DNA of 64,000 nt from Hymenobacter duratus (GTDB taxonomy: Bacteria; Bacteroidota; Bacteroidia; Cytophagales; Hymenobacteraceae): contig NZ_JACWZZ010000002.1 of the NCBI RefSeq assembly GCF_014698995.1, positions 310,001 through 374,000 of the forward strand, given 5' to 3'. The notes below the pieces were generated by a model. The model saw only the letters and a list, made by a program, of their open reading frames with translations, did not search any database and was not told the DNA's origin. The stretch's first letter is position 1. Each line of letters opens with the position of its first letter. A program made the translations under genes and the position numbers. Shown in pieces: positions 1-64,000 of the stretch.

Positions 1-236
1 CCGTCGCGGATACTTTGCAGGTATTCGGTTTTGTTGTTCTGCTTGCCGTTGGAATGGGTGTAAACCAGGTCATCGGCAAACAGCTTTTCCAGCAGCGGAT
101 AATCCTTTTTCACCTGCGCCTCAAAGCGTTGGCGTTCCAGCATTTCTACCTCCTTGGTAGCCGCTTGGTCTTTTTTGGATTGGGCGAAGGTGAGTACCGG
201 CAGCAGAAACGCCAGTAGCAGCAAGATCTTTTTCAT
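1..236 (-). CDS. Secreted SnoaL/DUF4440-like protein, 3'-truncated by window edge
   Basis: The minus strand reads open from an ATG at 236 to the window edge, giving 78 N-terminal residues. A signal peptide of about 19 residues (MKKILLLLAF..., ending TFAQ) is followed by a helix with KEVEMLERQRFEAQVKKD, then LEKLFADDLVYTHSNGK. That order, with a DDLVYTHSNG stretch, is typical of the DUF4440/SnoaL-like (NTF2 fold) family, which are small secreted or cytoplasmic proteins with varied functions. The start lies 18 bp past the stop of the transporter gene on the same strand, so it could be the last cistron of the pectin operon. No specific function can be assigned from the visible part. Confidence 0.7.
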   Translation of the reverse strand, partial: MKKILLLLAFLLPVLTFAQSKKDQAATKEVEMLERQRFEAQVKKDYPLLEKLFADDLVYTHSNGKQNNKTEYLQSIRD

Positions 237-254
237 AGCAGACAGAAAGGAAAG

Positions 255-1610
255 TTAGCGAGCAGAAGGCACAGAATCAAGCTCAATCTGCTTCATGCGC
301 GGAGCCAGGAAATGCATCAGCACCCAAGCCAGCAGATACGCACCACCACAAATCAGGAACATGATGAAATAGGCCGTTTCCTTCTGCCCGATGCTTTCAT
401 AGTACACAAACATGCGCTTCTGCACCAGCGCCGACAGCAGAATGCCGCCCAGCCCGCCGGCCATGCCACCGATGCCCGTCACGGAAGCCACGGCGCGCTT
501 CGGGAACATATCCGACACGGTGGTGAAGATGTTGGCGCTCCAGGCCTGGTGAGCCGCCGCCGCAATGCCAATCACCAGGACTGCCAGCCACATATTAATC
601 TGGCCGAGGTATTGGGCAAACACAATTGGGAACACGCACAGCGCAATCAGCAGCATGCTGGTTTTGCGGGCCTTAAATGGCTCCCAGCCCTTCTTGATGA
701 AGTTCAGCGGAATCCAGCCGCCGCCCACGCTGCCCACACTCGACAGAATGTAGACCATGGCTACCGGGAAGGCAATATCAGTTCCCTTCAGGCCGTACTG
801 CTTGTTGAGGAAGTCAGGCAACCAGAACAGGTAAAACCACCAGATAGGATCCGTCAGGAACTTGCCGAGCACGAAGGCCCAGGTCTGGCGGAAAGTGAGC
901 AGCTTGAACCACGAAACCTTGGGCTCGGTGGTAATGGAAGCCGCAGCCATGTCGTCCACGTCGCTGTGGATGTAGTCGAATTCGGCTTTGGTGAGACGGG
1001 CATGACGGGCCGGCACTTCATAGTACACAAACCACAGAATCAGCCACACAAAACCGAGGGCACCGGTAATCACGAAGGCCCATTTCCAGCCAATGGTTTC
1101 GGCAATGAGCGGTACAGTAAGCGGCGCAATGATGGCCCCCACGTTGGAGCCCGAGTTAAAGATGCCGGTAGCCAAAGCCCGCTCCTTCTGCGGAAACCAC
1201 TCGGCGGTGGTTTTGATGGCCGCCGGGAAGTTGCCGGCTTCTGTCACGCCCAGAAATGCCCGCGCTACACTAAAGCCAAACGTGCTGCTTACAAAAGCAT
1301 GCCCAATGGCCGCCAGACTCCACAGGAAAGTGGAAAGCGCATAGCCCATTTTGGTCCCAAGCTTGTCGATGACGCGCCCTACACCCAGCATGCCCAGCGA
1401 GTAGGCCAGCTTGAAGGCTATTTCGATGTTGGCGTAGTCGGCATCAGTCCACTTGAACTCAGTTTCCAGGTAGGGTTTGAGCAGGGAAATAACGGCCCGG
1501 TCCAGGTAATTGACGGTCGTGGCGAAGAATACCAGGGAACAGATAGTCCAGCGGTACCTGCCAATGGCGTCGGAAACGGGAGCCGAAGTAGCGGGGGGAG
1601 CTTGTATCAT
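255..1610 (-). CDS. exuT: MFS hexuronate transporter, ExuT-like
   Basis: The 451-residue product is a twelve-helix major facilitator of the anion:cation symporter family. The N-terminus RWTICSLVFFATTVNYLDR is typical of ExuT/GudP carriers, as are VTEAGNFPAAIKTTAEWFP in the helix 3-4 region and GIFNSGSNVGAI in helix 5. It would import galacturonate or short oligouronides across the inner membrane after release in the periplasm. It is the last recognisable pathway gene of the minus-strand pectin operon, directly downstream of the aldolase gene, which fits uronate as substrate. Exact substrate (galacturonate, glucuronate or another hexuronate) is inferred from context. Confidence 0.88.
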   Translation of the reverse strand: MIQAPPATSAPVSDAIGRYRWTICSLVFFATTVNYLDRAVISLLKPYLETEFKWTDADYANIEIAFKLAYSLGMLGVGRVIDKLGTKMGYALSTFLWSLAAIGHAFVSSTFGFSVARAFLGVTEAGNFPAAIKTTAEWFPQKERALATGIFNSGSNVGAIIAPLTVPLIAETIGWKWAFVITGALGFVWLILWFVYYEVPARHARLTKAEFDYIHSDVDDMAAASITTEPKVSWFKLLTFRQTWAFVLGKFLTDPIWWFYLFWLPDFLNKQYGLKGTDIAFPVAMVYILSSVGSVGGGWIPLNFIKKGWEPFKARKTSMLLIALCVFPIVFAQYLGQINMWLAVLVIGIAAAAHQAWSANIFTTVSDMFPKRAVASVTGIGGMAGGLGGILLSALVQKRMFVYYESIGQKETAYFIMFLICGGAYLLAWVLMHFLAPRMKQIELDSVPSAR

Positions 1611-1691
1611 CGGGCGGGTGGAAAAACGGTGAGCGTATGGCCGCAGAAAGGCGCGGCTGAAGCCGCCGGGTGGCGGCTGGGAAGGCGAAGG

Positions 1692-2372
1692 TTATTTTCG
1701 GAGGGTCGGCAGGAAGACCAGCAAATCGGTGAGCAACTGCTTCAGCGCAGTTGGGTCGTCGTTTTTGAACAGTTGGGAACCCATGCCTACCACATTTACA
1801 CCCGCGCCAAACCACTCGCGCAGGCTTTCTGTGGTCGGCTCCACGCCGCCCGTCACCATCAGTGGCACACTCGGCATCGGGCCGCGCAGGCTCTTGATGA
1901 AGCCGGGCCCAACCACGTTGCCCGGGAAAATCTTCACGAGCGCCGCGCCCAGCTGCGTGGCTTCGTACACTTCACGCACGGTCATGGTGCCCGGCATCCA
2001 AGGCGTCTGATGGCGGCGGCAGGCCTCAGCCACTTCGGCCGTAATGCAAGGCTGCACCACGAAATCGGCGCCAGCCTCGATAAACCGCTCCGCATCAGCG
2101 GCCGTGTAGATAGTGCCAATGCCCAGCAGCAGCTCCGGGCAGTTTTCGCGCACGAATTTTACCAGCTCTCCGAACACCTCAAAGGCCTGAGTGCCCCGGT
2201 TGGTGAACTCAAACACGCGCAGGCCTCCATCGTAGCAGGTCTGCACAATGCGCGTGGCATACGCGGCATCAGCGTGGAAGAACACCGGCACGATGGGCGT
2301 GCGCAGTACGGTTTCGAGAATATGGTCGGCGGAGAAACGCGGCATTGCAGAAGAATCATGTGCCCGAGGCAT
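1692..2372 (-). CDS. eda: 2-keto-3-deoxy-6-phosphogluconate (KDPG) aldolase
   Basis: This 226-residue protein belongs to the KDPG/KHG aldolase family of (beta/alpha)8 barrels. Visible family signatures are TPIVPVFFH near the N-terminus, GGLRVFEFTNRG with the conserved Glu/Arg region, LLGIGTIYTA, the GADFVVQPCI strand, and VKIFPGNVVGPGFIKSLRGP with the Schiff-base Lys in VKIFP. It splits KDPG into pyruvate and glyceraldehyde-3-phosphate, the last step of the pectin pathway encoded here. It follows the KDG kinase gene by 27 bp. A second in-frame ATG at 2345 (product MPRFSADHI...) is an equally plausible start and gives 217 residues, nearer the usual family length. Confidence 0.92.
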   Translation of the reverse strand: MPRAHDSSAMPRFSADHILETVLRTPIVPVFFHADAAYATRIVQTCYDGGLRVFEFTNRGTQAFEVFGELVKFVRENCPELLLGIGTIYTAADAERFIEAGADFVVQPCITAEVAEACRRHQTPWMPGTMTVREVYEATQLGAALVKIFPGNVVGPGFIKSLRGPMPSVPLMVTGGVEPTTESLREWFGAGVNVVGMGSQLFKNDDPTALKQLLTDLLVFLPTLRK

Positions 2373-2399
2373 AAGCCCCTACACGGAGGGAAGGAGAAG

Positions 2400-3410
2400 C
2401 TAGCGGAGCAGCCGGCCGGTGGTGTTGCCGGCCATGATATGCTCCACTTCGGCGGCCGTCACCAGGTTGACGTCGCCGTGGATGGTGTGCTTGAGCGCCG
2501 AAGCAGCCGTTGCGAAGGTCAGGGCCTCCTCTACCGTTGGGTAGTGCAGCTGCCCGTAGATGTAGCCCGAAATGAACGAGTCGCCGCCCCCGATGCGGTC
2601 CACAACAGGGTTGATGTCGAAGTACTGCGTCTGATGATACGCGCCCTCCACGTAGGCCATTCCCTTGATGCGCTCATGCGAGGCACTCTGGGTTTTGCGC
2701 CTGGTGGCAATAACCTGCTTGATCTGCGGAAACTGGGCAATCAGCTTTTCGCTCATCGACACGAAGCTATTTTCGGCCCCTTCGTCAGCCTTGATGCCGA
2801 ACAGGTCGGCGGCGTCGCCTTCGGTGCACACCACCATGTCGCAGCCGGCCACCAGTTCGGGCATTACGTCCTGTGCTTTCTGGCCATACTGCCACAGGTT
2901 GCGGCGGTAGTTCACATCAGCCGATACCATGATGCCCAGCCGGCGGGCGGCCTGAATGGCTTCACGCGTGGCTTGAGCCGCCGAGGCCGAAATAGCAGGT
3001 GTGATGCCCGTCCAGTGCAGCCATTGCGCATTTTTCAGGATTTCATCCCAGTTGAACCACTCCGGCTGCAGGTTGGCAAAAGCGGAGTTGTACCGGTCGT
3101 ACACGATACGGCTGGCACGAAGCGAGGCCCCCACTTCTAGGAAGTACAGTCCCAGCCGCTCGCCTCGGAACACACAGTGGCTCATATCCACGCCGTGGGA
3201 CTGGAAAGCCTGCGCGGCCGCGTGGCCCACGGCGTTGTCCGGAAAGCAACCTACGTGTGCGGCGGGCATGCCCAGGTGCACCAGCGCGGCGCCCACATTG
3301 GCATCGCCGCCGCCGTAGGTGATTTCCAGCGAACTGGCCTGCGGAATGCGGTAGTGGAGCGGCGGCGAAAGCCGCATCATGATTTCACCAAAGGTGACAA
3401 CTTGCTTCAT
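2400..3410 (-). CDS. kdgK: 2-keto-3-deoxygluconate kinase (PfkB family)
   Basis: The 336-residue protein is a PfkB/ribokinase-type sugar kinase. It begins VVTFGEIMMRLSPP, has the substrate lid region GGGDANVGAALVHLG, and ends with the second PfkB signature DRIGGGDSFISGYIYG, in which the GGGD motif holds the catalytic Asp. The expected reaction is phosphorylation of KDG (from both the UxaA and KduD branches) to KDPG, the substrate of the aldolase encoded immediately downstream. The gene sits between uxaC and eda on the same strand. Assignment as KDG kinase rather than another sugar kinase rests on this context and overall similarity to KdgK. Confidence 0.9.
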   Translation of the reverse strand: MKQVVTFGEIMMRLSPPLHYRIPQASSLEITYGGGDANVGAALVHLGMPAAHVGCFPDNAVGHAAAQAFQSHGVDMSHCVFRGERLGLYFLEVGASLRASRIVYDRYNSAFANLQPEWFNWDEILKNAQWLHWTGITPAISASAAQATREAIQAARRLGIMVSADVNYRRNLWQYGQKAQDVMPELVAGCDMVVCTEGDAADLFGIKADEGAENSFVSMSEKLIAQFPQIKQVIATRRKTQSASHERIKGMAYVEGAYHQTQYFDINPVVDRIGGGDSFISGYIYGQLHYPTVEEALTFATAASALKHTIHGDVNLVTAAEVEHIMAGNTTGRLLR

Positions 3411-3446
3411 CAGAGAGTGGTAACGTGAACGTCTGGCGGGCGTGTG

Positions 3447-4883
3447 CTATACCGTGGCGGCTTCGGCGGGCTTTGCTACCGCCTCAAAACCGAAGTACTG
3501 TTTGGCGTTGCCGTGGCAGATGTTCTGAATGATGGTGCCCAGCCCTTCCATGTCGGCCGGCAGTTCGCCGTTCTCTACATCGTTGCCGAAGAGGTTGCAG
3601 AGCACGCGGCGGAAATACTCGTGGCGCGGGTACGAAAGAAAGCTGCGCGAGTCAGTGAGCATGCCCACAAAGCGGCTCAACAGGCCCATGTTGCTCAGCG
3701 CATTGATTTGTTTCTCCATGCCGTCCTTCTGATCCAGAAACCACCAGCCGGAGCCGAACTGCACCTTGCCGGCCACGGAGCCGTCGTTGAAGTTGCCAAT
3801 CATAGTGGCAATCAGCTCGTTGTCAGCTGGATTCAGGTTGTAGATGATGGTTTTGGCCAGCTTGTCCTGCTCGTCGAGGCGGTTGAGGAACTTGGACAGG
3901 GCGCGGCCCTGCGGGAAGTCGCCGATGGAGTCCCAGCCAGTATCGGGGCCGAGCTGGCGCAGCATGCGGGCGTTGTTGTTGCGTAGCGCACCCAAATGAA
4001 ACTGCTGGGTCCAGCCTTTCTCCCAGTCCATTTCAGCCAGCAGCACCAGCATAGCCGATTTGAAGCGCAGCACCTCATCGGCAGTCAGCTCCTCGCCACT
4101 CCGGATTTTAGCGAAAATGTCGTTGCAATCCGACTCGGTGTAGTCGGCGGCGTAAATCTGCTCCAGGCCGTGGTCAGAGAGGCGGCAGCCAAGGGCGGCG
4201 AAGTAGTCATGGCGCAGGCGCAGGGCCGTTTGCAGGTCGTAGAACGTGCGGATTTCTACGGCGGCGGCTTCGCCGAGCTTATCGAGGTACTGATTGAAGC
4301 TAGCAGCGTCCTCTACGGCCATAGCCTTATCAGGACGGAACGTAGGCAGCACGCGCACCTCAAAACCACTGGCGGCCAGCGCGCGGTGATGTTCCAGCGA
4401 ATCGGCCGGATCATCAGTCGTGCAGAGCGTTTCCACCTTCATGCGGCGCAGCAGGTTTTGCACCGAGTACTCCGGCATGCGCAGCTTCTCGTTGCACTGG
4501 TCATAAATGCGGCGGGCACTACCGGCATTCAGTAGCTCTGTGATGCCGAAGTAGCGCTGTAGTTCCAGGTGCGTCCAGTGGTAGAGCGGGTTGCGCACCG
4601 TCTGAGGCACGGTTTCGGCCCACTTCTCAAACTTCTCCCAGTCGGAGGCGTCGCCGGTGATGTAGCGTTCCGGGATGCCGTTGGCCCGCATGGCGCGCCA
4701 CTTGTAATGGTCGCCGTAGAGCCAAATCTGGGTGATATTGTCGAACTGCTTGTCGCCGGCAATTTGGTCGGGCAGCAGGTGGTTGTGGTAGTCGATGATG
4801 GGCATGGCCGCGGCATACTCGTGGTAGAGTTGCTGGGCCGTTGCGGTCTGCAGAAGAAAATCTTCGTTCAGGAAAGGCTTCAT
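3447..4883 (-). CDS. uxaC: Glucuronate/galacturonate isomerase
   Basis: The 478-residue product matches UxaC, a metal-dependent amidohydrolase-fold isomerase that turns D-galacturonate into D-tagaturonate (or glucuronate into fructuronate). Signatures include PIIDYHNHLLP with the metal-binding HxH, NPLYHWTHLELQRYFG, ETLCTTDDPADSLEHH, and the C-terminal SYPRHEYFRRVLCNLFG. The first ATG is at 4883 (MKPFLNED); an upstream TTG at 4889 adds only two residues. The gene precedes kdgK and supplies the first step of the saturated galacturonate branch. Length agrees with the family (about 470 residues). Confidence 0.96.
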   Translation of the reverse strand: MKPFLNEDFLLQTATAQQLYHEYAAAMPIIDYHNHLLPDQIAGDKQFDNITQIWLYGDHYKWRAMRANGIPERYITGDASDWEKFEKWAETVPQTVRNPLYHWTHLELQRYFGITELLNAGSARRIYDQCNEKLRMPEYSVQNLLRRMKVETLCTTDDPADSLEHHRALAASGFEVRVLPTFRPDKAMAVEDAASFNQYLDKLGEAAAVEIRTFYDLQTALRLRHDYFAALGCRLSDHGLEQIYAADYTESDCNDIFAKIRSGEELTADEVLRFKSAMLVLLAEMDWEKGWTQQFHLGALRNNNARMLRQLGPDTGWDSIGDFPQGRALSKFLNRLDEQDKLAKTIIYNLNPADNELIATMIGNFNDGSVAGKVQFGSGWWFLDQKDGMEKQINALSNMGLLSRFVGMLTDSRSFLSYPRHEYFRRVLCNLFGNDVENGELPADMEGLGTIIQNICHGNAKQYFGFEAVAKPAEAATV

Positions 4884-5042
4884 AATCAAAGGGAATTATG
4901 ACGGGCGGTACCCTCAGAATCGGGTGGGTGGTGGGTGGCTAAAGGTATTCAGACAGGAGCAGCTTCCGGCCGTTTTCCGTTGCTGGGCGGCTCTGTTCAT
5001 GGAAACGCTTGCGGTAGGTGGGCTACGGAAATGATTCCGGGC

Positions 5043-6695
5043 TTACAGGCTCACGCCGCGCTTCCACGGAATAAAGTCCGTTTGGCCGTGGCGTACGGCG
5101 GCTACTTCCTCACCGCTGGCGACTCGGATGACGTAATCCAGAATCCGTTCCCCAGCCTGTTCAATGGTTTCCTCACCGTCGATAACGGTGCCGGTGTTCA
5201 CATCAATGATGTCGGGCATGCGCTTGGCCAGCGCCGTGTTAGTGGCAATTTTTACCACGGGCGCAATGGGGTTGCCGGTGGGCGTGCCGAGGCCGGTTGT
5301 GAAGAGCACTACGTTGGCACCCGACCCTACTTCGGCCGTGGTAGATTCCACGTCGTTGCCGGGGGTGCAGAGCAGGTTGAGGCCCGGCTTCGTGACAGGC
5401 TCCGGGTAGTCGAGCACGGCTACCACGGGCGAGGAGCCGCCTTTGCGCGCCGCCCCAGCCGATTTCATGGCGTCCGTAATCAGACCGTCGCGGATGTTGC
5501 CGGGCGAAGGGTTCATATCGAAGCCGGAGCCGACAGCAATGGCACTGTCGCCGTAGGCCTTCATCAGGAAGCTGAACCGCTCGGCGGTGGCCGTATCCAC
5601 GCTGCGGTCTACCAGTTCCTGCTCAACGCCACACAACTCCGGAAACTCAGCCAAAATAACCGAACCGCCCAGTGCCACCAGCATATCCGAAACGTGACCC
5701 ACAGCAGGGTTGGCGGAGATGCCGGAGAAGCCGTCGGAGCCACCGCACTCCAGCCCGATGCACAGCTTGCTGAGCGGGGCCGGCTGGCGGGTTTGCTGGT
5801 TGGCTTGCATCAGGCCGGCAAAGGTCTGGCGCAACGCCATGCTGATGAGGGTTTCCTCGGTGCCCAGCTTCTGCTGCTCAAGCACAAACAGGGGTTTGCT
5901 GAAGTTGGGGCTGCGCTTGTCGATTTCGTCCTGCAGCATGCTCACCTGCGCGTTCTGGCAACCGAGGCTGAGCACCGTAGCACCAGCCACATTGGGGTGC
6001 GTAATGTAGCCAGCCAGCAGGCCGCAGAGCGTTTGGGCATCCTGCCGGATGCCGCCGCAGCCGCCTTCGTGCTGCAGGAACCGGATGCCATCCACGTTCG
6101 GAAACAGCTTAGGCTTCTGGTGGCCGTTTTCGGCGGAGTGCAGGTCGGTGGCCAGAATTTCTTCCACCGACTTGCCAGCCTGCATCAACGAAATCAGTTC
6201 CTGCGTCTGAGGCTGGTAGGATTTGCGGCGGGCGTAGCCAAGGTCATTCACGAGGGCTTCTTCCAGCACCTGAATGTTGCGGTTTTCGCAGAACACCAGC
6301 GGAATCACCAGCCAGTAGTTGGCCGTGCCTACGCTCCCATCGGCACGATGAAAACCCATGAAAGTGCGGTCCTGCCACTTGTCCACGCTAGGAGCGGCCC
6401 AATCGGTGCGGTGCTGGTGGTGCTCGTCGTAACTGTCGGTGGCGTGCCGGATGTTGCTGGTAGTCAGCAGCCCGCCTACTCCAATAGCGTCGTTGGCTTT
6501 GCCTACCAACACACCATACATGTGTACCGGGTCGCCGGGGGCCAGAAACTGCAGCGCCAGCTTGTGCTTGGCCGGAATTTTCTCGGTGGTTGTTACGGTG
6601 GTGCCTTCCCACGTCACGGGGGTACCAGCAGGCAGGTCCGCAAGGGCTACCAGCACGTTGTCCTGCGGATGAATTTTGGCTACCAGATGTTTCAT
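5043..6695 (-). CDS. uxaA: Altronate dehydratase
   Basis: The 550-residue protein has the full UxaA architecture. An N-terminal SAF-like domain covers roughly residues 10-90, and the UxaA core and C-terminal domain follow, with FMGFHRADGSVGTANYWLV, LEHEGGCGG-like QHEGGCGGIRQD, and LECGGSDGFSGISANPAVG. It removes water from D-altronate to give 2-keto-3-deoxygluconate. It lies between uxaB and uxaC, so the complete UxaC-UxaB-UxaA branch is encoded contiguously. The gap to uxaC (about 150 bp) is longer than others in the operon, but I see no terminator or promoter in it. Confidence 0.96.
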   Translation of the reverse strand: MKHLVAKIHPQDNVLVALADLPAGTPVTWEGTTVTTTEKIPAKHKLALQFLAPGDPVHMYGVLVGKANDAIGVGGLLTTSNIRHATDSYDEHHQHRTDWAAPSVDKWQDRTFMGFHRADGSVGTANYWLVIPLVFCENRNIQVLEEALVNDLGYARRKSYQPQTQELISLMQAGKSVEEILATDLHSAENGHQKPKLFPNVDGIRFLQHEGGCGGIRQDAQTLCGLLAGYITHPNVAGATVLSLGCQNAQVSMLQDEIDKRSPNFSKPLFVLEQQKLGTEETLISMALRQTFAGLMQANQQTRQPAPLSKLCIGLECGGSDGFSGISANPAVGHVSDMLVALGGSVILAEFPELCGVEQELVDRSVDTATAERFSFLMKAYGDSAIAVGSGFDMNPSPGNIRDGLITDAMKSAGAARKGGSSPVVAVLDYPEPVTKPGLNLLCTPGNDVESTTAEVGSGANVVLFTTGLGTPTGNPIAPVVKIATNTALAKRMPDIIDVNTGTVIDGEETIEQAGERILDYVIRVASGEEVAAVRHGQTDFIPWKRGVSL

Positions 6696-6801
6696 GGCTT
6701 GGGGTGTTGTCTACTTTCTTGGCCGGAAGCTAGGCTCCGAATACGGTTCGAGTGTCCTGCACTCTCTGGCACAACGCTGGTGTTTGCGCGACCCAGGCAG
6801 G

Positions 6802-8325
6802 CTACACGCTGACAGTTCTGTTCATGGCTCGTACCAGCGTGGCATGCACGCCGTATTCCAGCATGTTTTCCAGGTAGCGGCTCACACTATCGGCGAAGCC
6901 CGGCAACGCCGACAAATCGTGGCCCCAGAGGTTCTGGTTGTGCAGCACCGTCCGAACCAGCGCGGCTGGCTCCAAACGGTTCCACAGCTCCGCAAAGTAC
7001 CCGGCCTTCTCATCCTGAATTGGGTATTGTCCTCCCAGAGCCTCCCCGTACCATACGTCGCCCTGCTGGTGCGTACCGCGCATAAAGAGCAGGTAGGCGG
7101 CAAAGCCCAGCGCCATGTAGTGCGGTACTGCCTGCTGCTGTTTGTAGTAATGCAGCAGCGTGGCCACGTTGCGCATCTGCATTTTCATGGTGTAGTTCAT
7201 GCTGATGGACAGCCACCGGTGCTCGATGGCGGGGTTGCGGAACCGGTCGAGCACCTGCATCCCAAAACGCTGCCCTACTGCTTCGTCTACAGCGTAGGGA
7301 ATACCAGGGAGCAGGTCGGTCAGCATCAGGTGCTGAATGAAGCCGGCCATATTCTCATCCTCCATAGCCTCGCGCACGGTTGGGAAGCCCGCCAGAAAGG
7401 CCAGCGCGCAGCTCAGTGTGTGCGTGCCATTCAGCAGGCGCAGCTTCAGCTCGCGGAAGAGGTTGATATCCGGCTGCACAATCACGCCGGCATCTGCCTG
7501 CTCGAAGCTCAGAATCTGCTTTACCCGCTCGTCGCCCTCAATGGCCCAGAGCGTGTATACCTCCGACATCGTCAGCAGGTCATCCTGGTAGCCCAGCTGG
7601 CTGGCCAGGGCGGCCTGGGTGGCGGCGTCGGGGCGGCCGGGCACGATGCGGTCCACGAGCGAGTTGCAGACCTGGTTGGCGCTTTCCAGCCAATCGATAA
7701 AATCAACCTCGAGGGCATTGCGGTGGGCCAGCTCCAGCAGAATTCCTTCCAGCTTGGTGCCATTGTCCGGAATCAGCTCGGTAGGTACTATCACCAAGCC
7801 CTTGTCTTTGGCGCCCTCGAAGGCCTGATAGCGGGCCAGCAGAAACGCCAGCAGCTTGCCCGGAAACGACTGCGGCGGGCTTTGGCAGATATCGTCGGAG
7901 GTAAGCTGAATGCCAACCTCGGTGGTGTTGGAAATAACCACCTGCAGCTCCGGATTGGCGGCGCAGGCCATAATTTCGTCCCACTGGCTTTTGGCCGACA
8001 GCACCCGGCTGATGGCTGAGCACACCACGATTTCTTCTACTTCGCGGCCCGCTTCGATGCCGCGGATGCTGAGCGTATACAGGCCATCCTGGCGGCGAAA
8101 CGCGTCAATGTCGCCGCCATCCGTGGATTTCACCACCACGATGCGGCCGTTGAAAATGCCCTGGCGGTTGGCTTTGTCGATGAGGTAGTCGGGCAGGCCG
8201 CGCAGCAGCACGCCTGTGCCGAACTGCAGCACCTTCTCCGGTAGCTGGAAATGCGCCGGCTGAGGCAGCGCTACGGAAGCAGTAGCGGTGGCCTGAGCTA
8301 GCAGTTGTTGGGATAGATGCGACAT
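6802..8325 (-). CDS. uxaB: Tagaturonate reductase
   Basis: This 507-residue protein is an NAD-dependent polyol/mannitol dehydrogenase-type enzyme, with VLQFGTGVLLRGLPDYLIDKA as the nucleotide-binding N-terminus and TELIPDNGTKL, LNGTHTLSCALAFLAG in the catalytic C-terminal domain. These match UxaB, which reduces tagaturonate to altronate. I place the start at ATG 8325 (MSHLSQQLLAQ), because a longer reading frame to 8424 would run into the upstream pectinesterase-lyase gene ending at 8334. That leaves 8 bp between the two genes, consistent with one operon. Confidence 0.95.
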   Translation of the reverse strand: MSHLSQQLLAQATATASVALPQPAHFQLPEKVLQFGTGVLLRGLPDYLIDKANRQGIFNGRIVVVKSTDGGDIDAFRRQDGLYTLSIRGIEAGREVEEIVVCSAISRVLSAKSQWDEIMACAANPELQVVISNTTEVGIQLTSDDICQSPPQSFPGKLLAFLLARYQAFEGAKDKGLVIVPTELIPDNGTKLEGILLELAHRNALEVDFIDWLESANQVCNSLVDRIVPGRPDAATQAALASQLGYQDDLLTMSEVYTLWAIEGDERVKQILSFEQADAGVIVQPDINLFRELKLRLLNGTHTLSCALAFLAGFPTVREAMEDENMAGFIQHLMLTDLLPGIPYAVDEAVGQRFGMQVLDRFRNPAIEHRWLSISMNYTMKMQMRNVATLLHYYKQQQAVPHYMALGFAAYLLFMRGTHQQGDVWYGEALGGQYPIQDEKAGYFAELWNRLEPAALVRTVLHNQNLWGHDLSALPGFADSVSRYLENMLEYGVHATLVRAMNRTVSV

Positions 8326-8333
8326 AACGTGTC

Positions 8334-10502
8334 TTACTTTATGCTGCCCGGCGCGGGGCTGGCGGTTTTGTTCCATTTTTGCTGCCAGCGCGGATACTCG
8401 CGGCTCAGGAGCTTTTCGGGCCATACACCGGCGTAGGCATAGCCTGTGCGGCGCTCATACTCAATGTCGGCCAACCGGGACATTGGCTTGGATTCGCGGC
8501 CCACGTAAATTGGCTGGTTGGTAGTCAGGTCATAGAAACGGGCCCAGATGGTGGAGCCGGCTTCCGGCACGATTACCCGGTCGAAGCCCTTCGGCTGCTT
8601 GGGGTCGGGCTGGTCCTTCACCGTGTAGCCGCTCAGCTTCACGGCCTCCAGCCAAGCCACGGCTGCCTCCACGGATTTCCGGATTTCCGGCGAAGGATTG
8701 TCGGTGTCCATCAGGAACCGGACGATGCCGACGGTTTCCATGCCGCTGAGCGAAGCCAGCTCGAAGGCGCGGGCTTTGGCCGGCAACAACGTTTTCTCGT
8801 CGTGCTGAGCGCACCAGGCCGTGAGTTTGCCGCGCTGCACATACTGCGTTTTCAGCATGCACGCAATGCCCAGGTCCACGGCCTTGGCAGCCGGTGCCGT
8901 CAGGCTGGCGTCCAGGGCGTCGAGGTCGTTGGTGCGGCGGCTCAGGTCGCGCAGAACCTGCAGGGCCTTCACCATGGCGTTGTCGTTGTAGGTAATCTGG
9001 TGGCGGTAGCCACTCTCATCGGGGTAGTACTGCGGAAAACCGCCGTTGGGATACTGCATTGCCAGCAGGTAGCGGATGCCTCTCTCGGCCGCGGCCTTGT
9101 AGGCAGGATTCTGCGTGGCTTTGTAGGCCTTGGCTAGATACCGGATTTCGCGGGTGGTGGCGTCGTTGTCGATGGTGGCGTCGGACTTGGCGGGGACCTT
9201 ACGGGCCGCTGCCCGCTCGGCAGTCGTCAGCGGGTGGTCGTACTTCACTTTCACGTCGTCCAGGGCTTTGGGCCAGCCGCCCACGCTCCGCTGATACAGC
9301 AGCATCCGCTCAGCCACGCTGTCGATGGCTACGGGTGCTGTGGCCCCGGCAACTGCCGTTGCGGCGGCCATCGGCACCGTGGAAGCCTGAGTCTGGGGCA
9401 GCGTGGAATACCGGTCCTTCGCCGTAGGGTCATACGCGGGCAGGACCACCGTGGCAGGCTTGCCCGATACCGGAAACCAGCGCCCGCCAAACGTCCAGTC
9501 GGCTGTGATGCCGGAAGCTTTGGGCGCTCCGGCCGCCGTGCTCAGGTTGTTTTTGTGCCAAGCATAGTCGCCGCCTTTGCGGTGGCAGTTCTGGTAGTAC
9601 ACGCGCCGGCCCCACTGCTTCGCGCCCGGGCCCGAATTGGCCCAGTAGATGTCGGCGTCGGCCATGTCGCGCGAGAAGTTGCAGTTCACCAGATAGAACT
9701 GCGCTTCCCGGTGAAAGCGGCCCAGCTTGTAGCCGGCGTCGCCCTCGAACGAGCAGTTTTTGAGCACCGTTTTCGATTCCTGGTTGCCGGAGCCGTCGTG
9801 CCAGATGGCCGCCGACGTGTTGTGGCAGATGAAGCGGCAGTTTTCGGCGAAGGCCCAGCCCCGGGGGCAGTAGAAATCCACGCCGCCTTCCAGGGTGCAG
9901 TCTTTGAAGTAGTACAGGCCGGCATCCACGTCCCAGGGGCTCACGGTGTCGCCACCGAAGGCCCGCAGGGTGCAGTGCTTTACCGTCAGGCGGGTAGTGC
10001 CCGGCATCGTGCGCAGCGCCATCTGGTGGCCGTTTTTGCCGATGGTGCGTTTGCCGTTTGCGGCTGTGGCGCAGGGTATTTCCACATCACCCTTCGCCTC
10101 GAAGCCGTAGCTGTTGATGATGGTGAGGTTTTCGAGCGTGATATCCGGCGAGTTGCGCATGTTGAGCGTAGCCACGCCCCAGTCATCCTGGCCGGCTACC
10201 GGGTCACAGCGCCACTCGTCGCGGGCCTGGGCATAGGTCAGCACCACACCCTTTTCGCTCTGGCCCTTGAGCGTGATTTTCTGCTTGCCATCGAGCATCA
10301 CCTTCTCGCGGTAGGTGCCATTCTTGATGTACACCGTGCGCGGCTTGGCGGCCTCGTTGGGCAAGCTGTTGAGAGCAGCCTGGATGGTCCGGAACTCCCC
10401 CGAACCATCCGCTGCCACCGTCACCTGCTGAGCCCGGGCTGAAAAGATCCCCATCCCCCCTATTCCCGCCAGCAGGAGCAGTAGTTTTCTCACTGTTTTC
10501 AT
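8334..10502 (-). CDS. Secreted bifunctional pectinesterase (CE8)-pectate lyase (PL10)
   Basis: The 722-residue protein starts with a signal peptide (MKTVRKLLLLLAGIGG..., cut after ARAQ). Residues about 25-320 are a CE8 pectinesterase-type beta-helix: TVAADGSGEFRTIQAALNSLP, QMALRTMPGTT and LEGGVDFYC. The usual QDT and VDFIFG signatures are altered (WDVD, VDFYCP), so this domain is a divergent member. After a Pro/Ala/Thr-rich linker, residues about 375-722 are a PL10 pectate lyase: GGWPKALDD, PNGGFPQYYPD, AGSTIWARFYD and ERRTGYAYAG. It would demethylate homogalacturonan, then cut it by beta-elimination. The start ATG at 10502 was chosen because it opens the signal peptide; it is 23 bp from kdgF. 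Confidence 0.88.
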   Translation of the reverse strand: MKTVRKLLLLLAGIGGMGIFSARAQQVTVAADGSGEFRTIQAALNSLPNEAAKPRTVYIKNGTYREKVMLDGKQKITLKGQSEKGVVLTYAQARDEWRCDPVAGQDDWGVATLNMRNSPDITLENLTIINSYGFEAKGDVEIPCATAANGKRTIGKNGHQMALRTMPGTTRLTVKHCTLRAFGGDTVSPWDVDAGLYYFKDCTLEGGVDFYCPRGWAFAENCRFICHNTSAAIWHDGSGNQESKTVLKNCSFEGDAGYKLGRFHREAQFYLVNCNFSRDMADADIYWANSGPGAKQWGRRVYYQNCHRKGGDYAWHKNNLSTAAGAPKASGITADWTFGGRWFPVSGKPATVVLPAYDPTAKDRYSTLPQTQASTVPMAAATAVAGATAPVAIDSVAERMLLYQRSVGGWPKALDDVKVKYDHPLTTAERAAARKVPAKSDATIDNDATTREIRYLAKAYKATQNPAYKAAAERGIRYLLAMQYPNGGFPQYYPDESGYRHQITYNDNAMVKALQVLRDLSRRTNDLDALDASLTAPAAKAVDLGIACMLKTQYVQRGKLTAWCAQHDEKTLLPAKARAFELASLSGMETVGIVRFLMDTDNPSPEIRKSVEAAVAWLEAVKLSGYTVKDQPDPKQPKGFDRVIVPEAGSTIWARFYDLTTNQPIYVGRESKPMSRLADIEYERRTGYAYAGVWPEKLLSREYPRWQQKWNKTASPAPGSIK

Positions 10503-10525
10503 ATGATTAGTACCTCCCACTACGC

Positions 10526-10867
10526 CTACACAAAATCTTCCCGCATGGGGCTGAAGGCGTCCAGCAGAACGCCTTTTTCCACGCATACCACCCCGTGCAC
10601 CACGTTGGAGGGCGCATGAAAGGTGTCACCGGCCTGCAGTACCCGCATCACACCATCGATGGTGACATTGAATATGCCGCTGACGATGTGCGTCATCTGG
10701 GTATGCACATGCCGGTGCGGCGCCCCGATGCTCCCCGCCTCAAACTCTACCTGCACCAGCATCAGCTGGCTGTCGTAGGTCAGCACCTTGCGGCGCACAC
10801 CTGCACCCACGGTTTCCCAGGGTTGGGCGTCATCTTCCAGAAACAGGCGGTTTGAAGCGAGGAGCAT
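10526..10867 (-). CDS. kdgF: KdgF-like cupin, unsaturated uronate linearisation
   Basis: A 113-residue single-domain cupin. The metal-binding motifs are HRHVHTQMTHIVSG (cupin motif 1) and DTFHAPSNVVHGVV (motif 2). KdgF-type cupins accelerate opening of 4,5-unsaturated galacturonate to 5-keto-4-deoxyuronate, the substrate of KduI. The N-terminal context (W-E-T-V-G-A-G-V-R-R) is close to known pectin-degradation KdgF proteins. It sits between susD (15 bp gap) and the pectinesterase-lyase gene, in a locus that also encodes kduI and kduD, which supports the assignment. Confidence 0.85.
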   Translation of the reverse strand: MLLASNRLFLEDDAQPWETVGAGVRRKVLTYDSQLMLVQVEFEAGSIGAPHRHVHTQMTHIVSGIFNVTIDGVMRVLQAGDTFHAPSNVVHGVVCVEKGVLLDAFSPMREDFV

Positions 10868-10882
10868 ATGCAGCGACTGGAG

Positions 10883-12751
10883 TTAGTAGCCGAAGTTCTG
10901 CACCAGGGCCGGGTCGGCTACCAAGGTGCTCTGCGGAATTGGCAGTAGCTCTTTGCCCTGGCCCGGTACGTACTCGGCGGCCAGGCCCGTGGCGGTACTG
11001 GTGGCGCTGGTGGTACCGAGCGTGTAGGTGGCGCCTGCTGGCCGGGTATTCGCAACGTACGCGGCATCAATTCCCTGGCGCCAGTTCACGCGTACCGTGC
11101 CGGTTGGGGCCGTGTTGGGCGTGGGCGAAGGGCGGTAGAACGAGCGGGTCCACTGCACGTTGCCGGCGGCCGGCGTGCGGTAGTACATGTACAGCGGCAC
11201 ATTCTGGTACGGAGCTTCGCCTTTGGCCAGCTTCTCGATGTTGGCTTTCACTTCGGCCAGCTTGGTGGCAAACAGGTTCCAGCGCAGCAAATCGTATTTG
11301 CGGATGGCTTCGCTGCCAAACTCCAGATACCGCTCGTTTACAAGCGCATCAAAGAAGCTGGCTTTGCTCGACAGGCTGAAGCCGGCCTGCGTCAGGGTGG
11401 CCTGGGCGCGGGGCTGGTTGCCGGCGAAGGCCCGGGTCCGGACCCGCAGCAGGGCCTCCTGGGCAACAGCCGTGGGGCCATTCAGCTCGTTTTCGGTTTC
11501 AGCAAACATGAGCAGCACATCAGCGAAGCGGATGATAGGCCAGTTGTAGCCCAGATAGTTGCTGCTACCCGTGAGCGGCGGGCTGTGCCAGTCGCGGCGG
11601 AACTTGCCATCGGTGATGGAGCCAAGCGCCACCCCCGACTGGAAGTTGCTGGTGCTGGCAATGCCGTAGGTCGTGATGGTCACGTCCCGACGGGTATCCG
11701 TCGAGTCGAAAGCGTAGAAGTACGTGGGCACGACCGTTACGGCACCCTGCGTGGAGCCATAAATGCCGGACGCATTCTGCAGGCGCGGGCCGTTGTAGTA
11801 GCCCAGCTTGCTGTCCGACACCGCCGTGGAGCCGGTCATGCCAACCTGGAAAATGATTTCGTTGGCACTTTCCGAACGTTGCTCGTTGATGCTCTTGAAC
11901 ACCTCCAGGAAGCTCGGGTTCAGGCTATGCTCGCTGGGGCGCGCCATCAGCTCCATGCATTCCTGCCGCGCAATGCGGTAGTAGTCGAGGTAGTCGGTGG
12001 GGCGGGTCATCTGGCTGCCTTTCAGCGAATAACCGCCGCGAAACAGCGCAATCCGGGCCCGCAGGGCTTTCACGGCACCTTTCGTGATTCGCTCACTGGC
12101 GGCACCGGCCCGGCTGCGCCACGGCACCAGCTTCTGGGCAAGCGCCAGGTCATCCACCAGCCGGGCCAGCGTGGCATTGCGGTCTGCGTTGGGCAGGTTG
12201 AAATCCTGGCCCGAAACCGACGGCGTGAACTGGGCCGGCACATCGCCCCAGTTGCGCACCAACTCAAAATAATACTGCGCGCGCAACGTCAGGGCCTCGC
12301 CGTGCAGGCGGTGCATAGCAGCCGTATCGGCCGCGCTGCCGCCGTTATACACCGGCGACAACGGAATCTGCTGGATGCAGATGTTGCTGCGCTCTACCCC
12401 CTGGTACAGCGTGTTCCAGGGGTTGGTGATTTCGCTGTTTGTCGAAAGAGCTTTGTAGCGCGCAATGCTGCGGCGGCCCCCGTCAGCGGCCCCAGCCGAC
12501 CCAATCATTTCGTCGGAATCGTAGGGAAAATACATGCTGACGCGGGTACCATAGCTCTGGTCGCCCGACAGTGGGTCGTAGGCACCAATAACGGCGGCCG
12601 TGGAGCCGGCAAGGGTGCTGAAGGTATACTCGGTGGTGTTGAGCGCCAGGGGCTCCACGTCGAGGTAGTCTTTGCAGGAAGTGACCAGTCCGGCGGCACC
12701 CACCAGGGCGCCGGCTGCCAGCGCGGTCCGGAAAAAGAGGATAGGTTTCAT
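10883..12751 (-). CDS. susD: SusD/RagB-family outer-membrane glycan-binding lipoprotein
   Basis: The 622-residue protein begins with a lipoprotein signal ending LVTSC, followed by KDYLDVEP, the usual SusD start. The TPR-rich body is recognisable from ERSNICIQQIP, LRAQYYFELVRNWGDVP, PIIRFADVLLMFAETENEL and the C-terminal NERYLEFGSEAIRKYDLLRW. SusD proteins form the lid of the SusC transporter and bind oligosaccharides at the cell surface. It is directly downstream of susC (20 bp), as in nearly all Bacteroidota pairs. The ligand is inferred to be pectic oligosaccharide from neighbouring genes. Confidence 0.96.
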   Translation of the reverse strand: MKPILFFRTALAAGALVGAAGLVTSCKDYLDVEPLALNTTEYTFSTLAGSTAAVIGAYDPLSGDQSYGTRVSMYFPYDSDEMIGSAGAADGGRRSIARYKALSTNSEITNPWNTLYQGVERSNICIQQIPLSPVYNGGSAADTAAMHRLHGEALTLRAQYYFELVRNWGDVPAQFTPSVSGQDFNLPNADRNATLARLVDDLALAQKLVPWRSRAGAASERITKGAVKALRARIALFRGGYSLKGSQMTRPTDYLDYYRIARQECMELMARPSEHSLNPSFLEVFKSINEQRSESANEIIFQVGMTGSTAVSDSKLGYYNGPRLQNASGIYGSTQGAVTVVPTYFYAFDSTDTRRDVTITTYGIASTSNFQSGVALGSITDGKFRRDWHSPPLTGSSNYLGYNWPIIRFADVLLMFAETENELNGPTAVAQEALLRVRTRAFAGNQPRAQATLTQAGFSLSSKASFFDALVNERYLEFGSEAIRKYDLLRWNLFATKLAEVKANIEKLAKGEAPYQNVPLYMYYRTPAAGNVQWTRSFYRPSPTPNTAPTGTVRVNWRQGIDAAYVANTRPAGATYTLGTTSATSTATGLAAEYVPGQGKELLPIPQSTLVADPALVQNFGY

Positions 12752-12770
12752 GATACGGAGCGAGTGGGAA

Positions 12771-15700
12771 TTAGAGAGAAAGGTTCACGCCAACCAGAAA
12801 CGCGCGGCTACGTGGGTAGGCGGCGTAGTCTACGCCGGGCGTTAGGGGCGTGGCACGGCGGGTGTTCACCTCCGGGTCGTAGCCGGTGTACTTCGTGAAC
12901 GTGTACACGTTGTTGGCCGTCACGTAGAAGCGCAGGTTGTTGATTTTGGCGCGCGTCGTGAGCGTCTTGGGCACGGTGTAGCCCAGCGTCAGGTTGTTGA
13001 TGCGCAGGAACGAGCCATCTTCAATAGCCCACGAATGCAGGAAGTAGTTGCTGGTCGGGCGCCAGATGTTGGCCCCCTGGTTCACTTCGCGCAGGCGGTC
13101 CAGCGTCGTGATGGGCGCCCCGTCGGCTTCCACAATGCGGTAGCGCGAGGCCATGTCGTCCAGCACGTTGCTGAACACGGTGTTGGCCGTATTGGTCGTG
13201 AATTCTACTTTGTTGGCGTTGTAGATGTCGTTGCCCAGCACGAAGTTCAGGAAGATGCTGGCATCAAATCCTTTGTAGGTAAATTGCTGGTTCAGACCGC
13301 CCACCACTTTCGGGTTAGCATCCCCGATAACCGTCTGGTCCTGGTCGTTGATCAGGCCATCCCCGTTCATGTCCTTTAGCTTGAGCAGGCCCGGCTGAGC
13401 AGCCAGTCCGTCGGGGGTGCCGGCCAGCAGCCGTCCCGACTTCAGCACCCAGCGCTGCGAGGTAGCGTTGTAGCTCTCGAAGTCGTCGGCGGTGTAGTAG
13501 CCATCGGTTACGTAGCCGTACATCTGGCCTACTGGCTGGCCTACTCGCGCCACATAGTCGCGGGTGAGGGCCGTGCCGGCCCAGCCCGACGACAGGCCGG
13601 GCAGCTCCGCCAGGTTTTCGCCCAGGCTCTCGATGCGGCCCCGGTTGAAGGAGGCGTTGGCCGTGGCGGTCCAGGTGAAGTTCTCGTTGTTGACGATGTT
13701 GCCCGTCAGCTGCAGTTCCAGGCCTTTGTTCGACGTCGAGCCGATGTTCTGCGTCTGGGTGGTGTAGCCCAGGAACGCCGGAATGGTCCGGTTGATAAGC
13801 AGGTCGCTGGTGGTGTTGTAGTAGGCGTCGGCCGTGAACTGAATCCGGTTTTCGAGCAGCGCTAAGTCAATACCAATGTTGCGGGACGTGGTGGTTTCCC
13901 ACTTCAGGTCCTTGTTGGCCAGGCGCGTGGCGGCCGAGCCCAGCACGATGGAGTGGTTGAGCGAGTACGGGGCGCTACCGGCCGAGTAAAGCTGCTTGCC
14001 CAGGAAGTCGCCGATGCGGTTGTTGCCGGCCTGGCCCAGGCTCAGGCGCAGCTTCAGGTCATTCACCACCGACACAGACTTGAAGAAATCTTCGCGCGAG
14101 ATGCGCCACGCCACCGAAGCGCCGGGGAAGTAGCCCCAGCGGTTGCCGGGCTCATACTTCGAGGAGCCGTCGGCCCGGAACGTACCCGTAAACAGGTACC
14201 GGTCGTCGTAGGAGTAGGTAAGGCGGCCGAAGCCCGAGAGCAAGCGGTAGTCCTGCTCGATATCGGTCTGGGGCAATACCGGCTGGCTGGTCTGGCCGGC
14301 TGGCAGCACACCCTGATTGATGTTGGCCAGCGCCCGCTCCGCCGTAATATCCAGCGGCAGGAAGTTGGTCTGGATGTACTGGATGTTGTTGGTCTGCTGG
14401 TATATCTCCTCCCCTACCAGCACACCAATGGAGTGCAGCCCGGTTTTGAGGTTGTAGTCCAGCACGTTGGAGTTGTTCAGCGTGTTCTGAGCACCCGTCC
14501 GGATGGAGGCAGTCGGCAGGTTCTGGTAGTTACCGGCTGGCTGGCGCAGCAGCGGCGAATAGCGGCCGTTGAACGTGCCCAGATTCTGGTTGGTAATGTC
14601 GAAGCCGGCGGTGGAGCGGAACGTCAGGTTCTTCAGAATGTCGAAGGCCACCGTGCCCCCGATGTTGAACGTCTGGCGCTTGTCGCGGCGGTACTCGCTG
14701 TCGATGGCCAGCACGGGGCTTACCAGCGTGGAGATGGTGAAAAACTCGTCGTCGAACGTGTTCGGGTCGAGCACGGCACCCGAGAGGCGCGGCACCTGCA
14801 GCGGCTGGTACTGCACCGAGTTGCGCAGGCGCGACGTCGTGTTTGAGCCGGTCGTGGAAGTGCCCGCGCCGTTGGTCGTCTGGTCGTTGAAGCGCAGGTT
14901 CAGCCCCACCCGGAACCGCTCGGTGGCCTTGGTATCAAACCGGAAGTTTACCAGCTTCCGGTCGTAGTCGGAGCCGCGCTGGATACCATCTTCCTTGTTG
15001 CGCGTCAGGCTCAGCGAATACGTGGTGCCTTTCACCCCGCCCGCAACCGACACGTTGTGCGTCTGCTGGAAAGCATCCCGGCCAAACACCTCGTCCTGCC
15101 AGTCGATGAACGGCGCATTGCGTGCATTCACCAGCGTGTCGCTGTTGTAGTTGCTGCTGCCAAACAGGCTCCTGAAGTTGTTCAGGCCGCCGGTGCCCGT
15201 GGCGCCCGCCACAAATGCCCGCTCATACTGCAGGTTGAGGTAGTCCTCGGGCTTGAGTACGTTCAGCTTTTTGGCAATGCGGCGGAAACCAGCAAAGCCA
15301 TTATAGCTCACGACCGTGCGGCCTTCAATGCCTTTTTTGGTGGTGATGATAACCACGCCGTTGGCACCGCGTGCACCGTAAATGGCCGTTGCCGACGCAT
15401 CCTTTAGCACATCGACCGAGGCAATGTCCTGCGGGGCAATAACGCCCAGCGCGTTTTCAATCTGGATACCGTCAACTACGTACAGCGGCGAGTTGTCCTG
15501 GGTGATGGAACCACCACCCCGCACGCGCACCTGCACATTCTGGTTGCCAGGCGTTCCTTCCGCCGATGTCAGCTGCACACCGGCCAAACGGCCGGTCAGA
15601 GCTTCTGCCGCTGAGTTAACCGGAATGTCTTTGATCTGCTGCGAGTTCACCGACGACACGGAGCCCGTTACGTCGCGGCGCGGCACGGCCTGGTAGCCGA

Positions 15701-16025
15701 TTACCACCACGTCGTCGAGAACTTTGCTGTCTTCGTTGAGGGTGATATTGAGGTCCGTTTTGCTACCCACTGCCACATCCTGCGACACGTAGCCGATGTA
15801 GCTTACGCTGAGCGTAGCGTTGCTGCCCTCGGGCAGGGACAGGCTGAAGCGGCCGTCGCCATCGGTAGAGGCGCCATTGGTGGTGCCTTTTACCACCACC
15901 GTTACCCCGGGTAGTGCTTCGCCCTTGTCTGATTTCACGACACCCTGCACGCGGCGCTGTTGCGCCCAGGCGGGGGCAGCTGCACACACCATGAGCGGCG
16001 CGAGCAACAGTAGTTTTCTTTTCAT
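12771..16025 (-). CDS. susC: SusC/RagA-family TonB-dependent outer-membrane transporter
   Basis: The 1084-residue protein has a signal peptide ending AWAQQ and a carboxypeptidase-regulatory-like (CarboxypepD_reg) domain at about residues 27-95 (GVVKSDKGEALPGVTVVVKG). A TonB plug with SAAEALTGRLAGVQ and DIASVDVLKDASATAIYGAR covers about 110-240. The long beta-barrel that follows ends FLVGVNLSL. It imports oligosaccharides with the SusD partner, powered by TonB. It is the first of the surface genes after kduI in the operon. No frameshift or gap is seen, and length is normal for the family. Confidence 0.97.
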   Translation of the reverse strand: MKRKLLLLAPLMVCAAAPAWAQQRRVQGVVKSDKGEALPGVTVVVKGTTNGASTDGDGRFSLSLPEGSNATLSVSYIGYVSQDVAVGSKTDLNITLNEDSKVLDDVVVIGYQAVPRRDVTGSVSSVNSQQIKDIPVNSAAEALTGRLAGVQLTSAEGTPGNQNVQVRVRGGGSITQDNSPLYVVDGIQIENALGVIAPQDIASVDVLKDASATAIYGARGANGVVIITTKKGIEGRTVVSYNGFAGFRRIAKKLNVLKPEDYLNLQYERAFVAGATGTGGLNNFRSLFGSSNYNSDTLVNARNAPFIDWQDEVFGRDAFQQTHNVSVAGGVKGTTYSLSLTRNKEDGIQRGSDYDRKLVNFRFDTKATERFRVGLNLRFNDQTTNGAGTSTTGSNTTSRLRNSVQYQPLQVPRLSGAVLDPNTFDDEFFTISTLVSPVLAIDSEYRRDKRQTFNIGGTVAFDILKNLTFRSTAGFDITNQNLGTFNGRYSPLLRQPAGNYQNLPTASIRTGAQNTLNNSNVLDYNLKTGLHSIGVLVGEEIYQQTNNIQYIQTNFLPLDITAERALANINQGVLPAGQTSQPVLPQTDIEQDYRLLSGFGRLTYSYDDRYLFTGTFRADGSSKYEPGNRWGYFPGASVAWRISREDFFKSVSVVNDLKLRLSLGQAGNNRIGDFLGKQLYSAGSAPYSLNHSIVLGSAATRLANKDLKWETTTSRNIGIDLALLENRIQFTADAYYNTTSDLLINRTIPAFLGYTTQTQNIGSTSNKGLELQLTGNIVNNENFTWTATANASFNRGRIESLGENLAELPGLSSGWAGTALTRDYVARVGQPVGQMYGYVTDGYYTADDFESYNATSQRWVLKSGRLLAGTPDGLAAQPGLLKLKDMNGDGLINDQDQTVIGDANPKVVGGLNQQFTYKGFDASIFLNFVLGNDIYNANKVEFTTNTANTVFSNVLDDMASRYRIVEADGAPITTLDRLREVNQGANIWRPTSNYFLHSWAIEDGSFLRINNLTLGYTVPKTLTTRAKINNLRFYVTANNVYTFTKYTGYDPEVNTRRATPLTPGVDYAAYPRSRAFLVGVNLSL

Positions 16026-16068
16026 GATGTGTGGGAATTTGTGTGTGAAGATTCAGGAAGGTGCAGAC

Positions 16069-16899
16069 CTAGCGCAGCTGGTCAATCGGGGCCGGGTCCA
16101 TGTCGGTGTACTCGCGGTTTTCGCCGCCCATGCCCCAGATGAAGGTGTAGCCGGCCGTGCCGCAGCCCGAGTGAATGGACCACGGCGGGGAGAGAATGGC
16201 CTGCCCCTCGCCCACCCACAGGTGGCGGGTTTCCTGGGGCTGGCCCATCAGGTGCAGCACGCGCTGGCCCTGCGGCATGTCGAAGTAGAGGTAAGCTTCC
16301 ATGCGCCGGTCGTGGGTGTGCGCGGGCATGGTGTTCCACACGCTGCCGGCGTGCAGCTGCGTGAGGCCCATCACCAGCTGGCAACTCTGGATGCCCTCGG
16401 CGTAGATGTACTTGTAGATCGTGCGCTGATTGGCGGTTTCCAGTTCGCCCAGCGTCACGGGCGTGGCCTCGGCCTGGCTCAGGCGAGTGGTAGGATGCGT
16501 GGCGTGAGCCGGCGTAGAAAGCAGGTAGAACTTAGCAGGCTGCGCGGCATCAGTGCTGGCAAAGCTGACCTCTTTCGCGCCTTTGCCCACGTACAGGCAG
16601 TCCTGGCGGCCCAGCTCATACGCCGTGCCATCCACCGTCACGGTGCCGGCGCTACCGATGTTGAGGATGCCCAGCTCCCGGCGCTCCAGAAAAAACTCAG
16701 CTTTCAGGTTCTCCGGATTCGGCAGCGCAATGGCGCCGGTGGTGGGCACCACGCCGCCCACCATCATCCGGTCGTAGTGCGTGTACACCAACTCGATTTC
16801 ACCGGGCACAAACAGGTCTTCTATCAGGAAATTTTCCCGTAGCTGCTGCGTGTTCATTGCCGCTGTTTCGCGCGGCCCGATGGCATATCGTTGGTTCAT
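16069..16899 (-). CDS. kduI: 5-dehydro-4-deoxy-D-glucuronate isomerase
   Basis: The 276-residue product matches KduI, a zinc-dependent cupin-fold isomerase that converts 5-keto-4-deoxyuronate to 2,5-diketo-3-deoxygluconate. Recognisable segments are LRENFLIEDLFVPGEIELVY, HYDRMMVGGVVP, RRELGILNIG, WNTMPAHTHDRRMEAYLYFD with the metal ligands, and PPWSIHSGCGT. The ATG at 16899 (MNQRYAIGP) gives the standard N-terminus; a TTG three codons upstream is less likely. It lies 36 bp after kduD and precedes susC in the same operon. Confidence 0.97.
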   Translation of the reverse strand: MNQRYAIGPRETAAMNTQQLRENFLIEDLFVPGEIELVYTHYDRMMVGGVVPTTGAIALPNPENLKAEFFLERRELGILNIGSAGTVTVDGTAYELGRQDCLYVGKGAKEVSFASTDAAQPAKFYLLSTPAHATHPTTRLSQAEATPVTLGELETANQRTIYKYIYAEGIQSCQLVMGLTQLHAGSVWNTMPAHTHDRRMEAYLYFDMPQGQRVLHLMGQPQETRHLWVGEGQAILSPPWSIHSGCGTAGYTFIWGMGGENREYTDMDPAPIDQLR

Positions 16900-16935
16900 C
16901 TGGAGCAAGAGAAAAGGGAGGTAGAGGTGAAAAAG

Positions 16936-17706
16936 CTAGCGGCCCATCCAGCCGCCATCGACGGTGAGGATGGTGCCGTGCACGTAATCGGAGGCGGAAG
17001 AAGCCAGAAAAACCGTGGGTCCCTGGAAGTCTTCGGGCGTGCCCCAGCGGCCGGCCGGAATGCGGCCCAGAATGCTCTGGCTGCGCTCGGGGTCTTGGCG
17101 CAGCGCCTCCGTGTTGTCGGTGGCAATGTAGCCGGGCGCAATGGCGTTGACGTTGACGCCGCGGCCGGCCCATTCGTTGGCCAGCGCCTTCACCAGCGAA
17201 CCGATGGCACCTTTACTGGCCGCGTAGCCCGGCACGTTGATACCGCCCTGAAACGTGAGTAGCGAAGCGGTGAAAATGATTTTGCCGCTGCCCTGCGTGA
17301 GCATACGCCCACCAATAGCACGGGCAATGCGGAAGGGCGCATCCAGGTTGATATGCAGCACCTCGTCCCAAAGTTCGTCGGAGTGCTCGGCGGCCGGAGC
17401 GCGCTTGATGGTGCCAGCGTTGTTAATCAGAATGTCGATGCGCGGAAAATCCTGCTGCACCTTTTCTAAAAAGGCATCAACGGCGCCGCGCTGGCTGAAG
17501 TCGGCCTGGTAGGCCGTGAACTGGCGGCCCAGTGCCCGCACCTGCTGCTCGGTGTCGGAGCCGTGCAGGGCCAGCGAGGCCGATACGCCGATGATGTCGG
17601 CGCCGGCCGCGGCCAGGCCCAGGGCCATACCCTGCCCGATTCCGCGGTTGCAGCCCGTAACCAGGGCAACTTTACCGGTCAGGTCAAAGGCGGAAGATAT
17701 ACTCAT
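16936..17706 (-). CDS. kduD: 2-dehydro-3-deoxy-D-gluconate 5-dehydrogenase
   Basis: A 256-residue short-chain dehydrogenase. It shows the cofactor motif TGCNRGIGQGMA, NNAGTIKRAPA, and the catalytic YAASKGA (Tyr-x-x-x-Lys). The final GTILTVDGGWMGR is nearly diagnostic of KduD. It reduces 2,5-diketo-3-deoxygluconate to KDG, joining the unsaturated branch to the KdgK/aldolase steps. As the first gene of the long minus-strand operon, it faces the divergent LacI-type regulator across a 303-bp region holding a palindromic operator candidate 128 bp upstream of its ATG. Confidence 0.96.
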   Translation of the reverse strand: MSISSAFDLTGKVALVTGCNRGIGQGMALGLAAAGADIIGVSASLALHGSDTEQQVRALGRQFTAYQADFSQRGAVDAFLEKVQQDFPRIDILINNAGTIKRAPAAEHSDELWDEVLHINLDAPFRIARAIGGRMLTQGSGKIIFTASLLTFQGGINVPGYAASKGAIGSLVKALANEWAGRGVNVNAIAPGYIATDNTEALRQDPERSQSILGRIPAGRWGTPEDFQGPTVFLASSASDYVHGTILTVDGGWMGR

Positions 17707-18009
17707 GCAACAGGTGGGTTTATAAACTTTTCGGAGAATGCCAGTGTATCTTTCCTACACCGCAGCCATCTTCCACTCTTATAAGGTTATGCGTTACGGG
17801 GCCCAATCGGAAGAATAGCACAATGTTTATTCGTGCAAACGTTGTCGGGAACGTTGCCAACGCGCCGGTTGGCACACCCGAAAAATTGGATTGAAGTGAA
17901 ATCGACCAGCTATTTCTATTTTCAGCCCCGGAACCCCGCCTGTCCCGCCGTTTGCGGTTGTTGCATTTTGGTAAGTCAGCCCTCACCCACCCGCTAAAGC
18001 ACCCACCCG
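17707..18009. promoter_or_regulatory. Divergent control region between kduD and the LacI-type gene
   Basis: No gene is visible in these 303 bp. The region must hold promoters for the twelve-gene pectin operon (minus) and for the regulator (plus). The main structure is the 26-bp quasi-palindrome at 17834-17859. On the minus strand a TTTG inside the left half-site is followed 18 bp later by TATTCTTC, a weak match to the Bacteroidota TTTG/TAnnTTTG promoter; if correct, the operator would overlap the -33 element and binding would block transcription. This promoter placement is tentative. Confidence 0.55.
17834..17859. promoter_or_regulatory. Candidate LacI-family operator upstream of kduD
   Basis: The 26 bp form a quasi-palindrome centred on a CG step: TG, then AACGTT, six bases with a central CG, AACGTT again, then CA at the end. 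Two AACGTT cores spaced by 6 bp and a central CG are typical of LacI-family sites. A near copy (24 of 26 bases) occurs upstream of the second pectin unit at 23842-23867. It is 176 bp from the LacI-type start codon. Confidence 0.72.
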
Positions 18010-19059
18010 TTGGAAACTTTCACGATAAAAGACATTGCCCGCGAGCTGAACATTTCCACCTCTACCGTATCGCGCGCACTGCGGGGCTCTTATGAAATAA
18101 ACCCCGAAACCAAGCGCCTGGTGATGGAGTGCGCCGAGCGGCTTAATTACCGCCCCAACCCCATTGCCCTGAGCCTGAAAGGCAGCGCCAGCCGCGCCAT
18201 CGGGGTGATAGTGCCCCAGATTGCCAACTATTTCTTTTCGCAGGCCATCAACGGTATCGAGGCCATTGCCTACAACCGGGGCTATCATGTCATCATTTTC
18301 CAGAGCCAGGAATCGTATGAGCGGGAAGTAGCCAACGTGCAGCAGGCACTGTCGCGGAAGGTAGACGGGCTACTGATTTCGCTTTCCAGCGAAACCTCCG
18401 ACGTGACGCATCTGCAGGAAATGCAGGACAAGAACGTGCCGCTGGTACTCTTCGACCGGGTTTCGCCGGAGCTGGAAGCCACGCAGATAGTAGCCGACAA
18501 CTTCGGCGGGGCCTTTTCGGCCACCGAGCACCTGATTCAGTCGGGCCGGCGGCGCATTGCGCACCTCACCATTCAGCCCTGGCTCAGCATCACGCGCGAA
18601 CGGCTGGCCGGCTACCGTGCGGCGCTGGAGAAATACGGCCTGGAATTCGACGAAACGCTGGTGCGCTACGGCACCTTCGGGCCCGATGAAGTGGGGCCGA
18701 TGGTAGACGATTTGATGCACCTGGAGTCGCCGCCCGATGCCTTCTTCACGGCTTCTGACCGGCTAGCCGTGGGCTGCCTGCAGGCCCTGCGCCAGCGCAA
18801 GCTGCAGATACCAGAAGACGTGTCGCTGATTGGCTTCACCAACCTCAACGTGGCTGACCTGCTAGACCCGTCGCTTAGCACGGTGGTGCAGCCGGCCACC
18901 GAAATCGGGCAGGTAGCGGCCGAGCGGCTCATCGACCTGATTGAGCGCAAACACCGGGCGCTGCCCATCGAAACGGTTAAGATTCCGACTGAGCTGATTG
19001 TGCGCGCCTCTACCCGACTGGCCGGGCAGCAGCAGCCCCTGAGCGTCGCGCACACCTAG
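18010..19059 (+). CDS. LacI-family transcriptional regulator of the pectin locus
   Basis: The 349-residue protein has an N-terminal LacI HTH, TIKDIARELNISTSTVSRAL, the hinge region with RLNYRPNPIALSLK, and a periplasmic-binding-protein-like effector domain (GVIVPQIANYFFSQAINGIE, PLVLFDRV, DAFFTASDRLAVGCLQAL, TTVVQPATEIGQVAAERL). The start is TTG at 18010: an in-frame TAA lies at 17995-17997 and no ATG comes between. The effector is unknown; in pectin loci it is often KDG or a related deoxyuronate. It is transcribed divergently from the pectin operon and likely represses it and the second unit through the shared palindrome. Confidence 0.93.
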   Translation: METFTIKDIARELNISTSTVSRALRGSYEINPETKRLVMECAERLNYRPNPIALSLKGSASRAIGVIVPQIANYFFSQAINGIEAIAYNRGYHVIIFQSQESYEREVANVQQALSRKVDGLLISLSSETSDVTHLQEMQDKNVPLVLFDRVSPELEATQIVADNFGGAFSATEHLIQSGRRRIAHLTIQPWLSITRERLAGYRAALEKYGLEFDETLVRYGTFGPDEVGPMVDDLMHLESPPDAFFTASDRLAVGCLQALRQRKLQIPEDVSLIGFTNLNVADLLDPSLSTVVQPATEIGQVAAERLIDLIERKHRALPIETVKIPTELIVRASTRLAGQQQPLSVAHT

Positions 19060-19087
19060 CCTTTCCGCGCTGACTATCCTTCACAAA

Positions 19088-19150
19088 AAACGCGCTTCGC
19101 AGCCGGGCCCATTCACTCTCTGGGCCTTATTGGCAGCGAAGCGCGCTTTG
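19088..19150. terminator. Bidirectional terminator between the lacI-type and GH105 genes
   Basis: A long hairpin has stem arms at 19091-19100 and 19136-19145 (CGCGCTTCGC and its complement), with A-rich sequence on the left and CTTTGTTT on the right. It sits between convergent genes ending at 19059 and 19152, as expected for a terminator working in both directions. Confidence 0.7.
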
Positions 19151-19151
19151 T

Positions 19152-21083
19152 TTAGCGGCCTGACTGTTGCAGCAGCCAAGTCGCTATGTCTTTGGCGGCG
19201 CTGAAGTTCTCGAACGAAGCCGGAATCTTGCGCCCATCCACATATTCGTTGTAGAGCCACGGGTCGCCCACGGCAAACACGGTGCCCTTGCCTACTTTGG
19301 CCGTCGCAATGACGGTGTGCTCTCCCATCTTCACGAGCGGCGTGGCCGGCGCTTTCAAATCTAGCGGCGCCAGTTCCTTGATGTAGGCCGATTTCGAGGT
19401 TTTGAATACCGGCGTCCCGGCCGGAATTGTCACGCGGCCCTGCTCGAACTCACTGCCCTTCACCATATTCAGATTGAGTGGCTTGAACTGCATGCCGAAG
19501 GCCGCAGCCAGCGTGTTGAAGCGCGGAATTTCGCAGTTGCTCGTGTCGTTGGCCATCAGTACCAGCGTGCCGCCGTCTTTCACCCATTTCGTGAGGGCCT
19601 GCACGTCGGCGGGCTGTACGAAGTTGGGCTTTGCGGTTTCCTTTTTAGTGTCGGGGTCGACGATGATGTAGACGTCCACGCCTTTCAGCGAGGCAGCCGT
19701 GGGGGCCGTGCCAATGGTGGTGGTTTTAGCGCCCAGGTCGCGGAACTGCTGGCCCCAGAAGTAGAAGCCGCCGTGCGTCCGGTCGTTCCAGGTGTAGTGC
19801 CAGGCTTCCTGCTGGCCGCTGAGCTTGCTTTGGCGCAGCTCATGGTTGAAATAGTTGTCAACGGCCACGGTTTTGCCGTTGCCGAGGCGGCTTTCGGCGG
19901 CTACCTCCATTTCGATGCTGGCCAGAATGAACGGCCCCACTCCTTTCAGGTCGTTTTTGCGCAGCGGCTCGGAGAGGTAATACTCGAAGCTGCCGTCGCG
20001 GTAGGGCTTGCCGCCCAGCCCGCCCACGCTCACCGTGCCGTTGAAGGCCAGCGCGCCGCTTTCTTCGGCCACGAAGGTCTTCAGCAGACCGTCGTAGCCT
20101 TTGCGGGCCACATCAGCGTACTTTTTATCGAGGTAGCCCATGCGCGCGCCCTTCTGCAGGAAATACACGAACATGCTGCTGCCCGAAGCCTCGGCATAAT
20201 TGCCTTTGCGCGAAGCCTGGTCCACGACCAACGACCAGGTGCCGGTTTTGGCGTCTTGGTACTTGGCCAGCACCGGCGCGAGGCGTTGCGCTGCTTTCAC
20301 CAGCATAGGGCGTTGCGGGTGGTTCTGCGGGAAATAGTCCAGCACATCTACCAGCGCCATGGCATACCAGCCCATGCCCCGGTCCCAGAAGTTGGGGCTC
20401 TGGCCGGTGGTTTTGTTGGCCCACTGCTGCTCCCGGCTCTCGTCGTAGCCGTGATATAGCAGGCCGGTTTTGGGGTCCACGAGGTTCTTCTCAATCAGCG
20501 CGAACTGCTTGGCCACGTCATCGAAACCAGCGGGCTGGTTGAAAACCTGGCTGTACTCGGCGTAGAATGGCTCAGCCATGTACAGCCCGTCGAGCCACAT
20601 CTGGTTGGTGTAGATTTTCTTGTGCCAGAAGCCGCCCGCGTTGGTGCGCGGCTGCCCATCGAGCTGCTTACGCAACAGCTGCGCGGCTTTCTGGTACTTC
20701 TCAGCCTGCGGCACCGACATCTGGCCCAGCGTGAGCAGCACGTGGCCAGTGGTCAGGTTGTCGAGGTTGTAGTCTTCGAGCTTGTAGGTGCGGATGGTGC
20801 CGTCCTTCTGCACAAACTGGTCGAGGTCCTTCTGGATGTAGGTGAAGTAGCGCGCGTCGCCGGTGCGCTGCCACACCCGCTCCAACGCCTTCAGCATCAG
20901 GCCCTGCTCATAGTCCCAGCGGGCCGTTTTGCGGTTGCCAATCAGGATTGAATCCGGATGCCAGCTGATAAACGCATCGGTCATGCGCTGCGACATAGGC
21001 CGGGCGGCGGCTGGCGCAGTTTGGGCCTGGGCAGACAGCGAGGCAGCGAGTAAGCAGGAAAGCAGGAAGGGGCGGAAGGACAT
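19152..21083 (-). CDS. GH105 unsaturated rhamnogalacturonyl hydrolase with C-terminal DUF4350-like domain
   Basis: The 643-residue secreted protein has a signal peptide ending SAQAQ. Residues about 30-380 are a GH105 (alpha/alpha)6 barrel: WDYEQGLMLKALERVW, TNQMWLDGLYMAEPFYAEY, NFWDRGMGWYAMALVDVLD, EASGSSMFVYFLQKGARMGY and DGSFEYYLSEPLRKNDLKG. GH105 enzymes hydrate and release the unsaturated uronate left by lyases. Residues about 425-640 form a second domain of glutamine-amidotransferase-like type (VDVYIIVDPDT, WVKDGGTLVLMANDT, VFAVGDPWLYNEYVDGR), resembling DUF4350; its role is unknown. The gene lies downstream of the esterase-GH28 gene, separated by about 270 bp of repeats. Confidence 0.88.
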   Translation of the reverse strand: MSFRPFLLSCLLAASLSAQAQTAPAAARPMSQRMTDAFISWHPDSILIGNRKTARWDYEQGLMLKALERVWQRTGDARYFTYIQKDLDQFVQKDGTIRTYKLEDYNLDNLTTGHVLLTLGQMSVPQAEKYQKAAQLLRKQLDGQPRTNAGGFWHKKIYTNQMWLDGLYMAEPFYAEYSQVFNQPAGFDDVAKQFALIEKNLVDPKTGLLYHGYDESREQQWANKTTGQSPNFWDRGMGWYAMALVDVLDYFPQNHPQRPMLVKAAQRLAPVLAKYQDAKTGTWSLVVDQASRKGNYAEASGSSMFVYFLQKGARMGYLDKKYADVARKGYDGLLKTFVAEESGALAFNGTVSVGGLGGKPYRDGSFEYYLSEPLRKNDLKGVGPFILASIEMEVAAESRLGNGKTVAVDNYFNHELRQSKLSGQQEAWHYTWNDRTHGGFYFWGQQFRDLGAKTTTIGTAPTAASLKGVDVYIIVDPDTKKETAKPNFVQPADVQALTKWVKDGGTLVLMANDTSNCEIPRFNTLAAAFGMQFKPLNLNMVKGSEFEQGRVTIPAGTPVFKTSKSAYIKELAPLDLKAPATPLVKMGEHTVIATAKVGKGTVFAVGDPWLYNEYVDGRKIPASFENFSAAKDIATWLLQQSGR

Positions 21084-21105
21084 GGATGGGAAGTTTTGTT
21101 CTCTT

Positions 21106-21344
21106 GAACGTTATGCTGAGCTTGCCGAAGCATCTCTACCGCTTCACCTGAACGTCATTCCGAGCCTGCGAGGAATCTCGCGTGCTGGTATTTGGAATGA
21201 CAACCGCTCCATAGCCCAGGGTTTAAACCCTGGGCTAGTGAATCGTTCAGGCAAAGCGGTAGAGATGCTTCGGCAAGCTCAGCATGACGATTAGTTAAGC
21301 AACGTCAGCACGCGAGATTCCTCGGCAAGCTCGGAGTGACGTTC
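21106..21344. repeat. Composite interleaved palindromic repeat, copy 1
   Basis: The 239 bp consist of nested modules. Arm A (21111 onward, GCTGAGCTTGCCGAAGCATC) pairs with its complement near 21250-21290. Arm B (21160 onward, CATTCCGAGCC...) pairs with its complement at about 21302-21341. The two pairs are interleaved (A B A' B'). A perfect 26-bp palindrome at 21212-21237 sits in the middle. The module 21194-21252 recurs almost unchanged but inverted at 62216-62274. No coding potential is seen. It separates the GH105 and esterase-GH28 genes. Confidence 0.85.
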
Positions 21345-21355
21345 TATTTTGTTAG

Positions 21356-23695
21356 TTATAGCTTGCTTACCGTCACCGTTTTTTTGGCCACCTTCTCGCC
21401 CATTTCCACGCCTTTTTTAGCGGATTTGGTATCGGTGTTGCGCAGTACCACGGCTTTGCTGCGGGCGCCGGTTACGCGCAGCAGCAGCTCGGCACCGGGT
21501 GTGTAGCGCAGGTTATCGAAGCTGATGTTGCGGCTGTTCTGGACTTCCAGCACGGGCTTGGTTTCGTTGGAGAGCAGGGTCACGTTTTTCAGACGGATGC
21601 CGTCAGCTTCCTGGCACACCATGCCTTTGTTGCACTCCAGCACCGTATTTTCAATTTCGACGTTCTGCACTGCCATTTCGGGCAGGCCACGCACCAGAAT
21701 GCCGGTATTAGCGCCCTTGCACGTTACGTTGGTGATGCGGAAATTCTTGAACTGCGGAGTGCCTTCTCCCAACGGTTCGGCCTTAATTTCGGGGATGCCA
21801 TAGGCTTCGCCGTTCACCTGCACTGGGTCTTTGGCGGCGTAGTACATATCGAACAGAATGGCCTCGCCGGCAATGTCGGTCATGTCCACGCCGTCCACGA
21901 AGATGTTCTCGACCACGCCGCCCCGGCCGCGGGCCGTCTTGAAGCGCAGGCCTACATCGGTGCCCATAAAGGTGCAGTTGCTCACGTACAGGTTGCGGGC
22001 GCCGCCCGACATTTCCGAGCCAATCACGAAGCCGCCGTGGGCGTGGTACACTTTCGTGTCGCGGATGATGAAGTTTTCAGTAGGCACGCCGCGCTTGCGG
22101 CCCTCCGCGTCGCGGCCCGATTTGATGCAGATACCGTCGTCGCCGACGTCAAACGTGCAGCCTTCCACCAGGCCGTTGCGGCACGATTCCAGGTCGAGAG
22201 CATCAGTATTTTGGCCATACCACGGGTTGCGGGCCGTCACGTTGCGCAGCGTGATGTTGTCGCAGAGCAGCGGGTGGATGGTCCAGGCCGGAGAATTTTG
22301 GATGGTAAAGTCTTCGAGCAGAATCTGCTTGCAGCGCTGCAGACTCAGCATATTCGGCCGCAGGAAATCTTTGAACTCGGCAAACTTGCTGAAGTCCGGC
22401 TCCTGACCGGCGGTCAGGGTCCAGGGCTTGTTGAGCGTAGAGCCTTTGAATGAGCCGGCCGTGGGGTACCAGGTCGTGCCTTTCTCATCTACCACCCCAC
22501 CCGATTTCACCAGCTTCTGCCACTGACCTGGGTTCAGCTTCTCCTTCTTCACCATGCGCCACGCGTCACCGGCCCCATCAAAGGTGCCTTCGCCGGTAAT
22601 GGCAATGTTTTCGAGGTCGTAGCCGTAAATCGGCGACTGATTGCGCACGGCGTCTTCCCCTTCCCAGTTGGTTTTGAGCAGTTGATAGTCGGCGAGGTTG
22701 CTGCTGAACTGCACCAGCGCGCCGCGCTGCACGTGCAGGTTCACGTTGCTTTTCAGCTGAATGGGCCCCGTGAGCCACAGGCCGCGTGGCACCAGCACCA
22801 CCCCGCCTTTCTGGCTGCAGGCGTCAATGGCTTTGCGGAAGGCTTCGGTATTGAGCGTCTGTCCATCCGCTACCGCGCCATACTTCACGATGTTGAACGT
22901 GTCCTTATTGAAGTAGGGCTGCAGCACCACCGGCAGGTCGAAGGCATACTTGCCAGCGAAAGCCAACGGCTTCAGGTTGGCGGCAAGGCCCAGGTTGAGC
23001 TTCTTGACATCCTGCGCTACCAGTTGTGCCACCCGCTCCGCACCATAGGCCGAGAAATGGGTGTTATCGAGCTTAGTGTTGTTGGCGCCGTTCTGGTAGC
23101 TCCAGAACAGCGGCTTGGTGCCTGCGTCGCCGAGCTGGCTGTACATGGCCCAGCTGGTTTCGTGCAGATCAATCAGGGGTACTTTCTGGGTTTTAGCTAC
23201 CTCCTTCACCACTCCGGGATACTCGCCGTGGTCATCCTTGCGCTTGCCAGCCTCATCAAAGTATCGGCGTCCAACAGGCGTCAGCAGTACCGGGTTGGCC
23301 CCCTTGGCACGAGCTTCCTGCACGTAGCGGGTCAGATTCTGGCGGTAGGCGGTCTGAGGCGCAGCGTAGCGGGCGGTGTCTTCTTTCTTAGAATCGTTGT
23401 GGCCGAACTGAATCAGCACCCAGTCGCCAGGCTTCAGCTGCTCCAGCACTTTGGCCCAGCGGCCTTCGTGGCGGAAGTTGCGGGTGCTGCGGCCGTTCAT
23501 GGCGTGGTTTTGCACGACCACGCCATCCTCAAAATACTGTTTGAAATACATGCCCCAGCCACGCTCAGCCTTGTCCAGCGGCTTGTCAGACATGGTGGAG
23601 TCGCCAACGAGGAAGATGGTAGGCTTGCGGCTGTCGGCAGCTGGGCGGAAGGCCAGCAGCAGCACGGCCAGGAATACAACACAGAGCTGTTTCAT
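21356..23695 (-). CDS. Secreted CE12 rhamnogalacturonan acetylesterase-GH28 polygalacturonase fusion
   Basis: The 779-residue protein has a signal peptide (MKQLCVVFLAVLLLAF). Residues about 20-245 are an SGNH/GDSL esterase of CE12 type: FLVGDSTMSDKP with the Ser nucleophile, NHAMNGRSTR, LIQFGHNDSK, and DNTHFSAYGA with the catalytic Asp-x-x-His. Residues about 270-770 are a GH28 beta-helix: FNIVKYGAVADG, NTDALDLESC, VGDDGICIKSGRD and AHGGFVIGSEMSGG, containing the catalytic Asp residues. It would deacetylate pectin and hydrolyse galacturonan or rhamnogalacturonan in one molecule. I chose ATG 23695 over 23722 because it opens the signal peptide. Confidence 0.9.
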   Translation of the reverse strand: MKQLCVVFLAVLLLAFRPAADSRKPTIFLVGDSTMSDKPLDKAERGWGMYFKQYFEDGVVVQNHAMNGRSTRNFRHEGRWAKVLEQLKPGDWVLIQFGHNDSKKEDTARYAAPQTAYRQNLTRYVQEARAKGANPVLLTPVGRRYFDEAGKRKDDHGEYPGVVKEVAKTQKVPLIDLHETSWAMYSQLGDAGTKPLFWSYQNGANNTKLDNTHFSAYGAERVAQLVAQDVKKLNLGLAANLKPLAFAGKYAFDLPVVLQPYFNKDTFNIVKYGAVADGQTLNTEAFRKAIDACSQKGGVVLVPRGLWLTGPIQLKSNVNLHVQRGALVQFSSNLADYQLLKTNWEGEDAVRNQSPIYGYDLENIAITGEGTFDGAGDAWRMVKKEKLNPGQWQKLVKSGGVVDEKGTTWYPTAGSFKGSTLNKPWTLTAGQEPDFSKFAEFKDFLRPNMLSLQRCKQILLEDFTIQNSPAWTIHPLLCDNITLRNVTARNPWYGQNTDALDLESCRNGLVEGCTFDVGDDGICIKSGRDAEGRKRGVPTENFIIRDTKVYHAHGGFVIGSEMSGGARNLYVSNCTFMGTDVGLRFKTARGRGGVVENIFVDGVDMTDIAGEAILFDMYYAAKDPVQVNGEAYGIPEIKAEPLGEGTPQFKNFRITNVTCKGANTGILVRGLPEMAVQNVEIENTVLECNKGMVCQEADGIRLKNVTLLSNETKPVLEVQNSRNISFDNLRYTPGAELLLRVTGARSKAVVLRNTDTKSAKKGVEMGEKVAKKTVTVSKL

Positions 23696-24070
23696 ACGGG
23701 TGGGAATGGCAGGAGGCGGCACGATAAGTGGCTTCCAGAAAAGCAGTATTCCGGGAAGCTGCTGCCACCAAGGGCAGTAGACTGGTTGTTAAGGTTAACC
23801 GAATAGTTGGCTGACGCTGCACCATCCAGCCGCAATTTTTGTGCAATCGTTATCGGGAACGTTGCCATGCCCCCATTACCAGGGCCCGGATTGAGTTGGC
23901 AAATGCATTTTCTGCCAGCAAAAGGCTCTTTTTAAGTTACGGGTTGATGAGGCTCTTACTCACCGAAATTGCACTCTACTCATCTGCTTCTGCGCCGCAA
24001 CAGTATCTGAGCAAAGTGACTCATCTTTGCGGCCTGATGCTTTGTTTCACACGTTATCCAATGCTAGCTG
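23696..24070. promoter_or_regulatory. Control region upstream of esterase-GH28 and nicotinamidase genes
   Basis: There is no gene in these 375 bp between two divergent genes. The notable element is the palindromic operator copy at 23842-23867. Near the plus-strand gene, CATCTTTG at 24022-24029 is one mismatch from the Bacteroidota -7 box, but no clear -33 box precedes it. Nothing else stands out. Confidence 0.5.
23842..23867. promoter_or_regulatory. Second copy of candidate LacI-family operator
   Basis: These 26 bp differ from the site at 17834-17859 at only two positions, and the surrounding sequence is otherwise unlike. It lies 147 bp upstream of the esterase-GH28 start, in the same orientation as the first copy relative to the gene it would control. 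This makes it the likely link between the two pectin transcription units. Confidence 0.72.
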
Positions 24071-24682
24071 ATGAAGGCGCTGCTTCTAATTGATATTCAA
24101 AACGATTTTGTGCCTGGTGGAGCACTGGCAGTGGCCGGTGGCGACACCATTATTCCGTCGGTAAACCGGCTGCAGCTGCATTTCGGGCTGGTGGTAGCTA
24201 CCCAAGACTGGCACCCGGCTGGCCACGGAAGCTTCGCCAGCAGCCACCCGGGCCGCAAGCCCTTCGAGCAGACCGAGCTGCACGGCCTGCCCCAAACCCT
24301 CTGGCCCGACCACTGCGTGCAGGGCACACCCGGCGCCGACTTCCACGCCGCTTTGGACCAGCACCGCATTGAGGCCATTTTCCGTAAAGGCACCAACCCC
24401 GCAATAGATTCCTACAGCGGATTTTTCGACAACGGCCACCGCAAAAGCACCGGCCTGGCTGACTACCTGCGGGGGCGCGGCGTGACGCAGGTGTATCTGG
24501 CCGGTCTTGCCGCCGACTATTGCGTGTATTTCTCTGCCAAAGACGCTTTACAGGAAGGTTTCGAGGTGTGCTTCGTCGAGGATGCTGCCCGTGCCATTAG
24601 TGCCGACGGCTACCAGCAGGCCCGCACCGACCTGTTGCAGCGCGGTGCCCAATTCGTGACCGTAGCGGAAGTAGTCCGGTAG
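24071..24682 (+). CDS. pncA: Nicotinamidase
   Basis: The 203-residue protein is an isochorismatase-fold nicotinamidase that hydrolyses nicotinamide to nicotinate in NAD salvage. The catalytic triad is visible as Asp8 (LLIDIQNDF), Lys106 (FRKGTNP) and Cys151 (GLAADYCVYF). Metal ligands are in QDWHPAGH (Asp46, His48, His52). The segment FRKGTNPAIDSYSGFFDN is characteristic of PncA. It converges with the methyltransferase gene, with only 2 bp between the two stops. Confidence 0.97.
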   Translation: MKALLLIDIQNDFVPGGALAVAGGDTIIPSVNRLQLHFGLVVATQDWHPAGHGSFASSHPGRKPFEQTELHGLPQTLWPDHCVQGTPGADFHAALDQHRIEAIFRKGTNPAIDSYSGFFDNGHRKSTGLADYLRGRGVTQVYLAGLAADYCVYFSAKDALQEGFEVCFVEDAARAISADGYQQARTDLLQRGAQFVTVAEVVR

Positions 24683-24684
24683 CA

Positions 24685-25491
24685 TCAGGACCGTTTCTGA
24701 GCCACTACAGAGTACACCATCGGGAGCTTGCCAGGCAGGTGTCGGAGCCGGTACTGCCGTTCGCCGGTTTGTTCCAGCTCGGCAAAGCAGTTGTAGGGCG
24801 AGTAATCATACTCCTCGAATTGCTCAATTTCCAGTCCCTGTTTGAGCAAAGCACCCAGCACCTCGCCCAGGCTATGATTCCAGGATACGGAGGTGGTTTG
24901 TATGGGCGCGGTGCGGTCGGCGTAAGTGCCGGTTTCGGTTTCCGTAATGGTTTCGCGGTTGAAGTAAGAGTACTCCACGCGGGTGAAATTGGCGTCAAAC
25001 ATCCAGACTACCGGGTGAAACTCGACCAGCACCAGCCGGCCGCCGGGCTTCAGGAAATGGGCTACTACGGCGGCCCAGCGGTCCATATCGGGCAGCCAGC
25101 CCAGCACGCCATACGTCGTGAACACGACATCGAATTGCTGCTGCAAATGTTCCGGCAAGGCATACACATCGGAGCAGATAAACCGGGTGTCTAGGCCGAG
25201 CTGTGTTGCCAGCCGGCGGGCTGTATCTATAGCTTTATCCGATAGGTCTACGCCTGTTACGTGCGCGCCCATCCGGCTCAACGACATGGAATCCTGCCCG
25301 AAATGACACTGCAGATGCAGGATGTGCTGCCCGCTGATGTCGCCCAACAGCTCCATCTCAATGTTGTTCAGCGAAGATTCACCCGCCAGAAAGCCAGGCA
25401 CGTTGTAGAATTCTGACTGCACATGGTACTCGGTTTTGGCATTCCAGAGGCTCCGGTTCAGGGCAGCGTAGTTGGCAGGATAGTCGGGCAT
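24685..25491 (-). CDS. Class I SAM-dependent methyltransferase
   Basis: A 268-residue methyltransferase. Motif I is HILHLQCHFGQDSMSLS with the following acidic loop GVDLSDKAID; motif II/III region is FDVVFTTYGVLGWLPD, and LKPGGRLVLVEFHP follows. It therefore has a complete SAM-binding Rossmann core. The substrate is not evident; proteins of this type are widespread in Bacteroidota. It is followed on the same strand by nothing closer than pncA, and preceded by a BLUF gene 9 bp away, so the two may be co-transcribed. Confidence 0.85.
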   Translation of the reverse strand: MPDYPANYAALNRSLWNAKTEYHVQSEFYNVPGFLAGESSLNNIEMELLGDISGQHILHLQCHFGQDSMSLSRMGAHVTGVDLSDKAIDTARRLATQLGLDTRFICSDVYALPEHLQQQFDVVFTTYGVLGWLPDMDRWAAVVAHFLKPGGRLVLVEFHPVVWMFDANFTRVEYSYFNRETITETETGTYADRTAPIQTTSVSWNHSLGEVLGALLKQGLEIEQFEEYDYSPYNCFAELEQTGERQYRLRHLPGKLPMVYSVVAQKRS

Positions 25492-25500
25492 ATACCGGTT

Positions 25501-25929
25501 TCAGACAGGTGTTTCGGGGGTCGTGGCGAATTCTTTCAGCAGCTCAAAGAAGGGCTGGTCCATGCGCTGCGGCCGGGCCGCCAGAAAATCGGGGCTGGCC
25601 GGGTCCTGATAGCCGGCCAGCTGTGCAAAGTCGGCGGCAGAAGCCGTGGCAAATCCCATCGACCATTCGGGAAACGCCTGGCTGGCCACCGGACCATCGG
25701 CGAGCTTGTAGAGGTGGCTATGCCGGCAGTCCCGGGCAATGGTGTCGAACAGCGCCTGCACGGTTTCCTGCTTGCCCTCGAGTACCTGCAAAATATTGCC
25801 TGCGCTGAAAAGCAGCAGCCCCGTGATGTTGCGTTCCTCGTTTCGGCGGCGCGAATGCAGCAGTAAGGACCTCAGGGCAGCATCATCCATGTCTGCCACC
25901 GCCGAGCTGAGGTACACAATACGATACAT
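25501..25929 (-). CDS. BLUF-domain blue-light sensor protein
   Basis: This 142-residue protein is a single BLUF domain (FAD-binding) with a short C-terminal helical tail. The photocycle residues are present: Tyr6 (RIVYLS), Asn30 (RRRNEERNITG), Gln48 (ILQVLEG), and a Trp89/Met91 pair (EWSMGF). Stand-alone BLUF proteins signal through oligomer change and partner binding. It probably shares a transcript with the methyltransferase gene 9 bp downstream. A paralogue is encoded at 33563-34006. Confidence 0.94.
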   Translation of the reverse strand: MYRIVYLSSAVADMDDAALRSLLLHSRRRNEERNITGLLLFSAGNILQVLEGKQETVQALFDTIARDCRHSHLYKLADGPVASQAFPEWSMGFATASAADFAQLAGYQDPASPDFLAARPQRMDQPFFELLKEFATTPETPV

Positions 25930-26146
25930 AATCTGGAAATTCTGACTTCTATAATGGCGTGTCCGGGCGGTGAGTTTGACCCATCTGTCCGGCTGTAAGC
26001 AGAAAAGTTACTGAATAAGTAAGAAAGTCAGCTGCAAGAAAGCCCCACGGCCCGGATTTGCACACCAGCGAAAACCTTTCCCCGGCCCCCAGGGTACACC
26101 GGAAGCCTGTTTTACAAATCCGCGAGGCACTACTTCTCTCTTTCTG

Positions 26147-27250
26147 ATGCCTTTTCAACTGCCTGCTCTGCTCCCCGAACAAATCGAAACTATCCTGCGG
26201 ACTTCGGGAGTAGTACTGGGCAGCCTGGTAGTTGGGTGGCTGCTGAAAGTGGCGGTATTCGGGCTGTTGGCGGCCTACGTGCGGCGCGAGCCGATGGTGC
26301 TGGCCAGTTCTGTGCTGCGCCACCTGCGCCAGCCCAGCGCCTGGTTTTTCCCGGTGCTGGTGCTCTCTTTTCTGCTCCCGCTCACGCAGCTCGAAGACCG
26401 CGCCTTGGAGGTGGCCCGACGACTGGTAGAAACGCTCCTGCTGACCACCTTCGCCTGGGGGCTAGTGAAAACCGTGGACGTAGTTCAGGACTTGGTGCAG
26501 CAGCACTACCGCCTCACCGACAGCGACAACCTGCGGGTCCGGAAGCTTTTCACGCAGCTACAGTTCGTAAAAAAACTGGCCGTGTCGCTCATCATTTTCG
26601 TGGCCATTGCCCTGATTCTGATGAGCTTCGCTACGGTCCGCAAAATCGGGACGGGCCTGCTGACATCGGCTGGCATTGCCAGCGTGATTGTGGGCTTTGC
26701 GGCGCAGCGCTCCATCGGCAATCTGCTGGCGGGCTTCCAGATTGCCTTCACCCAGCCCATTCGCCTCGATGATGTGCTGGTGGTGGAAGGCGAGTGGGGC
26801 CGGGTGGAGGAAATCACCTTCACGTATGTGGTGCTGCGGATCTGGGACGAGCGGCGCCTGGTACTGCCGCTCAACTACTTCATCGAAAAGCCTTTCCAGA
26901 ACTGGACCCGCAGCTCCTCGCAGCTATTGGGCACCGTATTTCTCTACACCGACTACACCATTCCGGTTGATGCCGTGCGTACCGAGTTGCAGCGTATCGT
27001 ACAGCACAATCCGCTCTGGGACCAGCGCGTGTGCGTGCTGCAGGTCACGGACTCAAAAGAACGGACCCTGGAGCTGCGCTGCCTGGTAAGCGCCGTTAAT
27101 TCCAGCCAGGCTTTTGACCTACGGTGCGCGGTGCGGGAGCAGCTGATAGCCTTTATTCAGCGCAACTACCCCGATTGCCTGCCCAAAACCCGCACCCTCA
27201 CCCAGCCCACAGACCAGCCCTTCACGCCAGGATTGGCCATGGAAGACTAA
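26147..27250 (+). CDS. MscS-family mechanosensitive channel
   Basis: The 367-residue protein has about four N-terminal membrane segments, then the pore helix and MscS beta-domain: TGLLTSAGIASVIVGFAAQRSIGNLLAGFQI, then PIRLDDVLVVEGEWGRVEEITFTYVVLR, typical of the family. The C-terminal alpha/beta domain follows. It would act as a tension-gated safety valve in the inner membrane. It is preceded by 217 bp without a gene, where I see no clear promoter, and is monocistronic. Confidence 0.9.
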   Translation: MPFQLPALLPEQIETILRTSGVVLGSLVVGWLLKVAVFGLLAAYVRREPMVLASSVLRHLRQPSAWFFPVLVLSFLLPLTQLEDRALEVARRLVETLLLTTFAWGLVKTVDVVQDLVQQHYRLTDSDNLRVRKLFTQLQFVKKLAVSLIIFVAIALILMSFATVRKIGTGLLTSAGIASVIVGFAAQRSIGNLLAGFQIAFTQPIRLDDVLVVEGEWGRVEEITFTYVVLRIWDERRLVLPLNYFIEKPFQNWTRSSSQLLGTVFLYTDYTIPVDAVRTELQRIVQHNPLWDQRVCVLQVTDSKERTLELRCLVSAVNSSQAFDLRCAVREQLIAFIQRNYPDCLPKTRTLTQPTDQPFTPGLAMED

Positions 27251-27278
27251 GGGCGGAATGCCCAATCTGCGCCGCTGC

Positions 27279-27989
27279 TCAGCCGGCAAACACAAAGCGG
27301 CGCTGCCGAAGCCAGCTTTCCAGCAGCCGCGGGTCGGCGGAAATGCGGCCTACCACGCGGTAGCGCGACCGGAGCGCGGCAGAAGTAGCCGCTTCCTCGT
27401 TCACAACCTGGCCCGGCCCCAGGTAGGTGGAGTGAATGAAGCGCACTTGGCCGCCTTTCACCAGCAGAAACCCTACGTGGAAGTCCAGCCCCACCAGATA
27501 CAGACCTTCCCCGAGTTGCTGCACCTGCCGCACAAACTGGCCGAGCGGCACCATCCGGTAGCGGCGAATATGGCCTTCATCCGTCAGGTTTTGGATCAGT
27601 TTCTCGGAAGTGGTTTTGGCCAGCGCTACCCGGTCCAGGCGTAAGCCGGCGTCGCGCAGGGTGGTCGTTACGAAGTAGCCGCAGGCAATGGAGTCCTGCT
27701 GCGGCACCTGGGTGGTTCCGTAAAATGCCCACGGTGTGCCGTACCACGCCGGCCAGATGGCCGTATCGAGCGACGCAACCAGCAACCGGCGCGCCTGCCG
27801 GAGCACGGCCGCTTCGGTGGCAGCCGTACGTGCCTGCTGGTACTGCGCAGCGAGAGCGGCCCGCTGGCTTGCCAGTGTCTGTAGCTGCTGCCGATATGGC
27901 ACCGCTGCGTCCTGCTTTGGAAGCAGCGGAGCCGAATACCAACAGCGGACAGCGCCGGCCAGCACAGCCAGAAATAGCAGGAATTTCAT
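27279..27989 (-). CDS. Hypothetical exported protein with NlpC/P60-like Cys/His pattern
   Basis: The 236-residue protein has an N-terminal hydrophobic stretch (MKFLLFLAVLAGAV) that could be a signal anchor, then a coiled-coil-like Gln/Ala/Arg-rich helix (about residues 30-65). The second half carries ACGYFVTTTLRDAG and later LYLVGLDFHVGFLL and VRFIHSTYLGPG. A Cys at the head of a helix followed by a His in a strand resembles papain-like/NlpC-P60 hydrolases, but I do not recognise the family and the function is unproven. The start at 27989 is chosen because it opens the hydrophobic stretch; a longer form to 28013 exists. Confidence 0.65.
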   Translation of the reverse strand: MKFLLFLAVLAGAVRCWYSAPLLPKQDAAVPYRQQLQTLASQRAALAAQYQQARTAATEAAVLRQARRLLVASLDTAIWPAWYGTPWAFYGTTQVPQQDSIACGYFVTTTLRDAGLRLDRVALAKTTSEKLIQNLTDEGHIRRYRMVPLGQFVRQVQQLGEGLYLVGLDFHVGFLLVKGGQVRFIHSTYLGPGQVVNEEAATSAALRSRYRVVGRISADPRLLESWLRQRRFVFAG

Positions 27990-28216
27990 AGAAGTAGCGG
28001 CCTGGAGTTGCATTGCAGCAGGACAAACGAACAGGGCATAGTTTATTGTACTATCAAATGAGGAGCTTACATTTTTTCTACCTTCCAGAAAAAACAGGGC
28101 GCTTCTACCGGAGTGCCGAACTATTCCCGCCCGGAAGGGTCTTATCTTAGCCAGCTTGCGCGCCTGCAGTGTGCGCGTGGCCCATTCTACTGCCTTCTTT
28201 CTCTGCTGCCTGCTGC

Positions 28217-28756
28217 ATGATCAAACTGGAATATTTTACGCCTGCTGACTTCCCGCAACTCATCACCTGGATTACTGACCCCAAGCTGCTCATGAACTGG
28301 TCGGGCTCCCTTTTCAGCTTTCCGCTCACCGAAGACAAGCTGGCCTGGTACCTCGAAGACACCAATGACCCGGCCACCTCAGATGCCCTCATCTACAAGG
28401 CCATCGAAACCAAGACCGGCGAAGTAGTGGGCCACATTTCGCTGGGCGGCATCAGCCGCAAAAACAGCGCCGCCCGCATCAGCCGGGTGCTGGTCGGCAA
28501 CAGCACGGCGCGGCGCCGGGGCATCTGCCAGGGCATGATGAAGGCCGTGCTTCGCATCGGGTTTGAGGAGCTGGGCCTGCACCGCATCGATTTGGGCGTG
28601 TACGACTTCAATACGGCGGCCATCCGGTGCTACGAAAAGGCAGGAATGCAGCAGGAAGGCCTCTCGCGCGACATTCTCAAGTACGAAAACGAATACTGGA
28701 GCCTGATTGAAATGAGTATGCTCGACCACGAGTGGCATGCCCTGCACTCCAAATAG
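28217..28756 (+). CDS. GNAT-family N-acetyltransferase (RimJ/RimL type)
   Basis: This 179-residue protein begins MIKLEYFTPADFPQLITWI and shows the GNAT acetyl-CoA region VLVGNSTARRRGICQGMMKAV followed by LGLHRIDLGVYDFNTAAIRCYEKAGM. This final motif is typical of RimJ/RimL-like acetyltransferases that modify protein N-termini or small molecules. The substrate is unknown. The ATG at 28217 is preferred to the earlier in-frame codon at 28169 because the domain starts there. A terminator follows. Confidence 0.9.
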   Translation: MIKLEYFTPADFPQLITWITDPKLLMNWSGSLFSFPLTEDKLAWYLEDTNDPATSDALIYKAIETKTGEVVGHISLGGISRKNSAARISRVLVGNSTARRRGICQGMMKAVLRIGFEELGLHRIDLGVYDFNTAAIRCYEKAGMQQEGLSRDILKYENEYWSLIEMSMLDHEWHALHSK

Positions 28757-29114
28757 GTCTGCTGGCTTTCCCTGGTTCAGCAACGTAAACGCCCTGCCTG
28801 GTTTGAGCCAGACGGGGCGTTTTCCTTTTTCCAGCGGCAGGTATCAGCGGTTGTTCAGCAGCGGGAAGCGGGCACTGAGCTGCTCGCGGGAGGCGCGCCG
28901 GACTTCTTCGGAGGTGCCATAGCCGACTTCTTGCTCCCCGGCTGCCCGCCGCTGCATCTTCGAGTCGGCAAACGCCAAACGCCTGCAGGCCGGGCAGCTG
29001 TGCCGTAGCAGTGCTTCGCACCTTGCTGGTGGCTGTCAGTTGCCGAATTATTTTGGGTCAGCAGCTACTTTTTCAGCTTTTCAGCGTAATGCCAAAGTCT
29101 TTTCTGAACCATCC
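28757..29114. other. Intergenic region with terminator and a short unexplained frame
   Basis: This 358-bp gap holds the terminator at 28787-28823. On the minus strand an open frame runs from a stop at 29036-29038 to a stop at 28844-28846. It ends ASREQLSARFPLLNNR and carries a CxxC (HSCPACRR) near its middle. The only ATG (28957) gives 37 residues. It could be a small protein or the tail of a lost gene; I do not annotate it as a gene. Confidence 0.35.
28787..28823 (+). terminator. Terminator after acetyltransferase gene
   Basis: A GC-rich hairpin begins AAACGCCC and closes with GGGCGTTTT, containing a CTGG/CCAG inner stem, and is followed by a T-rich run (TTTTCCTTTTT). It lies 31 bp after the acetyltransferase stop. 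Confidence 0.8.
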
Positions 29115-30626
29115 ATGAGCACGACCGACAGCGCTGCTCCACTCACCACCGACGTGGTGCTGATAGGAGCCGGAATCATGAGTGCAACTCTGGGGCTGAT
29201 GCTCAAAGAGTTGGACCCCACTCTCACCATCACCATTTTTGAGCGGCTGGATGTAGCGGCTGCCGAAAGCTCCGATGCCTGGAACAACGCTGGCACCGGC
29301 CATTCGGCGTTCTGCGAGCTGAACTACACGCCTGAAAAGCCTGATGGCACCATCGACATCAGTAAGGCGCTCAAAATAGCTGAGCAGTTTGAGGAGAGTA
29401 AGCAGTTCTGGGCCTACCTCACCGAGCAGTACAACGTGAAGGAGATTCAGCGCTTCATCAACCACATTCCGCACATGAGCTTCGTGTGGGGCCACGAAAA
29501 CGTGGATTATCTGCGCAAGCGCCACGCTGCCCTCACTCAGTCGGCCTTGTTTGAGGGCATGGAATACACGGAAGACCGCGCCCGGCTGCACGACTGGATG
29601 CCGCTGGTAATGGACGGCCGCGACCCACAGCAGCCCGTGGCAGCTACCCGCATGGATTTGGGTACTGATGTGAATTTCGGCTCCCTCACGCGCGGCATGT
29701 TCAATTTACTGCAGGAGAAACCCGGCGTTACGTTCTATTTCAATCATGAGGTAGAAAAGCTGCGCCACAAATTCGATGGCACATGGGGCGTGAAGGCCCA
29801 AAACCGCAAAACCGGCGAGGACCTGAAAGTGCGCGCCCGGTTCGTGTTTATCGGGGCCGGAGGAGGCTCGTTGCCGCTGCTGGAGAAATCCGGCATTCCG
29901 GAGGCCGACGGCTTTGGCGGGTTTCCGGTAAGCGGCCAGTGGCTGAAATGCACCAATCCGGACGTAATAGCACGCCACGAAGCTAAAGTGTACGGCAAAG
30001 CCGCCGTTGGCTCGCCCCCTATGTCGGTGCCGCACTTGGATACGCGCATGATTGACGGCCGCAAGGAGTTGCTGTTCGGGCCGTATGCCGGCTTCAGTAC
30101 CAAGTTCCTCAAGACCGGCTCTTACCTCGACCTGCCGGCTTCGATTCAGCTCAACAACCTGCGCCCCATGATCATGGCAGGCCTCAAGAACCTACCCCTC
30201 ACCAAATACCTCATTCAGCAGGTACGCCAGTCGCCGCAAGACCGGGTGGCGGCGCTGCGGGAGTACATGCCCGAGGCGCAACCCCAGGATTGGCAGCTAG
30301 CCGTGGCCGGACAGCGCGTGCAGGTTATCAAGAAAGACGAAAAGCAGGGGGGCGTGCTGGAGTTCGGGACGGAGATGGTAACTGCTTCCGATGGCTCTAT
30401 CGCGGCCTTACTAGGCGCTTCGCCCGGCGCCTCCACGGCCGTGAGCATCATGCTGAGCCTTATTCAGAAATGCTTCCCGCAGCAATCCGCCTCGCCGGCG
30501 TGGCAGGCCAAGTTTCACGAGATGATTCCTTCCTTCGGCCAGTCATTGGCCACCAAGCCCGAGCTGGTGGCGGAAGTACGGGCCCGCACCAGCGCAGTGC
30601 TGGGTCTAGTGGAGGAAGTGAGATAA
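29115..30626 (+). CDS. mqo: Malate:quinone oxidoreductase
   Basis: The 503-residue protein starts TTDVVLIGAGIMSATLGLML, the FAD-binding motif of Mqo. It continues with AWNNAGTGHSAFCELNYTP, FINHIPHMSFVWG, GAGGGSLPLLEKSGIPE, and FGPYAGFSTKFLKTGSYLDL. These match membrane-associated malate:quinone oxidoreductase, which oxidises malate to oxaloacetate and passes electrons to quinone in the TCA cycle. The ATG at 29115 is chosen because the FAD fold begins soon after it; earlier in-frame starts would add an unsupported extension. A terminator follows. Confidence 0.97.
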   Translation: MSTTDSAAPLTTDVVLIGAGIMSATLGLMLKELDPTLTITIFERLDVAAAESSDAWNNAGTGHSAFCELNYTPEKPDGTIDISKALKIAEQFEESKQFWAYLTEQYNVKEIQRFINHIPHMSFVWGHENVDYLRKRHAALTQSALFEGMEYTEDRARLHDWMPLVMDGRDPQQPVAATRMDLGTDVNFGSLTRGMFNLLQEKPGVTFYFNHEVEKLRHKFDGTWGVKAQNRKTGEDLKVRARFVFIGAGGGSLPLLEKSGIPEADGFGGFPVSGQWLKCTNPDVIARHEAKVYGKAAVGSPPMSVPHLDTRMIDGRKELLFGPYAGFSTKFLKTGSYLDLPASIQLNNLRPMIMAGLKNLPLTKYLIQQVRQSPQDRVAALREYMPEAQPQDWQLAVAGQRVQVIKKDEKQGGVLEFGTEMVTASDGSIAALLGASPGASTAVSIMLSLIQKCFPQQSASPAWQAKFHEMIPSFGQSLATKPELVAEVRARTSAVLGLVEEVR

Positions 30627-30648
30627 ACCCACCTACCAGACGTTGTAC

Positions 30649-30691
30649 ACACCAAGGGCCCGCTCCATAGATGGAGGCGGGCCCTTGGTGT
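30649..30691. terminator. Bidirectional terminator between mqo and ctlX-like gene
   Basis: Perfect inverted arms of 14 bp (30649-30662 and 30678-30691; ACACCAAGGGCCCG and its complement) flank an inner CTCC/GGAG pairing. The hairpin lies between convergent genes ending at 30626 and 30715. Confidence 0.75.
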
Positions 30692-30714
30692 ATGTTGCCT
30701 AGCCCAATAGGTTA

Positions 30715-31665
30715 TCAGGAATGCAGTGTCTTTTGGTCACTTGCCTGTTTCTCCGGTGAGAACACCTCGGCCAGCATGCACCGGGCGCTGCCGCCCCCAA
30801 TGGTTTCAATGGTCGGGATGGCCAGCGGCAGCAGGTCGGCGTAGCGGCTCAGCGTCTGGCGCTGCGAGGCAGTCAGGGCATCATAGGCACTCTGCGACAT
30901 AGCCAGCAACTCCGGCCCGGCGGCGGGTTGCAGCGTCAGCATATTGCCGGCAAACCGGGCTACCTGCGCCAGAGAAATATCCACCAGCTCGTGGCCGGTC
31001 TGCTCCAGTGAACCTGTTACGGCCGCGCGCTCCGTTGGGTCGGTGATGCTTTCCAGGCATAGCACCGCAAAACGCGCCCCAACGCACAGCATTACGTTGG
31101 TGTGGTAGATGGCGTGGCCCTGCGCATCCTGCGCCCGAAAGGCAACCGGCCGGTAGCCCAGCTGTGCGCACACACTCCCAAATAAGTCAGCGTCGGTGCG
31201 GGCAGAGAGGCAGGCGTAGGCGACGCGGTGCACATGGTCAAAAATGATGCTGCCAGTGCCTTCCAGATACCGCCCTTCCTGCTCCGCGCCTGACAGGTCG
31301 TGCACCTGCGTAATAACAAACTCCCGGCCCAGCATTTCCAGAATATCTGGGCGGCGCTCCGGGCGGCGGTTTGGGGCACACATTGGATACAGCAGCACGC
31401 GCCCATCGGGGTGGAAAGTGCCCCAGTTGTTGGGAAATACCGCATCCGGTTTGGCAGGCTCCGGCGTATCGTCTACCACCAGCACGCGCATTCCTTTTCC
31501 GCGAAGAGTGCTTACCATGGCGTCAAACTCGGCAAAGGCCCGGGCCTGGATGGCACTTTCATCGAGGCCGGCTATGGCCTGCTGAAAGTGGTTGGAAACG
31601 GCCGTTTCGGGGTTGAAGCAGAACCGAGCGGGACGGACAAGCATTACGGTGCGCGCAGATTGCAT
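30715..31665 (-). CDS. ctlX: Arginine deiminase-related amidinohydrolase, CtlX type
   Basis: The 316-residue protein has the pentein (arginine deiminase superfamily) fold. Visible are VMLVRPARFCFNPETA at the N-terminus, PDAVFPNNWGTFHPDGRVLLYPM, EGTGSIIFDH, AIYHTNVMLCVG with the catalytic His, and GGGSARCMLAE with the catalytic Cys296. The Bacteroidota members are called citrulline utilisation hydrolases (CtlX) or arginine deiminase-related proteins. The substrate, probably a guanidino or ureido compound, cannot be fixed from sequence. It is monocistronic. Confidence 0.85.
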   Translation of the reverse strand: MQSARTVMLVRPARFCFNPETAVSNHFQQAIAGLDESAIQARAFAEFDAMVSTLRGKGMRVLVVDDTPEPAKPDAVFPNNWGTFHPDGRVLLYPMCAPNRRPERRPDILEMLGREFVITQVHDLSGAEQEGRYLEGTGSIIFDHVHRVAYACLSARTDADLFGSVCAQLGYRPVAFRAQDAQGHAIYHTNVMLCVGARFAVLCLESITDPTERAAVTGSLEQTGHELVDISLAQVARFAGNMLTLQPAAGPELLAMSQSAYDALTASQRQTLSRYADLLPLAIPTIETIGGGSARCMLAEVFSPEKQASDQKTLHS

Positions 31666-31781
31666 GGGCAGTGACTAGTGGGTGGACGCAAAGAAACTCT
31701 CTGTGCATCAATCTTAATGAAAAGCCACGCCAACCAAGCCCTAGCTCAAGCGTACAGCCTACTTCGCTTCTACCTCCTCGT

Positions 31782-32183
31782 ATGTACCATGCTTTACCCG
31801 CCCGGGACTTTCTGGACCTGAGCTACCGCGATGATATGTGCTTCATCATCAACCGCATTCTGCGGCCCTTGGCGCCTACTGAAGCGCAGGAAGCTTACGC
31901 GCTGATGCTGGATGCCGCCAACAGCCACGGGTGCCAGCACTGGCTGATTGACTTGCGCCGCGATACTACGTTCCAGCCGGACCTGCTCACTACCTTTTTT
32001 CCGCAGCCCGGCGACCAGCCCAGCAAGGTCACGTATCTGGCCTATCTGGTGTCGCCGATGCTGCTGGCCGAGCTCGAAAACCGGGACGTAGTGCCCTTGC
32101 CCGTACACTACGACGACCTGCCTTTCCGAGTCAAGCTGTTTGTGGATGAGCTGGCTGCCCAGGAGTGGCTGTCGGCCAACTGA
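31782..32183 (+). CDS. Hypothetical protein, STAS/SEC14-like fold likely
   Basis: The 133-residue product has alternating strands and helices (DFLDLSYRDDMCFIINR, HWLIDLRRD, KVTYLAYLVSPMLLAEL, KLFVDELAAQEWL). The ending DExxAxxWL and the xxWLxDxR middle are features I recall from a family of small Bacteroidota proteins with STAS/SpoIIAA-like topology, possibly regulatory. A distant relative lies at 47101-47517. The start ATG 31782 is the first after a divergent gap to the ctlX-like gene. The potassium-channel gene begins 54 bp later. Confidence 0.7.
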   Translation: MYHALPARDFLDLSYRDDMCFIINRILRPLAPTEAQEAYALMLDAANSHGCQHWLIDLRRDTTFQPDLLTTFFPQPGDQPSKVTYLAYLVSPMLLAELENRDVVPLPVHYDDLPFRVKLFVDELAAQEWLSAN

Positions 32184-32237
32184 TGCACTACTAGGCAGCG
32201 CCGTACCTTGGCGCATAGCCAGCTCCGCTTCTCCCCC

Positions 32238-33071
32238 ATGGATATTCGCCCCCGCGACACAGACTCCGACTGGCGCCGCCGTGCGTACAGCGTCATTTTT
32301 GAGTCGGACACGCCGGCCGGCCGCGCCTTCGATATTGCGGTGCTGGTAGCTATTGTGCTGAGTGTGGTGGCCGTGATGCTGGAAAGCGTACAGCGCATCA
32401 ATCAGCAGTTTGGGGCCGTGCTGCGGGCCGTGGAATGGTTTTTCACGGGCCTTTTCCTGCTCGAATACATTGCCCGGCTGGTCGTGGTGCGTCGGCCGCT
32501 GACCTACGCCTTCAGCCTGCTGGGTATTATTGATTTTATGGCCATCGTGCCAACACTAGCCACACTGGTGCTGGCGGGCAGCCGCTACCTGCTCGTTATT
32601 CGCACGCTGCGGCTGCTGCGGGTGTTCCGCATCTTCAAGCTGGGCCGGTTTGTGGGCGAAGGCGAATTCATCGTAACGGCGCTGAAAGCCAGCCGCTTCA
32701 AAATATTGGTCTTTCTCACGGCAGTTCTCACGCTCGTGACGGTGGTTGGCACGCTGCTGTACGTGGTGGAAGGCGGCCAAAACGGCTTCACGAGTATTCC
32801 CAAGAGTATTTATTGGGCGGTGGTAACAGTCACGACCGTTGGGTACGGCGACATTTCGCCCGTCACGGTGCTGGGCCAGACGCTGGCCTCCATCCTCATG
32901 ATTCTCGGCTACGCCATTATTGCGGTTCCTACCGGCATCGTTTCGGCCCAGATGGCCAGCCCGCGTGCTACAGCAGCCCCCACCTACAAGCAGGTGATAT
33001 GCCATGTCTGCCAGGCCACCGACCATCGGCCCGAAGCGGACTATTGCTGGCGCTGCGGCGAGAAACTTTAG
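32238..33071 (+). CDS. Voltage-gated-type potassium channel with C-terminal zinc ribbon
   Basis: The 277-residue protein has six membrane segments. S4 is charged (RTLRLLRVFRIFKLGRF), and the pore contains the selectivity filter TVTTVGYGD. After S6 (ILGYAIIAVPTGIVSA) a short linker leads to a treble-Cys-pair tail: ICHVCQ, then YCWRCGEKL, two CxxC pairs that resemble a zinc ribbon. The family is the Kch/KvAP-like ion transporters. The tail is unusual and may sense metal or redox state; that is inference. The ATG at 32238 is preferred to an upstream frame start at 32208. Confidence 0.92.
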   Translation: MDIRPRDTDSDWRRRAYSVIFESDTPAGRAFDIAVLVAIVLSVVAVMLESVQRINQQFGAVLRAVEWFFTGLFLLEYIARLVVVRRPLTYAFSLLGIIDFMAIVPTLATLVLAGSRYLLVIRTLRLLRVFRIFKLGRFVGEGEFIVTALKASRFKILVFLTAVLTLVTVVGTLLYVVEGGQNGFTSIPKSIYWAVVTVTTVGYGDISPVTVLGQTLASILMILGYAIIAVPTGIVSAQMASPRATAAPTYKQVICHVCQATDHRPEADYCWRCGEKL

Positions 33072-33083
33072 CCGGCCTGCAGG

Positions 33084-33521
33084 CTATTCCATCACTTCTA
33101 CATCAGTCCAGCGGCGCGCTGCCTCCATCAGATACGGGCTGACAAAACGTAGCGCCACACTACCGGCCGGCGTTTGTACGGTGGTGCTGTAGATGGTAGT
33201 CCAGAGGAAGCTTGTAGCCCTGAAAGGCCCGATGGCTGACCACGGAATCAGGAGCGGTGGGTGGCCAACCTTGAACAGAAAACCAGTCTGCAGCGCCAGC
33301 CCCTGCGCCGATACCGCCGCTTCCAGGGCATTGCGGTAACTCATGCCCCCGATACTGGCCTGCGTCAGCGTAACCAGGCTGCCGGGCAGTGGCGCGGCCG
33401 CCCGAAAGTAGTTGGCGAGCCGCTGCCAGCCCATAAGAGCTATCAGTTTCACAACCAGGCACCAGAAAAGAACGAAACCGCCTACTGCCAGCGGCAGAAT
33501 CCACAGAAGATGCAAGCCCAT
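33084..33521 (-). CDS. Hypothetical membrane-anchored protein
   Basis: The 145-residue protein starts with a single strong membrane helix (residues about 5-33) and then a small soluble domain of about 100 residues rich in beta-strands (GLALQTGFLFKVGHPPLLIPWSAI, STTVQTPAGSVALRF). This resembles small PH-like membrane-anchored proteins, but I do not recognise a named family. It is convergent with the potassium channel gene (12 bp between stops) and sits 41 bp after the BLUF gene on the same strand. Confidence 0.65.
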   Translation of the reverse strand: MGLHLLWILPLAVGGFVLFWCLVVKLIALMGWQRLANYFRAAAPLPGSLVTLTQASIGGMSYRNALEAAVSAQGLALQTGFLFKVGHPPLLIPWSAIGPFRATSFLWTTIYSTTVQTPAGSVALRFVSPYLMEAARRWTDVEVME

Positions 33522-33562
33522 AGCCGCTGATACGGGCTACGCCGCAGAAAGTAGGCTTTCCG

Positions 33563-34006
33563 TCATAAACCATTGCCCCACAGCCGGGCATCATCGTTCA
33601 CTACAAATGATTTGAGCAGTAGCAGCATGCTTTCCTCTATTTCCGGCAGGTGCGCATCCAGAAAGTTGGACCGGTACGGATCAATGTAGCCAGTCAGGCG
33701 CGCAAAATCGTCGCCGGAAAGCACCTGAAACCCCATGGACCAGTTGGCGAAAACGCGCGTTTCAATCGGGCCATCGGAGAGCCTCAGTACCCGCGTATGG
33801 CGCTGGTCCTGCACTATTCTACTGTAAATCTCCCGCACAGCATCCTCTGTTCCTTCCAGCACCTGCAGGAAGCTCCCGTTGCCATATAGCAGCAGCCCCG
33901 TGATATCCAGCCGGCTATTGTTGCTCCGCGACTGCTGCAGCAGGTGCTTTAGCTCGGCATTGGTCGGGTGGCCTACCGCATAACTTTGATACACGATATG
34001 GTGCAT
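33563..34006 (-). CDS. BLUF-domain blue-light sensor protein, second copy
   Basis: A 147-residue stand-alone BLUF protein. The residues of the photocycle are conserved: Tyr6 (HIVYQS), Asn30 (SNNSRLDITGLLLY), Gln48 (FLQVLEG), Trp89 and Met91 (NWSMGF). Its length, spacing and C-terminal region (DFARLTGYIDP) parallel the first copy at 25501-25929, so the two are paralogues about 8 kb apart. It may be co-transcribed with the downstream membrane protein gene. Confidence 0.94.
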   Translation of the reverse strand: MHHIVYQSYAVGHPTNAELKHLLQQSRSNNSRLDITGLLLYGNGSFLQVLEGTEDAVREIYSRIVQDQRHTRVLRLSDGPIETRVFANWSMGFQVLSGDDFARLTGYIDPYRSNFLDAHLPEIEESMLLLLKSFVVNDDARLWGNGL

Positions 34007-34184
34007 GTTCTGAGAGCTACGCCCGATGATAAACGACTGTTTACTACCGAGCAGGCCGGCCTAAACGGAACCACAACTACTGTTAAGATAGCATTTTGCC
34101 GGCAGCCGCACAAGCTTAACAATACCGGGCCTCCCACCTGCTTCGGGTTGATATGCCAGCGTACAGGCCTGAAACCGGCAAAAA

Positions 34185-34214
34185 AAAGAAGCATGCCGGG
34201 TGGCATGCTTCTTT
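34185..34214 (-). terminator. Terminator downstream of cold-shock gene
   Basis: Perfect arms at 34185-34197 and 34202-34214 (AAAGAAGCATGCC and complement) with a 4-base loop; read on the minus strand the hairpin ends in TTTTTT. It lies 24 bp past the cspA stop. Confidence 0.85.
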
Positions 34215-34238
34215 GATTCTTCCGAGTGGGAAGGAGAA

Positions 34239-34430
34239 TTAAGCGCGACGTACTTTAACGGCGCTCAGACCCTTACGGCCTTCTTCTACCTCGAACTCAA
34301 CCTTGTCGTTGTCGCGGATTTCATCGATGAGGCCCGTTACGTGAACGAAAACGTCCTGACCGGTAGCACTGTTGTTGATGAAACCAAAGCCTTTGGTCTC
34401 ATTGAAGAATTTTACGGTTCCTGTCTGCAT
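34239..34430 (-). CDS. cspA: Cold-shock protein
   Basis: The 63-residue protein is a complete CspA-type OB fold. RNP-1 is KGFGFI and RNP-2 is VFVHV, both with the aromatic residues that stack on nucleic acid. It would bind single-stranded RNA or DNA and act as an RNA chaperone. Its upstream side is a gene-free region of more than 500 bp, which could include a long regulatory leader as known for csp genes; no specific structure was verified. Confidence 0.97.
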   Translation of the reverse strand: MQTGTVKFFNETKGFGFINNSATGQDVFVHVTGLIDEIRDNDKVEFEVEEGRKGLSAVKVRRA

Positions 34431-34954
34431 GATTGCTAGGAAAAAAGTGAAAACGAAGCAACTGGCAGCGAAACTCTACTATTATTCAAAATGCGTGAAT
34501 CAATGGTAGTGACACGAGGCAACTTGCCTTTAATACTGTAAACATACGGCTTATTTTCCGTTTGCCGCACATATAGCGCAACTTTCGGATATAAGATGTG
34601 ATTTACGAGGACCTAACCGACAGGCTGTCCATTAGGTTCAGTTTGCGCGAAAACATACCTGCAGTAGCTTGCATGCTCCCTGCATAGTGCCTGGCGGGCT
34701 GGGGCTGCTTTCGTGCTGGGCTACCTCTTGTCTGGGCTTCTTCCGAGCCCTGATATCGGCGCGGACGTTACCGACTACCTGTTCACTGCCCCCGATTCCG
34801 GAATGCACAACGGCCCGAACGGCCTCCGAATGCCCCCCCCGTCGGTCCGGCTTTAGCAGAGCTTACCAGGGCCTTTGTCGGCCTCGTCCGGTTTCGCTGC
34901 GTATGCGCATCGTCTACGGTCGTGAAGTTCTGGTGCCTGCAATTGCTCTTGCCT
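34431..34954. other. Gene-free region upstream of cspA and a lipoprotein gene
   Basis: This 524-bp gap separates two divergent genes. The cspA-proximal part (about 34431-34600) is AT-rich and may be its promoter and leader. Longer reading frames here (for example 34669 onward) overlap the lipoprotein gene in another frame and lack any family signature. I see nothing else that can be named. Confidence 0.4.
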
Positions 34955-35539
34955 ATGAAAAAGCTCCTGCTGTTTCTCCCGCCGCTCCTGGCTGGCTGTG
35001 GCTCCTGCGAGGAAGTAGTGCTCACTCCGGAGGAGCGGGCGTGGTTTACTGTCTACCAGAAAGCCAGTACGGTTACTTTCCGAAGCAACCGGGGCCACAC
35101 CGTTACGGCGGTAGTGCAGCCGCTCAAGGAATGGCATCAGAATACGGACTGCAACCAACTGGAATCAGGAAAATACCAGCCCATTTTCACGCAGCTGGGC
35201 CTGATTCCAGCCGAGAAATACAACGACTCCAATCCTTCTTTTACGGTAAATATCCGCAAGCACACCCCGGAAAAGCCTGGCTACATGACTTTTGATATGG
35301 CTGGGCTGCAATGCGGCACGGCCTCCCAGGCAGGCGTGCCTACTGCCAAATGGCAGCAGCAGGCCTGCACTCTGTCTACTACCGGCAAAACATATCCGGC
35401 GGCTTATGCTTTTCGCAGAGACCAGAACTGCACCAGCTACTCCAATGCGCGGCTACAGGCCTTCTATTGGGACAAACAGGACGGCCTTATCCGGTACGAG
35501 CTGACCGATGGCGAGATTTTCGAGCTGGCGGCCAGGTAG
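34955..35539 (+). CDS. Hypothetical lipoprotein
   Basis: The 194-residue product has a lipoprotein signal (MKKLLLFLPPLLAGC, lipobox LAGC) followed by GSCEEVVLTPEE. Several Cys residues (NTDCNQL, LQCGT, QACTL, QNCTSY) suggest disulphides outside the cytoplasm. No family recognised. The start at 34955 is chosen because it opens the signal peptide. It precedes an NmrA-type gene by about 80 bp with no evident link. Confidence 0.75.
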   Translation: MKKLLLFLPPLLAGCGSCEEVVLTPEERAWFTVYQKASTVTFRSNRGHTVTAVVQPLKEWHQNTDCNQLESGKYQPIFTQLGLIPAEKYNDSNPSFTVNIRKHTPEKPGYMTFDMAGLQCGTASQAGVPTAKWQQQACTLSTTGKTYPAAYAFRRDQNCTSYSNARLQAFYWDKQDGLIRYELTDGEIFELAAR

Positions 35540-35618
35540 TTTCTAAACCAAGCAGGCTTAGCAATCCGGCAAGTCGTCTCATCCAACCTTACTCCTACTC
35601 AACTACATCAACTCCCGA

Positions 35619-36566
35619 ATGGCTTCGTCTACTGCTGAACTCAGCCCCGAAACGCTTCCCCAGGCTCCTTCCACTTCCGGCCCGGTAGTGCTGGCCGGTG
35701 CTACCGGGGCGCTGGGGCTGCTGATTGCCCATCATCTGCGCCGCCGCGGCGCATCAGTGCGGGCACTGGTTAGGCCTGAATCCAGCCACAAAGCGGAGGC
35801 TGAATCGTTGCGGCAGCAGGGCGTGGAGGTGATAGCCGTAGACTATAGCAGCGTTGCGGACCTTACGAAAGCCTGCCAGGGTGCTACCTGTGTCATCTCA
35901 GCTTTATCGGGGCTGCGCGATATTATTGTGGATACGCAAACGCGGCTATTGGAAGCAGCGGTAGCAGCCGGAGTACCGCGCTTTATTCCGTCGGACTTCT
36001 CCGCCGATTTCACCACGCTGCCAGAAGGCTCCAACCGCAACTTCGACCTGCGCCGGGAGTTTCAGCGCCGGCTTGATGCGGCACCAATCCGGGCCACGTC
36101 TATTCTCAACGGCATGTTCATGGACTTGCTGAAAGGCCAAGCGCCGCTGGTGCAGCCGGGTATCGGCCGGATTGTATACTGGGGCGACGCCGACCAGCCC
36201 CTGGACTTCACCACGATGGTAGACACGGCCGATTTTACTGCCGCCGCTGCCCTTGATGATGCCACGCCCCGTTACCTGCGCGTAGCCGGCGAAGTAGCCA
36301 GCATCCGGGGGGTGCAGGCGGCAGCCAGCCAGGCGTTCGGGAAACCGTTCAAGCTGCTGCGGGTAGGAAGCCTGGGCGTACTGGCCACCATGATTAAGGT
36401 GACGCGCACACTCATGCCCGCCCCCAACGACGTATTTCCGCCGTGGCAGGGCATGCAATACATGCACAACATGCTCAGCGGCCAGGCCAAGCTGAACCCG
36501 CTGGATACGGCCCGCTACCCCGATATCCGCTACACCCGAATCCGGGAGTTGCTGGCGGAGAAATAA
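35619..36566 (+). CDS. NmrA-type NAD(P)-binding protein (isoflavone-reductase-like)
   Basis: The 315-residue protein has the dinucleotide motif LAGATGALGLLIAHHL near residue 25, then VRALVRPESS for NADP-phosphate contact, ISALSGLRD and FIPSDFSADF, typical of the NmrA/isoflavone-reductase subfamily of atypical short-chain dehydrogenases. These bind NAD(P) and act as reductases or redox sensors. Substrate unknown; there is no operon partner. The C-terminal segment (FPPWQGMQYMHNMLSG) also fits this subfamily. Confidence 0.85.
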   Translation: MASSTAELSPETLPQAPSTSGPVVLAGATGALGLLIAHHLRRRGASVRALVRPESSHKAEAESLRQQGVEVIAVDYSSVADLTKACQGATCVISALSGLRDIIVDTQTRLLEAAVAAGVPRFIPSDFSADFTTLPEGSNRNFDLRREFQRRLDAAPIRATSILNGMFMDLLKGQAPLVQPGIGRIVYWGDADQPLDFTTMVDTADFTAAAALDDATPRYLRVAGEVASIRGVQAAASQAFGKPFKLLRVGSLGVLATMIKVTRTLMPAPNDVFPPWQGMQYMHNMLSGQAKLNPLDTARYPDIRYTRIRELLAEK

Positions 36567-36600
36567 TCGGGATGGGGCTGGTGGACGGCCTGGGGGTGGC

Positions 36601-37794
36601 TTATAGATACGAGAGCCACCAGTAGCTGTGCCGCTGCCTGTATTGCTGGTACCAGCGGCAGGGCCAGTACAGCATCAGCACCAGACCCACCCACACGGCA
36701 TAGGTGCGCCACAGACTGGGGTGGTAAGCTGAGGGCCAGGTAGCCGGCGCAGTAAAGCCCAAGTTGCGGGCCTGCCCGAAGGCCAGACGGGTCCAGACCC
36801 AGGCTGACGCGCTGATCAGCAGCAGATGCAGTAGATAGTAGAAGAACGGCACCTGCCCGAACGTGCGCAGCCAGCGGCTCAGGCGGCTGGTGAGCTGCTC
36901 GACGCTGCTCAATGCCAGCAGCGCTACTCCCAGCGTAAGGCACACAAACAGCAAAGAAGGTGGGTATTTACTCACATTCAGAAACGACAGTACGGTATAC
37001 AGTTCCCCACGGGGCTGTACGCTCCACGGGGCCGGGTCGCCGTACCAGTTGGTGGCCCGCAGCACCCCAAACAGCACCAGCAGGCCCGCTCCTACCCGGC
37101 GCAGCAGCTGGGTGCGCCGGGGGAGCGGCAGCGCAAACCACGGCCCAACTACATAGCCGGCCAGCATCACGCCCAGCCACGGCCCCAGCGAATAGGCCAC
37201 CAGAAACGGCGGCAGTGGTGGCAACGGCAGCAAAAACGGATTGTTGTGCAGCAGAGCCCAGCCGACGTTTTCGGGCGTAACGGGCTGAATGAACGGCAGC
37301 GCATCGTGGCCGGCTATGATGAGGAGTGCCAAGACCGCCAGCACCGTGCGAGGCAGCCACAGCAGCCCGGCCAGCAGCACCATGCTCCAGCCAATCACCC
37401 AGATTACCTGAAGCAGCAGCATGTCGTAGTTCCACTGCAGCAGAAAGCTGATAACCAGCAGCTCAAGCGCGGCCAGCCACAGGCCCCGCGTAAGCAGAAA
37501 GCGGCTGGTGCGGCACCGGCTGCCCTGTTTCTGCTGATACAGCCAGATGCTCACGCCTGAGAGAAACACGAAAGTAGGCGCGCAGAAATGCGTAATCCAG
37601 CGGGTGAAAAACAGGAGCCCGGTCGTCTGGGCCATATCCTCGGGGCGGATGGATGTGGGGCTCCACAGCTCACGCACGTGGTCGAGGGCCATAATGACCA
37701 TCACCAGGCCGCGCACTACATCAACGGCCTGCACGCGGGCGACGGAAGCCCTGCCCGGCACGGGCACAGCGGCTGAAGCGAAGGCAAACTGCAT
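36601..37794 (-). CDS. Membrane acyltransferase-like protein (DUF1624/HGSNAT-type)
   Basis: The 397-residue integral membrane protein has about ten helices. It begins ARVQAVDVVRGLVMVIMALDHVRELWSP, the signature of DUF1624 / heparan-glucosaminide N-acetyltransferase-type proteins, and FCAPTFVFLSGVSIWLY follows. Such proteins may acetylate or acylate sugars across the membrane. The longer frame to 37947 adds a low-complexity stretch without support, so I start at ATG 37794. A terminator is found further upstream (37913-37942). Confidence 0.82.
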   Translation of the reverse strand: MQFAFASAAVPVPGRASVARVQAVDVVRGLVMVIMALDHVRELWSPTSIRPEDMAQTTGLLFFTRWITHFCAPTFVFLSGVSIWLYQQKQGSRCRTSRFLLTRGLWLAALELLVISFLLQWNYDMLLLQVIWVIGWSMVLLAGLLWLPRTVLAVLALLIIAGHDALPFIQPVTPENVGWALLHNNPFLLPLPPLPPFLVAYSLGPWLGVMLAGYVVGPWFALPLPRRTQLLRRVGAGLLVLFGVLRATNWYGDPAPWSVQPRGELYTVLSFLNVSKYPPSLLFVCLTLGVALLALSSVEQLTSRLSRWLRTFGQVPFFYYLLHLLLISASAWVWTRLAFGQARNLGFTAPATWPSAYHPSLWRTYAVWVGLVLMLYWPCRWYQQYRQRHSYWWLSYL

Positions 37795-37912
37795 AGCACG
37801 AACAGATTGAGTGGGAGAAGCAACCCAAAGTAGCGTATTCGCCGCCGAAGATTGCGCTACGGCTTCTGCCGAGGCTTTTCGAGGCTGACGCTTTGCAGCA
37901 ACCTGCTGAAAC

Positions 37913-37942
37913 AAAAGCGCCGCCCCGGTTTCCCGGGGCGGC
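37913..37942 (-). terminator. Terminator after small DUF3592-type gene
   Basis: A 10-bp GC stem (37919-37928 with 37933-37942, GCCGCCCCGG and complement) is followed on the minus strand by a CTTTTGTTT stretch. This is downstream of the minus-strand gene 37970-38317. Confidence 0.75.
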
Positions 37943-37969
37943 ACCATGTACCGACTTCGACAATGTTAG

Positions 37970-38317
37970 CTAGATAAACTGACGACTAGCATTTAGTATA
38001 TCGAACTCATATGGGTTATGCTTATTGTAAACGATAGTGACGGTAGCTCCTGCCGCATACCGTGGTACAGCAAAAGCTGTCCCGTTCTTATCTAGGGTTT
38101 CAATTGTCTGACCACTCTGGGTCGTGAAGCGGACAACCGGCCGCATAACAGTCGTTTCCCCCCAACACAGCTCATTACGCACTACGACTCCCGGCACCCG
38201 CACTCCGTGCATCTGCAGCCGGTCGCGTCTCCTCTTGGCTGTAATATACCATACAGTAAGTGCTACCCCGAACATTACTAAGACAACTATAAGATGGCCG
38301 TCGAATGACAAATCCAT
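37970..38317 (-). CDS. DUF3592-like membrane protein
   Basis: The 115-residue protein has one N-terminal membrane helix (about residues 8-26) and a soluble domain: PGVVVRNELCWGETTVMRPVVRFTTQSGQ, then YAAGATVTIVYNKHNPYEF. This is the pattern of DUF3592 proteins, in which a transmembrane anchor carries a domain with a V-x-V-x-Y-(D/N)-P-x-x-P-like motif. Function unknown. Base composition is lower in GC than the neighbours. Confidence 0.7.
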   Translation of the reverse strand: MDLSFDGHLIVVLVMFGVALTVWYITAKRRRDRLQMHGVRVPGVVVRNELCWGETTVMRPVVRFTTQSGQTIETLDKNGTAFAVPRYAAGATVTIVYNKHNPYEFDILNASRQFI

Positions 38318-38480
38318 AAGATCAAACGTGTTTCAGACGTAAAGTATTAGACGGTAAATGTACAGCGAGAATGAGGTCAGCTAGATGATGAAGAGCATAA
38401 CTTGTACCTGACAAAGGTGCGTCTTGAATCGCAAGGTTTCTCTGAGAAGCTGCGCCCGGAAGCAGGTGTTCCCTCCAAAA

Positions 38481-38520
38481 CGCAAAGCGCCGCCTGAGTT
38501 TCTTCAGGCGGCGCTTTGCG
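38481..38520 (-). terminator. Hairpin, probable terminator for reductase gene
   Basis: Perfect 17-bp arms at 38481-38497 and 38504-38520 (CGCAAAGCGCCGCCTGA and complement) enclose a 6-base loop. There is no strong T-run beside it, so its role as terminator is probable only. Confidence 0.6.
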
Positions 38521-38528
38521 AGTTTAGT

Positions 38529-38569
38529 ATCAAGAAGCCCGTCATGCTGAGCATGACGGGCTTCTTGAT
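38529..38569. repeat. Perfect 41-bp palindromic hairpin
   Basis: Arms of 20 bp (38529-38548 and 38550-38569) meet around one base. The centre reads GTCATGCTGAGCATGAC; its first 12 bases recur as the outer ends of the larger repeats at 59126 and 59215. It may be a minimal member of that family or just a second terminator. Confidence 0.65.
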
Positions 38570-38582
38570 TTCCGGCAGGCGG

Positions 38583-39311
38583 CTACTTCAGCTTGATGCC
38601 CTGATCGGCCATGGCCTGCTCGGTTTTGGCGTGGTTGGCCAGAAACTCCTTGTGCTGCTCCTCGGTGCGCTCGGTGCCGAGGCTCTGCAGGTTCTCGCGC
38701 AGCTTGTCGGCGGGCATATCGGCGCCGTAGGAAGGGGTGCCGGGCTGCTGCCGCCACGACTGATGCAGGGTACCAGCATCCACCGCGTCGAAGCCCAGCT
38801 CATCCACCATCTGCATTACTTTCTGCTTGGCGGCGGCATCGTCGCCGGCCACGGGCAGGCTGATGCGGCCGGGCGTGCCGGCGGGCTGGCCCTTCTCCAC
38901 AATGTGGTGGGCGTAGATGTTGTTAAACACCTTCACCACGGGGCGGCCCAGGTGCTGCTGCACCCACTCGCTCTCGGTGAGGCTGCCGGTTTCCAGCTCC
39001 GCAATCTTGCCGTCGCGCAGCATGGGGTAGTAGTTGCTGGTGTCGATGATGGGCGTCTCGCGGGGCACGCTGGCCAGCAGATCCTTGGGCAGGTCGGGAA
39101 TGTTCTTGAGCGGGATGGTCACCACCACGAGGTCGGTGCCGTGCTGGGCGGCTTCCTCGGCCGTCACGGCCTGGGCACCCGTTTTCTGCTCCACGTCTTG
39201 GAGGGTTTCCGGCCCGCGGGAGTTGGCAATGTATACCTGGTGGCCGAGGTCCGTCAGCCGCATGGCGAGGGCGCTGCCGATGTGGCCGGCGCCAATGATT
39301 CCGATGTTCAT
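38583..39311 (-). CDS. NADP/F420-dependent reductase-type oxidoreductase
   Basis: The 242-residue protein has an N-terminal Rossmann motif GIIGAGHIGSALAMRL, then VYIANSRGPET where Ser-Arg binds the 2'-phosphate of NADP. VKVFNNIYAHHI and LPVAGDDAAAKQ follow. It matches the NADP oxidoreductase / F420-dependent reductase-like family, in which many bacterial members use only NADP. The natural substrate is not evident. It is a single gene, with hairpins downstream. Confidence 0.85.
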   Translation of the reverse strand: MNIGIIGAGHIGSALAMRLTDLGHQVYIANSRGPETLQDVEQKTGAQAVTAEEAAQHGTDLVVVTIPLKNIPDLPKDLLASVPRETPIIDTSNYYPMLRDGKIAELETGSLTESEWVQQHLGRPVVKVFNNIYAHHIVEKGQPAGTPGRISLPVAGDDAAAKQKVMQMVDELGFDAVDAGTLHQSWRQQPGTPSYGADMPADKLRENLQSLGTERTEEQHKEFLANHAKTEQAMADQGIKLK

Positions 39312-39700
39312 AGTTGCGTTGTTTAGTAGTTCGTGCGCCGGTGATGTGCCGGTGCAGGGAGGTAAACAACGTAAGTGGGCGTTTTGCTTTTTTTCTTCTT
39401 TGGTGTGGCTAGAACGAGCAACGCCGCCGGAGAGGGGCTCGGGCGGTGTTAGTAGTAGAGTGCAGAAGACCCGTTCATGGTCCGGCGAGGCGGCTGGTAT
39501 ATCCTCAAATGGCCGGAACGCGGCGGGCTCAACTGCCCAATGATCTACGCCGGGGCCGGTTTTGCGTTTGGCCCGTCCGGCGCGTAGGTAAAGTCCTGCA
39601 GCATGTCACCAGTAAGAACTACGAATGAGGACGTAGTATAGTAGTATAGCGGGGCGGCATGTGTTGGTAGGATGCCTTTCAAAACGTCAGGCTCCTGATT
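39312..39700. other. Gene-free region
   Basis: These 389 bp hold no gene I can support. A 36-codon plus-strand frame at 39477-39587 begins MVRRGGWYILKWPERGG and has no family signature or repeated context. No hairpin of note. Confidence 0.4.
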
Positions 39701-40141
39701 TTACAGAAAATGAATGCCATACTCGGCACATATTTCAGCTACCTGAGCAAATTCCGGCGGGCCGGGCGGCAGTTGGGCCAACTCGTGAAACATGTCCTCG
39801 ATGTCGGCAGGGAAAATGGAGAGCAGCACCCGGGCCGGGGCATTTCCCACTACTTTGAAACTATGCGGCACGCCTCTGGGCACATATGCCAGTTCGCCGG
39901 CTTGCAACACTTGCACGTTGTCGTCCACTTCAAATTCCACCTCTCCCTCCTGCACGTGAAATACCTCGTCTTCTCGCGAGTGCACATGCCGCGGGACGCC
40001 CGTGCCGGGCTGATTCAGTTGCTCAATCAGCGTAAACTGCTGGTTGGTGTCCTTACCAGTGAGCAGAATGCGTTGATGGTCCCCGATTACAACCAGTTGA
40101 ACACCTGCTTCCGCCTCCAAAATCTTGGCATGTACATTCAT
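39701..40141 (-). CDS. Cupin-domain protein
   Basis: The 146-residue protein is a single cupin: TGVPRHVHSREDEVFHVQEGEVEFEVD (motif 1 with His-x-His and Glu), then GELAYVPRGVPHSFKVVG (motif 2 with the last His). The four metal ligands are therefore intact. Cupins of this kind are often regulatory or dioxygenase-like; no substrate can be named. It is monocistronic. Confidence 0.85.
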   Translation of the reverse strand: MNVHAKILEAEAGVQLVVIGDHQRILLTGKDTNQQFTLIEQLNQPGTGVPRHVHSREDEVFHVQEGEVEFEVDDNVQVLQAGELAYVPRGVPHSFKVVGNAPARVLLSIFPADIEDMFHELAQLPPGPPEFAQVAEICAEYGIHFL

Positions 40142-40511
40142 AAACTTTCTGTTTTATGTCTTTCCTAATTTACATTTTATAGTAGATAATAAACAAAAGC
40201 AAACACAAGAATTGTGCGCCAGGTTGCGCATGAATCTTTCAACATCAACAGGATACGCAACGAAATTATGCGGCATATATCACGCTTGCTGCAACCAGTG
40301 TAAGCGTCGATTAATCTGTCGACCCTCACCACCCCCAAGCTTGGCGAAAGTTGTTGCAAGGCACTGGCCGAGGCCCAGCAGCAACTCAACGCCATACAAT
40401 ACCTCTAGGTGCGGGAGTGGCGCCTGAAGGTATTGTATGGCTAACTATCCCTACTATTTGATACACAAGGGCGGCAACCAGCCAGAAAGGCCAGATTGCC
40501 GCCTCTGCAGC
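40142..40511. other. Gene-free region with inverted repeats
   Basis: These 370 bp contain an imperfect inverted repeat (CCATACAATACCT at 40392-40404 with its complement at 40428-40440) and a hairpin at 40470-40503. The left part (40170-40330) is AT-richer than surroundings. No coding potential. Confidence 0.5.
40470..40503 (-). terminator. Probable terminator after hutU
   Basis: GGCGGCAA (40470-40477) pairs with TTGCCGCC (40496-40503), with an inner GCC/GGC pairing. It starts 9 bp beyond the hutU stop on the minus strand. Confidence 0.55.
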
Positions 40512-42287
40512 TTACTCCCGCCCCGGAATCTTCACCCCGCGCTCCTCGGCTACCTGCTGGGCCAGTTCGTAGCCCGCGTCGGCGTGGCGGAAGACGCCCA
40601 TACCGGGGTCGGTGGTGAGCACGCGGCGCAGGCGCTCCGCTTTTTCGGGGGTTCCTGTCGCTACTATCACCATGCCTGAGTGGGTGCTGTTGCCGATGCC
40701 TACGCCGCCGCCGTTGTGCAGGCTCACCCAGTCGGCACCGGAGGCGGTGTTGGCCAAGGCGTTGAGCAGGGGCCAGTCGGCTACGGCGTCGGAGCCGTCC
40801 TTCATGCCCTCGGTTTCGCGGTTGGGCGAGGCCACGGAGCCGCAGTCGAGGTGGTCCCGGCCGATGACGATGGGGGCCGACACCTCGCCGCGGGCCACCA
40901 GGTCGTTGATGACCAGGCCGAACTTTTCCCGCTCACCGTAGCCGAGCCAGCACACGCGGGCGGGCAGGCCGATGAAGGGCACCTTGGCCTGGGCCTTCTC
41001 GATCCAGCGGGCCAGCATCTTGTTGTCGGGGAAGGTTTCGAGCAGGGCCCGGTCGATGCGCAGAATGTCCTGCGGGTCGCCGCTGAGGGCGGCCCAGCGG
41101 AAGGGGCCTTTGCCCTCGCAGAACAGCGGGCGAATGTAGCCGGGCACGAAGCCGGGGTAGAGGAACTGCCCGTTCTCGTCGCGCACCTGCAGGCCGCCTT
41201 TTTCGGCCTGTCCGCGCAGGTTGTTGCCGTAGTCGAGGGCTACAGAGCCGGCCGCCTGCATATCAATAATGGCCTGGCAGTGCTTCATGATGGAGGCCAG
41301 GGCCTGGCGCTTGAACTCCTCGGGGTTGTCCTTGCGCAGCTGCAACACGGCCTCAATGTCGCCCTCGGGAATGTAGTCCATCAGGTCGTGGGCCGAGGTC
41401 TGGTCCGTCACGATGTCAACTTTGTAGCCTTGGGCCAGCAGCTCGGGCAGCACGGTGGCGGCGTTGCCGGTCAGGCCGATGCTCCAGCCTTTGCGGGCGG
41501 CTTTGTACTGCTCGCACAGCTCCAGGGCGTGCGGCAGGTCGCGGGCCTGCTCGTCGAGGTAACCTTCGCGCACCTTCTGCTTCACCCGCTCGTCAATGGG
41601 TTCGATAACCAGGCACACGCCGTCGTTCATGGTCACGGCCAGCGGCTGCGCGCCGCTCATGCCGCCGAGGCCGGCCGTCACGGTAACGGTGCCGGCCAGT
41701 CTGCCGCCGAAGTGCTTGTCTCCCACCGCAGCGAAGGTTTCGTAGGTGCCCTGCAGGATGCCCTGGGTGGCAATGTAAATCCAGGAGCCGGCCGTCATTT
41801 GCCCGTACATCATCAGGCCCAGCTTATCCAGCTCATCGAAGTACTCCTGGGTGCTCCAGGCGGGTACGATGTTGGAGTTGGCAATGAGCACGCGCGGGGC
41901 GTGGGCCCAGGTGCGTAGCACGCCCACCGCCTTGCCCGACTGCACCAGCATGGTTTCGTCAGCTTCCAGGTTTTTGAGGGTCTTGACGATGGTCTGGTAT
42001 TCCTTCCAGTTGCGAGCAGCACGGCCGGCGCCGCCGTACACAATCAGCTCATCATACACGAGGCTCACGGCCGGGTCAAGGTTGTTTTCCAGCATGCGCA
42101 GGGCCGCTTCGGCTTCCCAGGTTTTGCAGCGCAGCGTGGTGCCGTGCTGCGCTTTTACCGTTTCCTCAGGTTTATACTCATAGTACATGGGCCGCGTGGT
42201 GGGCTTTTTGGCAGCGGATGACTGGCTGGTAGCTTCGAGATTAAGCTCGGGCGTTTCGAGGGCGGAGTGCGGCATGGGAAGGGCCAT
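40512..42287 (-). CDS. hutU: Urocanate hydratase
   Basis: The 591-residue protein is UroH/HutU, which hydrates urocanate to imidazolonepropionate using NAD+ as a bound electrophile. Signatures include [43 protein letters not shown] and the [11 protein letters not shown] region. I start at ATG 42287; an upstream extension to 42542 has no urocanase similarity. A second ATG at 42275 also fits. hutG, for a later step, is at 46030-46938, but hutH and hutI are not in the window. Confidence 0.97.
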
Positions 42288-42569
42288 TGGGATGGTGGGT
42301 AGAACGGCGAATATAGCGTTTTCGCCGCTTGACGGTACACAGTTTGGTGGAGCGACAATGGAAAAAGCGAGGACCATGAAACAGAATTCCAACGCTGGAA
42401 ATCCTCCGCGCCTGAGAGGCCTCATGGGGCTGCTCCCATTCATGCGCAAGAAGAAACCTCGAAGCAACAGAATATTTTTTTTACTATTTTTTATTATATA
42501 ATTTATATTTTTACCGATATATGCTCCGTCTTCTTCAGGCATCTACCACTTAGCTACAACTTCTTTCTT

Positions 42570-43937
42570 ATGGACAAACTTCTACTTCTTTCGACGACAC
42601 GGCGCCTAGCGTGGTCGGGCTTGGTAGTGCTGGCGCTGCTGCTACAGAACTGCCAATCAGACAAGGAAACGGCAGCGCCCGAATCGGTGCCGGCAACCAG
42701 CTACACTGCCGAAGTGGCGGACAAATGGGCCAAGCTCACGCTACAATTGGTGCGCACCAGCCCCGGTTTCACACCACCCGTAACGGCGCGGGCGCTGGGC
42801 TACGCTGGCCTCACCATGTACGAGTCGGTGGTGGCCGGCATACCGGGGCGCCGCTCGATGGCTGGCCAGCTGCAGGACCTGAGCAGCTTGCCTCAGCCGG
42901 AGGCAGGGCAGGTTTATAACTGGCAACTGAGCGCCAATGCCGCGCAGGCCAGTATCCTGAAAGCGCTGTTTGCCAATACTACTGCCGCCAGCATGGCCCG
43001 TATCGATTCGCTGGAAACGGCGCTGGCCCGCCAGCACGCCGGCACCGATGAGGCGGTAGCTGACCGTTCAGGCCAGTACGGGCGCAGCGTGGCGCAGGCT
43101 ATTTTCACGTGGTCGAGGACAGACGGCGGGCACGAGGGCTACAACCGCAACTTCCCCGCTAGCTTTACTCCGGCCAGCGCATTAGGTGACTGGCAGCCTA
43201 CTGAAAACGGCCGGACCATCCCGATGCAGCCGTACTGGGGCTCGAACCGCACGTTCCTAGCCACAGACCGGAACATGCCCATGCCCGTGCCTATTTCTTA
43301 TTCCAGTGCCCCTACTTCGCAGTATTACGCCCAGTATCTGGAGGTATATGCCAAAAACCGCAGCCTGACGCAGGAAGAGAAGGAAATTGCCATCTGGTGG
43401 GCCGATGACCCCAGCGAGACCTTCACGCCCCCCGGCCACTCCTACAACCTGGCCCGTATCTTGGTCAACACTACCCACGCCGACTTGGGCAAAGCCACCG
43501 AAACGTTTGCCCGCACCGGTATTGCTGTGGCCGACGCCTTCATTCTGTGCTGGAAGTGCAAGTACATCTACAACAACGAACGGCCTTACACCTTCGTCCG
43601 CCGCTTTATCGATCCTACCTGGGTGCCATTCTGGCCAGCGCCACCGTTTCCGGGTTTTCCATCGGGCCACGCCACGCAGTCGGCCGCCACGGCTATTGTG
43701 CTGGAGCAGTTGTATGGCAACATCACCTTCACCGACGACTCCCACGTGGGCCGGGGCCGCGACATACCCCGCGCCACCGACTTCCGGGCCCGTACCTACC
43801 ATTCGTTCTGGGAAACGGCCGAAGAATCGGCCCTCTCCCGCTTCCTGGGCGGCATTCATTCCCGCCAGGACAACGAAATCGGGCTGCGCGAAGGCCGCAA
43901 GATCGGGCAGAACGTGAATGCCCTGAGCTGGCGCTAA
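42570..43937 (+). CDS. Vanadium-dependent haloperoxidase/PAP2-like lipoprotein
   Basis: The 455-residue protein has an N-terminal lipoprotein-like signal (LVVLALLLQNC). The second half carries the PAP2/vanadate motifs: FPGFPSGHATQSAATAIV (Pro-Ser-Gly-His) and YHSFWETAEESALSRFLGGIHSRQDN with the Arg/His site. Vanadium haloperoxidases and acid phosphatases share this site, so the enzyme could oxidise halides or hydrolyse phosphoesters. Vanadate binding and halide use are not provable here. The region upstream (42470-42540) is AT-rich and may hold the promoter. Confidence 0.85.
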   Translation: MDKLLLLSTTRRLAWSGLVVLALLLQNCQSDKETAAPESVPATSYTAEVADKWAKLTLQLVRTSPGFTPPVTARALGYAGLTMYESVVAGIPGRRSMAGQLQDLSSLPQPEAGQVYNWQLSANAAQASILKALFANTTAASMARIDSLETALARQHAGTDEAVADRSGQYGRSVAQAIFTWSRTDGGHEGYNRNFPASFTPASALGDWQPTENGRTIPMQPYWGSNRTFLATDRNMPMPVPISYSSAPTSQYYAQYLEVYAKNRSLTQEEKEIAIWWADDPSETFTPPGHSYNLARILVNTTHADLGKATETFARTGIAVADAFILCWKCKYIYNNERPYTFVRRFIDPTWVPFWPAPPFPGFPSGHATQSAATAIVLEQLYGNITFTDDSHVGRGRDIPRATDFRARTYHSFWETAEESALSRFLGGIHSRQDNEIGLREGRKIGQNVNALSWR

Positions 43938-44075
43938 GCGCGTGCTGGGGAATTTGTAAAAACGTTGTTTCTGTCCTGCTAAGCTGAACGGCACAGAATG
44001 CTGGCATTTACCGATCCGGCGCAGCCCTGAAGGGCGTTTCTGCGTATGCAACGCCCAAACCTACTGTCCTCCGTT

Positions 44076-45065
44076 ATGAAAAAAGTAGCTGCTGGCGTGA
44101 CCCAGCTTCAGATTCAGCGTTTCGTCAACCTGTATTTTGTGGAAACCGGTACGCCCGGCGAGTGGGTACTGGTGGATACCGGCCTGCCCGGCTCTGAAAA
44201 AGACATCATTGCGGCGGCCGACAAGCTGTTTTATCCCGGCACCCATCCCGAAGCTATTATCCTGACCCACGGCCACATGGACCATTCCGGCTCGGTGCAG
44301 GCACTGGCGGAGCATTGGAAGGTACCGGTATTAGCCCACCCGCTGGAAATGCCTTTCCTGACGGCCCGCGCCGTGTATCCGGCCGCCGACCCTACCGTGG
44401 AAAACGGCGGCACGCTGGCTTTCGTGGCCCGGTTCTTCCCGCCGCAGTCGTTCCAGCTCAGCGACTATGTGCAGGCTTTCCCCACCGATTCGGAGGAAGT
44501 TCCGTTTCTGCCTGGCTGGCGCTGGCTGCACGTGCCAGGTCACGCGCCAGGCCAACTAGCGCTGTTCCGCGAGTCAGACCGCACGCTGTTGGGCGCCGAT
44601 GCATTTGCCACGGCCAACCACGAGTCGGTGCCGGCGCTGCTGCTACAGCTCCCGAAAATCAGCGTGGCCGGCGCGCCCTTCAACTACGACTGGCAGCAGG
44701 TGCGCGAGTCGGTGCAGAAGCTGGCGGCGCTTCGGCCCGAGGCCATTGGCTGCGGCCATGGCCCTGTCATTACGGGCCTGGAGGCCACTGCCGGGCTGCA
44801 GCAGCTAGCCGACCATTTCCCGATGCCAACCAAAGGCCGCTACGTGCAGGAGCCTGCTCGTCTTGATGCCAACGGCGTCGTGTCGGTTCCGCCCGCTCCT
44901 GCCGACCCACTCCGCACCAAACTCGCTATTACTGGCGTGGCGCTGGCGGCCATTGCTGCCGCGGCTTTCTTTGTCAAGAAGCAGAAAACGCATCAGCAGA
45001 ACGACTACCCGAAAAAGCAGGCGGACGGGCCTCGCGTGCCCCGGACCGGTAAGGCTCCGGAGTAG
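44076..45065 (+). CDS. MBL-fold metallo-hydrolase with C-terminal membrane anchor
   Basis: The 329-residue protein has the metallo-beta-lactamase fold: VLVDTGLPG, then ILTHGHMDHSGS (HxHxDH), HVPGHAPGQL and LGADAF, then GCGHGPVITG near the end. These are the zinc ligands. After the domain, a C-terminal hydrophobic helix (LAITGVALAAIAAAAFFVKK) and a basic tail follow, suggesting membrane association. Two ATGs are possible (44046 and 44076); the second gives the usual N-terminus. Substrate unknown. Confidence 0.85.
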   Translation: MKKVAAGVTQLQIQRFVNLYFVETGTPGEWVLVDTGLPGSEKDIIAAADKLFYPGTHPEAIILTHGHMDHSGSVQALAEHWKVPVLAHPLEMPFLTARAVYPAADPTVENGGTLAFVARFFPPQSFQLSDYVQAFPTDSEEVPFLPGWRWLHVPGHAPGQLALFRESDRTLLGADAFATANHESVPALLLQLPKISVAGAPFNYDWQQVRESVQKLAALRPEAIGCGHGPVITGLEATAGLQQLADHFPMPTKGRYVQEPARLDANGVVSVPPAPADPLRTKLAITGVALAAIAAAAFFVKKQKTHQQNDYPKKQADGPRVPRTGKAPE

Positions 45066-45092
45066 AAACTGCCTTGTTGCAACTGTATACTG

Positions 45093-45132
45093 CCGCGCTC
45101 CGCTGAATCACTTCAGTGGAGCGCGGTTTTTT
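45093..45132 (+). terminator. Terminator after MBL hydrolase gene
   Basis: Arms of 15 bp at 45093-45107 and 45112-45126 (CCGCGCTCCGCTGAA; one mismatch) are followed by six Ts. It lies just past the hydrolase stop and touches the end of the opposite gene. Confidence 0.85.
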
Positions 45133-45976
45133 ATTCCTCTTGCTTCGGTTCTGGTTCCGGCGCGTTTTTCTGGCCCGCTCCCTCCTGCTTCACCGCAATG
45201 CTGCCGTTCACGGTAGATACGCGCAGCTGCGGGCCGCCCTTCCCGAACGTAGCCGTGAGGCTATGCGCCTGCAGCAGCTTGCGCACTGCCGGTACCAAGC
45301 TAGCCGTGACGCGGCCGTGGCTGGTGCGGGCCACCAGTATCCCGGCATAGGAGGCCGGCAATTGGCACGTTGCACCACCGTTAGTAGTTTTTACATCGAG
45401 TCCGGGACCAGCCCAGGCAGCCCCGGTGAAGGCAACGTTCAGGCGGCCGTTGGTGGTTTTACCGCGTACGTCACCGCCCACACCCGCCAGCTCCACGCTG
45501 CCGTTGGTGGTTTCGAAGGTGATGGTACCCTGCACATTTTCGAGCCGGATGCTGCCATTGGTGGCCGTCAGTGCCAGGCTGGTTTGCGTGGGCACAAACA
45601 CCTCGTAGCTCACGCCCCAGTCTTCCAACGAGCCATTGGCGCGGGACGCACGCAGCGTGTTGCCAGTGCTGCTGATTTGCACGGCCGCCGCCACTGCCCG
45701 GGCTGCTTCCAGCGTGCCGGACTGGCCTTGCACGCGGGCCCGCACCCGCACCGTGCTGCCGCTCCAGCCCCGCACCACAATACCGCCGTTCAGGCGGGCA
45801 TCAACGGTCAGCGGGGTACCGGCCGCCGGGGCAGGCAGGCTCAGGTCGCGCGTTTCGCAGTAGGTTTTCTGCAGTTGGTTACCCGTACTGGTTTCACACC
45901 GAATCTGAAAAACGGGTGCCTGGGCGGCGCAGGTGGCAGCGCCCCCCATCAACAGTATAAGGAAGAGGTATTTCAT
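45131..45976 (-). CDS. Secreted DUF4097-like beta-repeat protein
   Basis: The 281-residue protein has a signal peptide (MKYLFLILLMGGAATC). The body is made of short repeated strands with alternating G-x-(T/V) and N-G-(S/G) turns: ALTATNGSIRLENVQG, FETTNGSVELAGVGG, GKTTNGRLNVAFTG. This pattern is typical of DUF4097 proteins, a beta-solenoid of unclear function, often with regulatory or adhesin genes. The C-terminus is Pro/Glu-rich. I start at ATG 45976 since it opens the signal peptide; an earlier frame to 46030 overlaps the next gene. Confidence 0.75.
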   Translation of the reverse strand: MKYLFLILLMGGAATCAAQAPVFQIRCETSTGNQLQKTYCETRDLSLPAPAAGTPLTVDARLNGGIVVRGWSGSTVRVRARVQGQSGTLEAARAVAAAVQISSTGNTLRASRANGSLEDWGVSYEVFVPTQTSLALTATNGSIRLENVQGTITFETTNGSVELAGVGGDVRGKTTNGRLNVAFTGAAWAGPGLDVKTTNGGATCQLPASYAGILVARTSHGRVTASLVPAVRKLLQAHSLTATFGKGGPQLRVSTVNGSIAVKQEGAGQKNAPEPEPKQEE

Positions 45977-46029
45977 GTTGAGAGAGCCGAAGAAGATACT
46001 GGAAGACGAAACTCGCCACGCGGCCGACA

Positions 46030-46938
46030 CTACTGCAGGCTGGCCGCAACTCCCGTGAGGTAGGCCGCAACGATGGTAGCGGCCAGCCGCGCCGTCTGGT
46101 TATCCCGGTCGAAAATCGGGTTGAACTCCACTACCTCAAACAGCCGCACCTCCGGCTTCTGCCCGGCCAAGAATGCGGCTTCCGTGGCCTGGCGCGGCGT
46201 GAAACCGTCGGCGCTGGGCGCCGACACAGCGGGTGCAAACGCCTCGGCGCAGCCATCCACATCGAAGCTCACAAAGGCCGGGCTGGTAGCGGCCCGTGAA
46301 AGAGCCCGGCTCATGTAGAGCGGCATGCCTTCGGCCTGCACATGGGCCAGCGGCACAATGTGGGCCTGCTGCTGGTGCAGAAACTCGATATCCTCGAACG
46401 TGTTCAGATTGGAATGCAGCCCTATTTCGGTGAAGCGCGAACCGTCCAGGAACCCCTCGCGCAGCAGCTTGCCGAACGGGGTACCGCTGCTGATCAGGCC
46501 CGGCTTATCCTTCACATCAGCGTGAGCATCCAGGTTGATACCACTTACCGGCTGGCTTCCGGCCGCATCAAACAGGCCACGGACGGTGCTGTAGCTGCCA
46601 TCGTGGGAGCCGCCCAGCACCACCACGCGCGGATAGCGGCGCAATAGGTCGGCCATCTGCTCCCGGATGTGGGCATGATTGGTCGCATGGTCAGGGTGGC
46701 TTAACTGCAGGTCGCCGGCGTCAGCAATCCGGAGGCCGTCGAGGCGAACGTTGTGCTCCAGATTGTAGGTTTTGTGGTAGCGGCCCAGCTCCCGGCGCAT
46801 AGCGGCCGGGGCACCGGCGGCGCCGGGCCGTCCTCCTTCCAGCACCGTCCCGAAATCCAGGGGCAGGCCCACGAGGCATACCTCGGCTTCGGGCAGCTCG
46901 GCGGCGGGCCGAATCAGTTCACGCAGAAATGTTGGCAT
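46030..46938 (-). CDS. hutG: Formimidoylglutamase (arginase/agmatinase family)
   Basis: The 302-residue protein is in the ureohydrolase family. Metal-binding motifs are visible: VVLGGSHDGSYST, INLDAHADVKD and FVSFDVDGCAEAFAPAVSAP. Within the family, the spacing and N-terminus (CLVGLPLDFGT) suit formimidoylglutamase, which releases formamide from formimidoylglutamate in histidine breakdown. The presence of hutU 4 kb away supports this over arginase or agmatinase. I start at ATG 46938; a longer form to 46956 also exists. Confidence 0.78.
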   Translation of the reverse strand: MPTFLRELIRPAAELPEAEVCLVGLPLDFGTVLEGGRPGAAGAPAAMRRELGRYHKTYNLEHNVRLDGLRIADAGDLQLSHPDHATNHAHIREQMADLLRRYPRVVVLGGSHDGSYSTVRGLFDAAGSQPVSGINLDAHADVKDKPGLISSGTPFGKLLREGFLDGSRFTEIGLHSNLNTFEDIEFLHQQQAHIVPLAHVQAEGMPLYMSRALSRAATSPAFVSFDVDGCAEAFAPAVSAPSADGFTPRQATEAAFLAGQKPEVRLFEVVEFNPIFDRDNQTARLAATIVAAYLTGVAASLQ

Positions 46939-47100
46939 GCGCCAAATGTAGTACACAACCGAACAGGACGCATACAGCCCGACCGATCAGCAATAGCATG
47001 GCAGACAACGGCTTTTGCGCAATCCAACTCCCGCTCCGGCTCAAGCGTATTGCAGAAAACATCATCGGTATGGCCTGACAGGCGCCTTTCTCTCTCGCTC

Positions 47101-47517
47101 ATGGCCTCTTCTTCCAGCCCACGGATTCTGTTCGATACCGCTTCGCTCACGATCCGCTACGACTACCACAATGATTGGCTGCACGCCCAGTGGCAGGGCC
47201 ACCAAGATGATGCATCGGTACGCAGCGGCTGCGCCCAGCTATTGGCACTAGTGCGGCAGACTGGTAGCACACGTATCTTCAACGACAGTAGCGAAGCCTT
47301 CGGCGAGTGGTACCAGGCCGCCGAATGGATAGGTCAGGAATTTATGGTGCAGCTGCACGAGGCCGGGGTGCGGGCCGTAGCCTGGGTAAATGCCATGGAC
47401 TGGCCTACGCGCAGCTGTGTGGCTTCCACTCTCCAGCACATGAACCACCCGCTGGCTACCACGTTCGAGTTCGATGAGAAGGAGGCCGCAAAAGCCTGGC
47501 TGGCCACCATCCACTGA
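47101..47517 (+). CDS. Hypothetical protein, STAS/SEC14-like fold likely
   Basis: The 138-residue protein has strand/helix alternation (LTIRYDYHNDWLHAQWQG, RIFNDSSEAFGEWYQAAEWI, VRAVAWVNAMDW, TTFEFDEKEAAKAWLATI). It ends DEKEAAKAWL, which parallels the ending DELAAQEWL of the protein at 31782-32183. Both look like a lineage-specific, STAS/SpoIIAA-like family. It is upstream of a small secreted hypothetical gene; no functional link visible. Confidence 0.7.
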   Translation: MASSSSPRILFDTASLTIRYDYHNDWLHAQWQGHQDDASVRSGCAQLLALVRQTGSTRIFNDSSEAFGEWYQAAEWIGQEFMVQLHEAGVRAVAWVNAMDWPTRSCVASTLQHMNHPLATTFEFDEKEAAKAWLATIH

Positions 47518-47558
47518 GTGCTACCCCGATCTAAGCGGGCGGTGCGCTATCTTCCGGC

Positions 47559-48002
47559 ATGATTCGTCGTTTTCTACTCCTGCTGCTGGCCGGCCTGTTG
47601 TGTAGCGCCCCGGCCGCCCTAGCCCAGCGCAAAACCGCCCCGGTACCCAAGCTGGCACCTTCCTTCTTCAGCACCTACTCCTACCTCACCTATTCCATCC
47701 TCGACAAGGCCACCAGCCCGACGCCGATGGCGGCCAAAGGAGTGGGCGGCACCCTCACGCTGCGCCCCGATGGCACTTTTCAGAAGGCCCTGACACTGGC
47801 CGGCAACGGCGGCACCATGCGCTTCGACCAAAGCGGCCGCTTTGCCTTCACCGCCGACCGGATTACGTTCAGCTACACCGACAAAAAAGGCCAGCCCCGC
47901 ACCGATGAGGGCACATTTCGGCTGGCCAATGGCCTGCTCACGCTCACCATGCAGGGCTACCCCGCCGGCAACCAGAGCATCTACACGCTGCGGGTAGAAT
48001 AG
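47559..48002 (+). CDS. Hypothetical secreted protein, lipocalin-like strands
   Basis: The 147-residue protein has a signal peptide ending AALAQ. The mature part is strand-rich (GTLTLRPDGTFQKALTL, GRFAFTADRITFSYTDKKG, GTFRLANGLLTLTMQG) with the W-free pattern of small lipocalin-like or META-like domains. I cannot assign a family. It lies 41 bp downstream of the preceding gene. Confidence 0.65.
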   Translation: MIRRFLLLLLAGLLCSAPAALAQRKTAPVPKLAPSFFSTYSYLTYSILDKATSPTPMAAKGVGGTLTLRPDGTFQKALTLAGNGGTMRFDQSGRFAFTADRITFSYTDKKGQPRTDEGTFRLANGLLTLTMQGYPAGNQSIYTLRVE

Positions 48003-48012
48003 CGGGCCAGCG

Positions 48013-48043
48013 TTGCGCCCGGCCGGGCTTTCTGCTAACTTGC
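48013..48043 (+). promoter_or_regulatory. Candidate Bacteroidota promoter upstream of yebC
   Basis: TTG at 48013-48015 is followed, 20 bp later, by TAACTTGC (48036-48043), near to the TAnnTTTG -7 box. It lies about 65 bp before the yebC start. Moderate to weak evidence. Confidence 0.4.
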
Positions 48044-48107
48044 AGCCCATTCCGGGCGCAGGCCCGCTTTTCCTCTTTACCCACTCACCTACTTACCTAC
48101 TCTATAG

Positions 48108-48842
48108 ATGGGACGCGCGTTTGAATTCCGCAAAGGCCGCAAAATGAAGCGCTGGGACCGGATGTCCAAGGACTTTACCCGTATCGGCCGGGAGATTGTA
48201 ATGGCGGTGAAGGAATCGGGCCCCAACCCCGATACGAACTCCCGCCTGCGCACCGCCATGCAGAACGCTAAGGGCGTGAACATGCCCAAAGACCGGGTGG
48301 AAGCCGCCATCAAGCGCGCCAGCAGCAAGGAAGAGAAGGATTATGCCGAGGTGGTGTATGAAGGCTACGCGCCGCACGGCGTGGCTGTAGTCATCGAAAC
48401 CGCCACCGACAACCCGACCCGCACCGTAGCCAACGTGCGCATGTATTTCAACCGCGGCAACGGCGCCCTGGGCACGGCCGGCTCCTCCGATTACACCTTC
48501 ACCCGCAAGGGCGTATTCAAGCTGGCCGCCGAAGGTCTCGACCTGGATGAGCTGGAGCTGGAGCTGATTGACGCTGGTGCCGAAGACGTGTACGCCGACC
48601 AGGAAGAAGACGAGCACGGCGCCGTGAAAGACTACATCGTGGTGGAAACTGCCTTCACCGACTTCGGCCAGATGCAGAAGGCGCTGGAGGAAAAAGGCCT
48701 GAACGTGGTTTCGGCGCAGCTGCAGCGTGTGCCCAACACCACCGTGCATCTCGAAGGCGAGCAACTGGAGGAAGTGATGAACCTCATCGAGAAATTCGAG
48801 GACGACGATGACGTGCAGGCCGTGTACCACACGCTGGGCTAA
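48108..48842 (+). CDS. yebC: YebC/PmpR family DNA-binding regulator or translation factor
   Basis: The 244-residue protein matches the YebC/TACO1 family from the first residues: MGRAFEFRKGRKMKRWDRMS, then AMQNAKGVNMPKDRVEAAIKR, VIETATDNPTRTVANVR. The three-domain order is kept, with length as usual. Members affect transcription of target genes or ribosome passage at polyproline stretches. It is followed by a terminator. Confidence 0.95.
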   Translation: MGRAFEFRKGRKMKRWDRMSKDFTRIGREIVMAVKESGPNPDTNSRLRTAMQNAKGVNMPKDRVEAAIKRASSKEEKDYAEVVYEGYAPHGVAVVIETATDNPTRTVANVRMYFNRGNGALGTAGSSDYTFTRKGVFKLAAEGLDLDELELELIDAGAEDVYADQEEDEHGAVKDYIVVETAFTDFGQMQKALEEKGLNVVSAQLQRVPNTTVHLEGEQLEEVMNLIEKFEDDDDVQAVYHTLG

Positions 48843-48901
48843 ATCACGGATTTAACCGGATTTTCCGGATTGGTCGGATTTCGTAGTCGATTCAATCAGG
48901 C

Positions 48902-48934
48902 AAGCGGGCCGCTCCATTGGGGTGGCCCGCTTTT
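48902..48934 (+). terminator. Terminator after yebC
   Basis: Arms AAGCGGGCC (48902-48910) and GGCCCGCTT (48924-48932) are followed by TTCG. It is about 60 bp past the yebC stop. Confidence 0.7.
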
Positions 48935-48993
48935 CGTTTGGTGGTGGCCGCGAAGTTGGGTAGGTTTAGTTTTCCACCTTCACGCCTGCTTAC

Positions 48994-50061
48994 GTGCTCC
49001 ATCGACTTCTCGCACTCGCCACGCTTAGCCTAGGCCTGCTGGCTTCCTGTTCCGGCCCCGCTCCCACCGAAATCAGCGCCCCGGAGACGCCCAGCCTCAG
49101 CAGCTACTTCCCCGCCCCCGATACCACCCAGCTGCAGACCGGCGGCGTGCAGCTGGTGGCCATCAACACGCCCAAAGGCACGTTCAACGTCTGGACCAAG
49201 CGCATCGGCAGCAACCAGCGCCTGAAGCTGCTGCTGCTCAACGGCGGGCCAGGGGCCACGCACGAGTACTTCGAGTGCATGGAAAGCTTCCTGCCCCGTG
49301 AGGGCGTGGAAATCATCTACTACGACCAGCTCGGCTGCGGCAACTCCAACAACCCCAAAGACACCGCCATGTGGAGCCTGCCGCGCTACGTGGAGGAAGT
49401 GGAGCAGGTGCGCCAGGCCCTGCGCCTCGACAGCAGCAACTTCGTGCTGCTGGGCCACAGCTGGGGCGGCATCCTCGCGGCCGAGTACGCCCTCAGGTAT
49501 CAGCAGCACCTCAAGGGCCTCGTCATCAGCAATATGATGATGAGCGTGCCCGACTACGGGAAGTACGCGGAGGAGGTGCTGGCCCCGCAGTTCAAGCCCG
49601 AGGTGTTGAAGGAAATCCGGGCCATTGAGGCGCGCAAGGACTTCCAGAACCCACGCTACATGGAGCTGCTGCTGCCCAACTTCTACGCCAAGCACATCCT
49701 GCGCCGCCCGCCCGCCGAGTGGCCCGAGCCGGTAAACCGCTCCTTCGCCAAAATGAACCAGTCGCTCTACGTGACCATGCAGGGGCCCAGCGAGTTTGGC
49801 GTGTCGGGCAAGCTGCTGAACTGGAACCGCGTGCCCGACCTGCCCAGGCTGCGCGTGCCCGTGCTTAGCATCGGCGGCAAGTACGATACCATGGACCCCG
49901 AGCACATGCGCATGGTAGCCCAAAAGGTGCAGCACGGCACCGCCCTCATCTGCCCCAACGGCTCCCACATGAGCTTCTACGACGACCAGCCCATCTACAT
50001 GCGCGGCCTGATTACCTGGCTAAAAGGCGTGGACCGGGGCGAGAAGGCGGTGAAGCTGTAG
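48994..50061 (+). CDS. Proline-iminopeptidase-like alpha/beta hydrolase, lipoprotein
   Basis: The 355-residue protein has a lipoprotein signal ending LLASC (lipobox). The hydrolase core shows LLNGGPGATHEYFE (oxyanion region typical of the prolyl iminopeptidase group) and VLLGHSWGGILAAEY with the nucleophilic Ser; the catalytic His is in CPNGSHMSFYDD. It resembles secreted prolyl aminopeptidases that trim N-terminal proline. The start is GTG at 48994, since no in-frame ATG gives this signal peptide. It sits 60 bp after the yebC terminator. Confidence 0.88.
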   Translation: MLHRLLALATLSLGLLASCSGPAPTEISAPETPSLSSYFPAPDTTQLQTGGVQLVAINTPKGTFNVWTKRIGSNQRLKLLLLNGGPGATHEYFECMESFLPREGVEIIYYDQLGCGNSNNPKDTAMWSLPRYVEEVEQVRQALRLDSSNFVLLGHSWGGILAAEYALRYQQHLKGLVISNMMMSVPDYGKYAEEVLAPQFKPEVLKEIRAIEARKDFQNPRYMELLLPNFYAKHILRRPPAEWPEPVNRSFAKMNQSLYVTMQGPSEFGVSGKLLNWNRVPDLPRLRVPVLSIGGKYDTMDPEHMRMVAQKVQHGTALICPNGSHMSFYDDQPIYMRGLITWLKGVDRGEKAVKL

Positions 50062-50110
50062 CGCCCACAAGACGTGTCATCTTGTGCTTGCGCAAGGTCG
50101 GGTTGAGGAT

Positions 50111-50752
50111 TTACAGGAGTTCTATACTTGTGATTTCCCGCATTTTGCTGAAGCGTTTTTCCTGAGGCTGGTATATATCAATTTCCTGCCAGCTAATGCG
50201 CACCTGCCGACCTTGCAGCGTATTTAGCTTTGTTAGAATTTCTTCGGCCTCTGGAAAGCGAGTTAGCCACAGGAACTCGGCATTGTCACCTTTTGCAATC
50301 TGTACTTGCAGCCGCGCCAGTCCCGTACCCTGCAATGGGCCCAATTTACCTACCGACTTCCCAGTAGTGGCGGCAGTGGATTCAGGTGCAGGCGCCACCA
50401 TTTGTGATAATGCCATAAAAGCTGGGCAATCCTGCATTAACTGAGCCCCTACCTCAGTACCAATCTGATTCATAATCTCAGCATTGCCAAAAGCATCTGC
50501 ACCATATAGCCGCTTAATTGTCATTACTTCTTTGCCCGCTACCGGCCCGAAGCTCTGCGTTAGAATTTTTAGGTATTGAGCTTTCGTGAGGGATTCCGTT
50601 TTCTGCTCAGAAGCAGCTTTTTCAAGAGCCGGGCATATGGCCGCTGCCATTTTCACATTCAATTCCTGCTTGGTTTGCTGCGCATAACCCTGAATAGTAT
50701 TCAAACAAATCATCCACAAAAGCAGAAATACGGTCTGTAAACGAGTAAGCAT
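50111..50752 (-). CDS. Hypothetical secreted protein
   Basis: The 213-residue protein begins with a hydrophobic leader (MLTRLQTVFLLLWMICL, ending GYAQQ) and a helical region up to about residue 125 (KAQYLKILTQSFGP, MNQIGTEVGAQLMQDC). A beta-rich end follows (LARLQVQIAKGDNAEFLWL, RQVRISWQEIDIYQP). No named family is recognised. GC content is lower than the surroundings, which could mean later acquisition. It converges with the preceding gene. Confidence 0.6.
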   Translation of the reverse strand: MLTRLQTVFLLLWMICLNTIQGYAQQTKQELNVKMAAAICPALEKAASEQKTESLTKAQYLKILTQSFGPVAGKEVMTIKRLYGADAFGNAEIMNQIGTEVGAQLMQDCPAFMALSQMVAPAPESTAATTGKSVGKLGPLQGTGLARLQVQIAKGDNAEFLWLTRFPEAEEILTKLNTLQGRQVRISWQEIDIYQPQEKRFSKMREITSIELL

Positions 50753-50830
50753 AGCAACGTCAAACAAATGAAGAGTGTGAGAAAGTGTCAAAGCTAAGCG
50801 TAATCTTGCTTCAAATTTCTGTTACCCCCA

Positions 50831-51181
50831 ATGACTTACCGCCCCCTGTTCCTGCTCGACGCCGACACGGCCAGCATCTTCGAAATAAAGCGGCTGGATG
50901 TGCGGAGCGACAACCCCGGCGACGTGTACTTCTGGCTGTATTTCGACCGCGCCAGCCGCCAACTCCGCCACCTCACCTTCGTTTCGATGAATGCGGAGGG
51001 CGACGAGCAGCAGCGCGAATTCACGCAGGGCCAGCTGCGGTTTACGGCCTCAGAAGGCACCTATACGCCCACGGACCCCGGCCCGGCGCTGGCCCTGCAA
51101 CCGGTGGTGCCGCCCACGCTGCCGGTTGAGCTGGAAGCAGCCTTGTTTGCGCTTTTCCGGGAAACCCAGCCCGCGGAGTAA
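50831..51181 (+). CDS. Hypothetical small cytoplasmic protein
   Basis: The 116-residue product (MTYRPLFLLDADTASIFEIKRL...) is acidic and strand-rich, with VYFWLYFDRASRQLRHLTF in the middle. It carries neither a signal peptide nor a membrane helix. I recognise no family. It is followed by a terminator, and then by the pseudouridine synthase gene. Confidence 0.55.
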   Translation: MTYRPLFLLDADTASIFEIKRLDVRSDNPGDVYFWLYFDRASRQLRHLTFVSMNAEGDEQQREFTQGQLRFTASEGTYTPTDPGPALALQPVVPPTLPVELEAALFALFRETQPAE

Positions 51182-51210
51182 GGCCGCCGCCGCGCTATAC
51201 CGTATCTTTG

Positions 51211-51250
51211 CAGGCTGCCGACCCTCCAGGGGGCCGGCAGCCTGTTTTTT
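51211..51250 (+). terminator. Terminator between small hypothetical and rluF-type gene
   Basis: CAGGCTGCC (51211-51219) pairs with GGCAGCCTG (51236-51244) and a T6 run follows. A perfect TATCTTTG (51203-51210, Bacteroidota -7 type) ends just before it; without a -33 box I do not call a promoter there. Confidence 0.8.
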
Positions 51251-51304
51251 ACCCGCCTGCCCAAGTGCCTCAGCACCAAGCGCCAGGCCCTAAGCACGAC
51301 CTCC

Positions 51305-52441
51305 ATGGCTACCCGTCTCAATAAATACATCAGTGAAAGCGGCGTGTGCTCCCGGCGCGAAGCCGACCGCCATATCGAGCAGGGCAACGTGCTGGTGAAC
51401 GGCAAGCGCGCCCACGTCGGCGACCAGGTGACGACCAAAGACCGGGTAGTGGTAAACGGCATCGTCATTGAGCCGCGGGCCGAAGAAGATGCCGTTTATA
51501 TTGCCTACAACAAGCCGCCGGGCGTCGTCACCACCACCGATACCAGCGTTAAGGACAACATCATCCGGTCCATCAAGCACTCGGTGCGCATCTTCCCGAT
51601 TGGCCGCCTCGATAAGGAGTCGCAGGGCCTGATTCTGCTGACCAGCAACGGCGATATCGTCAACAAGATTCTGCGCGCCGGCAATCAGCACGAGAAGGAG
51701 TACGTGGTGATGGTAGACAAGCCCATCAACGACCAGTTCATCGAAGCCATGTCGGGTGGCGTGCCGATTCTGGGCGTGATGACCCAGCGCTGCAAAGTCA
51801 CGAAGGAAACGCCTTACATCTTCCGCATCACGCTTATTCAGGGCATGAACCGCCAGATCCGGCGCATGTGCGAGCATTTCGGCTACGAAGTGGTGCAGCT
51901 GGAGCGCATCCGCGTGATGAACATCAACGTGAAGGGCCTCGGCCCCGGCGAGTGGCGCGAGCTGACAGAGAAGGAGCTGAAGGTGCTGTTTGAGATGATT
52001 GAGCACTCCAGCGGTACCGACGACGGCTCCGTGCCTCGCCGCCGCAAAACCGTTTCTACTGCCACGCAGTGGGCCGACCGCCCCTCACACAAAACCGCCC
52101 GCCCCGCCACCAGCCGCCCCGACATTGTGCGCCCGGCCTCCGGCGAAACCGCCGGCGACGGGCCGCGCAAACCCAAAGCCAAACCCACTGGCGCCTGGGT
52201 CGAGAAGCCCAGCGCCAGCGGCCGCAAGCCGGTTACGCCCAAAGGCCTGGCAACGGCCGGCCGCGCGGCTGGCTCTGGCCGCCCAACGGGCATAGCAGGC
52301 ACCCGCCCCGGCAAATTGGCTGGCAAACCCGGACCAGGAAAGCCCGTCCGCTCCGGCACTCGCGGCGCCAGCGCCTCTCCGAAAGGCAAAGCCAGCACCC
52401 GCGGCACCCGCGGCAGTGCCCGGCCCGGCAAACGCTCCTAA
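51305..52441 (+). CDS. rluF: RluF/RsuA-type rRNA pseudouridine synthase with long basic tail
   Basis: The 378-residue protein begins with an S4 RNA-binding domain ([24 protein letters not shown], about residues 1-60). The catalytic domain has [17 protein letters not shown], with Asp103 as nucleophile, and [18 protein letters not shown]. This fits 23S rRNA pseudouridine-2604-type synthases. From about residue 237 on there is an unusual tail of 140 residues, rich in Lys, Arg, Pro, Ala, Gly, Thr and Ser, which could bind RNA or be disordered. Gene symbol is for the family; the modified position is inferred. Confidence 0.88.
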
Positions 52442-52765
52442 CCACCACGAGCCGCTTCACATGAAGCGGCTCGTTTTGTTTTGCACTCTGTATAGCCGTA
52501 AAATCATCCGGGTTAAAAGTCAGATTTCACGGCTTCAGAAAGTTCACTCCACGCAGCTCAAAAACCCTGAAAACCGCCTTCACACCCCAATTAAGTGCAT
52601 CACACTGCAGGAACAGAAGCAAAAACGGCGGCTTTTGCTCCGATTCCAAAAGTCTGATTGGTGCTGAAGTTTGGATACGATTTATGCCGGCTTGCCTGCT
52701 ATGTTTGGTTTGTCGACCGGGGAAGTCCTGGCGTTTTTCTCTCACCCCAAACTACCTGTTGCTGT
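52442..52765. other. Gene-free region after rluF-type gene
   Basis: These 324 bp hold the terminator at 52447-52482. The rest (52500-52740) is AT-richer and without recognisable signal; an in-frame extension of the downstream gene exists but has no support. Confidence 0.5.
52447..52482 (+). terminator. Terminator after rluF-type gene
   Basis: Perfect 13-bp arms ACGAGCCGCTTCA (52447-52459) and complement (52462-52474) are followed by TTTGTTTT. Confidence 0.85.
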
Positions 52766-53182
52766 ATGAACTCCAAGCCCTCTAACGCCTTCGTTGCGGC
52801 CTCGTGGCTGGCGCTGCTGGCCGGTATGTCTGCCTTCGTCATTGGCCTCTGGAATGCCCAGATGCTGCTCAATGAGAAAGGCTACTACTTTACGGTGCTC
52901 ATGTACGGACTCTTTTCGGCCATTTCGCTCCAGAAATCAGTCCGCGACCAGCTGGAAGGCATTCCCGTCACGAGCATCTACTACGGCCTGAGCTGGTTTT
53001 CCACCATCCTCGCAATAGGGTTACTAACTGTTGGCTTGTGGAACGCGACGCTCCTGCTGAGCGAAAAAGGCTTCTATGCCATGTCATTTATGCTGGCCCT
53101 ATTCGGAGCTATTGCGGTGCAGAAAAATACCCGTGATACACGCGGCGTAGCCAATAACACGCCGGAAACCCCGGTTTCGTAG
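52766..53182 (+). CDS. YiaA/YiaB-family inner-membrane protein
   Basis: The 138-residue protein has four membrane helices in two repeated halves: [29 protein letters not shown], then [29 protein letters not shown]. The internal duplication and the GLWNA-x-x-LL-x-EKG motif identify the YiaA/YiaB family. Function is not known. Start ATG 52766 is preferred to an upstream in-frame start that would add an unrelated leader. Confidence 0.9.
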
Positions 53183-53221
53183 CCGGCGGGCCCCAGGTAC
53201 AATCGTTTCATTCAGTAGTTT

Positions 53222-53767
53222 ATGCCGCTCACCGACAAAGAAAAAATGCTCTCCGGCGAGCTATACCTCGCCAACGACCCGGAACTGGTAGCCGAACGGC
53301 TGCGCGCCAAGGAGCTCTGCCACCGCTACAACCAGGAGCCCGTGTACCTGAACCGGCAGGTGCTGGCCGAGCTGTTGGGCTACGAAACCGACGCCCACCT
53401 GGAAGCCCCGCTGCGCTGCGACTATGGCTACAACATCCGGCTGGGCCGCAACGTGTACGCCAACTACAACCTCACCATTCTCGATTGCGCCCTCGTCACC
53501 ATCGGCGACAACGTGTTTATGGCGCCGAATGTGGTACTGAGCACGGCCGGGCATCCGGTGGAAGTAGAACCGCGCATTGCGGGCTGGGAGTTTGCACGGC
53601 CCATCACCATCGGGGATAATGTGTGGCTGGGCGCGGGCGTGCTGGTAATGCCGGGCGTGACCATTGGCGCGGGCACTACCATTGGGGCGGGCAGCGTCGT
53701 CACGCGCGATATTCCGGCGGGAGTGGTAGCTGTAGGCAATCCGTGCCGAGTGCTGCGGCCAGTATAA
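53222..53767 (+). CDS. Sugar O-acetyltransferase (Maa/LacA/NodL type)
   Basis: The 181-residue protein begins MPLTDKEKMLSGELYLANDPELV, the standard N-terminal motif of maltose/galactoside acetyltransferases. The left-handed beta-helix hexapeptide repeats follow (NIRLGRNVYANYNLTILD, ITIGDNVWLGAGVLVMPGVTIGAGT). The catalytic His is in VLSTAGHPVE. It transfers acetyl from acetyl-CoA to a sugar; the sugar is unknown. Confidence 0.93.
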   Translation: MPLTDKEKMLSGELYLANDPELVAERLRAKELCHRYNQEPVYLNRQVLAELLGYETDAHLEAPLRCDYGYNIRLGRNVYANYNLTILDCALVTIGDNVFMAPNVVLSTAGHPVEVEPRIAGWEFARPITIGDNVWLGAGVLVMPGVTIGAGTTIGAGSVVTRDIPAGVVAVGNPCRVLRPV

Positions 53768-53777
53768 AGTGGCAAAC

Positions 53778-53800
53778 AAGACCGGCTAAGCCCGGTTCTT
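53778..53800 (+). terminator. Weak hairpin after sugar acetyltransferase gene
   Basis: ACCGG (53781-53785) pairs with CCGGT (53792-53796), extended by AAG and TTCTT on either side. Short, so only a possible terminator. Confidence 0.4.
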
Positions 53801-53924
53801 CATCCGTGCAAATCCGCTTCTCCTGTATCTTGCGGCCCGCTGTGGAGCTTCGGCACCAGTGGGCCGCGCTGTTTTGCGCAGACACCAGCTTCCATTCCTC
53901 TACCAACCAGACACTTCCCACTCC

Positions 53925-54932
53925 ATGACCATTCGTACCGACTGGACGCTCGACGAAGTACACGCTATTTACAACCAGCCCGTGCTGGAACTGGTCACGC
54001 AGGCCGCCGCCATTCACGCCGAAACCCAGGCCACCGGCGAAGTGCAGGTATGCACTTTGCTGAGCGTAAAAACCGGTGGCTGCCCCGAAGACTGCGCCTA
54101 CTGCCCCCAGGCTGCCCGCTACCACACCGGTGTGCAGGCCCACAAGCTGCTGCCCGACGCCGAAGTGCTGGCCTCGGCCCAGCGCGCCAAAGACTCGGGC
54201 TCCACCCGCTTCTGCATGGGCGCCGCCTGGCGCGAAATCCGCGACAACCGCGACTTTGACCGGGTGCTGGGCATGGTGGAGCAGGTGAATGGCCTAGGCC
54301 TGGAAGTGTGCTGCACGCTGGGCATGCTGAACGAGTACCAGGCCGAGCGCCTCAAGCAGGCCGGCCTCTACGCCTACAACCACAACCTAGATACCAGCCG
54401 CGAGAAGTACGACGACATCATCACGACCCGCACCTACGACGACCGGCTGAACACGCTGGAGCACGTGCGCAAAGCCGGAATTTCGGTGTGCTCGGGCGGT
54501 ATCATCGGCCTCGGCGAAACCGACGAGGACCGGATTGCCATGCTGCACACGCTGGCCACCCTGCCCGCCCACCCCGAGAGCGTGCCGGTAAACGCGCTGG
54601 TGCCCGTAGCCGGCACGCCCCTCGCCGACCAGCCCCGCGTGAGCGTGTGGGAAATGCTGCGCATGATTGCCACGGCCCGCATCCTGATGCCCCACACGAT
54701 GGTACGCCTCTCGGCCGGCCGCCAGGAAATGCCCGTAACGGAGCAGGCCCTGTGCTTCCTGGCCGGTGCCAACTCCATCTTCAGCGGCGAGAAGCTGCTG
54801 ACCACGCCCAACCCCGATTTCGATGCCGACAAGCAGATGTTTGCTCTGCTCGGCCTCAAGCCCCGCAAGTCGTTCAAGGACGTACCCGAGGGCGCCACGG
54901 TGCTCGGCCGCACGGCGGCGGTGGAGGCGTAA
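53925..54932 (+). CDS. bioB: Biotin synthase
   Basis: The 335-residue protein is BioB, a radical-SAM enzyme that inserts sulphur into dethiobiotin. The iron-sulphur motif is [12 protein letters not shown] (Cys53, Cys57, Cys60). Other signatures are [39 protein letters not shown] and [18 protein letters not shown] start at ATG 53925; the longer frame to 53859 adds an unrelated leader. It opens the biotin cluster, and a terminator follows it. Confidence 0.97.
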
Positions 54933-54955
54933 GCAGCATCGATTCCTTGCAATAG

Positions 54956-54998
54956 AAACGCTCCTTAGGCCGCCTTTTCTGCGCCTAAGGAGCGTTTT
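54956..54998 (+). terminator. Terminator after bioB
   Basis: Arms AAACGCTCCTTAGGC (54956-54970) and complement (54983-54997) close with TTTT. Its position means bioB may be transcribed apart from bioF. Confidence 0.85.
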
Positions 54999-55026
54999 GT
55001 CTGTGTACGACTTTCTCTTTGTTGCT

Positions 55027-55620
55027 GTGAGTAAAGCACTTTTCTGGCTGTTGGCGCTACCGTTTTCCAGTCTTGCCCAAGGCGGCATCAACGGCAAACG
55101 CCTGCTGCCGCTTGATTCTGCCTATGCCGTGCACGGAGTGCCGTTGGGAGCCGCAGAAGGCACCATAGCAACTCTACGGCCGCAATTTTCCGGCACCGGC
55201 AAACGCTGGAAAACCAGCCGGGTATATGGTCTTCTTCCTGAAGCCGACACCGTGACGGTAGCAGGCCAGCCAGTGCATCCGGCATTCTGGTTTCGGGGCG
55301 GCAGGTTTATCGGCGTCACGTACCAGTTCAAGAAGGAGCAGAAAACCCGCCTTGTTTTGCAGAACCTGACTCGCCAGTATGGGCCACCCAAACCCGGCAA
55401 CGTGGCCGGCATGTGGTACTGGCTGGGGCAGCGCACCTACATCCTGTATGAAGATGCGCTGCCTGATGTGGCGTTGCACGTAGCCAGCCTGGATATGCTC
55501 AATGAGCAGGTGATAGAAACGGCCGTCCGGCAGGAAGCCCGGCAGCGGCTGGGCTGGCAGCCCGATTCGCTGGGCTTACCGCGCCAGTTTGCTCTTCCCG
55601 GCGAGAAAAAGAAGAAGTAA
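55027..55620 (+). CDS. Hypothetical secreted protein coupled to bioF
   Basis: The 197-residue frame ends TAATG, overlapping the bioF ATG by one base. A signal peptide ends SSLAQ. The mature part has LPLDSAYAVHGVPLGAAEG, TLRPQFSG, FWFRGGRFIGVTYQF and TYILYEDALPDVALH. I do not recognise the family. The start is uncertain: GTG at 55027 opens the signal peptide directly after the bioB terminator; a GTG eight codons earlier also is possible. Translational overlap with bioF suggests joint expression, though a biotin role is unproven. Confidence 0.6.
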   Translation: MSKALFWLLALPFSSLAQGGINGKRLLPLDSAYAVHGVPLGAAEGTIATLRPQFSGTGKRWKTSRVYGLLPEADTVTVAGQPVHPAFWFRGGRFIGVTYQFKKEQKTRLVLQNLTRQYGPPKPGNVAGMWYWLGQRTYILYEDALPDVALHVASLDMLNEQVIETAVRQEARQRLGWQPDSLGLPRQFALPGEKKKK

Positions 55621-56768
55621 TGTCCTCCCCTCTCCACCAGCGTCTGCAGGAAGAATTAGGTCGGCGCGAAGCCGCCGGCACCCGCCGCCGCCTGCCTCCC
55701 CCGCCCGCCCCCGGCCTCGTCGATTTCAGCTCTAACGACTACCTGGGGCTAAGCCGGCACCCGCAGGTACGGGCAGCAGTGCAGGCCGCCGCCCACGCGC
55801 CCGCCGGCAGCACCGGCTCGCGCCTGCTCACCGGCAACTCCGCCGCCGCTGAAGCCTTAGAAATCCATCTGGCTCGTTTCCACCGCGCCGAAGCCGCGCT
55901 GCTGTTCAACTCGGGCTACGCGGCCAACCTGGGTTTCTTCGCCGCCGTGCCCAAGCGCGGCGACACGATTCTCTACGACGCCGCCTCCCACGCCTCCGTG
56001 AAGGAAGGCATCCGGGGCTCGTTTGCCACCGCCTGGAGCTTCCGCCACAACGATGTGGCCGACCTGCGCCGCAAGCTGGCCCGCGCCACCGGCAGCGTAT
56101 TCGTGGCCGTGGAGGCATTGTACTCGATGGATGGCGACATGGCTCCGCTGGCCGAGTTGGCCGAGGTGTGCCGGGAGCAGGGCCTGTATCTGGTGGTGGA
56201 TGAGGCCCACACCAACGGCCTCTACGGCCCCCAGGGCGAAGGTTTGGTGGTGGAGCTGGGACTGGAAGAGGCGGTATTCGCCCGCATCCTCACCTTCGGC
56301 AAGGCCCTGGGCAGCCAGGGCGCCGCCGTGGCCGGCCCCGCCGTGCTGCGCGACTACCTGCTGAGCTTCAGCCGGCCCTTCATCTACACCACGGCCTTGC
56401 CTCCGCTCACGGTGGCGGCCCTCACGGCTGCCTACGCGGTGCTGCCCGACCTCGGCCCGGAGCGCGCCCGGCTGTTTGCCCTCTCTGACTACCTGAAAGC
56501 CCGCTTGAACACCGTACCCAGCCTGCATGTGCCTCCCGAAAGCCACGTGATTCACCCAATATTCTTCGCTGATTCCCCCGGCCCGGCCCACGTGCGCGCT
56601 GTGGCCACCGCCGCCCAGGCCGCCGGTTTTGACGTGCGCGCCATCGTTTCGCCGACTGTGCCCGTAGGTACCGAGCGGCTGCGGCTCATCATCCATTCGT
56701 ATACTACCAAGGCTGAAATTGACGCACTGGCAGCCGTGCTGGAACACGTGGTAGCTCCCGAACGATAA
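55620..56768 (+). CDS. bioF: 8-amino-7-oxononanoate synthase
   Basis: The 382-residue protein is a PLP-dependent alpha-oxoamine synthase. Key segments are DFSSNDYLGLSRHP, STGSRLLTGNS, YDAASHASVKEGIRGS, LVVDEAHTNGLYGPQG and LTFGKALGSQGA with the PLP-binding Lys228. It joins pimeloyl-ACP or -CoA to alanine to form KAPA. The ATG overlaps the preceding stop (TAATG). BioF, BioA, BioD and BioB are all encoded within this 7-kb stretch. Confidence 0.96.
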   Translation: MSSPLHQRLQEELGRREAAGTRRRLPPPPAPGLVDFSSNDYLGLSRHPQVRAAVQAAAHAPAGSTGSRLLTGNSAAAEALEIHLARFHRAEAALLFNSGYAANLGFFAAVPKRGDTILYDAASHASVKEGIRGSFATAWSFRHNDVADLRRKLARATGSVFVAVEALYSMDGDMAPLAELAEVCREQGLYLVVDEAHTNGLYGPQGEGLVVELGLEEAVFARILTFGKALGSQGAAVAGPAVLRDYLLSFSRPFIYTTALPPLTVAALTAAYAVLPDLGPERARLFALSDYLKARLNTVPSLHVPPESHVIHPIFFADSPGPAHVRAVATAAQAAGFDVRAIVSPTVPVGTERLRLIIHSYTTKAEIDALAAVLEHVVAPER

Positions 56769-56844
56769 GCCCAGCTTCGCATGGCAGCCGCAGGGCCTGG
56801 GAAGCTTTGTGACCCTAAACCGCTGCCACATTATTCATCTTCCT

Positions 56845-57417
56845 ATGCTACCAGCCGACGCCTTACTCCTGCACATCGGGCAATACATCCGGGTTTCGGA
56901 GCCGTTGCGGACGGCCTTGCTGGAACGGGTGCAGGCGGCCAGCTACAATAAGGGCGAGCTACTGCACGATGCCCGGCGCGTATGTACCCGCAGCGACTTT
57001 ATTCAGCGAGGACTCGTGCGCTTATATTACCAGCACGACGGTGAGAAGATAACCGAGTATTTCAGCGCCGAGGGTGAATGGGTAAACTCGCCGAACAGCC
57101 TGGTTAAGCAAACCCCGGACATCTACTACCTTGAGGCACTGGAGCCCACACAGACTCTGAGTCTGCACATGCGGGACTTGGGCTACCTGTTCGACAACTT
57201 TCCGGAAATGGAACGCTACGCCAGGCTGTCCATGGGGTCGGTTTTCGGGCATCTGATGGACCGCATTACCTCGTTGCGCTTCACCTCCGCCCGGGAAAAA
57301 TACGAGCATTTCTGCCGCACTCACCACGATATTCTACATCGGTTGCCGCTGGGCATGGTGGCTTCCTACCTGGGCATTACGCAGGAAACGCTGAGCCGCA
57401 TTCGGGCCGCGCGGTGA
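56845..57417 (+). CDS. Crp/Fnr-family transcriptional regulator
   Basis: The 190-residue protein has a cyclic-nucleotide-binding-like domain (IGQYIRVSEPLRTALLERV, FIQRGLVRLYYQHDG, ITEYFSAEGEWVNS) and a C-terminal winged HTH (LPLGMVASYLGITQETLSRIRAA). No Cys cluster of the FNR type is seen. It lies between bioF and a secreted hydrolase gene and probably controls the latter: an FNR-like box is found 5 bp after its stop. Start ATG 56845 is chosen over an upstream in-frame codon at 56809. Confidence 0.93.
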   Translation: MLPADALLLHIGQYIRVSEPLRTALLERVQAASYNKGELLHDARRVCTRSDFIQRGLVRLYYQHDGEKITEYFSAEGEWVNSPNSLVKQTPDIYYLEALEPTQTLSLHMRDLGYLFDNFPEMERYARLSMGSVFGHLMDRITSLRFTSAREKYEHFCRTHHDILHRLPLGMVASYLGITQETLSRIRAAR

Positions 57418-57421
57418 TTAT

Positions 57422-57435
57422 TTGATCTATGTCAA
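57422..57435 (+). promoter_or_regulatory. FNR/CRP-like box upstream of secreted hydrolase
   Basis: TTGAT-CTAT-GTCAA matches the FNR/CRP-family consensus TTGAT-N4-ATCAA with one mismatch. Downstream, CACCTTTG at 57459-57466 is near the Bacteroidota -7 box, placing a start near 57470 and the box centre about 41 bp upstream, the usual class II activator position. No -33 box is visible, as in activated promoters. Confidence 0.6.
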
Positions 57436-57491
57436 AGAGTAGGGAGGATGGTTCGGACCACCTTTGCAGAAACCCGTAACCAACTCCTGCC

Positions 57492-58343
57492 ATGCGCCAG
57501 CTTCTGCTTCCAGTCGCGTTTTTTCTGTTCTTGCTGCTTTCAGCTGCTTCCGTTCTTTCAGCACCCATTGACCTGAAGACACCCGGCGTGCAGAGCCTGC
57601 TATACGTGGGCGCCGGCCGGCAGCAGCCGCTGCTGGTAGGCTTGGGCGGCTCAGAAGGCGGTAATGCCTGGGCCAGTTCCCGTTGGCAGCCCACTCGTGA
57701 GCAACTGGTGGCCGATGGCTACGCTTTTTTGGCACTAGGGTATTTCAAAGCTGACGGTACCCCGCCCCTGCTCGACCGTATTTCGCTCGACACGGTGTAC
57801 GCGGCTATTAAGGCGGCCACCCGGCACCCACAAGTCAACGGCCGCAAAATCGCGCTGATTGGTGGTTCGCGCGGCGCCGACTTGGCGTTGCTGCTGGCCA
57901 GTCGCTACCCCGATATCCGCTGCGTGGTGAGCATTGTGGGCAGCCATGTTGCATTTCCGGGCCACACCAGCCACTTCACCACTTCGGCTTGGTCGTACAA
58001 GGGCCAGCAGCTACCATTTGTGCCCGTGAATGAAGCCGCCGTGCCCTTTCTGTTGCAGGGTAATCTGCGGGCTGCGTTTGCGGCCATGCTCACCGACACA
58101 GCCGCGGTCCGACAGGCATTGATTCCGGTGGCAAAAATTCGGGGCGCGGTGCTGCTGGTATCGGCTACTCAGGATGAGGTGTGCCCTTCCACGCTCATGG
58201 CGGAGCACATGCTGGACCAACTGCAGCGCCGCAACTCTCGCTATCCGCAGCAGCACCTAGCCATTGAAGGCGGGCACGCCGCGCCGCTAAAGCACTTTCC
58301 TGCCATCATTCGCTTTCTGCACACGAACTTTCCGGCTCGATAG
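57492..58343 (+). CDS. Secreted alpha/beta hydrolase (acyl-CoA thioesterase/BAAT-like)
   Basis: The 283-residue protein has a signal peptide (MRQLLLPVAFFLFLLLSAASVL...). The hydrolase shows LLVGLGGSEGGNAWASS, KIALIGGSRGADLALLLASR with the nucleophile Ser, SATQDEVCPSTLMAE with an acidic residue, and EGGHAAPLKHFP with the catalytic His. The GGSRGA nucleophile elbow and the layout suggest the BAAT/acyl-CoA thioester hydrolase group. Substrate unknown; export argues against a BioH-like role. It is downstream of the Crp/Fnr gene and box. Confidence 0.82.
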   Translation: MRQLLLPVAFFLFLLLSAASVLSAPIDLKTPGVQSLLYVGAGRQQPLLVGLGGSEGGNAWASSRWQPTREQLVADGYAFLALGYFKADGTPPLLDRISLDTVYAAIKAATRHPQVNGRKIALIGGSRGADLALLLASRYPDIRCVVSIVGSHVAFPGHTSHFTTSAWSYKGQQLPFVPVNEAAVPFLLQGNLRAAFAAMLTDTAAVRQALIPVAKIRGAVLLVSATQDEVCPSTLMAEHMLDQLQRRNSRYPQQHLAIEGGHAAPLKHFPAIIRFLHTNFPAR

Positions 58344-58382
58344 GCGCCTGAGTCTTCGTTCGTTGTTAAACATCTTTTCCCT

Positions 58383-59003
58383 TTGGAACGACTCTTCATC
58401 ACCGGCATCGGAACCGACGTAGGCAAAACCTTTGTTTCCGCCATTCTCACCGAAGCCCTGCAGGCCGACTACTGGAAGCCCGTGCAGGCCGGCCTCACCC
58501 CCACCACCGACGCGGCCACCGTGCGCAGCCTCGTGCAGAACCCCGTCAGCCGCTTCTGGCCCGAGCGGCACCGGCTGCAGCTGCCCGCCTCGCCCCACGC
58601 CGCCGCCGCCGCCGAGGGCCTCACCCTGCGCCCCGAGGATTTCCAGCTGCCCGCCACCGACAACCACCTGCTGGTGGAAGGCGCGGGCGGCCTGCTGGTG
58701 CCCCTGGCCCGCGACTTCCTGCTGGCCGATCTGGCCCAGCAATTCGCCCTCGATGTGGTAGTCGTATCGCGCAACTACCTGGGCAGCATCAACCACACGC
58801 TGCTCACGCTGGAAGCCCTGCAGGCCCGCGGCCTGCGCGTGCGTGGCCTCGTGTTCAACGGTGAGCCCACGCCCGCCACCGAGGACTTCATTCAGCAGCA
58901 CACCGGCGTCCCCCTTATGCCCCGCATCCTCCCCGAGCCCGAGGTAACGCCCGCCGTAGTCAGCCGCTATGCCGCCGAGTTCCGGGCGTGGTTTGGGCTG
59001 TAG
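58383..59003 (+). CDS. bioD: Dethiobiotin synthetase
   Basis: The 206-residue protein begins MERLFITGIGTDVGKTFVSA, with the BioD P-loop GTDVGKT. It continues YWKPVQAGL, LVEGAGGLLVPL and VVVSRNYLGSINHTLLTLE. It forms the ureido ring with CO2 and ATP. The start is TTG at 58383: no ATG or GTG occurs in frame for a good distance upstream. It lies 39 bp after the hydrolase gene; a repeat of about 260 bp separates it from bioA. Confidence 0.95.
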   Translation: MERLFITGIGTDVGKTFVSAILTEALQADYWKPVQAGLTPTTDAATVRSLVQNPVSRFWPERHRLQLPASPHAAAAAEGLTLRPEDFQLPATDNHLLVEGAGGLLVPLARDFLLADLAQQFALDVVVVSRNYLGSINHTLLTLEALQARGLRVRGLVFNGEPTPATEDFIQQHTGVPLMPRILPEPEVTPAVVSRYAAEFRAWFGL

Positions 59004-59020
59004 AAACCGGCTGTCATAGT

Positions 59021-59279
59021 GTAGAGACGCAACATCTTGCGTCTCGTCGTTGAACGATTGGCGTGCTGGCACCCTCACTCAACGGCTATTCTGTTAGTAT
59101 CGAAGAATCCGAAGATTTAAAGAACGTCATGCTGAGCTTTTCGAAGCATCTCTACCGCTTCGCTTGAGCTATTTTCAACGAAGCGGTAGAGATGCTTCGA
59201 AAAGCTCAGCATGACGGGCTACAGGCGTTCTGGCGCTGCAACATCAGCAACGACGAGACGCAAGATATTGCGTCTCTAC
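59021..59279. repeat. Nested double-palindrome repeat between bioD and bioA, copy 2
   Basis: Outer arms at 59021-59052 and 59248-59279 are complementary at 31 of 32 positions (TAGAGACGCAA.../...TTGCGTCTCTA). An inner pair of 37-bp arms, 59126-59162 and 59179-59215, is perfect (GTCATGCTGAGC.../...GCTCAGCATGAC) with a 16-base loop. The inner sequence is shared in part with copies 1 and 3 (GAAGCATCTCTACCGCTT). No coding potential. Confidence 0.88.
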
Positions 59280-59311
59280 ACCTGCCAAACCACCGCCCGC
59301 GTGCCCGGTTG

Positions 59312-59319
59312 TAGCTTTG
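59312..59319 (+). promoter_or_regulatory. Candidate -7 box upstream of bioA
   Basis: TAGCTTTG is a perfect TAnnTTTG match 31 bp before the bioA start, just after the repeat. No TTG is found 19-20 bp upstream, so the promoter call is tentative. Confidence 0.35.
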
Positions 59320-59349
59320 CAGCGGCCGCTACCTCCGGCCCCACCCGCA

Positions 59350-60681
59350 ATGCCCCATCCTACTTCCCTTGCCCAGCGCGACCACGCCGTTTTGTGGCAC
59401 CCCTATACCCAGATGCAGACTGCCCCGCTGCCCATCCCCATTGTGCGGGGTGAAGGCAGCTGGCTGATTGCCGAAGACGGCACCCGCTACCTCGACGCCA
59501 TTTCCTCGTGGTGGGTGAACCTGCACGGCCACAGTCACCCCGCCATTGCGGAGCGCGTAAGCGAGCAGCTGCGCACCCTGGAGCACGTACTGTTTGCCGG
59601 CTTCACCCACCCCGCCGCCGTGGAGCTGGCCGAGCAGCTGCTGGCTTTGCTGCCCGCCAACCAGGCCCGCGTGTTCTACTCCGACAACGGCTCGACGGCC
59701 GTGGAAGTGGCCCTGAAAATGGTGCTGCAATACTTCCACAACCAGGGCCAACCCGCGCGCCGCACCTTCCTCTGCTTCCAGAACTCCTACCACGGCGACA
59801 CCTTCGGGGCCATGGCCGTGAGTGCCCGCGGGGCCTTCACCCAGCCCTTCTGGCCCCTACTGTTCGACGTGGAGTTTCTCGACGTGCCAGTACCGGGCCG
59901 CGAGGCCGAGACGCTGGCCCAGTTCGACGCGCTGCTGCTGCGCCCCGATGTGGCCGGTTTCATCTTCGAGCCGCTGGTGCTGGGCACGGCGGGCATGGTG
60001 ATGTACGAGCCCGGGGTGCTGAGCGAGATGCTACGCCGCTGCCACCAAGCCGGGGTGCTCTGCATTTCGGATGAGGTGATGACCGGATTCGGCCGCACCG
60101 GGCCGCTGTTTGCCTCCGGGCTACTCACCGAGCAGCCCGACATCATGTGCTTCTCTAAGGGCCTCACCGGCGGCACCCTGGCCATGGGCCTGACCACCTG
60201 CGCCGCGCCGGTGTACGAGGCGTTTCTGAGCCACGACAAGATGCGGGCCCTCTTCCACGGCCACTCCTACACGGCCAACCCGGTAGCCTGCGCCGCTGCG
60301 TTGGCAAGTCTGGAGTTGACGCGAGCCGACGAATGTACAGCCCAACGCCAACGCATTGAGGCAGCCCACGCTGCGTTTCGACAGGAAATTGAGGGCCAGC
60401 CGGGCATCCGGGCGGTGCGGCACCGGGGCACCATCCTGGCCGTGGAGTACGACCCCGGCGAGGGCACCAGCTACTTCAGCCGCCTCCGCGACGCCTTCTA
60501 CCAGCTCGCCCTCGACCACCACGTCGTGCTGCGCCCCCTGGGCAACGTGGTGTACCTGCTGCCGCCCTACTGCACCACCAACGAGGAGCTAGGTTTGCTC
60601 TACACCGTGCTGCGCCGCATGCGTGAGTTGGTACTCGACTTCATTCCCGCTCCCAACCTGCCCGAAATCCTGCATGACTAA
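59350..60681 (+). CDS. bioA: Adenosylmethionine-8-amino-7-oxononanoate aminotransferase
   Basis: The 443-residue protein is a class III PLP aminotransferase. BioA hallmarks are HPYTQMQ, SSWWVNLHGHSHPAI, NSYHGDTFGAM, CISDEVMTGFGRTG (Asp241) and MCFSKGLTGG with the PLP Lys270. It turns KAPA into DAPA with SAM as amino donor. The start ATG 59350 opens the known N-terminal region (DHAVLWHPYTQM). The last codons overlap the next start codon: the ketoacyl-synthase ATG lies within ATGACTAA. Confidence 0.97.
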   Translation: MPHPTSLAQRDHAVLWHPYTQMQTAPLPIPIVRGEGSWLIAEDGTRYLDAISSWWVNLHGHSHPAIAERVSEQLRTLEHVLFAGFTHPAAVELAEQLLALLPANQARVFYSDNGSTAVEVALKMVLQYFHNQGQPARRTFLCFQNSYHGDTFGAMAVSARGAFTQPFWPLLFDVEFLDVPVPGREAETLAQFDALLLRPDVAGFIFEPLVLGTAGMVMYEPGVLSEMLRRCHQAGVLCISDEVMTGFGRTGPLFASGLLTEQPDIMCFSKGLTGGTLAMGLTTCAAPVYEAFLSHDKMRALFHGHSYTANPVACAAALASLELTRADECTAQRQRIEAAHAAFRQEIEGQPGIRAVRHRGTILAVEYDPGEGTSYFSRLRDAFYQLALDHHVVLRPLGNVVYLLPPYCTTNEELGLLYTVLRRMRELVLDFIPAPNLPEILHD

Positions 60682-62104
60682 CTTCGTAGGTAACGCCGCC
60701 AACGCCGCCGGTCCGGTGGTAGTCATTCGGGGCCGGGGCCGGGTATCGGCGCTGGGCCTGGAGCCGACGCCCCCGCTCGAAGCCGCCTCGCCCTTCACGC
60801 CCCACGCCACCGGCGTACCCGTGGCCGCCCTGCCCGCCGCCACCGAAGCTGCTGTAGCTACCCTGCGCCGTAGCCAGTCTGCCTTTCGCCAGCTCGACCG
60901 GACCGTGCTGCTGGCCCTGCTGGCCGCCCGCCAGGCTACCGCCGCCGCCGGCTGGCTCCCGCAACCCGACACCCACGCCCCGCAGCCTGCCAGACATCTC
61001 CCGCACCTTGACACTTGTCTCCCGCAGCCTGCCACTTATCTCCCGCAGCTTGACAGTCATTCCCCGCAGCCTGCCACTTATCTCCCGCAAGCTGACAGAC
61101 GTTTCCCGCAGCCTGACAGCTATTCCCCGCAGCTTGACAGTATCCTCCCACTGTTCGACAGCCAACCGCCCACAATTGACAACCAGCAAACAACTCACTT
61201 AGCCGTGAGCATCGGCAGCAGCCGGGGCGCCACGGGGCGGCTGGAGGAGTTTCACGCTGGGTTTCTGGCCGAGGGCAGCGTGCCGGTAGCCGCTTCGCCG
61301 CTTACCACGCTGGGCAACGTAGCCAGTTGGGTGGCCTACGATGCCGGCCAGCAAGGCGGCGCGGCGCTCAGCCATTCCAGCACCTGTAGCAGCGCGTTTC
61401 AGGCCTTGGGCAACGCGCTGGCCTGGCTGAAAGCCGGCATGGCCACCCGGTTTCTGGCCGGCGGCACCGAAGCCCCGCTCACCGATTTCACCCTGGCCCA
61501 GATGCGCGCCATTGGCATCTACTCGCCCCTGCCCGCCGCCGACTGGCCCTGCCGGCCCGGCGCGGGCCGACCTTCCACCTTCGTGCTGGGCGAAGGCGCG
61601 GCCGTGTTTGCCCTGGAACAGCTTTCCGCCGCCCAGGCCACCGCCGAAACCAGCCCACTGCTGGTGCTGGCCGGCGTGGGCTTCGGCTTCGAGGCCATCG
61701 GCAGCAAAACCGGCCTCTCGCCCGAGGGCCGGCACTTCCAGCAAGCCATCCAGCAGGCACTGGCGCAGTCTGGTGTAGGCCCGGCCGACATCGACGCGGT
61801 GGTGCTGCACAGCCCCGGCACCCCCGCCGGCGACGCCGCCGAACGGGCCGCCTTACGTGCTATCTTCGGCCCGGAGCTGCCGCTACTGCTCTCCAACAAA
61901 TGGCTGCTGGGCCACACGCTGGGCGCCTCTGCCGCGCTCAGTCTCGATTTCGCCTGCCACGTGCTGGAAACCCAACAGTGGCCGGCCGCCCCCTTCGCCA
62001 CCGATCTGGCATCGGCAGTTGACAAGCCCATCCGGCGTATTCTGGTGAATGCTGCCGGCTTCGGCGGCAACGCAGCCAGCGTAGTGGTGGAGCTGAGAGG
62101 ATAA
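60674..62104 (+). CDS. Beta-ketoacyl synthase with repeat insertion, coupled to bioA
   Basis: The 476-residue protein is a thiolase-fold KAS. It has SRGATGRLEEFH, SHSSTCSSAFQALGNAL with the active Cys238, VLHSPGTPAGDAAE (first His) and NKWLLGHTLGASAA (second His), so the Cys-His-His triad is intact. It overlaps bioA by 8 bp, suggesting a role with biotin, such as making the pimeloyl precursor. Residues 95-164 are ten 7-residue repeats (pattern LPQPATY/LPQLDSH), placed between the N-terminal alpha region and the SIGSSRG motif. The reading frame is open throughout. Natural product KAS is also possible. Confidence 0.9.
   Translation: MTNFVGNAANAAGPVVVIRGRGRVSALGLEPTPPLEAASPFTPHATGVPVAALPAATEAAVATLRRSQSAFRQLDRTVLLALLAARQATAAAGWLPQPDTHAPQPARHLPHLDTCLPQPATYLPQLDSHSPQPATYLPQADRRFPQPDSYSPQLDSILPLFDSQPPTIDNQQTTHLAVSIGSSRGATGRLEEFHAGFLAEGSVPVAASPLTTLGNVASWVAYDAGQQGGAALSHSSTCSSAFQALGNALAWLKAGMATRFLAGGTEAPLTDFTLAQMRAIGIYSPLPAADWPCRPGAGRPSTFVLGEGAAVFALEQLSAAQATAETSPLLVLAGVGFGFEAIGSKTGLSPEGRHFQQAIQQALAQSGVGPADIDAVVLHSPGTPAGDAAERAALRAIFGPELPLLLSNKWLLGHTLGASAALSLDFACHVLETQQWPAAPFATDLASAVDKPIRRILVNAAGFGGNAASVVVELRG
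60956..61165. repeat. Ten tandem 21-bp repeats within ketoacyl synthase gene
   Basis: Ten consecutive 21-bp units with consensus CTCCCGCAGCCTGACACTTAT-like order (units vary) lie in frame with the host gene. The encoded heptads read L/S/F-P-Q-P/L-A/D-T/S-Y/H. Unit similarity is high for units 4 to 9 and lower at the ends, suggesting expansion from within. Confidence 0.92.
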
Positions 62105-62112
62105 AGCGTAAG

Positions 62113-62335
62113 AACGTCATTCCGAGCTTGCCGAGGAATCTCGCGTGCTGACGTTGCCAAACCAGCTATCATGCTTGATCTGGCGTCCGCGCAGCCGAAG
62201 CATCTCTCCCGCTTCGCCTGAACGATTCACTAGTCCAGGGTTTAAACCCTGGGCTACGGAGCGGTTCTCGTCACAACGTCAGCACGCGAGATTCCTCGGC
62301 TGCGGCTCCGCCTTCGCTCGGAATGACGGTCTTAT
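62113..62335. repeat. Composite palindromic repeat, copy 3 (inverted relative to copy 1)
   Basis: Ends read AACGTCATTCCGAGC and the complement GCTCGGAATGACG. The centre holds CCAGGGTTTAAACCCTGG (62235-62252), and 62216-62274 is the near-exact reverse complement of 21194-21252. The whole lies between the ketoacyl synthase and the M28 peptidase genes and fills almost all of that 304-bp gap. Confidence 0.82.
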
Positions 62336-62408
62336 TGCGCTACTTCCCCGCCCCGCAACACTGGCGGCAATCCTGCGTCTATAGCCTTCCACACCCCAAC
62401 CACCGTCT

Positions 62409-63767
62409 ATGCGTCGTTTTTTCCCTTTGCTGCTGGCCCTCGGTCTTTCTGCCCCGGCCTTGGCCCAGACCCAGCCCGCCACCACGCCCAATCCGCTTAT
62501 CCTGAAGATGGTGGAGGAAGTATCCGAAAAGAACCTGCGCGACGACATCGATAAGCTCGTAAGCTTCGGCACGCGGCACACGCTGAGCGACACCAAAAGC
62601 AAAAAGCGTGGCATCGGGGCTTCCCGCAACTGGGTGGAAGGCGAGTTCCGTAAGTACAGCAAAGCCAGCGGCGGCCGGCTCAAAGTGGAGCAGGATACGT
62701 TCACCATCAAGCCCGACGGCCGCCGCATCGACCGGCCCGTGCTGATGGCCAACGTCATGGCCACCCTCCCCGGCACCGACCCCACCGATAAGCGCGTGTT
62801 CATCGTGAGCGGCCACATCGACTCGCGGGTGTCGGACGTGATGAACGCCACCGCCGACGCGCCCGGCGCCAACGACGACGGCTCGGGCACGGTAGCCGTG
62901 ATGGAGCTGGCCCGCGTGATGAGCAAGCAGCAGTTTCCGGCCACCATCATCTTCGTGGCGGTGCAGGGCGAAGAGCAGGGTCTTTACGGCTCCACCTACC
63001 TGGCCAAACGCGCCAAAAAGGAAGGCTGGAACCTGGTGGCGATGCTCAACAACGACATCATGGGCAACTCCACCGGCCACGACCCCGAAATCAGGAACAC
63101 CACCCAGCTGCGCGTGTTCAGCGAAGGCGTGCCCGCCACCGAAACGCCCGACGAAGCCCGCGTGCGCCGCACACTGAGCAGCGAAAACGACTCACCAAGC
63201 CGCAACCTGGCCCGCTACACCCGCACCGCCTGTCAGCAATACGTGCCCGGCCACGAGGTGGTGCTGGAATATCGCCCCGACCGATTCCTGCGCGGCGGCG
63301 ACCATACGCCCTTCAACCAGCAGGGCTTCACGGCGGTCCGCTTCTCGGAGATGAACGAGGATTTCCGCCACCAGCACCAGGACCTGCGCACCGAAAACGG
63401 CGAAGAGTACGGCGACCACGCCAAGTTCATGGACTTTGCCTACCTGCGCAAAAATACCGGCGTGAACCTGGCCACCCTGGCTTCCCTGGCACTGGCCCCC
63501 GCCGCCCCCGAAAACGTGGGCGTGCTCACCGCCAAGCTGACCAACCGCACCGAACTGCAGTGGCAGGCTCCCAAAAACGGCGAAAAGCCAGCCGGCTACT
63601 ACGTGCTGATGCGCGAAACCAGCGCCCCCGAGTGGCAGCAGAAGTTCTTCGTAACCGACACCAAAGCTGACCTGCCCCACAGCAAGGACAATTTCATCTT
63701 CGGAGTGGTAAGCGTGGACGCCGAGGGCCACGAGAGCCTGCCGGTGCTGCCGAAGCCGGTGCGGTAG
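62409..63767 (+). CDS. Secreted M28-family metallopeptidase
   Basis: The 452-residue protein has a signal peptide (MRRFFPLLLALGLSAPALAQ). The M28 zinc-peptidase core shows FIVSGHIDSR, then PGANDDGSGTVAVMELARVM, VAVQGEEQGLYGSTY and MLNNDIMGN, holding the co-catalytic zinc ligands. A C-terminal domain of about 90 residues (LTNRTELQWQAPKNGEKPAGYYVLMRE) looks like fibronectin type III. It would act as an aminopeptidase at the cell surface or outside. The start is directly after the repeat region. Confidence 0.9.
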   Translation: MRRFFPLLLALGLSAPALAQTQPATTPNPLILKMVEEVSEKNLRDDIDKLVSFGTRHTLSDTKSKKRGIGASRNWVEGEFRKYSKASGGRLKVEQDTFTIKPDGRRIDRPVLMANVMATLPGTDPTDKRVFIVSGHIDSRVSDVMNATADAPGANDDGSGTVAVMELARVMSKQQFPATIIFVAVQGEEQGLYGSTYLAKRAKKEGWNLVAMLNNDIMGNSTGHDPEIRNTTQLRVFSEGVPATETPDEARVRRTLSSENDSPSRNLARYTRTACQQYVPGHEVVLEYRPDRFLRGGDHTPFNQQGFTAVRFSEMNEDFRHQHQDLRTENGEEYGDHAKFMDFAYLRKNTGVNLATLASLALAPAAPENVGVLTAKLTNRTELQWQAPKNGEKPAGYYVLMRETSAPEWQQKFFVTDTKADLPHSKDNFIFGVVSVDAEGHESLPVLPKPVR

Positions 63768-63824
63768 CGCGGCGTTGGATACATTCCGAAAAGCATTATC
63801 TGCCAGCTACCATTGATTATCCTT

Positions 63825-64000
63825 ATGCGTTGTATTTTCCGGCTCATTTTGCTGCTTCTGCTGAGCACCGGGCCTTGGCCGGTATATGCTGAGTGCGTAG
63901 AACAACGAGACATTGCCGTGTGGCCGGATGAGTATGCTGCCGCGACCATCCAGCCACGCCAGCTGTTCCTGTTTTCCGCTGGTAGCCGCACTAATGGCCG
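63825..64000 (+). CDS. Unidentified secreted protein, 3'-truncated by window edge
   Basis: From ATG 63825 an open frame runs to the window end (58 codons). It starts with a signal peptide (MRCIFRLILLLLLLSTGPW..., ending VYAEC) followed by VEQRDIAVWPDEYAAATIQP. Too short for family assignment. Located 57 bp after the M28 peptidase stop, without an obvious link. Confidence 0.55.
   Translation, partial: MRCIFRLILLLLLSTGPWPVYAECVEQRDIAVWPDEYAAATIQPRQLFLFSAGSRTNG

Follow-up and report, generated by a model that had tools for sequence, protein, structure and literature searches.

A short Crp/Fnr-type regulator, its candidate activator box and an adjacent hydrolase gene form a recurring cassette in Bacteroidota

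Introduction

Two genes lie between bioF and bioD in the 64,000-nucleotide stretch of Hymenobacter duratus DNA analysed here, referred to below as the window. One (REG) encodes a regulator of Crp/Fnr type and the other (HYD) a hydrolase, with a candidate activator box between them. Does the regulator control the gene beside it, and does the pair belong to the biotin locus in which it stands?

Results

Anatomy of the pair

The succession of regulator, box, promoter element and hydrolase gene is confirmed (Table 1). A preliminary description had placed the box 5 bp past the regulator stop, where we compute 4 bp, and about 41 bp from a transcription start near 57470. With TAnnTTTG taken as positions -12 to -5, the convention for Flavobacterium psychrophilum in PMC9723704, the predicted start is 57471 and the predicted box centre -42.5, close to those values. 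The -7 element CACCTTTG differs from TAnnTTTG at one position, -12. Its TTTG is separated by 27 bp from the core box TTGATCTATGTCAA and is followed after a gap of 25 nt by the start of HYD.

Table 1. Features of the regulator-hydrolase pair and its neighbours (window coordinates)
Feature	Position	Strand	Remarks
bioF, left neighbour of the pair	55620..56768	+	TIGR00858, 336.3 bits, below cut-off 426.45
REG, short wingless Crp/Fnr-type regulator	56845..57417	+	190 aa; ATG 56845, stop 57415-57417
Candidate activator box, palindromic 16-mer TTTGATCTATGTCAAA	57421..57436	+	extends TTGATCTATGTCAA
Core box TTGATCTATGTCAA	57422-57435	+	4 bp past REG stop
-7 promoter element CACCTTTG	57459..57466	+	Bacteroidota sigma-A, consensus TAnnTTTG
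Predicted transcription start	57471	+	inferred from TAnnTTTG = -12 to -5 (PMC9723704)
HYD, alpha/beta hydrolase, BAAT_C family, probably exported	57492..58343	+	283 aa
bioD, right neighbour of the pair	58383..59003	+	TIGR00347, 127.8 bits, cut-off 83.3

The composite (box at 8/10 or better, 25-28 bp, TTTG) occurs once on the two strands of the window, and a loose pattern, TTGATNNNNATCAA with one mismatch allowed, gives 2 matches where 0.66 are expected. The whole genome holds 2 exact composites with 26/27 bp, and the reversed control 1, so a single copy could be a chance occurrence. We take the REG-HYD composite as real because it is kept in all seven pairs found in the genus.

The pair inside and outside the biotin locus

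Among 120 genomes of the genus there are seven matches to REG at 59% identity or more, and HYD adjoins every one. The box and the 26-27 bp to TTTG are kept in 7/7 of these pairs, so the class II activator geometry proposed from the window is supported by comparison. Four pairs lie between bioF and bioD; the other three (G092, G024, G073) lie elsewhere, with bio genes absent within ~3 kb. A search of relatives with or without flanking bio genes, suggested in the preliminary description, finds both kinds, and the idea of an inserted module agrees with a pair that is kept inside and outside the bio locus. Box versus spacer identity across the seven pairs was set aside as evidence: the sites had been picked by the motif, which makes the comparison circular. 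Four regulators at 51-52% identity (G096, G105, G077 and the second copy of G022) carry TTGATTGYAATCAA with 26-27 bp to TTTG, and their target is a different gene, for a membrane protein; two of these proteins were compared with Pfam and matched no family.

To see how the bioF-bioD interval is occupied, we took the 67 genomes that match bioD and examined the best 30. The pair is present at 4 of these 30 bioD loci. At 23, bioF lies upstream without the pair, at a gap of 160-1253 bp (measured to bioD from where the bioF match ends), and at 3 no bioF was found within 1.5 kb. Because 4/30 hold the pair and 23/30 have bioF at 160-1253 bp, the interval is, as judged from gene order, a variable slot holding an inserted pair and not an otherwise tight operon that was broken. 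The earlier view that the pair interrupts the biotin gene order holds for its position between bioF and bioD. Given the range of gaps at the 23 loci without the pair (within L203-L232), the slot seems to gather different cargo genes.

The GC fractions of REG (0.581) and HYD (0.609) are below those of bioB, bioF, bioD and bioA (0.652-0.691). Of these four, bioB, bioD and bioA score above their NCBIfam cut-offs, and bioF has TIGR00858 as its best model, below cut-off. The interval between bioD and bioA contains two nested inverted repeats (59019-59281), resembling a small non-autonomous mobile element; the inner arms are 59125-59162 and 59179-59216 (38 nt, 100%), the outer arms 59019-59052 and 59248-59281 (34 nt, 97%). 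The REG-HYD pair shows no evident link to biotin and is found, as one unit, at different sites.

A fixed step from box to promoter across the phylum

Of 395 genomes from the phylum, 203 contain relatives of the regulator, as found with a profile of 18 regulators and a limit of eight scored candidates per genome. A scan of the collection identified 80 named loci, among them loci from Flavobacterium, Chitinophaga, Dyadobacter, Pedobacter, Gelidibacter and others; its patterns included ETLSR, which the profile search did not use. HYD lies downstream of the regulator at 30 of the 80 loci, two of them genus pairs already counted. A strict box with TTTG at 26/27 bp is found in 25 of these 30 pairs, a box with TTTA in place of TTTG in 2 (L082, L094), and an altered right half-site in 3 (L071, L072, L083; helix STLSR). 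Bio genes appear in the fetched flanks of one of the 80 loci, L062 (H. elongatus), which is one of the four bioF-bioD pairs.

Pooling of 244 loci gave 248 regulators, 241 of them distinct, with close relatives still included. When perfect palindromes for these 241 were counted free of any motif, 48 lay at 26 bp from TTTG, 6 at 27 and 3 at 25, with 0-4 at each remaining spacing from 6 to 46. Among the 130 distinct regulators with an ETLSR helix, 101 have TTGA-N6-TCAA downstream with TTTG at 26 (89) or 27 (12) bp; the remaining spacings between 0 and 56 bp together account for 25, with a maximum of 5 at any one. The strict composite is absent within 300 bp in the remaining 29, some of which have a box without TTTG and some no box, and three of which have it farther downstream (L134, L136, L137). 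The arrangement is also oriented: the composite lies downstream on the same strand in 101/130 and upstream of the regulator in 2/130, the upstream region being approximate in this count. The box starts at most 30 bp past the regulator stop in 84 of the 101, and in 22 before the end of the reading frame. In the 120 genus genomes the 26/27-bp composite occurs 289 times, against 122 for a 30/31-bp control and 120 for the reversed one; roughly four in ten exact composites in the genus may therefore be background, and a single unlinked composite is not to be trusted.

In 87 aligned family promoters with the 26-bp step, A stands at -11 with a frequency of 0.97, although TTTG alone had been selected, and -12 is T (0.46) or C (0.30). 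No TTG is present at -33 in this alignment. To judge from base composition, the pattern is as expected of an activator-dependent sigma-A promoter. The predicted box centre in the 26-bp members, with the start placed by the same convention, is -41.5.

The regulator and its relatives

REG ends in GITQETLSRIRAAR followed directly by the stop. Its assignment to the Crp/Fnr group, made earlier from the translation, agrees with a match to PF00027, the cNMP-binding jelly-roll sensor domain, that lies below cut-off (24.0 bits, cut-off 27.5) and with Foldseek matches to NtcA, CRP and FNR structures, which rank after the best match, 3dn7. PF00027 is matched at E 0.01 by all members of two sets, 18/18 (A1) and 25/25 (A2), which share REG and one relative; at the same E, none of the 18 and none of the 25 matches a Pfam Crp-type HTH (PF13545 or PF00325). 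In an AlphaFold2 model of REG (pLDDT 92.3), the last element is predicted to be a helix, residues 180-188. The stop follows directly, 5 residues past LSR, so the modelled protein has no wing. Such an ending is common, with 5 or 6 residues after LSR in 139 of 221 relatives. The E and R of the recognition helix, at the positions of CRP 181 and 185, are E181 and R185 in REG and invariant in A1.

The nearest solved relative of REG, by sequence and by fold, is 3dn7, a 194-aa 'cyclic nucleotide binding regulatory protein' of Cytophaga hutchinsonii (E 1.8e-19 with the single sequence, 2.5e-39 with the profile). It has the same short layout. Its helix, in contrast to that of REG, ends in PEYLSEIR, and its site may differ from TTGAT.

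The oxygen-sensing Fe-S protein FNR has four cysteine ligands. REG has only two cysteines, at 47 and 157 (relatives have 0-7), and therefore lacks the four-cysteine cluster of FNR. Among the 25 HYD-linked regulators aligned, C47, W79, N81, S82, P83, Y94 and others are invariant, and this invariance suggests that one conserved ligand is recognized. L093, whose regulator end is out of frame, and L095, which is partial, were omitted from this alignment and retained for that of HYD.

The genome contains four REG-type regulators: REG, L002, L003 and L004. The helix is ETLSR in REG and L004, VSLSR in L002 and ESLSR in L003. L004 (G000:C1:256880-257293) has a box, TTGCGTGAAATCAA, that scores 8/10 and lies 26 bp from TTTG; its open frame of 202 codons ends right after ETLSRLR, and the gene may, on this reading of the frame, be intact. 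L002 has a 4/6 palindrome at 27 bp. Near L003 no convincing box was found.

HYD and the targets of related regulators

HYD matches PF08840 with 87.6 bits (cut-off 20.9). Ser126, Asp228 and His262 are invariant in an alignment of 27 rows, from which L070, L073, L081 and L086 were omitted because a complete ATG-started frame was not found. The protein is probably exported, as its hydrophobic N terminus, the basis of this prediction, would indicate. The catalytic domain of human ACOT4 and ACOT2 (PDB 3k2i and 3hlk; BAAT_C) is matched by HYD at E 1.9e-15 and 1.6e-12, and also in fold. HYD differs from these enzymes in its signal-like N terminus and in its length, 283 aa against 422 and 446.

The targets of the family fall into 111 clusters. 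Of these, 84 were compared with Pfam and 27 left out, 25 of the latter being HYD homologues. The 84 diverse targets include 64 Pfam families, among them outer membrane efflux protein (8), fatty acid hydroxylase (8), DoxX-like (6), glyoxalase (5), small multidrug resistance (5), MFS (4), YiaAB (4) and DUF998 (4). Detoxification, efflux and changes to the membrane are the common theme, which suggests that the inducers are small molecules. The start of each target was set at the first ATG that opens a sufficiently long frame, and some starts may be misplaced.

Leaderless mRNA was considered as a general feature and rejected, as the gap after TTTG is 7 nt or less in 6 of 133 targets and 25 nt at HYD. 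In the membrane-protein targets of L058, L059, L060 and L061, the start is 4 nt past TTTG, which would put the start codon at +1 of a leaderless mRNA. By eye these targets had been labelled Lnt-like (apolipoprotein N-acyltransferase); the label was dropped, since the two tested matched no Pfam family. The window itself encodes a YiaAB protein (52766-53182; PF05360, 144.5 bits), whose family is elsewhere often among the targets of ETLSR regulators. No composite was found near this gene.

The recognition helix and the half-site

Classic work on CAP reportedly found that changes of E181 alter half-site preference. We compared the residue at this position with the adjacent half-sites, which were chosen by palindromy and spacing and not by sequence. 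Regulators lacking such a site were excluded: 46 of 173 with E, 2 of 25 with V, 3 of 9 with R, 5 of 9 with Q, and 3 of 14 with S, T or Y together. With E, TTGAT or TTGAC makes up 209 of 254 half-sites; with V, TTAAC, TTATC or TTTAC makes up 43 of 46; with Q, TTAAC or TGAAC all 8; with R, AGGAC 6 of 12; and with S, T and Y together, TTGCC only 7 of 22, so that exceptions to the pattern do occur. At half-site position 3, the counts for G are 97/12 with E and 7/15 with non-E, for sites in which at least 5 of the 6 pairs match (Fisher p 7.5e-8, a value that ignores the relatedness of the rows). A tree built without the recognition helix (172 rows) contains 3 supported independent pairs, too few for significance, and 19 of 27 ESLSR regulators lack a palindrome with at least 5 matching pairs at 26/27 bp. 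The recognition code is thus a class-level pattern and not an established rule: regulators with other helices tend toward other boxes at the same spacing.

Discussion

A probable dedicated activator and the alternatives

We think it quite probable that REG is a dedicated, ligand-responsive class II activator of the single adjacent gene HYD, in a cassette that recurs. Starting from the observed anatomy, conservation, spacing, orientation and linkage, we propose the following course of events. A REG dimer would bind TTTGATCTATGTCAAA, which begins right after REG's own gene, and recruit sigma-A RNA polymerase to the -7 element CACCTTTG. Centred at about -42.5 on the predicted start, the box would stand in for the -33 element that the promoter lacks, the arrangement of class II Crp/Fnr promoters. 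Recruitment would switch on HYD, a BAAT/acyl-thioesterase-like serine hydrolase that is probably exported. By analogy with the other targets of the regulator family (efflux pump, glyoxalase, hydroxylase), a toxic or lipophilic small molecule is the probable inducer, perhaps the substrate of HYD.

A box centred at -42.5 could also serve repression. REG would then block RNA polymerase at this position until a ligand releases it; the box overlaps the region of a would-be -33 element, and in other phyla genes for efflux and detoxification are often under local repressors. We consider this unlikely, as the family promoters, without TTG at -33, look weak unaided, and as repression does not require a step fixed at 26-27 bp. 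It is also quite unlikely that REG adjoins the box by accident and that the main user is another Crp/Fnr protein, either a global FNR-like regulator or the paralogue L004. The classic FNR box is TTGAT-N4-ATCAA, TTGATTnnnnTCAAGG composites recur in genus genomes, and L004, which shares the ETLSR helix with REG, could in principle bind REG's box. Against this stand the linkage in 101 of 130 ETLSR regulators, the candidate site that L004 has of its own, and the tendency of differing helices to adjoin differing boxes at the same spacing.

A functional part in the biotin locus, for example in regulating the locus or acting on a pimeloyl thioester, would fit the position of the four closest pairs, all between bioF and bioD, and the resemblance of HYD to acyl-CoA thioesterases. 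We regard it as highly unlikely: around the remaining three genus pairs bio genes are absent for ~3 kb, L062 is the only one of the 80 phylum loci with bio genes in its fetched flanks, bioF occurs without the pair in 23 of 30 bioD loci (best 30 of 67), and HYD looks exported. It is scarcely credible that two ordinary genes have the box and the -7 element between them by chance. The loose box is expected 0.66 times per window, and the genome has 2 exact composites against 1 in the reversed control, but conservation in 7/7 genus pairs and the phylum-wide peak in spacing are not what chance would give.

Relation to known systems

In the class II activators CRP and FNR of E. coli, the box is centred near -41.5. 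REG shares with these proteins a palindromic box with an FNR-like TTGAT half-site, the E...R recognition helix, a sensor domain of cNMP fold and a box position of -41.5 to -42.5, which for REG is predicted. It differs in the absence of a wing, in the lack of a Pfam Crp HTH match among the members scanned, in a layout with one adjacent target instead of a regulon, and in a promoter of TAnnTTTG type. Within the phylum, BT4338 (Crp) of Bacteroides thetaiotaomicron is likewise a predicted Crp-family activator; in contrast to REG, it is described in the available part of PMC3878776 with a global sugar regulon and a 22-bp TATGTT...AACATA motif, not with a one-gene adjacent cassette. CrpR1 of Riemerella anatipestifer (Flavobacteriales; 179-197 aa) is described as a short CRP-type protein; the version in most strains is described as being without an HTH motif, and the available text of PMC13277301 does not describe an adjacent box-target layout.

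A 2025 survey of CRP/FNR DNA-binding domains names R180, E181 and R185 as conserved base contacts and admitted proteins with both PF00027 and PF13545 (PMC12531629). Because PF13545 was required and the members scanned do not match it, REG-type proteins probably fall outside that set. The superfamily is the same, and the REG branch differs in that the E181 position varies.

No description of the layout of regulator, box, promoter and target was found in the open-licence literature, in a search whose wording partly missed the spelling 'Crp/Fnr'. What may be new is the invariant local grammar, with a possible recognition code. We lean slightly towards a broader proposal, that Bacteroidota contain many mutually insulated, self-contained activator cassettes. 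Each would consist of a wingless Crp/Fnr regulator, its own box at or overlapping the gene end, an invariant 26-27-bp step to a sigma-A TTTG, and a single neighbouring gene for detoxification or the envelope. Insulation would come from a readable code, with the half-site set by the amino acid that stands where CRP has E181: mostly TTGAT/TTGAC for E, TTAAC/TTATC/TTTAC for V, AGGAC for R, TTAAC/TGAAC for Q, and often TTGCC for S, T or Y. The family would be one that escapes the usual Crp HTH models.

A rule of this kind, read from sequence, would predict for many uncharacterised Bacteroidota regulators which gene they act on, where they bind, which promoter they use and roughly where transcription starts, and would be useful in a phylum where transcription is poorly mapped. 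The linkage of one regulator to one site is a natural data set for deriving a code of Crp/Fnr recognition, and compact inducible switches for Bacteroidota could be built from the cassettes. In the window, what otherwise resembles a random insertion in a biotin locus is given a regulator, a promoter and a role that is likely of the detoxification type.

Composites and boxes were also seen at other places. A second exact composite in the H. duratus genome, with the 26-bp step, lies at G000:C1:1461398-1461441 (L172) and reads TTGAAATATGTCAA. Another, TTGATTnnnnTCAAGGTTTGG...ACCTTTG with 26 bp to TTTG, recurs in the genus (G005:C3:452681, G015:C1:1345135, G039:C8:438129) and may be the promoter of a further conserved regulon of FNR-like type. 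At L017, boxes lie on both sides of the regulator (1485-1498 and 2080-2093), and one of them has a TTTG 26 bp away on either side, which may make it a divergent double promoter with autoregulation.
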